Source: Parvularia atlantis (Eukaryota > Opisthokonta > Rotosphaerida). Taken from it: 24,812 nucleotides of DNA. Each line of letters begins with the position of its first letter. Position 1 is the first letter of the stretch. Under the pieces are notes generated by a model. That model saw nothing but the letters and a program-made list of their open reading frames with translations. It made no database searches and was not told the origin of the DNA. The translations under genes and the position numbers were made by a program. The DNA lies in contig CALSCO010001000.1 of NCBI GenBank assembly GCA_943704415.1, positions 1 to 24,812 on the forward strand. The letters run 5' to 3'. Shown here piece by piece: positions 1-24,812 of this stretch.

Positions 1-25
1 GGGGGGCAAAAGGGCCTGCACGCAC

Positions 26-805
26 CACGACCGTGCGCATGCGCGGCTCGACGATGCTGATCGCGCGCGGCGGCGGGAAGTCGTCGCCCAGGTGTTCGAC
101 CAGCGAGCCCCAGCGGCTGATGAGCTCGTGCAGGACGCGCTCGGGCAGGCGCTCGCGCGTCTCCCATCCGGACCAGACGTGCTTCTGCGGGTAGGCGTTG
201 GCGAGGCGCGCCTGGTAGTAGTACTGGTCGGCGCGGGCCGCGTCCACGTGCTGGCCGTTCACGCCCTGGTGCCGCAGCACGACGCAGCTGATCGTGTACT
301 CGCCGGGGCTGACGGTCAGCTGCACGTTCATCGGGTGCGCCGGTTGCCGTGCTGCGCGGCCGCGCGGCGCCCCCGATGCTGCTGCGGCGGCTGCTCCTCC
401 CGACGACGTCACCGACAATGATGACACGCCGTTGGCGCCACCAGCGTCGTCGTCCGGCTGCTGCTGCTGCGTCGCCCGCCGCGCGCGCTTGCCGTCGTCG
501 CCACTGCCGCCCTGCCGCCGCCGCCGCGGGCGCGCGCCCGGAACGTGCAGCACGCCGACCGCGGCCTCGCGCAGCATCCCGCCCACGTCCGTGTTCTCGC
601 CCGCCGCCGCCGCGACCACGATGCGCCGCAGCGCGGCCTCGTCGAGCACGTTGGCCACGGCCTGCGCCTCGCCGCGCGTCATGCCGCTGTGCCCGAGGTG
701 GTGTTGCTGCGCGTGGTGCGCGTGGTGCCCGCCGTGGCCCGCCGCGCCCGCCACAACAACGGCGAGCGGCACAAGCGGGTTCCCGGCAAGCAGCGTCTCG
801 TCCAT
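26..805 (-). CDS. Unrecognised protein, N-terminal 260 residues (3' end outside window)
   Basis: The reading frame opens at the ATG at 805-803 and stays open to the left edge of the window. The first exon probably ends at 26, because a donor of the usual local form (gtgcgtgc) follows at 25; the remaining bases would be intron. The visible part starts with a short hydrophobic stretch and a His/Gln-rich run (GHHAHHAQQHH-like), followed by an Arg/Lys-rich, likely nuclear-localisation segment (GKRARR) with Gln and Asp runs and Ala/Ser low complexity. The last 100 or so residues look like a folded domain (SPGEYTISCVVL, ADQYYYQARLANAYPQKHVW, SGWETRERLPERVLHELISR). I do not recognise that domain. 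It is divergently arranged with the CPT1 gene and shares a 284-bp upstream gap. Coding potential is supported by the long frame and codon use like its neighbours; function is unknown. Confidence 0.6.
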
Positions 806-1089
806 CCCGCTGTCTATCTATTTAATTGTCGTGTACACACCTCTTTTCGTTTTCCGCTCACTCACTTTCTCTTCTTCTCTCTCGCCGCTGTGTTCTTCGC
901 GCGCCGCGTCCCTCGGTCGTGCGCGTCGCTGCTGCTGCTCGTTGCTGCTCGTTGCTGCTCTTTATCCGAGCGCGTGCGCGTGCGCGTGTGGTGGCGGACG
1001 CATCCGGCACTGACACGACACGCACGTGAAATCGGCACAGCAACCCGCGGCATCCCGCCGGCCCGCCCGCCCGCCCGCCCGCCGCAGCC
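806..1089. promoter_or_regulatory. Shared upstream region of the divergent unknown gene and CPT1
   Basis: This 284-bp gap separates two divergent start codons. It is locally richer in A+T near 812-830 (tctatctatttaattg), which read on the minus strand gives a TATA-like TTAAATAGA about 15-20 nt before the minus-strand ATG. A pyrimidine-rich stretch at 846-895 and three copies of a 10-bp unit (gctgctgctc/gttgctgctc) at 931-960 lie toward CPT1. Bidirectional promoter function is inferred from position only. Confidence 0.4.
931..960 (+). repeat. Three tandem 10-bp units
   Basis: Three adjacent copies of a decamer, the first differing slightly (gctgctgctc, then gttgctgctc twice), lie in the gap between the divergent start codons. 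It is a small imperfect tandem repeat with no known role. Confidence 0.7.
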
Positions 1090-1380
1090 ATGGCCGAGGC
1101 GCGCAGCGCGGTGTCGTACCGCGTGCTGCAGCCCAAGCTGTCGTTTGTGGTGTCGGACGAGGAGATCGTGCTGCGCATCAGCACGGCACGTCATCGCGCC
1201 CGCGTCGTCGCGCCTCGTCTGCTGCGGGGTGGCTCATGGCGCGCCGCGCCGCGCCGTGCAGAACGCCATCCCCTCGTTCCTCACGTCGGTCCGCGCCAGC
1301 GTCGAGCGCCGCCTGTTCCGCCTGCGCAACGCCGTGCTCAACGCGTTTTACCCGGTGCCGCCGTACCAGTGGGTGCGCCG

Positions 1381-1417
<37 letters not shown>

Positions 1418-4400
1418 TTCTCTCTCGTTCGCCACGTCGTCGTGAGGCAGCTCACGAGGAGGGGACGTGCAGGGCGTCTACTTTGCCACGCCGGCCGCCA
1501 TCATGCTCTCGGACCAGCCGCGGCTGCAGGGCGCGGCGCGCCTGCTGTGGAAGCTGGACGGGTACGTCCCGCACTACCCGTGGCTGCCGCGCCTCGGCCG
1601 CGTCGGCATCGTCGCGTTCGGCGTCGGCACGACGTTCATCCTCGCCTCGTCCTACATCCGCCGCATCCTCCTCAGCGTCCTCCTGTCGTACCAGGGCTGG
1701 CTCTACGACAACCCGAAGCAGGTGCGCGGCGCGCGCCCGATGCATGCGCCGCACACAACTCAACCACGCCACGCCGCGCAGACCAACTGGGTCACGACGC
1801 TCTGGGGCGCCGCCGTCAAGTTTGTGTCGGGCCAAATGACTACCCTGATCAAGCAGCGCCCGCTGCTCTACAGCAACCAGAACTCGCTCCCGAGCCTGCC
1901 CGTGCCGCCGCTCGAGCAGACCACCACGCGTTTCCTCGAGTCGATCAAGCCCATCCTGCCCGAGAAGGAGTACCAGGACTTTGTGGCGCTGGTCGACCGC
2001 TTCCGGCGCAACGAGGGCCCTGTGCTGCAGCGCTACCTCGTGCTCAAGTCGTGGATCGCGCCCAACTACGTGACTGTGCGGCCGCGCGCGCTCTGATGCC
2101 GCCGTTTGTGCGCCAACACGCGCACAGGACTGGTGGGAGACGTTCGTGTACCTGCGCGGACGCAGCCCGATCGTGATCAACTCCAACTACTACATCCTCG
2201 ACTCGAAGCAGCCCCTCCTGACGGACAAGCAGGTCGCGCGCGCGGCCTACATCATCTACGAGTTTGTGAGCTTCAAGGAGCTGATCGACACGGAGAAGGT
2301 GCGGCAGGGCGAGCAGCGCGGCGGGCGCGTGCCTGACGCCCGTGCGCGCCAGCTCGCCCCGATGGTCATCCGCAACACCGTCCCGATGTGCATGCGCCAG
2401 TATGAGAAGATGTACTCGACCACGCGCATCCCCGGCAAGGTGCCAACGCATGCGACCGCGCCTTTTACGACTGACGCGCCGTCCCGCTCGCAGGAGATCG
2501 ACTCGCTGCGCCATTTTTCCGAGTCGCACCACGTCGCCGTGCTGCGCAAGGGCCAGGTGCGCGCGCCGCGCGGCAGCACAGGCGGACGCAGGGCTGACGC
2601 GCGGTGCTAGTGGTACGTCCTGGATGTGCTCGCGGAGGACGGCTCGCGCCTGACCGCCGTCGAGATCGAGAGGTGGGTGTCGCGTGCGCCGCGTGCGCCG
2701 CGCGTGTCCCTGCGCATGCGTGTGCTCACGGCCGCCGCAGCCAGCTCAAGTGGATCATGAACGACGCCGACCGCAACCCGCCCGACGCCAGCGACCCCGT
2801 CTACTCCATTGCCGCCCTCACGACCGAGAACCGCACGACGTGGGCCAACGCCCGCGCCGAGTGCTTCTCGTCGGGCATCAACCGAACGTCGTTGAGCATG
2901 ATCGAGTCTGCCATGTTTGTCTGCTCGCTGGACCACGAGATGCCCGAGGGTGCGTCCGCGCCAGCACCCGCGCGCGCGCCTCGAGCCTTACGCCCGCCCT
3001 CCGTGCAGACACGTTTGCCGGCCGCGGCCGCTCGCTCTTCCACGGCAACGGCAGCAACCGCTGGTGCGACAAGTCGTTCAACGTGATCATCTTCCCGAAT
3101 GCGCGCATGGGCATGCACGTCGAGCACTCGTGGGCCGACGCGCCCGTGATCTCGCACATGATGGAGTGGTCGCTCATCGTCGGCGAGGTCCAGGGCCCCG
3201 TCAAGTGCGTGCTTGCCTCACGAATGCTCGCTGCCTGACGCCGCTGCCGCCAGGTACGGCCCCGACGGCTACGTCATCCGCAACCCGAGCCACCCACCGC
3301 GCCCGCGCCCGCCGCCGGTGCGCGCGCACATCACCCTACACGCGCGACGCACACACTCACAACGCTCGCTCGCGACACAGATCAAGCTGCACTGGCGGCT
3401 GTCAGACCTCGCGCACCAGTACATCCGCCAGGCGCTTGTGAACGTGCACAAGCTGATCGCCGACATTGACCTGTACATCCTGCACTTTGACAACTACGGC
3501 AAAGTGCGCGCGGCTGGCGCGGGGCGTCTGCGCGCGCTGTGTGCCGACCCACGGCGCTGCGGCAGGGCTTTGTGAAGCAGGCCAAGATCTCGCCCGACGC
3601 GTACGTGCAGATGGCGCTGCAGATCGCGTACATGAAGGACGCGCACACATTTGCCCTGACCTACGGTGCGCGCGCGTCTGTAGGCGTGGCGGCTGCGAGG
3701 TGTTGACGCTCGCGTGCGCGCAGAGTCGTCCATGACGCGTCTGTTCCGCCACGGCCGCACCGAGACCGTTCGCCCCGTCACCAGCCAGTCGCGCCGGTTC
3801 GTTGAGGCGTTCTTCGACCCGAACGTGTCCAAGGAGGAGAAGATCAAGCTGCTGCACATTGCCGGCGACCATCACCAGGCGCTGTCGCGCGACGCGATGA
3901 CGGGCAAGGGTGCGCCGTGCGTGTGCGGTGCTGCGTTCGCTCACCCTGGCTCGCGTGCAGGCATCGACCGCCACATGTTTGCGCTCTACGTCGTGTCGCA
4001 GGGCGTCAACACCAAGTCGGACTTTTTGAACAAGGTGCGCCGCGCCGCGCTGGTCTGCGATCGATCGGCCGCTAACGTGCGCGGGCGGGCAGGCGCTGAG
4101 CATGGAGTGGAAGGTCTCGACGAGCCAGCAGCCGCAGAACCAGACGGGCATGTGGGACCCCGTGCGCGACGCCGACAAGATCTCGCCCGGTGGCGGCTTT
4201 GGCCCCGTGGCCGACACGGGCTATGGCGTATCGTACATGATCGCCAACGACAAGGAGGTGCGGCGCATCGAGGCCGCGCGCGCTCGCCCGTCTCACGCCT
4301 TCTGCGCCTCGCGCGCAGTTCTTCTTCCACATCTCGTCCAAGAACTCGGCCAAGGAGACGACCGACTCGGCACGCTTCGCCCGGAACATCACCGAGGCGC

Positions 4401-4429
4401 TGACGGAGATGAAGGCACTGTTTGCGTGA
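1090..4429 (+). CDS. CPT1: Carnitine O-palmitoyltransferase 1 (CPT1), 784 aa, 17 exons
   Basis: Outer-mitochondrial-membrane enzyme that moves long-chain acyl groups from CoA to carnitine, the entry step of mitochondrial beta-oxidation. Exons: 1090-1185, 1262-1372, 1473-1721, 1782-2069, 2128-2298, 2353-2439, 2494-2556, 2611-2672, 2741-2949, 3009-3204, 3254-3317, 3381-3503, 3566-3665, 3724-3909, 3961-4034, 4093-4257, 4319-4429; they join in frame to 784 residues, against 773 in human CPT1A. Family landmarks run in order: MAEARSAVSYRV at the N-terminus (animal CPT1 regulatory domain), a clear membrane segment (VGIVAFGVGTTFILASSYI), LRGRSPIVINSNYY, the catalytic motif MHVEHSWADAPV with His485, SMTRLFRHGRTETVR, MTGKGIDRHMFALYVVS, and SGGGFGPVADTGYGVSY near the C-terminus. 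The first of the two usual membrane helices is weakly hydrophobic here. Intron 1 has a GC donor. The animal-like N-terminus suggests a CPT1 with a malonyl-CoA-sensing domain rather than CPT2, but sensitivity is inference. Confidence 0.96.
1186..1261 (+). other. GC-AG intron (CPT1 intron 1)
   Basis: The junction reads ACG|gcacgtca and ends gtgcag. Starting the intron three bases later at GT puts the next exon out of frame. The GC start gives an ungapped match to human CPT1A from LRIST through NAIPSFL to AFYP. Confidence 0.75.
1380..1428 (+). repeat. TC-rich microsatellite in CPT1 intron 2
   Basis: An almost pure (TC)n tract with a few TTTC interruptions fills about half of the 100-nt intron 1373-1472. 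That explains why this intron is longer than its neighbours. It is polypyrimidine on the sense strand. Confidence 0.9.
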
Positions 4430-4542
4430 GCGCCGTGTCGCTGTGTGTGCGCATGGCCCGCTCCACGCCCGCCATGTCTCCTGCACACTCCCGTCCTGCG
4501 TCCCCGCCCGGTCGCACACACGACGAGCGCTCACACGCGCAC
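4430..4542. other. Convergent gap between CPT1 and eL38
   Basis: 113 bp lie between two stop codons of convergent genes. I see no AATAAA signal, no hairpin of note and no open frame with support. It presumably holds both 3' untranslated regions. Confidence 0.5.
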
Positions 4543-5065
4543 TCACTTCTTCTTCGCGTCCTTGGTGTTGACCTGCGTCAGCTTGACGCCTGGCGCGCGG
4601 CGCGTGAGCCGGCGGTCCGCGCGCCGCTGTGCAGGCGCACCTGGTGGCAGCGACTGCTTGAGCATGTCGACCTTGCTCTTGTTGGTGAGCTTGAGCGTGT
4701 ACAGGAACCGGCTGCAGCGTGCCTTGAACTTGAACACGTTGGTGCGCGTCTTGAGCAGCGTGACCTCTGCGGGCGCGTGAGCCGCGCGCGCGTGCACGGC
4801 GTAGGTGTGCGGTGCACGCACTGCGGCAGTCCTTGCGGTTCTTGACCGTCGTGAGGAACTCCTTGATGTCCTTGGTCTCCTTCGGCTGCGGCGCGCACGG
4901 CAGCGTCAGCCATCCGTCCATCCATCCATCCATCCATCCCTCCGTGCGCGAGTGTGCGCGACTGTGCACGAGTGTGTGCGTGCAGCGGGGCAGGGCGTGG
5001 CGCCGCGGCGCGCGAGCGTGTGCAGCACTTGGCGCGCCTGGGTAGGCCCCGCCGAGACGCACCAT
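4543..5065 (-). CDS. RPL38: 60S ribosomal protein eL38 (RPL38), 79 aa, 4 exons
   Basis: Small protein of the large ribosomal subunit. Exons on the minus strand: 5065-5063 (ATG only), 4885-4822, 4766-4641, 4589-4543; they join to 79 residues. The sequence starts [20 protein letters not shown] and continues with [16 protein letters not shown] and LKQSLPPG, all diagnostic of eL38 (compare RRKD, FKVRCSRYLYTL and KLKQSLPPG in animals and yeast). Animal eL38 has 70 residues and ends a few residues after LPPG. Here a lysine-rich tail ([14 protein letters not shown]) follows, encoded by a separate last exon. The first intron (4886-5062, 177 nt) falls directly after the start codon and is the longest in the window, as is common in ribosomal protein genes. 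The start is set by the acceptor cgccgcag before CCGAAG and a donor gtgcgt immediately after ATG. The gene is divergent to the ankyrin gene, with 75 bp between start codons. Confidence 0.95.
4910..4942 (+). repeat. Tetranucleotide (CATC)n repeat in eL38 intron 1
   Basis: Seven or so near-perfect CATC/CCATC units (catccgtccatccatccatc and onward) lie within the first intron of eL38. It is a simple microsatellite. In other reading frames it makes a spurious MDGW repeat. Confidence 0.9.
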
Positions 5066-5140
5066 GGCGGCTGTCGAGGTTCGAGGCGAAAGAGGGCCGC
5101 TGTCACTTTTGCGTCTTGTTGCGACGCGTTCGTTCGCTCG
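5066..5140. promoter_or_regulatory. 75-bp divergent gap, eL38 / ankyrin gene
   Basis: This is the only sequence between the start codons of the eL38 gene (minus) and the ankyrin gene (plus). Both promoters and 5' untranslated regions must overlap here or extend into the neighbouring coding sequence. The segment includes cactttgcgtcttgttgcg-like A/T-richer sequence. No defined element is recognised. Confidence 0.35.
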
Positions 5141-8100
5141 ATGTCGTCGGCCGACGCCGTGCGCGACGCGTACGCCGCGGCCTTTGCGGGCGGCGACGCG
5201 GCCGCGCAGATCTCCGCGCTGGCGGTGCGTCCGGTCTTTGCGCGCGCGCAGATCTGCGTGTGTCTGGCGCTCACCCGCGCGCGGACGGCACAAGGATGCG
5301 AACGCCACGGAGCGCCGCTTCCGCGAGATGTTTGCGCAGGATCGCGCCGCGCCCGAGCTCGACGCGGCGCCGCGCGCGCTGCTGCTCGACGTGTTCCAGC
5401 AGCGCGACGCCTTCGCGCGCGTGGCGCCGCCGGCCGATCGCGACGAGTCCAAGGCGCGTCTGGTGCCGCGTCGCGCCGATGTGCGCTCAACATCGCCGCG
5501 AGATCCAGGTCATGTTTGCGCTGCAGGACAAGCGCAAGCCCACCGGCACGCCCGCCGTCGTCACCGCGGGCGAGTTTGCGCGCACGTGGGACCTGTTCAC
5601 CGAGGGCGCGCTGCGCTTCGTCAACTGGGACAACGTCCTCGCCGCGGGCGGATCGGTCCTCGGCTGCATGATGGGCGTGCCCGAGAAGCACAACGCCAAC
5701 AACGTCGAGCGTCGCAAGTGCGTCCGTTAGCGTCATTCGCGTCTTGGTCTGACCACGTGAACGCACGCACGCGTTAGGTACCTCCACGACGAGGCCTTCC
5801 GCGCGTCCGACGTCGACCTGTTCATCTACGGCCTGAGCGAGGACGCCGCGCTGGCCAAGCTCGAGGAGGTTTACAACGCCGTGGTCGACGCCGTCCCGTT
5901 CGAGGTCATCGCGTTTCGCAGCTCGCACGCCGTCACGCTCGTCAGCCAGTACCCGTACCGCCACGTGCAGGTGCGACCTCCTCCCCCCTCCGGCTCTGCC
6001 CGCCTCGCTCATGCTGACCGCGACCCCACTCGCAGATCGTCCTGCGCCTGTACAAGTCGCCCGCCGAGGTGCTCATGGGCTTTGACGTCAACTCGTGCTG
6101 GTGCGCACTCGCACGACGGGTCGGGCACGCCGCTCAGCGCACTCCCCCGCAGCGTCGGCTACGACGGCAAGACCGTCTGGGCCCTGCCGCGCGCGCACCA
6201 CGCCCTCGTCACGCAGACCAACACGGTCGACATGGAGCGCCGCTCGCCCTCGTACGAGCTGCGCCTGGGCAAGTGTGTGCCGTGCCGCCCTGCCCGTCCG
6301 CCTTGTGTCGCTCACACGCCGCGCCAGGTACGCCGAGCGCGGCTTCGAGATCATCGTGCCGACGCTGGACCGCAACCGTATCGACCCGCAGCTGTTTGAT
6401 CGCAGCTTTGAGAAGGCACGCCCCCCGCGTGCTCGCGCGGCCACTCGGCACGATGCTGACCGCCTGGGCGCAGCTCGCCGGCCTCGGTCGCCTGCTCGTG
6501 CTCGAGCGCCTGCGCACGCCCGACGCGCGCTTTGCCTTCCGCGAGCAGCAGCGCCTGCAGCGCATGCGCCCGACGGACAGCAAGGTGCGCGCCGTCGTGG
6601 CCGCGGCTGCACCGGTCGGCTCACGCGCCGGGCAGCGCGGCGCCTTCTGGCAGTCGATGTCGCGCCAGATCCGCCGCGATCCGTACCTGCGCGAGCGCAT
6701 GGACATGGCCGGCGTCGAGGCCAGGTGCGCACGCCGCCCCTCGCTGGTCCGCCGACGCAGCTCACGCGCCGCTCGCGCCCGCGCAGCGACTACTCGTCCG
6801 TGTTCCTGCCGTGGGGCCCGCGCTGGCACGCCAAGAAGATCAAAAAGCTGATGGCCAAGAAGGACTACATCCTCAACAGGTGCGCGACAGGGCTTTCGCG
6901 CGCGCTGCCCTGACGCCGCCCGCCGCCCGCCCGCAGCTCGTGGTACGACCGCAAGAAGAAGCACCACACGCACCCGTGCTTCAGCGGCACGATGGAGCAG
7001 GTCATCGGCGACTGCTGCGGCAAGTGCCCGCCCGTGCCGGACACGGTCGACCCCGAGACGCTCGCGGTGCCGTGCGCGGGCTGCTCTGCTCCGCACACGC
7101 GCATGGGCCTGACTGCCCCGGTGCCCGCAGGCGTTTGTGCGCGGCGCGCTCGAGTTCATGAAGGACGACCCCGGCCGCCAGATGATCGGCTCGTTCCACC
7201 CGATCACGGAGGGTACGCTCTTGAGCGCACGCACATAGCTGTGCGCTGACGCCTTTGCGTGCTCGTGCAGGCGACTGGTCCGAGAGCGCGTACGTGTCGC
7301 AGTCGGCTGAGAGACTCACGCGCCTCGCGATCGACTCGAGCGTCACGGCCGCCGTCGAGCTCGACGAGCTGCTCGCGTCCGGCGTGCAGCCGGACCAGCG
7401 CGACTTCCTCGGCCGCACGCCGCTCATGCTCGCGGTGTTTGCGCAGAACGTGGGCGCGGTCAAGGTGCTGCTGCGCCACAAGGCGTGCATCGGTGCGTGC
7501 TGCACATCACCGTCGTCGCTGCTGACCGCCCGCGCGGCAGGCGAGCGTCTGTCGGACGGCCGCACGGCCGTGCACGCGGCCGCGCAGTGGGGCTACGACG
7601 AGATGCTCGACGCGCTGCTAACCGAGAACGCCGCGCGCCTGCGTGCCAAGAAGGAGGCCGGCGAGGGCACGACGCTCGTGGCCGTGGCCGCGCAGCCGGC
7701 GTTTGTGCCGACGCAGGACGACGACATGATCGACATTGAGACCGTGGCGGGCGATCCGTCGCTGCGGGACACGCCGGCCGCTGCGTCGGCGTCGGCGTCA
7801 TCAGCCACGGCTTCGGCTCCGGTACCGGCCGTGTCGGTATCGGTGGCGGCAGGCACGGCCGTGGCAGCCGCGGCAGCCACCATCGCGCCCGCGGACATGT
7901 CGACGGTCGAGATCGACGCCAAGGACTGGGATGGCATGACGGCGCTGCATTACGCCGTCTTCTTCCTGCGCGGTGCGCGCCGCCTGAGCCGTGCGAGCGC
8001 GGCCGTGGCTGATTGCGCGCCGCGGGCCGCAGTGTCGTCAATCCGCGTGCTGCTGCGCCACGGCGCGTCGGCCGTCCTGCCCGTGTCGATCAAGGAGAAC

Positions 8101-11100
8101 GAGCGCACGACGCGCGAGGTCCCGCCGCTCGTCCTCGTCACGTACGCCAACGACCTTGAGAGCGCCCTGGCCGTGGCGCGGCTGCTCATCCAGGACGGCG
8201 GCGCCAAGTTTGACGAGGTGCGTCACTGCTGGCCCCCTTGACGCAGCAGCTCACCGCACCGCGCGCCGCCAGCCGCTCCCACCGCTCGCCGAGACGACGC
8301 TCAAGGCAATGGCGCGTTGCAGCCACGTCGCGCTGATCGACCTGTTCTTCGAGCTGGACGCAGACAAGGCGCGGCGCGCTGCGTCGCTTCTAGACTCGGT
8401 GCGCGTGACGGCCCGCGCGGCGACTTGGCGACCGGGGCTGACGGGCGCGGCGCGGCGCGGCGCAGCGCTTCGAAAACGCGCTCATCGACGCGATCAACAA
8501 CCGGCAGGAGGAGACGGCGCTGCTGCTGCTGAGCAAGGGCGTGGCGTTCAAGCGCACGCAGGACGACCTGGACGAGGCGGCCAAGCTGCAGCAGAAGCTG
8601 CTCAAGCGGTGCGTGGGGCGCGCGCAGAGGCACAGAGCGCGTGGGCTCACACGGCACACTGGCCGCAGCGCGATCGAGGTGCCCGAGCTGCGCACACTGC
8701 CGCAGCCCGCGTTCTTGGCCGCGACGCTGGGCATGTCGAGCGTCGTGGCGAAGATGGCCGAGCTTGGCGCCGACCTGACCCGTTGCATCTCGGCCATCTC
8801 GGCGCGCTACGACCACCAAGTGCAGAAGGCAGGCGCACGCACACACGCAAGCGATCGCAACCCCGTTTTCTGACGGCGCAACCGCGCGCAAACAGGAGGT
8901 CTGGTCCAAGCCCATCCCCGTGCTCCGGGCCGTGCTGGGCGCGATCAACGGCGAGATGAACAAGGACGAGGCCGTGCCGATGTACGCGCGCGTCATGCGC
9001 GGCCCGCACGGCCAGCGCCTGCGCGAGGCGGACGCCGAGTCGTACATGGCGCTGCTGCAAGGCCTGGCCGTGGCCATCAAGGGCGGCAACATCGCGTTCC
9101 GCAACAACTCCGAGAAGCTGGAGGAGCTGGCCATTACCGACGTCAACAAGCTCTTGTGCGCGGCGCGTGCCCGTCGCAGCGGCGCCGATGCTGACGGACG
9201 GATGCGTGCGCACGCAGCGAGATCATCGACGAGGGAGCGCACTTGTGCGCGCTCGGCCGCAAGGGCCGCCAGATGCTCGGCGGCGCGCCGAACGAGGTCA
9301 AGGCCGCGCAGACCAAGGAGGAGGCGCAGCTGCGCGAGGCGCTGCGGTGCGCCCAGGCCGAGGGCTCGACGGCGTACGAGATCGCGATCATCGAGGCAGA
9401 CCTGGCACGCGTCGAGGTCGACCGGCGCAACACGGCGCACCTCGAGGCGCTGATCGAGAAGGACGAGCTGGCGTTGGTGCGCACAAGGACGCGCATGCGC
9501 CGCGCGCTGCCTGACGCGCCGCATACAGGTCGCGGACGACGTCGGCTGGCGCGACGCTCGTGTCGACACGGCCGAGAGCGAGAAGCGCATCATCAGCCTG
9601 ATCGACGTCATCTGCGTCCTGCGCAAGCTGTGCGTCCGGCGCGCGTGCGTGCGTGCGCGTGCCTAACGCTTCGCTGCGCAGCGGCTGCACGCTGCAGGGC
9701 GTGCCCGAGGCGGTGGCCGAGGTGCTCGCCGAGGCCGAGGCGAGCTCGGCCGCGAAGAGCGCAAAGAGACTGCCGCAAGAGGCGGTGCAGACGTTCACGA
9801 TCCATACGGTACGTGGTGTTCGCGCGCGCGCACGCGCGCTAATGCAGCCGACGCAGTTCGGCAAGGGCAAGATCGTTGACGAGGAGGACGAGGGCGTTGA
9901 GAAGGACCCGGTCGTGACCGCGACCAAGGTCATCCACAAGTTCCGCTTCCTCTCGCCCGAGATCACGGACGAGTCGGCGCGCCATTGGTTCCACAAGCGC
10001 AAGAACGTCCTCGCTGTGAGCGAGAAGCTCGTGCCACGCTACGTCGAGCTGTTTGAGGCGGTCTGGCGCGGCGACCTCGCGCGCATCGAGCAGGTGCGCC
10101 GTGCGCTGCGCGACGCGCAGCACTGACGCGCGCGCAAAAAAAACGAGCAGCTGACGGATATCGAGGCGCGGAGCGAGCGCGTGCTGATCACTGCCGTGCA
10201 CTCCAACACAGAGCAGACGCCGCTGTCGCTCGCGCTCTTCCGCGGTGCGTGCGGCGCGCATCGTCGCCGTCGCCGTGCCGCGCGCTCATGCGGCGCTCGC
10301 AGGCCACACGCACCTGATTGAGCCGCTCGTGGCCATCGCCAAGGCGCAGTACCGCCCGCCGCGCACGGACAAGAAGGAGGAGGCGCGTGGCCGGTTCAAC
10401 AACCTTGATTTGCTCGACGGTGCGCGTCTTGCACGAGGTGACGGCGGCGGCGGCGGTGGCTCACGCTGGCCGCAGACACCTTTGACGAGATGCCGGGCGC
10501 GGAGGACGAGGGCGAGGTCGGGGGCAGCGACGAGGAAGAGGAGGCCACCGAGCAGGCGGGAAGCGACGACGAGCACGAGGAGAAGGACGAGGCCAACGAG
10601 GTGTGGCGCATGCCGCACGTGCGACACCGGGCAGCTCAGCCGTGCACCCTTGCGCAGATCAACTACAGCCTCGCGTCGCCGTTCACGCTGCTGGCCTTCC
10701 GCGCGGTCGTGCCGCTCAAGTGGCTGCCGCAGCTGACCGAGGCCGACAAGATGGTCCGCACGTGGGCCATGGGCGCACACGGCTGCTGCTGACTCCCGCG
10801 GCCCAGGTGCTCAAGTCGATCGGCGGCTTTTACGAGGTGCACAGCGACGCGGTGCGTGCCAGCCAGCCGGCCGGCCAGCCAGCGGTGCGCGCTCACGGCC
10901 GTCGTAGGAGCACCTGATCAACGAGAGCGACGAGGAGCTGGCGACGAGCGTGTTTGCGGTGCCGCTCGCCTTCGCGACGGTCTTTGGCAAGGTCGCGCCG
11001 GCTGCCGGGCTGCCGCACACTGCGCGCACTCACCCGTCGCGGCGCAGGACGAGGACATCGAGACCCTCATCCGGCTCGTGCGCGCGACCAAGCCGCCGAA

Positions 11101-13625
11101 GGGCATGACCATCCACCCGCTGGGCGTGCTGCACGGCATGGTCGTGAGCAGCCAGGTGCTGCTCGGCTACCGCCGCTCGTCGATGACGTGCGTGCACGCA
11201 GCCGCCGTGGCGCGGCAAGGGCTGAATGGGCTGACGGCGCGTCGGGCCAGGTTCATGACGGGTGGCCAGAACGAGTTTGTGCTCGGCAGCACGCGACACG
11301 TCTTCACGCTGTTCAGCGTCGCGCTCGTCTTCAACCGCACGTCGGCCGCGGCCATCCTGCTGCGGTGCGCTGATACGCGAGCGTGTGCACTGTGTCTGTG
11401 CGGCGCTTACGCTGCCCGCGCGGCAGCGAGACCGGCGGCGGCGACACGTTCACAGACTTTGCGCCGACGGCGAAGGAGCGCGAGGAGTACCTCGACAAGC
11501 CCGCGTCGACGCTGATCAAGCTGGACGCGCACAGCCAGGCGGTGGCGGCGTGGTCCAACGTGCGTGCGGGGCGCGCACGCGTTGGGAGGCCGAGCCTGAC
11601 GTGCACTGGGACGGCAGGACTTCCGCCTCGCCGCGCTACGCCAGCCGACCGTGCCGGCGCTGCTGCTGATGGCGTACCTGTCGCGCCTGGACGCGCTCGA
11701 CTGGCTCGTGAGCGACGCGCCCGTGCGCTCCCTCGAGCAGTTCCTGGCCCAGCACGGCGGCCTGAAGCAAGTGGCGATGGTGCTCAAGTCGCCGCACCTC
11801 GCTGGCAAGAACATCGCCGAGACGGTGCGCAGATCGCTCGTGGCACTGGGGCGACACCTTGACCGAGCGCGTGCAGATCTGGAAGCACCTCTCCGGCCCG
11901 GTCACGGCGCACCCGACGCAGGAGCGCATGACGGCCCTGCGCATGGCCACGCTCGTGGGCGACGCCGACGGCGTGCGACGCCTGGCCGCCGCGGCCAACG
12001 ACCCCGCCGCGGTCAAGCGGGAGATCGACTACGTAAACTGGATCCCGGCCGGCCAGTCGAAGAAGGTCCGTCTCGCGGGGGAGCAGCGGCCAGCGGCTGA
12101 CGGCGCCGCACAGCCCAAGGCGAACGAGCAGAAGGACTGCCGCACGGAGCCGCTGATCGTGCTGGCTGCGCGCGTCGGCCACGTCCAGGTGCTCGAGCCG
12201 CTGGTGCAGCTGGGCGCGGACATGTTCAACATCGACGACAACCACGGCTGGGGCCCGATGCACTTTGCCTGGTGCGGCACGCGCGCGCGCGCACAGGGGG
12301 TGTGGCGGGCGCGCGCTGACGGGTCGGCGACGCCGCTGCAGCCGAGCCAGCCACGTTGACGTGATCAAGGAGCTCGTGCGCCTGGCCAAGGACGACGAGC
12401 AGGGTGCGCCGCTGTCTGCGTTGTTGCCGTGCGTCGCTCACCGCGCTGTGCAGCCCGCGCGCTGCTGGACCACCCGTCCGGCAACTTTGGCCACACGCCG
12501 CTGATGGTCGCGACGTACCACGCGCGCCACCGCGTCGTGCGCCTGCTGCTCGAGCTGCGCGCGGGCCTGGTGCTGACCGAGAGCATGCTGCACGAGACGG
12601 TGATGCACGTGGCGGCGTCGGTGCGTGTCGGGGCTGCGCCTGCGCACGGGGCGTGATGAGACGCTGACGGCGGCGAGCGCAGCGCGGCTACATCAACATC
12701 GTCGGCGAGATTGCGCCGGCGCTGCAGCAGCAGGACCCCACGGCCGCGGCGCGCGCGCTCAACCGCGAAAACACGTACGGCCAGACGCCGATCGAGGTGC
12801 GGCGCTGTGCTTGCGTGCGCGCAAGCGGGGCAGGCGGGCAGAGACACGCGCGCGCGTGCGGCAGATCGCGGCCACGGCCAACAAGCGCATGTTTGTGCTG
12901 GCCAAGGGCGCGCGCGATGCCAAAGTGCCGCACGGCCCGTACGGTCTCGACGGCGCCTGGGACCGCCCGCTCGGCGGGCCCGTGCCGAGCGTGACGCCTG
13001 GTACGCGTTTTTGTGCTGCGCGCGCACTGGTTTGTCCTTATCGCGGCTCGCAGACAAGCTGCCGGACCGCCTGCCCGAGGGCACCAAGGACCCGACCGAG
13101 GGCCTCAAGCTGCCTCTGATCGGCGAGCTGAGCTGGAACATGCGGCGCCGGTTTAAGTGCGTGCCGCCCTCGCCCTCACGCTCGCCGTGTGCGCACGGGC
13201 CTCACCCGCCGCCCGCAGCAACGGGTCGAACGACAACGCGCAAATGCCTGCGGCGGGCGTGCCGGCGACGCAGCCGTGGGCGCGCGATGAGCGTCACGTG
13301 CTCGACGTGCTCACGGCGACGACCAAGGACCTGCCGCGCACGGCGACGACGCTGGCCGAGGTGCAAGGCGTGACCAGTGCGCTGACCGAGTTTGCGTCGT
13401 CGAGCGCGGCCCACGCCAACGACATCAACCGCTACCGCTACGGCGCGCCGGGCGTGACCGACTCGGCCGCGGCGTCGGACCTGGGCATGGACGAGGGCGA
13501 CGCGATCGCGGTGCGTTGTCGCTGCACACAGGTGCGCTCGATGCTATCGCGCTCACCGCCCCGCCGCCGCGCAGTTCCCGAAGGTTGGTCTGCCGAAGCG
13601 GCGCAACCCGAGCGCGCAGCGGTAA
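5141..13625 (+). CDS. Giant ankyrin-repeat protein with nucleotidyltransferase-like N-terminus, about 2,033 aa, 42 exons
   Basis: Exons: 5141-5224, 5295-5462, 5509-5717, 5778-5970, 6036-6100, 6153-6272, 6328-6415, 6474-6584, 6636-6724, 6787-6879, 6937-7066, 7131-7212, 7271-7492, 7541-7972, 8033-8217, 8273-8398, 8466-8608, 8669-8819, 8896-9155, 9218-9476, 9529-9629, 9682-9808, 9848-10093, 10151-10244, 10303-10419, 10476-10600, 10658-10753, 10807-10851, 10908-10991, 11048-11187, 11251-11364, 11427-11559, 11618-11824, 11877-12065, 12114-12271, 12351-12403, 12454-12620, 12683-12796, 12865-13000, 13054-13156, 13219-13510, 13575-13625. All phases agree. The N-terminal third (FVNWDNVLAAGGSVLGCM, SDVDLFIYGL, MERRSPSYELRLGKYAERGF, DCCGKCPP, DDPGRQMIGSF) matches, from memory, a family annotated only as ankyrin repeat protein in fungi. 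Ankyrin units follow at about residues 478-757, 1229-1298 and 1614-1840, with acidic and helical linkers between. The C-terminus ends VGLPKRRNPSAQR. Function is unknown. Less certain points: intron 1 uses an AAG acceptor; the donors of introns 2, 18 and 27 have alternatives; a split into two genes cannot be excluded. Confidence 0.85.
5509..6272 (+). other. Putative nucleotidyltransferase-like core of the ankyrin protein (residues 85-279)
   Basis: The translation shows GGS at residues 131-133 (AAGGSVLGCM), DVD at 165-167 (SDVDLFIYGL) and a later carboxylate D235 (EVLMGFDVNS) after the strand-like QIVLRLYKSP. This order (small GG/GS turn, DxD, third Asp on a following strand) is the catalytic pattern of polymerase-beta-type nucleotidyltransferases. 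GGS-to-DxD spacing is about 32 residues, longer than the usual 9-13, so an insertion must be assumed. Assignment to the superfamily is inference from motif pattern. Confidence 0.45.
6416..6473 (+). other. GC-AG intron (ankyrin gene intron 7)
   Basis: The junction reads GAGAAG|gcacgccc and ends gcgcag, with a CTGAC box 19 nt before the end. The next exon (LAGLGRLLVLERL) requires phase 0. No GT in the right phase is available between FEK and that exon, while the GC start fits exactly. Confidence 0.65.
6937..7066 (+). other. His/Cys cluster of the ankyrin protein (residues 407-450)
   Basis: This exon encodes HHTHPCFSGT followed by GDCCGKCPP: H415, H416, H418, C420, C432, C433 and C436. The grouping suggests a structural metal site inserted between the catalytic-like core and the ankyrin repeats. 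Metal binding is inference. Confidence 0.4.
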
Positions 13626-13702
13626 CCATAGTATGGGTGACGAGTGCCCATCGTTGGGCAATGTGCTGTGGTGGCTGTGTTTGCGCCGGTCCACGTGGAC
13701 GG
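13626..13702 (+). promoter_or_regulatory. 77-bp gap upstream of the PhnZ-like gene
   Basis: This short same-strand gap lies between the TAA of the ankyrin gene and the ATG of the HD oxygenase gene. It is noticeably less GC-rich than the flanking exons (tagtatgggtgacgag, gggcaatgtgctgtgg). It must hold the 3' end of one transcript and the promoter of the next. No motif is recognised. Confidence 0.3.
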
Positions 13703-14564
13703 ATGACCGTCGAGCACGCGGCCGCGGACGAGGAGCAGCAGCAGCAGCAGATGGCGCGCGTGCAGAGCGCCGTGGCGGCCGTGACGCGCCTGCTGCGCGC
13801 GGCCGAGCACCAGGGCTACATCGGCGAGGCCGTGTCGCAGCAGACGCACGCGCTGCAGGCGGCGCAGCTGGCGCGCGAGGCCGGTGCGGCTGTCATTTGA
13901 GGTGCACTGCTTGGCGCGGCTGACGGGAGCCGCGCGCAACGCGCAGGCTACCCCAACGACGTGATCCTCGCCGCGCTGCTGCACGACATCGGCCACCTGT
14001 GTGCGCAGCCGGGCGCGGAGATGATGGGTCAGATGGGCGTCAAGGGCCACGAGAACATCGGCGCGCAGTACCTGCGCCGCATCGGCTTCTCGGACAAGGT
14101 CGCGCAGCTGGTCGAGGCGCACGTCCTCGTCAAGCGCTACCTCACGGCGCGCAACCCGGACTATTACGCCAAGCTGTCGGACGCGAGCAAGACGACGCTC
14201 AAGTACCAGGTGCGCGGCGCACGCGACGTGGGGCGCACGCGTGCTGACGGCGGCGTGGTGGGCGCAGGGCGGCCCGTTGTCGGACGCGGAGGCGACCCAG
14301 TTCGAGCAGGACCCGCTCTTTGACGTCAAGGTCAAGGTGCGCGTTGTCTGTGTCTTGCGCTCGCTCTCGATGTCGCTCTCCGCTGTCGGCTGCGTGAGGC
14401 GTGGCTCACGGCCGCACGGCCGCACGACCGCACGACCGCAGATGCGCACGTGGGACGAGGCCGCCAAGCGCACCGACTGGGCCGTGCCCGCGCTGGACAC
14501 CTACGTCCCACTCATGACGGAGCATCTCGCGGCGCAGCTGCGCGCGTCGCCGCCGTTGACCTGA
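13703..14564 (+). CDS. PhnZ/TmpB-like HD-domain mixed-valent diiron phosphonate oxygenase, 211 aa, 4 exons
   Basis: Exons 13703-13883, 13947-14209, 14268-14336 and 14442-14564 join to 211 residues. PhnZ oxidatively cleaves the C-P bond of 2-amino-1-hydroxyethylphosphonate to give glycine and phosphate; TmpB acts on the trimethylated analogue. Signature segments are GYIGEAVSQQTHALQAA, AALLHDIGHLC, HENIGAQYLRRIGFS, HVLVKRYLTA, DYYAKLSDASKTTLKYQGGP and MRTWDEAAK. Iron ligands known for bacterial PhnZ (His34, His58, Asp59, His80, His104, Asp161) correspond to His49, His73, Asp74, His95, His119 and Asp176, and the gating Tyr24/Glu27 pair to Tyr39/Glu42. The offset is 15 at every position. The start at 13703 gives a short Gln-rich leader (EEQQQQQM); a second ATG follows it. 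The first intron splits the codon for Gly61. No partner dioxygenase (PhnY/TmpA) lies in the window. Substrate within the family cannot be decided from sequence. Confidence 0.92.
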
Positions 14565-14669
14565 GTCTCCTGCTCTCGCCTTGCTTGTCCTCACTGTCTC
14601 GCTTGTTGCCGCCGTTGGTCTGCTGTCGCGCTCGTTGCCGAGTTACCTTCACGAGCGCGACAAAGAAAG
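14565..14669 (+). promoter_or_regulatory. 105-bp gap upstream of the acyltransferase gene
   Basis: A pyrimidine-rich stretch (ctcctgctctcgccttgcttg and onward) lies between the PhnZ-like stop and the acyltransferase ATG, ending in an A-rich caaagaaag directly before the start. Promoter plus 5' untranslated region by position. No named element is seen. Confidence 0.35.
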
Positions 14670-15874
14670 ATGTTGTCGTTCCTGGCCTACGTGGCCTACA
14701 CCCAGGCGCACTCGTTCCTCAAGGCGCTGCAGGCGGTCGTGCTCGGGCGCGCCGTCACGCTCGACGTCACGCGCCCGCTCATCGACGCGCTCGACGTGCG
14801 CCACGCGCCCGCTCTGCCTCGTCGCGCGCGTGCCGAATCCGCAACCGCGCGCGCGCACCAGGTCGAGCTCTACCGCGCGCCCGACTCGGAGGCGCTCGCG
14901 GGCGGGCGCGTCATGTACCTGGCCAACCACCGCTCCTGGGCCGACTTCATGATCGACTCGGTGCGGCGCGTGCGACGCGGGGCAGCGTGGGGATCCCCGG
15001 CGCGCGCTCACGACGCGGGATGGCGCCACAACGCGCCAGGTGCTCACCAACGGCGGCAGCTACCTCGCGCGCTATGGCGTGTTCTTCGGCGTGCCCATGA
15101 GCTGTCTGTACGGCTGGGTGTCGGGTGCGCCGGGCGTGTGGCGGGCTGGGTGCGGCCCGCTTGACGTGCGACGCGTGCTGCAGGCTCCGTCTTCTTCTTC
15201 CACCGGCGCCGCGGCATCGACCGCGACTGGTTCGCGCGGTTCATCGAGGCGACCTGGCGCTACCGCCCGGCCAAGGGGCTCATCGTCTACCCGGAGGGCA
15301 CGCGCAACCTGGGTCAGACGTCGCTGCCGCTCAAGAAGGGCGCGCTCGAGGCCGCGTACAAGCTGCGCGTGCCCGTGCAGGTCATCATCACGACCAACAA
15401 GGAGAAGGCGCGCGCACGAGCAACGCGACAGGCCGCGCTGACCTCTGCGCGCAGATGGTCAACGAGCGCAAGCTCGCCGTTAGCCGTCACGCCAAGATGA
15501 CCGTGTTCTACTCACGCACGATCCGCCCGGACGACTACCCGACCCTTCAGGCGTGGTACGACGCCGTCCAGGTATGCGTGCGCTCTCGATCGCGCTCACT
15601 GAGCCGACGCGCGCGCGCCCCACCAGCGACTGTGGGACGAGACGTGGAAGCGCACGCACGCCTGCACGGACCCGCAGCCGTTCTCGGGCGAGGCCGAGCA
15701 GCTGCTGCTCAAGGCCGCGCCCGAACCGGCCGTCATGCACCGTGTGTGGACGCTGCGGGCGGTGCGCGGCCCGCGTCTACGTGGCTCGTGCGCGGCTCAT
15801 GCGGCCGGCCGCAGGTGCTGCTCGTCGTCGCGGCCATCGCGCTCGAGCGCCTCATCTCGCGCAGGGTCCGCTGA
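14670..15874 (+). CDS. PlsC-type lysophospholipid acyltransferase (AGPAT/LCLAT-like), 281 aa, 7 exons
   Basis: Transfers an acyl chain from acyl-CoA to a lysophospholipid, most likely lysophosphatidic acid or a related lysolipid, at an internal membrane. Exons: 14670-14795, 14862-14960, 15040-15124, 15184-15407, 15455-15571, 15627-15761, 15815-15874. Motif I is NHRSWADF with the catalytic His65 and Asp70 (HX4D). Motif II-type FFHR lies at 108-111, motif III is YPEGTRN at 139-145, and motif IV-like RVPVQVII follows. A hydrophobic segment near the N-terminus and a C-terminal membrane helix (VLLVVAAIALERLI) suggest membrane anchoring. Length matches the 280-380 residue range of AGPATs. Intron 4 has a GC donor with no usable GT. 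Exact substrate is not decided by sequence; AGPAT3-5/LCLAT relatives are the closest types I can recall. Confidence 0.9.
15408..15454 (+). other. GC-AG intron (acyltransferase intron 4)
   Basis: The junction reads GAGAAG|gcgcgcgc and ends cgcgcag, 47 nt, with a CTGAC box 17 nt before the end. There is no GT dinucleotide between the codons for TTNKEK and the acceptor. The following conserved exon (MVNERKLAVSRHAK) is in another frame, so an intron is required. This is the cleanest GC-donor case in the window. Confidence 0.85.
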
Positions 15875-15934
15875 GCGAAAAGAGCGCGCGGCTGTACACT
15901 GTCTTCCCCGGCATGGCCCTGAAAAGCAAACGGC
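15875..15934. other. 60-bp convergent gap
   Basis: This lies between the stop codons of the acyltransferase (plus) and the BCL7-like gene (minus). No hairpin or poly(A) signal is recognisable, and the 3' untranslated regions probably overlap the opposite coding region. Confidence 0.4.
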
Positions 15935-16482
15935 TCATGACGGTTGCCGAGCGCTTCCGTCCACGTCCATCGGCGCGTCGGTCGGTGTGTCAATAGGCAT
16001 CTCGGCCGGCGCGTCGGCCGGCGGCTCCTCCATCGGCGCGGCAGGCTCGGGCGCCTCCGCCGGTGCCTGGACGGGCGCCTCGACCGGTGCGGACGGCGCG
16101 GGCACTTCGGCTGGTGGCGGCGCCTCGATCGGCTTGGGCGCGCCCGCCACCGGCTCGACCACGACGACGGTCGTCCGCCCGGGCGTGTCGGCCGTGGCTG
16201 CGCCAGCACGTCAGCCACCCGCGCGTCCTCTGCAGCGATGGCTGGCGCGCACCGAGCGTCCATTTGAACACCTGCTGGCGGTCGCGCGAGACCCACGCCT
16301 GGACCCTGCGCACGGCGTGAGCCGCGAGCACACGCAGCGATCGCCACCACCCCCAACCCCACGCACGCACGCACCACTTCTTGACCGGCGCCGTCGCGCG
16401 CACGCGCTCGAAGCCTGCGCCGCACGCAAGCGATCAGCCGCGACTTGTGAGGCAGCGGTCACGTGCCTCGTCGTGACGCCAT
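15935..16482 (-). CDS. BCL7-like small protein, 123 aa, 4 exons
   Basis: Exons on the minus strand: 16482-16467, 16414-16375, 16305-16253, 16197-15935; they join to 123 residues. The N-terminal 36 residues (FERVRATAPVKKWVQAWVSR then DRQQVFKWTL) resemble the conserved start of BCL7 proteins (VRKWEKKWV then LRIYKWVPV), with Trp19, Trp23 and Trp34 in the matching places. BCL7 is a subunit of SWI/SNF chromatin remodellers in animals, where an N-terminal block of about 50 residues is followed by a disordered acidic tail. Here the tail is a Pro/Ala/Glu repeat (about 80 residues, units like EAPPPAEVPAPSAP) ending MDVDGSARQPS. The first intron needs a GC donor to keep the frame, so the 16-nt first exon is the least certain part. 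The start codon is only 45 bp from that of SYS1 on the other strand. Identity rests on a short motif. Confidence 0.5.
16415..16466 (-). other. Probable GC-AG intron (BCL7-like gene intron 1)
   Basis: Read on the minus strand the junction is CGACGAG|gcacgtga and the end gcggcgcag, 52 nt. The GT four bases further on would place exon 2 in a frame that loses the BCL7-like sequence. The donor is almost identical to those of CPT1 intron 1 and HID1 intron 1. Confidence 0.55.
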
Positions 16483-16527
16483 GCTGCGATTGTGCTGATC
16501 GCGAGTCGTCGCTCAGTCTCAGGCGCG
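16483..16527. promoter_or_regulatory. 45-bp divergent gap, BCL7-like / SYS1
   Basis: The two start codons point away from each other with 45 bp between them, the tightest divergent pair in the window. There is no room for two separate core promoters, so shared or coding-overlapping promoter elements are implied. Confidence 0.4.
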
Positions 16528-17225
16528 ATGCGCGGCTCGTGGCGCTTCTCCAAGTGGGACCCGGTCCTCATCCTGGCGCAGATCGTGGCGCTGCAGGCGA
16601 CGTACTACGTCGTGGCCGGCGTGACGCTGGCCGTGCTCGGCCGCCTCTTCGGGTGCGCGCGCGATGCTGCGCCGATCAGCCACGTCACTCACATCGCTCG
16701 CGCGCGCGCGCCTCGCAGCGTCACGGCCTCGCTCGCGTACCTCTTCGACTACCGCTCGCTCAAGAGCGATTACATCTTCGGGTGGCTCATCTTCGCCTCG
16801 TTCGTGCTCGCGGCCGCGGCGTGGTGCGCGCGCGGCGCGCGCCTCGTGTGCCATGGCCGATCTCGCGTGGACCGTTGTGCAGCGCCGGCACGCTCCTCGT
16901 CCTCGTCGCGCGCGCCAAGCTCTGCTTCGACTTTGCCGCGACGCTGCACCTCGTGCACTTTGTCGCCTGCCTCTGCTTCGCCGGCTTCCCGACGGTGCGC
17001 GCTGCGTCGCGTCACGCGTGCGCTGCTCACGCTTGGCTCGATGAGTCGGTCATGTGGTGGGCCCTCGCCGCGACGTCGCTCGGGCTCATGTACGGCTGCG
17101 GCGAGTACCTGTGCCTGCAGCGCGAGCTGCTGCCCATCACGCTGTCGGGCAAGGACCTGAGCACGAGCACGGGCACGGGCTCGGGCTCGGGCGCGCGCGC
17201 TGACGCGGCAAACAGCAGCGGGTGA
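16528..17225 (+). CDS. SYS1: SYS1, Golgi-localised integral membrane protein, 173 aa, 4 exons
   Basis: SYS1 is a four-helix Golgi membrane protein that recruits the small GTPase ARFRP1/Arl3 to the trans-Golgi. Exons 16528-16652, 16719-16823, 16883-16994 and 17046-17225 join to 173 residues (human 156). Family features: WRFSKWDPVLILAQIVALQA at the N-terminus (human WDPLLILSQIV), AYLFDYRSL before helix 2, KLCFDFAATLHLVHFVACL (human KQCLDFTVTVHFFHLLGC), and GCGEYLCLQRELLPITL at the end of helix 4 (human GEYLCMRTELKEIPL). The last intron ends GAG rather than CAG. A Ser/Gly/Thr-rich tail (STSTGTGSGSG) extends past the usual end. The ATG at 16528 directly precedes the conserved N-terminus, so the start is well supported. 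Confidence 0.95.
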
Positions 17226-17268
17226 CAGCCAAACGAGCACCCTGTGCATCTGTGGCTTCGCTCTCTCC
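17226..17268. other. 43-bp convergent gap
   Basis: This lies between the SYS1 stop (plus) and the stop of the B-box gene (minus), and is the smallest gap in the window. Nothing recognisable is in it; the two transcripts must overlap or end inside each other's coding sequence. Confidence 0.4.
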
Positions 17269-19461
17269 TCAGCGCTTCAGATGCGGCCACCGCAGCCCGC
17301 TGCCCTGCGCGGGCCGCGCGGGCGTGGCGGTGCGCGGCGTGGCGGGCGTGGCCATCGCGGGCCTGGCGGCAGCGGGCGCGCTGGCGACGGGCTTGACGGG
17401 TGTGCTGCGTGCGGGCGCTGCGCTCGTTCTGCGCGTGGCGCTCGTTAGCGACGTGCGCTTGCGGTGCGGCGCAGTCGGGCGCGCGCACGGTGTAGACGCG
17501 GCGGCCGGTGCGCGGTTCTCGTCCGGGCGGTGCCCCGCAGCCGGCTCGCCATCGCCGTCGCCTTCGTCGCTGCCGTCGTCACCGCCGCGGAGCTCGTCGC
17601 TTACCTCGACGATCATCGTCCCCTCGCACTGCGCGCGGCACCCGGTCAGCCGCACAGGCGCCTGCGAATTTCACAAACCTTGATGTCGGCCTCGACATCG
17701 ATCGCGGCGTTCAGCTGCTCGACCGTGTCCACGGCCGCCTGCAGCACCTCGTTGTGGTGGCCCAGGTTAAACAGGAACGTGACGGCGTCGCGGCTCTCCT
17801 TCTGGTGCGTGAAGAAGCTGCGGCGCCGTTCAGCACGCGCGCATTCCGGGCAGCACCGCGCGCGGCACAGCACCTGTCGATGCGCGAGATCATCTTCATG
17901 TACCGGTCGACCTCGAGCTCGGCGGCCTGGAGCTTGCGCGTCTGGTCGTGAGCGCGCTGTCAGAGCGCGGCACCCAGCGAGGCGAGCGCGCACCTTGTCG
18001 GCCTTGTACAGCTCAAGCTGCTGCAGAGCGCGCTTGTACACCTGCTCGATGTGGTTGCGCACGTTGGCCACGTTCTGCTGCACGGCCACGGCGCGCGTGT
18101 TGAGCCGCTGCTGCTGGTGCTCGAGCTTCTGAAACGACGCCTTGAGCAGGTCGTGTCGCTGTTTGCGGTTGGGATACGCGGGTTAGCAAGTGAGCTCATC
18201 CGCCAGCGAGGGGCATGCGCACATCGGCCGCCTCCTTGACGCGGTTGGCGAACGCGTCCGTGATGCGCTCCATGTGCCGGCCGTGGTCCTGCGTCGCACG
18301 TGTCAGACGGCAATTGCACGCGCACTGGGGCCAGGGCGCGCACGGGACAGCTGACGGTCACGCAGACGGCGCAGACGGGTAGCTCGCACGCCTTGCAAAA
18401 CAGCTCGATTGCGCACTCCTTGTGCGCGCGGCACTTTCCAAATGACACCTGGCGTAGCAAGTGCCGTCAGTCACGCTGCCGCGCCCCAGCGCATCGCGCA
18501 CGCGCACCGCGCCGATCGGCTCCAGTGCGTGCCACGTGGCCAAATCGCTCGCGCGGTGCAGCTGCTCGCCGCACGGCCGGCACAGGAAGCGGCGGAACAG
18601 CGTCGAGAAGACCTCGGCCTTGGTGGTGTTGCACTGCGTGCACGCGAGAGGCTGCCGTGCGTGTGAGCCACGCACGAATCTTTTTCGTGCATCGCGCACC
18701 TTGTGCGTCGCCTTTTCGAGCTCGGCGTCAAACTCAAACGTGACCAGGTACTGCTGAAAGAGCTGTGCACCGAAATGTGATCAGCGCAGAGTGACGGCAG
18801 CGCGCGCGCGCGTGCACCTGCACGGGGTCCTTGATCACGTACACCGTGCCCTCGTCCTCCTCCGACGCCGGCTCGAGCACGTACGCGTCAAATCCCTCCG
18901 GCAGCGCCTCGCCGGCCGCGCGCGCATCGGCCGCGTGCAGCGAGTGCCCGACGGCGACACGGCAGAAGACGTAGCGGTAGACCTGCTTGCCGCGCGGCTG
19001 GCCAGCTGCACTCGCACCGTCTCATTACGCGTGCGCACGCGCGCCGATTCCACCACGCACGCGGCAGCTCGAGCTTGCCGACGACGACGCGCTGGCCGCC
19101 GTCCGCGAACGCCCACCCGTGCGCGGTCTGCTGCAGCTGGATCTGGCCGGCCTCGATCCACGCCTCTACCTGCGTCATCGTCTGCGTATCGCCACCGCCG
19201 TCACCACCCGGCCGCCTCCGCCGTTGCGCGCGCACCCCGCAGCGCCGCTCAAACGTCGTCGCGCTCGACGTCGTCACGGTCTCGACGCCGACGACGCGCG
19301 GGGTCGTCGCAAACATGTGCAGCTGCCGCGCAGTCAGCGCGCTGGTCGCACGTGCGCATGGTTGCGCGCACCTTGAGGCTGTACTCGAGCCGGCGCATGA
19401 CCGCGTCGGCCGCCGCCGCCGCCGCCGAGCCCGCCGCCGAGCCCGCCGCCGCGCTCGTCAT
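17269..19461 (-). CDS. TRIM-like double B-box zinc-finger, coiled-coil protein, 525 aa, 12 exons
   Basis: Exons on the minus strand: 19461-19372, 19322-19236, 19181-19061, 19005-18818, 18762-18700, 18651-18508, 18448-18362, 18288-18223, 18158-17994, 17941-17874, 17817-17679, 17628-17269. The first B-box-like finger has Cys187, Cys190, Cys207, Cys210, His215 and His224. The second is a good B-box 2: CRAH, CKAC, CAVC, then HGRH (237-265). A long helical, coiled-coil-like region follows (about 283-400, HQQQRLNTRAVAVQQNVANV, HIEQVYKRALQQLELYKADK), then a disordered basic Pro/Ala/Thr tail of about 110 residues. No RING domain precedes the B-boxes, so ubiquitin ligase activity is not supported. Residues 100-183 (YRYVFCRVAVG, PEGFDAYV, VYVIKDPVQLFQQYLVTFEF) resemble the last strands of a PARP catalytic domain, but no NAD-binding motif is visible. 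B-box 2 is split by intron 7 between its sixth zinc ligand (Cys260) and the last two (His262, His265). Role unknown; the family generally mediates protein-protein contacts. Confidence 0.85.
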
Positions 19462-19536
19462 CGTTGTTCAAATCCGTAACGGTCGCAGCCAGCGCGGGTG
19501 GTCAACAGTTGTTATTGTCGTGTACATGTTGCGGCG
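19462..19536 (-). promoter_or_regulatory. 75-bp gap upstream of the B-box gene
   Basis: This lies between the B-box start codon and the stop of the next minus-strand gene. It is locally A/T-richer (caacagttgttattgtcgtg). It carries a 13-mer ATTGTCGTGTACA (19514-19526, plus-strand reading) also present at 825-837 upstream of the leftmost minus-strand gene. Promoter role is inferred from position. Confidence 0.35.
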
Positions 19537-19999
19537 TTACTCGCTGCCTTCGTCGGCCTCGTCGGCGTCGTCAAAGAGCTCGTCGTTGGACAGCAGGCGC
19601 GGGATGTCGGCGGCGGACGGTGGCGGGGCTGGCGGCGTGTTGCGGCGGCGGTCGTGCAGCAGCGGCGATGCTGTGCGACGGAACATAAGTGCTGTGACAA
19701 CGCGCGACATGAGGACGCACCGGGCCGCCGCCGTGGCCGCGCGGCGACGGCGGGCGCGCACAGCTGCATGCGCGAGAGCGGCGAGAGTGGGGCCAGCGGC
19801 ATCTTGGCAGTGCGTAACCCAGGCGGGAGCGCGATCAGCGGCACGGGCACGCGCGACGGTGCTGCGACGGTCGATCGGGTGGGCGCTGTGCGACGTGCGT
19901 CAGACCGTGCGCCACCGCTGCTGCAGCACCCGCACCGTCGGCCGCGAGCATCGCCAGCGCGTTGGCACCCCTCTTGCGCTTGCCGTGCCCGCTGTTGTC

Positions 20000-20031
<32 letters not shown>

Positions 20032-21040
20032 TGCTCGCCGCTGCGGCCGTGCTGTGCCCGTTGACTCGCACTGGTGCGGCGGTGGCGGGCGGTGGTGCCT
20101 TGTGTGCGATGCCACCGGGCACAAACAGCTCCGACAGGTTGGCGCCGCCGGTTTGGTACGGCTTGGGCAGCGCGAGCTTGATCTGGCTGAGCAGGGGCGC
20201 CGCGGGCTCGTCGTCCGAGTCGCTGTCCGCCTGCTCCGGCTCCTCCGCTTCGTCATTTGGCTCCTCGTCCGGCTGCGGCTCGTCGACTGGCTCTGGCTCT
20301 GGCACTGGCTTTGGCTCCTCGACTTGCTCCTTGGCAGGCACTGGCTCCTCGGTTGGCTCCCGCTCGTCGGTTGACTCCGGCTCTTCAATTGGCTCTGGCT
20401 CCGACTCTTCGACTGGTTCCGGCTCTGGCTCGTACACCGGCTCCGGCTCGACCGCCTCCTCGACCGCCTGCTCGTTGGATGCTTCGGGCTCCGCACGCAG
20501 CTCCTCCCGAACGCGCTTCATCTTGCGCTTCTGCTTGCGTATCTGCTTGAGTGCGCGCCGCATCATCTGCTCCGCACGCGCCGCGTCGTCTTCCTGCCGC
20601 GGCTCAGCGGCCGGCTCGGGCGCCGGCTCCGCGACGCGCCGCCGCTTCGCCTTGCGCGGAGGCGACTCGCCCTGCACCGGCGCGCGCTTGCCCGCGAGCA
20701 CGACCGACACCGTCTCGCCATCGCCGTCAAACACGTCCTCAATCGCGTACTCGTCTAGCAGCAGCACTCCCGCGCTGTTCTTGACGTGCCGCACGGTCGC
20801 GTCCTGCTGCCGCCCCTCACCGTCGCCGTCGCCTTCGATCTTGGCGTGCGCGCGCTCGATTGCCGCGCGTAGCTCGGCCACCGTCGCGCTCGCCGGCACG
20901 ATCACCAGGAACGGGTCTGGCGCGCCCGGCCAGCACACGTGCAGCTTGCGCCGCGGCGTCCCTGCGGTCCCGCGTGAGCGCAAAAGCCGTGCGCGTCCCC
21001 GACCACATGGCCCGTCTGCGGTACCCTGACGCGCGGCCAT
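19537..21040 (-). CDS. Acidic low-complexity protein with Dnt1/Net1-like N-terminal domain, 446 aa, 4 exons
   Basis: Exons on the minus strand: 21040-21025, 20961-19936, 19885-19721, 19670-19537; they join to 446 residues. Residues about 11-88 form a compact ubiquitin-like-looking domain: KLHVCWPGAPDPFLVIVP, ATVAELRAAIERAHAKI, LLLDEYAIEDVFDGDGETVS. The pattern (beta strand, TVxxLxxxIE helix, DVFxxGDxV end) resembles the N-terminal domain of fungal nucleolar proteins Dnt1/Net1. The rest is disordered: a basic stretch with PPRKAKRRR, a helical KQIRKQKRKMKRVREEL segment, a long Glu/Pro repeat (about 20240-20460 on the plus strand), a Ser/Asp run near 20000-20040, KRKRG, and an acidic C-terminus (LLSNDELFDDADEADEGSE). 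Composition suggests a nuclear or nucleolar protein. The start is set by intron 1 (20962-21024), which joins MAARQG to TPRRKLHV in phase. Domain assignment is tentative. Confidence 0.7.
20236..20460 (-). repeat. Imperfect Glu/Pro-coding tandem repeat
   Basis: On the minus strand this stretch encodes alternating Glu-Pro units (EPEPVYEPEPEPVEESEPEP and similar, then EPKPVPEPEPVDEPQP). On the plus strand it appears as repeated ctggctctggctc units. It is in frame within exon 2 of the Dnt1-like gene and probably expands and contracts by slippage. Confidence 0.8.
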
Positions 21041-21173
21041 TGCGTCTTCCGTCTGTCTGCGTGTCGCACTAAACCCGACGTGGCGATGATGAGCGCGTGC
21101 TGAGAGGGCGGCGTGCGCAGGCCCGTCCGTCCCGCGCGCCTCACGCACCACACCGCACGCGCGCGAGCCGCCC
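21041..21173. promoter_or_regulatory. 133-bp divergent gap, Dnt1-like / HID1
   Basis: Upstream region shared by two divergent genes. It contains tgcgtcttccgtctgtctgcg near the minus-strand start and cgcactaaacccgacg in the middle. Promoter function follows from position only. Confidence 0.35.
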
Positions 21174-24100
21174 ATGGGCAACGCCGAGAGCCGCCTGGGC
21201 TTCCGCCAGGCCGTGTTCCAGCTGTACGAGACAAAGGCGCGTGATTTGCGCACGAACTGTACGCGTGGCTGACGGGCGGACGGACGGGTTGGCGGACGGC
21301 AGGAGATCGCCGCGAGCGACACGGCGTTCTGGCAGCGGCTCTTTGCCGGGCCTGGCAGCATCGACGAGGTGCGCGGCGCGGCCTGTATCGCGACCGACCG
21401 CGCGCGCTGATCAATGGCGACCGCAGCTGTTCGGGATGATTGCGCCGCGCGACATCCGCTCAGTCATCACCAGGGCGCCGGTCAACCTCAAGATCCTCGT
21501 GATTAAGGCCGTCGAGATCATCGTCAAGGTGCTGCGCACGCGCGATGGCCGCCTACCATCGCCGCCTCCCTGACCCGAACTACAGGCGACCAACGAGCCC
21601 GGCGCGGCGCTCGATCGCGCGGCCGTCGAGGGCCTCAGCAACGCCGTGCGCCTGCTTGTGCGCGTGCTGCCGTTCGTGTTCGAGGACCGCGGGTACAACT
21701 GGAAGCAGGAGCTGTTCACACAGGTGCCGTGCGCGATCGCCCGCGCGCTCGCCGCGCTGACGGCGCCCGAAGCCCATCCCGGGCTCGGCGTCCGACAAGA
21801 CGCTTGCCGAGGAGCTCGTGGACCGCCTGTACGTGCTGCTGTTCCTGCCGGGCTTCACGCTCGCGCCGAACGTGACGAAGCGCAAGGACGGCACGTTCTA
21901 CATCATCTGGTAAGCGCGAGCACACGCCTCTGCGCACGCCACGGCTCACGACGGTGCCGCGTGCAGGGAGGTCGGCATCGCCGCCAAGGTCGCGCCGCCG
22001 TCGACCGTCGAGATCGACACGAACCGGCTCGAGGTGCTCAAGCTCATGCTGGTGCTCATGTCGCCCGTGCTGTACATGACGTCGAGTGCGTCGGGCGGGC
22101 GCGAGTGCGCTGCCGGCTCACGGGTGATCGCAGATGACCTGAAGAGCAACGGCAACTGGTGGACCATTTTGCTGATCCAGCGCGCCAACTCGACCATCGT
22201 CATGGCCCTGCTCGCGTCGCTGCTCAATGTCGTCTGCGCCTACGACCCGATCGGGCTGGGCATGCCGTACGCGCCGGCCGCTGCGTGTGGATTGCGCTCA
22301 CAGTGTCGCCGCGCGCAGATACAACTACTACGTCTTCAGTGACACGAGGGAACCGCTCGTCGAGACGTCGCTGCAGACGCTGCTTGTGCTGATCGACTAC
22401 TGCTACCCGCTCACGGGCGAGTCGATCCCGACCACGGCCGCAACGCCGATGCACGAGCCCGTGCCGCGGCCGGCGCACGAGACCGCCGCCGCGACGGGGA
22501 GCGCCGCAAGCGAGCAGACCCCTCAGCCGCCCGCGCCCGAGCACGACGGCGAGCCCGACCAGGACCTGGGCGCGGCGTCGCCTGCGCCGTCGGCAGCGAG
22601 CGCCTTGTCGACGCGCGCACCGGTCCGCCTCACGCGCGGTGGCACGAGGGCTGGCGTCACTCACTCGTGCCGTGCGCTCGTCTGTGTGCAGGGCAACATC
22701 TACCAGGAGTACATCGCGCGCGTGCACCGCAAGGAGGACTTCCAGGTGCTCGTGGCGGGCCTGGTGCGGCTGCTCAAGAGCGCGGTGGTGGTGCGCGCGC
22801 GGGGAGGACGGACGTGCGCGACCCGGTTCACGCTCTCCTCGCTCGCGCCCGCAGTCGACCCAGACGTACCTGCCCGGCTCGATGAAGCGCGTGCGGTTCA
22901 CGAACGACCTCGCGTACTTTGTGTGGAAGTTCCTCGAGCTCAACAAGCGCTTCTTCGCGCACCTGCTGCGCGACCCGGCGCTGCTCGACATTGTGCTATC
23001 GCTGCTCTTCTTCATGAGCGAGGCGCGGAACGACGACGGTGCGCGCCTGCGCCTGCGCGCGTGCACGTGGTCGCCTCACGTTTGCTCACCATGCGCAGGC
23101 AAGGTCGGCGTTGTGCACGTGATCGCCTTCACGATGCTTATCCTCAGCGGCGACCGCAACTTTGGCGTGCGCCTGAACAAGCAGTACGACCAGACGTTCA
23201 CGGCGCTCAAGCTGCCGGCATTCGAGGGTAATTACGCCGATGTACTGTTCCTGGTGCGTGCGGCACAGTGCGGCACAAGTGACGCGCGGCGTGCTGACGG
23301 CGGCCGTGCGCAGGTGCTGCACCAGGTCATCGTGGACGGGCACCGGAGCCTGCTGCAGCTGTACGACTGCATCCTCACGGTCATCGCCAACGCCGCGCCG
23401 TACGTGAAGAGCGTGAGCTCGGTCACGGCGCACAAGCTGCTGTCGCTGCTGCGGTGCGGCGTCGCGCCTGGCGCTGCGTGTGCCGTGCAGTGCTCACACG
23501 CGCGCGGTTGGCGCAGCATGTTCACCGCACCCAAGTTCCTCCTCGCCAGCCCGAACAACTGCGAGCTGTCGCTGGTGCTGATGGACGCGCTCAACAACAT
23601 GGTGCAATACCAGTTTGACGGTGTGCGCGCGGCCTGTTGTTGCTCGCCGTTGCGGTGCTGACCGGGCAATCCAGGCAATACGCGCCTCATCTACGCCATC
23701 CTGCGCAACCAGAAGCTGTTTGAGGCGCGCTTCGTACGCCGCGATGGCGCTCGTCGCCTGACGCGCTCTGTGCACAGGCCATCTACAACCTCGACCTGCA
23801 GACGGCCATGTCCAAGCTCAGCGTCACGTCCGCGTCCGAGAGCCTCGACAGCACGGCCGCGCCCGCCGAGGCTGCAGAGAGCGCACCTGCCGCCGTGCCG
23901 TCGCCGCGCGCCGCCAACGCGCCTGCGCAGTTGGCCGTGGCGCAAGGCGGCGCTCGGTGGACGCCGAACGAGGAGTGGGTGCGTGCACGCGCGGGCGGGT
24001 CTGCCTGTGCACCTGACCATGACGCAGATGTATCACTACAAGAACCGCCTGCCGCTGCTCGCGATCATGCGCCTGCTGCAGGTGCTCGTGCCGCAGGTCG

Positions 24101-24563
24101 AGCAAGTCTGCCGCGAGATGTGCGCGGTCGCTGCGGCAACGCACCACGCACTGACGTCGCGTCGTCGTGCCACAGGAACATCAACAGCGAGCAGACCGTG
24201 CTCGACTTCCTCAACAGCGGCACGCTCGTTGGCCTGCTCCCGCTGCCCAACCCGATCATGGTCCGGCGGTACAAGTGCGTGGCTGGGGGGGGGGGGGGAC
24301 CCGCTGTACTTGCTTTGGCCGCTGAGCAAGCAACTGCTGCCCAAGGTGGACGCGGTGCTGGAGATGTTGGCCCCCCTCAGGCCGAACGTGAGCACGTACG
24401 TCTGGGCGACGGTCAACCTGTGGGGCTCGATCTACCTCGCAAACCTGGTGCGGCGCACGGGCCGCGTGTGCTGTGTCGCTGACGTGCACACTGGGGCGCG
24501 CAGGAGCCGCCGATCTGGTACGGCACGCAGGTGGCCCTTTTTATCTTGCGAACGGTCGAGTGA
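21174..24563 (+). CDS. HID1: HID1 (high-temperature-induced dauer formation protein 1 family), 773 aa, 19 exons
   Basis: HID1 is a peripheral Golgi/trans-Golgi protein needed for neuropeptide sorting and dense-core vesicle maturation in animals; homologues occur in fungi and protists. Exons: 21174-21236, 21303-21368, 21427-21528, 21586-21723, 21773-21909, 21967-22085, 22134-22266, 22319-22622, 22692-22790, 22855-23038, 23099-23253, 23314-23453, 23517-23620, 23675-23733, 23778-23978, 24028-24119, 24176-24274, 24381-24447, 24504-24563. The result is 773 residues (human 788). Matches include MGNAESRLGFRQAVFQL (a Gly2 myristoylation signal as in animals), CAYDPIGLGMPYNYYVFSD, YIARVHRKEDFQVLVAGLVR, LSGDRNFGVRLNKQY, MVQYQFDGNTRLIYAILRN, MRLLQVLVPQVEQV, FLNSGTLVGLLPLPNP and EPPIWYGTQVALF at the C-terminus. 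Two Ala/Ser/Pro-rich linkers sit where human HID1 is also disordered. Intron 1 has a GC donor, intron 4 ends AAG, and intron 17 is ambiguous. Confidence 0.96.
21237..21302 (+). other. GC-AG intron (HID1 intron 1)
   Basis: The junction reads ACAAAG|gcgcgtga and ends gacggcag, 66 nt, with a CTGAC box inside. The next exon EIASDTAFWQRLF matches human VEATDDAFWDQFW and requires phase 0. The GT four bases on gives the wrong frame. Confidence 0.75.
24285..24298 (+). repeat. Run of 14 G inside HID1 intron 17
   Basis: A homopolymer of 14 G follows the donor gtgcgtggct. Runs of this length are prone to sequencing and assembly length error, but it lies in the intron in either splice model, so the protein is not affected. 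Confidence 0.95.
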
Positions 24564-24812
24564 AGCTCGTGTGTCGTGGTTCGCGCGGTCTGGTGCATTG
24601 CAAAAGCGACTGCCACCGGTCGGGCTTTGGCTACGGGCACGGCACAGTTTGCTCTGAGCGGACGCCTCTTACAAAAGTGCCTTTTTAAACCTAAACTGAA
24701 CTCCTTGTGTCACTGTGGAGCCGAGTCGTCCTTGGTGGCACCTTTCTCCGGGCCCGAGGCAGCCTCAGAGGTTTCCCCCCGCATCACGAGCAGTGCTCGT
24801 GGTTCTTGAGAT
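24564..24812. other. Unassigned tail after HID1
   Basis: 249 bp follow the HID1 stop to the window end. The first 90 bp look like a 3' untranslated region without an AATAAA signal. From about 24660 the sequence is lower in GC (acaaaagtgcctttttaaac, ctaaactgaactcc) than anywhere else in the window. A perfect 8-bp inverted repeat (cacgagca-g-tgctcgtg, 24785-24801) is near the end. I see no supported gene on either strand. Confidence 0.5.
24785..24801. repeat. Perfect inverted repeat, 8-bp arms, 1-nt spacer
   Basis: cacgagca, one g, then tgctcgtg form an exact palindrome about 220 bp downstream of the HID1 stop. It could be a cruciform, a dimeric protein-binding site or chance. No function is assigned. 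Confidence 0.7.

Follow-up and report, generated by a model that had tools for sequence, protein, structure and literature searches.

Phosphonates were first found in eukaryotic cells, and data on their breakdown are by far mostly bacterial; a 2023 review calls these compounds even more cryptic in eukaryotes (PMC10574752). HD-domain mixed-valent di-iron oxygenases, to which PhnZ, TmpB and MIOX belong, carry the motif H...HD...H...H...D (PMC8177086). Described members close to the gene reported here are PhnZ from the uncultured bacterium HF130_AEPn_1 (PDB 4MLM, 4MLN, 4N6W and 4N71) and TmpB from Leisingera caerulea (PDB 6NPA). Among eukaryotes, PhnZ-type C-P cleavage is described for PhoF of Fonsecaea multimorphosa, in which PhnY and PhnZ are fused into one bifunctional protein (PMC10574752), and foreign PhnW and PhnX transcripts are reported in bdelloid rotifers (PMC3499245).

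PbfD proteins, one of them annotated as TIGR03364, form phosphonoacetaldehyde from N-methyl-AEP and from AEP by oxidation, and PhnX then hydrolyses it (PMC10590968). What HpnW (TIGR03364) and the TIGR03276 protein encoded next to PhnX do was left open in a study of Achromobacter, and the function of such an HD protein is unsolved for pseudomonads as well (PMC11203657).

A candidate PhnZ gene with three introns in Parvularia atlantis

The window, by which we mean the whole stretch of DNA that was analysed (24,812 nucleotides), is the whole of contig CALSCO010001000.1, here C243, in the 16.25-Mb, 616-contig assembly of the rotosphaerid Parvularia atlantis. The PhnZ-type gene lies at 13703-14564 on the forward strand, as do all of the following features, and its four exons splice to an open product of 211 amino acids. 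Exon 1 (13703..13883) encodes Met1 to Ala60 and contains Tyr39, Glu42 and His49. It is followed by intron 1 (13884..13946, 63 nt, GTGCGG..GCGCAG), which has an in-frame stop inside. Exon 2 (13947..14209) contains His73-Asp74, His95, His119, Lys123 and Ser141, and intron 2 (14210..14267, 58 nt, GTGCGC..GCGCAG) shifts the frame. Residues 149-171 come from exon 3 (14268..14336), and after intron 3 (14337..14441, 105 nt, GTGCGC..CCGCAG), exon 4 (14442..14564) contributes Arg173, Asp176 and the stop codon TGA (14562-14564). With an E-value limit of 1e-3, the TIGR03276 profile matches the assembly twice, and both matches are exons of this gene.

All three introns begin with GTGCG and end with CAG, and GTGCG also opens four of the five modelled introns of an unrelated gene (on C148) in the same genome. 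Intron 3 contains no stop and causes no frame change, so it could be translated as 35 additional residues. We accept it as an intron because of its splice signals, the uninterrupted homologues, and an insert at the same site in the environmental homologue P0003. The latter protein is 66% identical across 72% of the query, and its two read-through inserts (after ..KYQ and after ..KVK) coincide exactly with introns 2 and 3, so that the gene structure is common to a relative. Environmental homologues P0016, P0019 and P0024 start just past the site of intron 1, which fits intron-split genes that may have been read as bacterial ORFs. Translation may start at Met1 or at Met17 (13751); Met17 would give 195 amino acids, which is the length of P0001, the nearest homologue among the matches listed (77-80% identical).

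Active site and family

The original prediction held that eight PhnZ residues (Tyr24, Glu27, His34, His58, Asp59, His80, His104 and Asp161) map onto this protein with a constant offset of 15 and no gap. This is correct: all eight letters are identical at +15, and the alignment to PhnZ in the PDB is gap-free. The metal motif is formed by His49, His73-Asp74, His95, His119 and Asp176, and the YxxE loop reads Tyr39-Ile-Gly-Glu42. The loop is retained in all 116 listed homologues that cover the site. The further step from a complete site to a PhnZ oxygenase stands only in part. The di-iron and YxxE site is indeed complete, but all eight residues are common to TmpB as well, and a complete site alone therefore does not single out PhnZ. 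Shared as they are by both types, the metal and YxxE residues point to C-P oxygenase chemistry and not to one particular substrate; the PhnZ type is preferred to the TmpB type on the basis of tree position and profile scores.

Among NCBIfam profiles, TIGR03276 (phosphonate degradation HD-domain oxygenase, a hypothetical equivalog with a cut-off of 214.6 bits) gives 206 bits for the window protein (E 3.1e-61, residues 23-200), compared with 147.5 for TmpB and 126 for the GmPhnZ1 type. The 182-residue HF130 PhnZ, used as a control, shows the same pattern (190.7, 143 and 124.4 bits). The profile search foreseen in the original prediction thus gives a higher score than that of crystallised PhnZ, yet one below the cut-off, which is also missed by the HF130 PhnZ chain and by all eight other homologues scanned (162-212 bits). 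Since the crystallised enzyme itself falls below it, this cut-off does not divide enzymes from non-enzymes here. Pfam adds only the generic HD domain above its cut-off.

In a PDB search the window protein matches PhnZ at 3.5e-49 without a gap (46% identity over 182 aligned positions, with all metal and YxxE residues in common) and TmpB at 3.1e-31 (35% identity). Relative to the HF130 PhnZ gene, the window gene has three introns and no recognised PhnY* partner, and its product belongs to a different subclade. The AlphaFold model of P0001 (mean pLDDT 97.1) has the same fold as HF130 PhnZ: the fold search returned PhnZ chains at TM 0.86-0.89 (0.88-0.89 for the HAEP-bound ones), TmpB at 0.84 and MIOX at 0.48-0.53, with E-values of 4.7e-12 or better for PhnZ and TmpB and no better than 0.017 for all others. 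That the window gene is the genome's MIOX was considered and rejected, as a distinct MIOX match above cut-off lies on another contig (C499).

The PhnZ Gln31 position is occupied by Gln in the window protein and in 115 of the 116 listed homologues covering it, whereas Met is found there in 11 of 13 TmpB and TmpA-adjacent proteins, TmpB itself included. At PhnZ position 62, near the HD pair, all 12 named fungal proteins have Gln, and PhnZ, TmpB and the window protein have His. Three PhnZ-type proteins (P0005, P0006 and P0111) begin with a hydrophobic stretch that resembles a signal peptide, which would suggest export of a predicted C-P oxygenase.

Phylogeny

Our large tree contains 109 proteins: the window protein, two references, and the 106 sequences that a redundancy filter left of the 120 listed homologues; two further trees use hand-picked subsets of 75 and 42 rows, and all three were made without GmPhnZ1 and PhoF. 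The 109-protein tree places the window protein inside a 21-row starred set (support 99/94), together with seven unnamed environmental proteins and 12 early-diverging fungi that bear names, among which one unnamed row is interspersed. HF130 PhnZ appears in the next larger starred set (55 rows, 99/97), and 51 rows, from Pseudomonas and others, make up a set apart (92/89) that carries no star. The fungal relatives, from Umbelopsis, Syncephalastrum, the kin of Mortierella, Basidiobolus and Calcarisporiella, are 46-51% identical to the window protein and belong to the same eukaryotic clade, although they differ from it at the PhnZ His62 position noted above.

The 75-row tree adds 22 further loci, which are described below. 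In it, a branch of length 1.04 (100/99) divides TmpB and 11 of the 12 TmpA-adjacent proteins from 63 rows. Within the latter, 57 PhnZ-type rows are separated (99/96) from a six-row group that holds the proteins of loci L160 and L170; L160 is the one TmpA-adjacent protein off the TmpB side, and its group sits between. Protist and fungal proteins form one clade with 97/97 support in the 42-row tree (10 rows) and 91/94 in the 75-row tree. The protein P0059, labelled Rmarinus, which from the abbreviation we take to be probably Rhodelphis marinus, lies outside this clade, and a single clade including it was not rejected (AU p 0.396). Placement within the PhnZ/TmpB clade, as the original prediction supposed, is borne out by the 109- and 75-row trees, which further put the window protein inside the PhnZ-type clade and apart from TmpB. 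At the level of sequence, its assignment as a PhnZ-type HD-domain oxygenase within a eukaryotic group that includes early-diverging fungi is confirmed.

Candidate partner genes in the same genome

A TIGR03364/PbfD-type FAD oxidase is encoded without an intron at C222:68466-69542 on the reverse strand (locus L106). The protein scores 390.3 bits against TIGR03364 over positions 1-365, exceeding the cut-off of 285.1, and no match above this cut-off occurs in any of 14 control genomes. The gene lies between eukaryotic genes: on one side is an SRP40_C gene, and on the other are a weak, sub-cut-off DUF4267 match and a PF03619 (OSTalpha/TMEM184) gene. Identity to the 120 listed homologues is 66-74%. 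Three of these bear names and come from Limobrevibacterium and Paracraurococcus, two genera of the Acetobacteraceae, and from an Acetobacteraceae MAG. The FAD gene therefore looks like a separate, later acquisition, more specifically one that Alphaproteobacteria supplied recently.

A PhnX-like HAD gene lies in pieces at C438:12640-13465 on the reverse strand (locus L107), with at least one intron, which contains an in-frame stop. Our hand-made, 3'-incomplete model scores 163.8 bits against TIGR03351, missing the cut-off of 218.9, followed by 111.6 for phosphonatase and 44.1 for the next HAD model. A TIGR03351 copy from a bacterial cluster, with 197.7 bits, also misses the cut-off. Sub-cut-off TIGR03351 matches are found in 13 of the 14 control genomes, so the match alone is not specific, and we base the assignment on its ranking against other HAD models. 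The model also matches PhnX in the PDB (1.4e-15), and alignment to 1rql places Lys at the PhnX lysine and D-x-A at a second PhnX motif, which we take to be the Schiff-base residue and the nucleophile motif, respectively. The PhnZ-type, FAD and HAD genes are on separate contigs (C243, C222 and C438), and hence show no linkage.

The original prediction also pointed to a PhnY- or TmpA-type dioxygenase as a possible partner, and none was recognised. PhyH matches occur on four contigs (C127, C574, C363 and C610) and TauD matches on four more (C497, C148, C612 and C164); none of these relatives reaches the PhnY or TmpA cut-off in scans of C148 at full length and of the rest as hand-picked pieces, with a set of models that did not include HF130 PhnY*. 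The C612 candidate was rejected as TmpA, with gamma-butyrobetaine dioxygenase as its best score (223.8 bits, versus 216.9 for TmpA), and C497 was set aside because trimethyllysine dioxygenase scores best. The C148 gene (L011:509-2076) has six exons and a full-length model of 415 amino acids with a presequence-like N-terminus, and is TmpA/butyrobetaine-dioxygenase-like. However, its scores (TmpA 168.2, butyrobetaine 161.0 and TMLD 151.6 bits) are each far below cut-off, and its identity to TmpA-like proteins encoded next to HD genes (11 loci) is 24-30%, compared with 44-74% to the 120 listed members of its own family. We therefore reject it as TmpA, although a related role is conceivable. Bdelloid rotifers, Balamuthia, mucoromycete fungi and Myxococcota are represented among its listed relatives.

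This genome appears able both to make carnitine and to use it, as the C612 and C497 proteins resemble butyrobetaine and trimethyllysine dioxygenases, respectively, and the window encodes a carnitine acyltransferase at about 1446-2610. In exon-by-exon searches of this assembly, PEP mutase gave no match at E 1e-3 and PhnW none at E 1e-10.

Gene neighbourhoods of bacterial relatives

We analysed the loci of the best 80 of 315 relatives, which by title are mostly from Pseudomonas and Bacteroidota and whose HD proteins are about 50-61% identical to the window protein. These belong to the TIGR03276 'PhnHD' systems of pseudomonads, Bacteroidota and Achromobacter, for which, as for the window protein, TIGR03276 is the best-scoring profile; the Achromobacter proteins were compared by their description (PMC11203657). 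A relative of the TIGR03364-type FAD amine oxidase is present at 53 of the 80 loci in a tblastn search of whole loci with the genome's FAD protein, or at 50 when counted by ORF clustering within 6 kb. The corresponding search with the HAD protein found PhnX-like relatives at 25 loci, and 27 contain a PhnU2-type AEP permease cluster. Representatives of the FAD and HAD clusters score 460 bits for TIGR03364 (above cut-off) and the 197.7 bits for TIGR03351 given above. None of the 80 loci matches six 2OG oxygenase queries from the Parvularia genome (E 1e-6), although a PhnY* unlike this genome's PhyH proteins may escape such queries. Like the PhnHD bacteria, the Parvularia genome has TIGR03364 and TIGR03351-like genes. 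In the bacteria the HD gene is often clustered with FAD genes, and in Bacteroidota also with HAD genes, whereas in the Parvularia genome the three are dispersed, and the window protein groups with fungi and not with these bacterial proteins.

The 22 further loci consist of 20 from 38 places in 37 of 398 genomes, and two from 27 plasmid matches. Twelve carry a TmpA-like oxygenase gene, five an FAD gene and four an HAD gene. The closest match in context is L170, where HD, HAD and FAD genes occur together. The L170 FAD protein shares 59% identity with the C222 protein, for which identity to the FAD proteins of the best 80 loci does not exceed 37%; the HD protein of L170 belongs to a different group and is 36-41% identical to the window protein.

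Proposed function and alternatives

We consider it probable that this gene encodes a eukaryotic PhnZ-type mixed-valent di-iron oxygenase that likely acts on (R)-2-amino-1-hydroxyethylphosphonate (HAEP), and that probably forms an aminophosphonate set with the PbfD-type and PhnX-like enzymes. We infer activity, substrate and joint function from the comparisons above. By analogy with PhnZ, whose mechanism (PMC8177086) underlies the steps proposed here, His49, His73, Asp74, His95, His119 and Asp176 would hold an Fe(II)/Fe(III) pair. The hydroxy-phosphonate would bind one iron and Glu42 (PhnZ Glu27) its amine, while Tyr39 (PhnZ Tyr24) would cap the O2 site and release the second iron once substrate enters. 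O2 could then bind the freed iron, and a superoxo species would take hydrogen from the substrate. An alpha-hydroxy-aminophosphonate, most likely HAEP, would thus be converted with O2 to phosphate and glycine. The original prediction had allowed glycine betaine as an alternative product. This product is the less likely one, because a long branch with full support separates the window protein from TmpB and 11 of 12 TmpA-adjacent proteins, and because the window protein has Gln where 11 of 13 proteins of that kind have Met.

The C222 enzyme may convert N-methyl-AEP or AEP to phosphonoacetaldehyde, from which the C438 enzyme would release acetaldehyde and phosphate. HAEP might be taken up with food or made by a so far unrecognised hydroxylase. 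A food source is possible because (R)-HAEP was first isolated from polysaccharides of an amoeba, Acanthamoeba castellanii (PMC8154272). We more tentatively suggest, at somewhat less than even odds, that this eukaryote lives in part on aminophosphonates through two independent, parallel C-P cleaving routes. HAEP would be degraded oxidatively by the PhnZ-type enzyme, and AEP and N-methyl-AEP by a PbfD/PhnX-like route that does without PhnW. These routes would have been brought together in the nucleus by at least two separate bacterial acquisitions, with the PhnZ gene common to early-diverging fungi. In a variant, the TmpA/BBOX-like C148 enzyme would be the missing hydroxylase.

A C-P oxygenase with another substrate is the main alternative, and we think it rather unlikely. 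Candidates would be hydroxymethylphosphonate (GmPhnZ1-like), trimethyl-HAEP (TmpB-like), three-carbon aminophosphonates (as for PhoF), or N-methyl-HAEP handled with the FAD enzyme. The metal and YxxE residues shared by PhnZ and TmpB would suit such an enzyme, as would the many relatives encoded beside FAD amine oxidases with no 2OG oxygenase match in the best 80 loci, and the TmpA/BBOX-like oxygenase gene on C148. PhoF, moreover, accepts both AEP and 3-aminopropylphosphonate (PMC10574752). However, TIGR03276 outscores the TmpB-type profile by 58 bits and the GmPhnZ1 profile by 80, the residue at the Gln31 position is not the Met typical of TmpB and TmpA-adjacent proteins, and TmpB is set apart in trees from which GmPhnZ1 and PhoF are absent. 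An ordinary HD-domain phosphohydrolase (a nucleotidase or alarmone hydrolase) that merely resembles PhnZ is far less probable. It would explain why Pfam recognises the generic HD domain and nothing else, but not the retention of the YxxE loop with all six metal ligands, the 46% identity to PhnZ, or fold matches of P0001 that are significant for PhnZ and TmpB.

Least credible is bacterial contamination of the assembly. Many listed relatives are bacterial or without a name, as such a source would predict, but contamination is already contradicted by the three introns, of which one contains a stop, another alters the frame and two sit at sites matched in P0003. In gene pieces elsewhere in the window, Pfam recognises eukaryotic neighbours (carnitine acyltransferase, ribosomal protein L38e and SYS1) and also an acyltransferase (PF01553). 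In addition, the GC content of the window (69.5%) resembles that of the C222 (70.4%) and C438 (69.1%) stretches. The claim of the original prediction that this is an intron-bearing nuclear gene is accordingly upheld.

Eukaryotic phosphonate breakdown

The interest of the gene had been seen in phosphonate catabolism being mainly bacterial. As a description of present knowledge this holds, but eukaryotic PhnZ-type chemistry as such has a precedent in the published fungal fusion PhoF (PMC10574752), and the 120 listed homologues include 12 named fungi. PhoF, compared here by description, differs from the window gene, which encodes a stand-alone HD domain. In a full-text literature search that had most subscription journals outside its scope and returned titles and starts of abstracts, we saw neither a stand-alone protist PhnZ nor the three families together in a eukaryote. 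More interesting than the single gene is the hypothetical set of PbfD-type, PhnX-like and PhnZ-type enzymes within a single eukaryote, which makes phosphonate feeding testable in this organism. If the proposed functions are correct, the AEP/HAEP cycle would have a eukaryotic consumer with a defined gene set. Such a set may also give a lead on what the HD protein encoded next to PhnX does in Achromobacter and pseudomonads.

Viral contigs yielded 10 loci, all of them encoding distant HD proteins (23-41% identity) and none a PhnZ-like one. PhnZ-type genes are present in a Parachlamydiaceae MAG (P0042) and on a plasmid of Aquicella lusitana (L118), the latter beside an MFS transporter gene; both groups are known as intracellular partners of protists.
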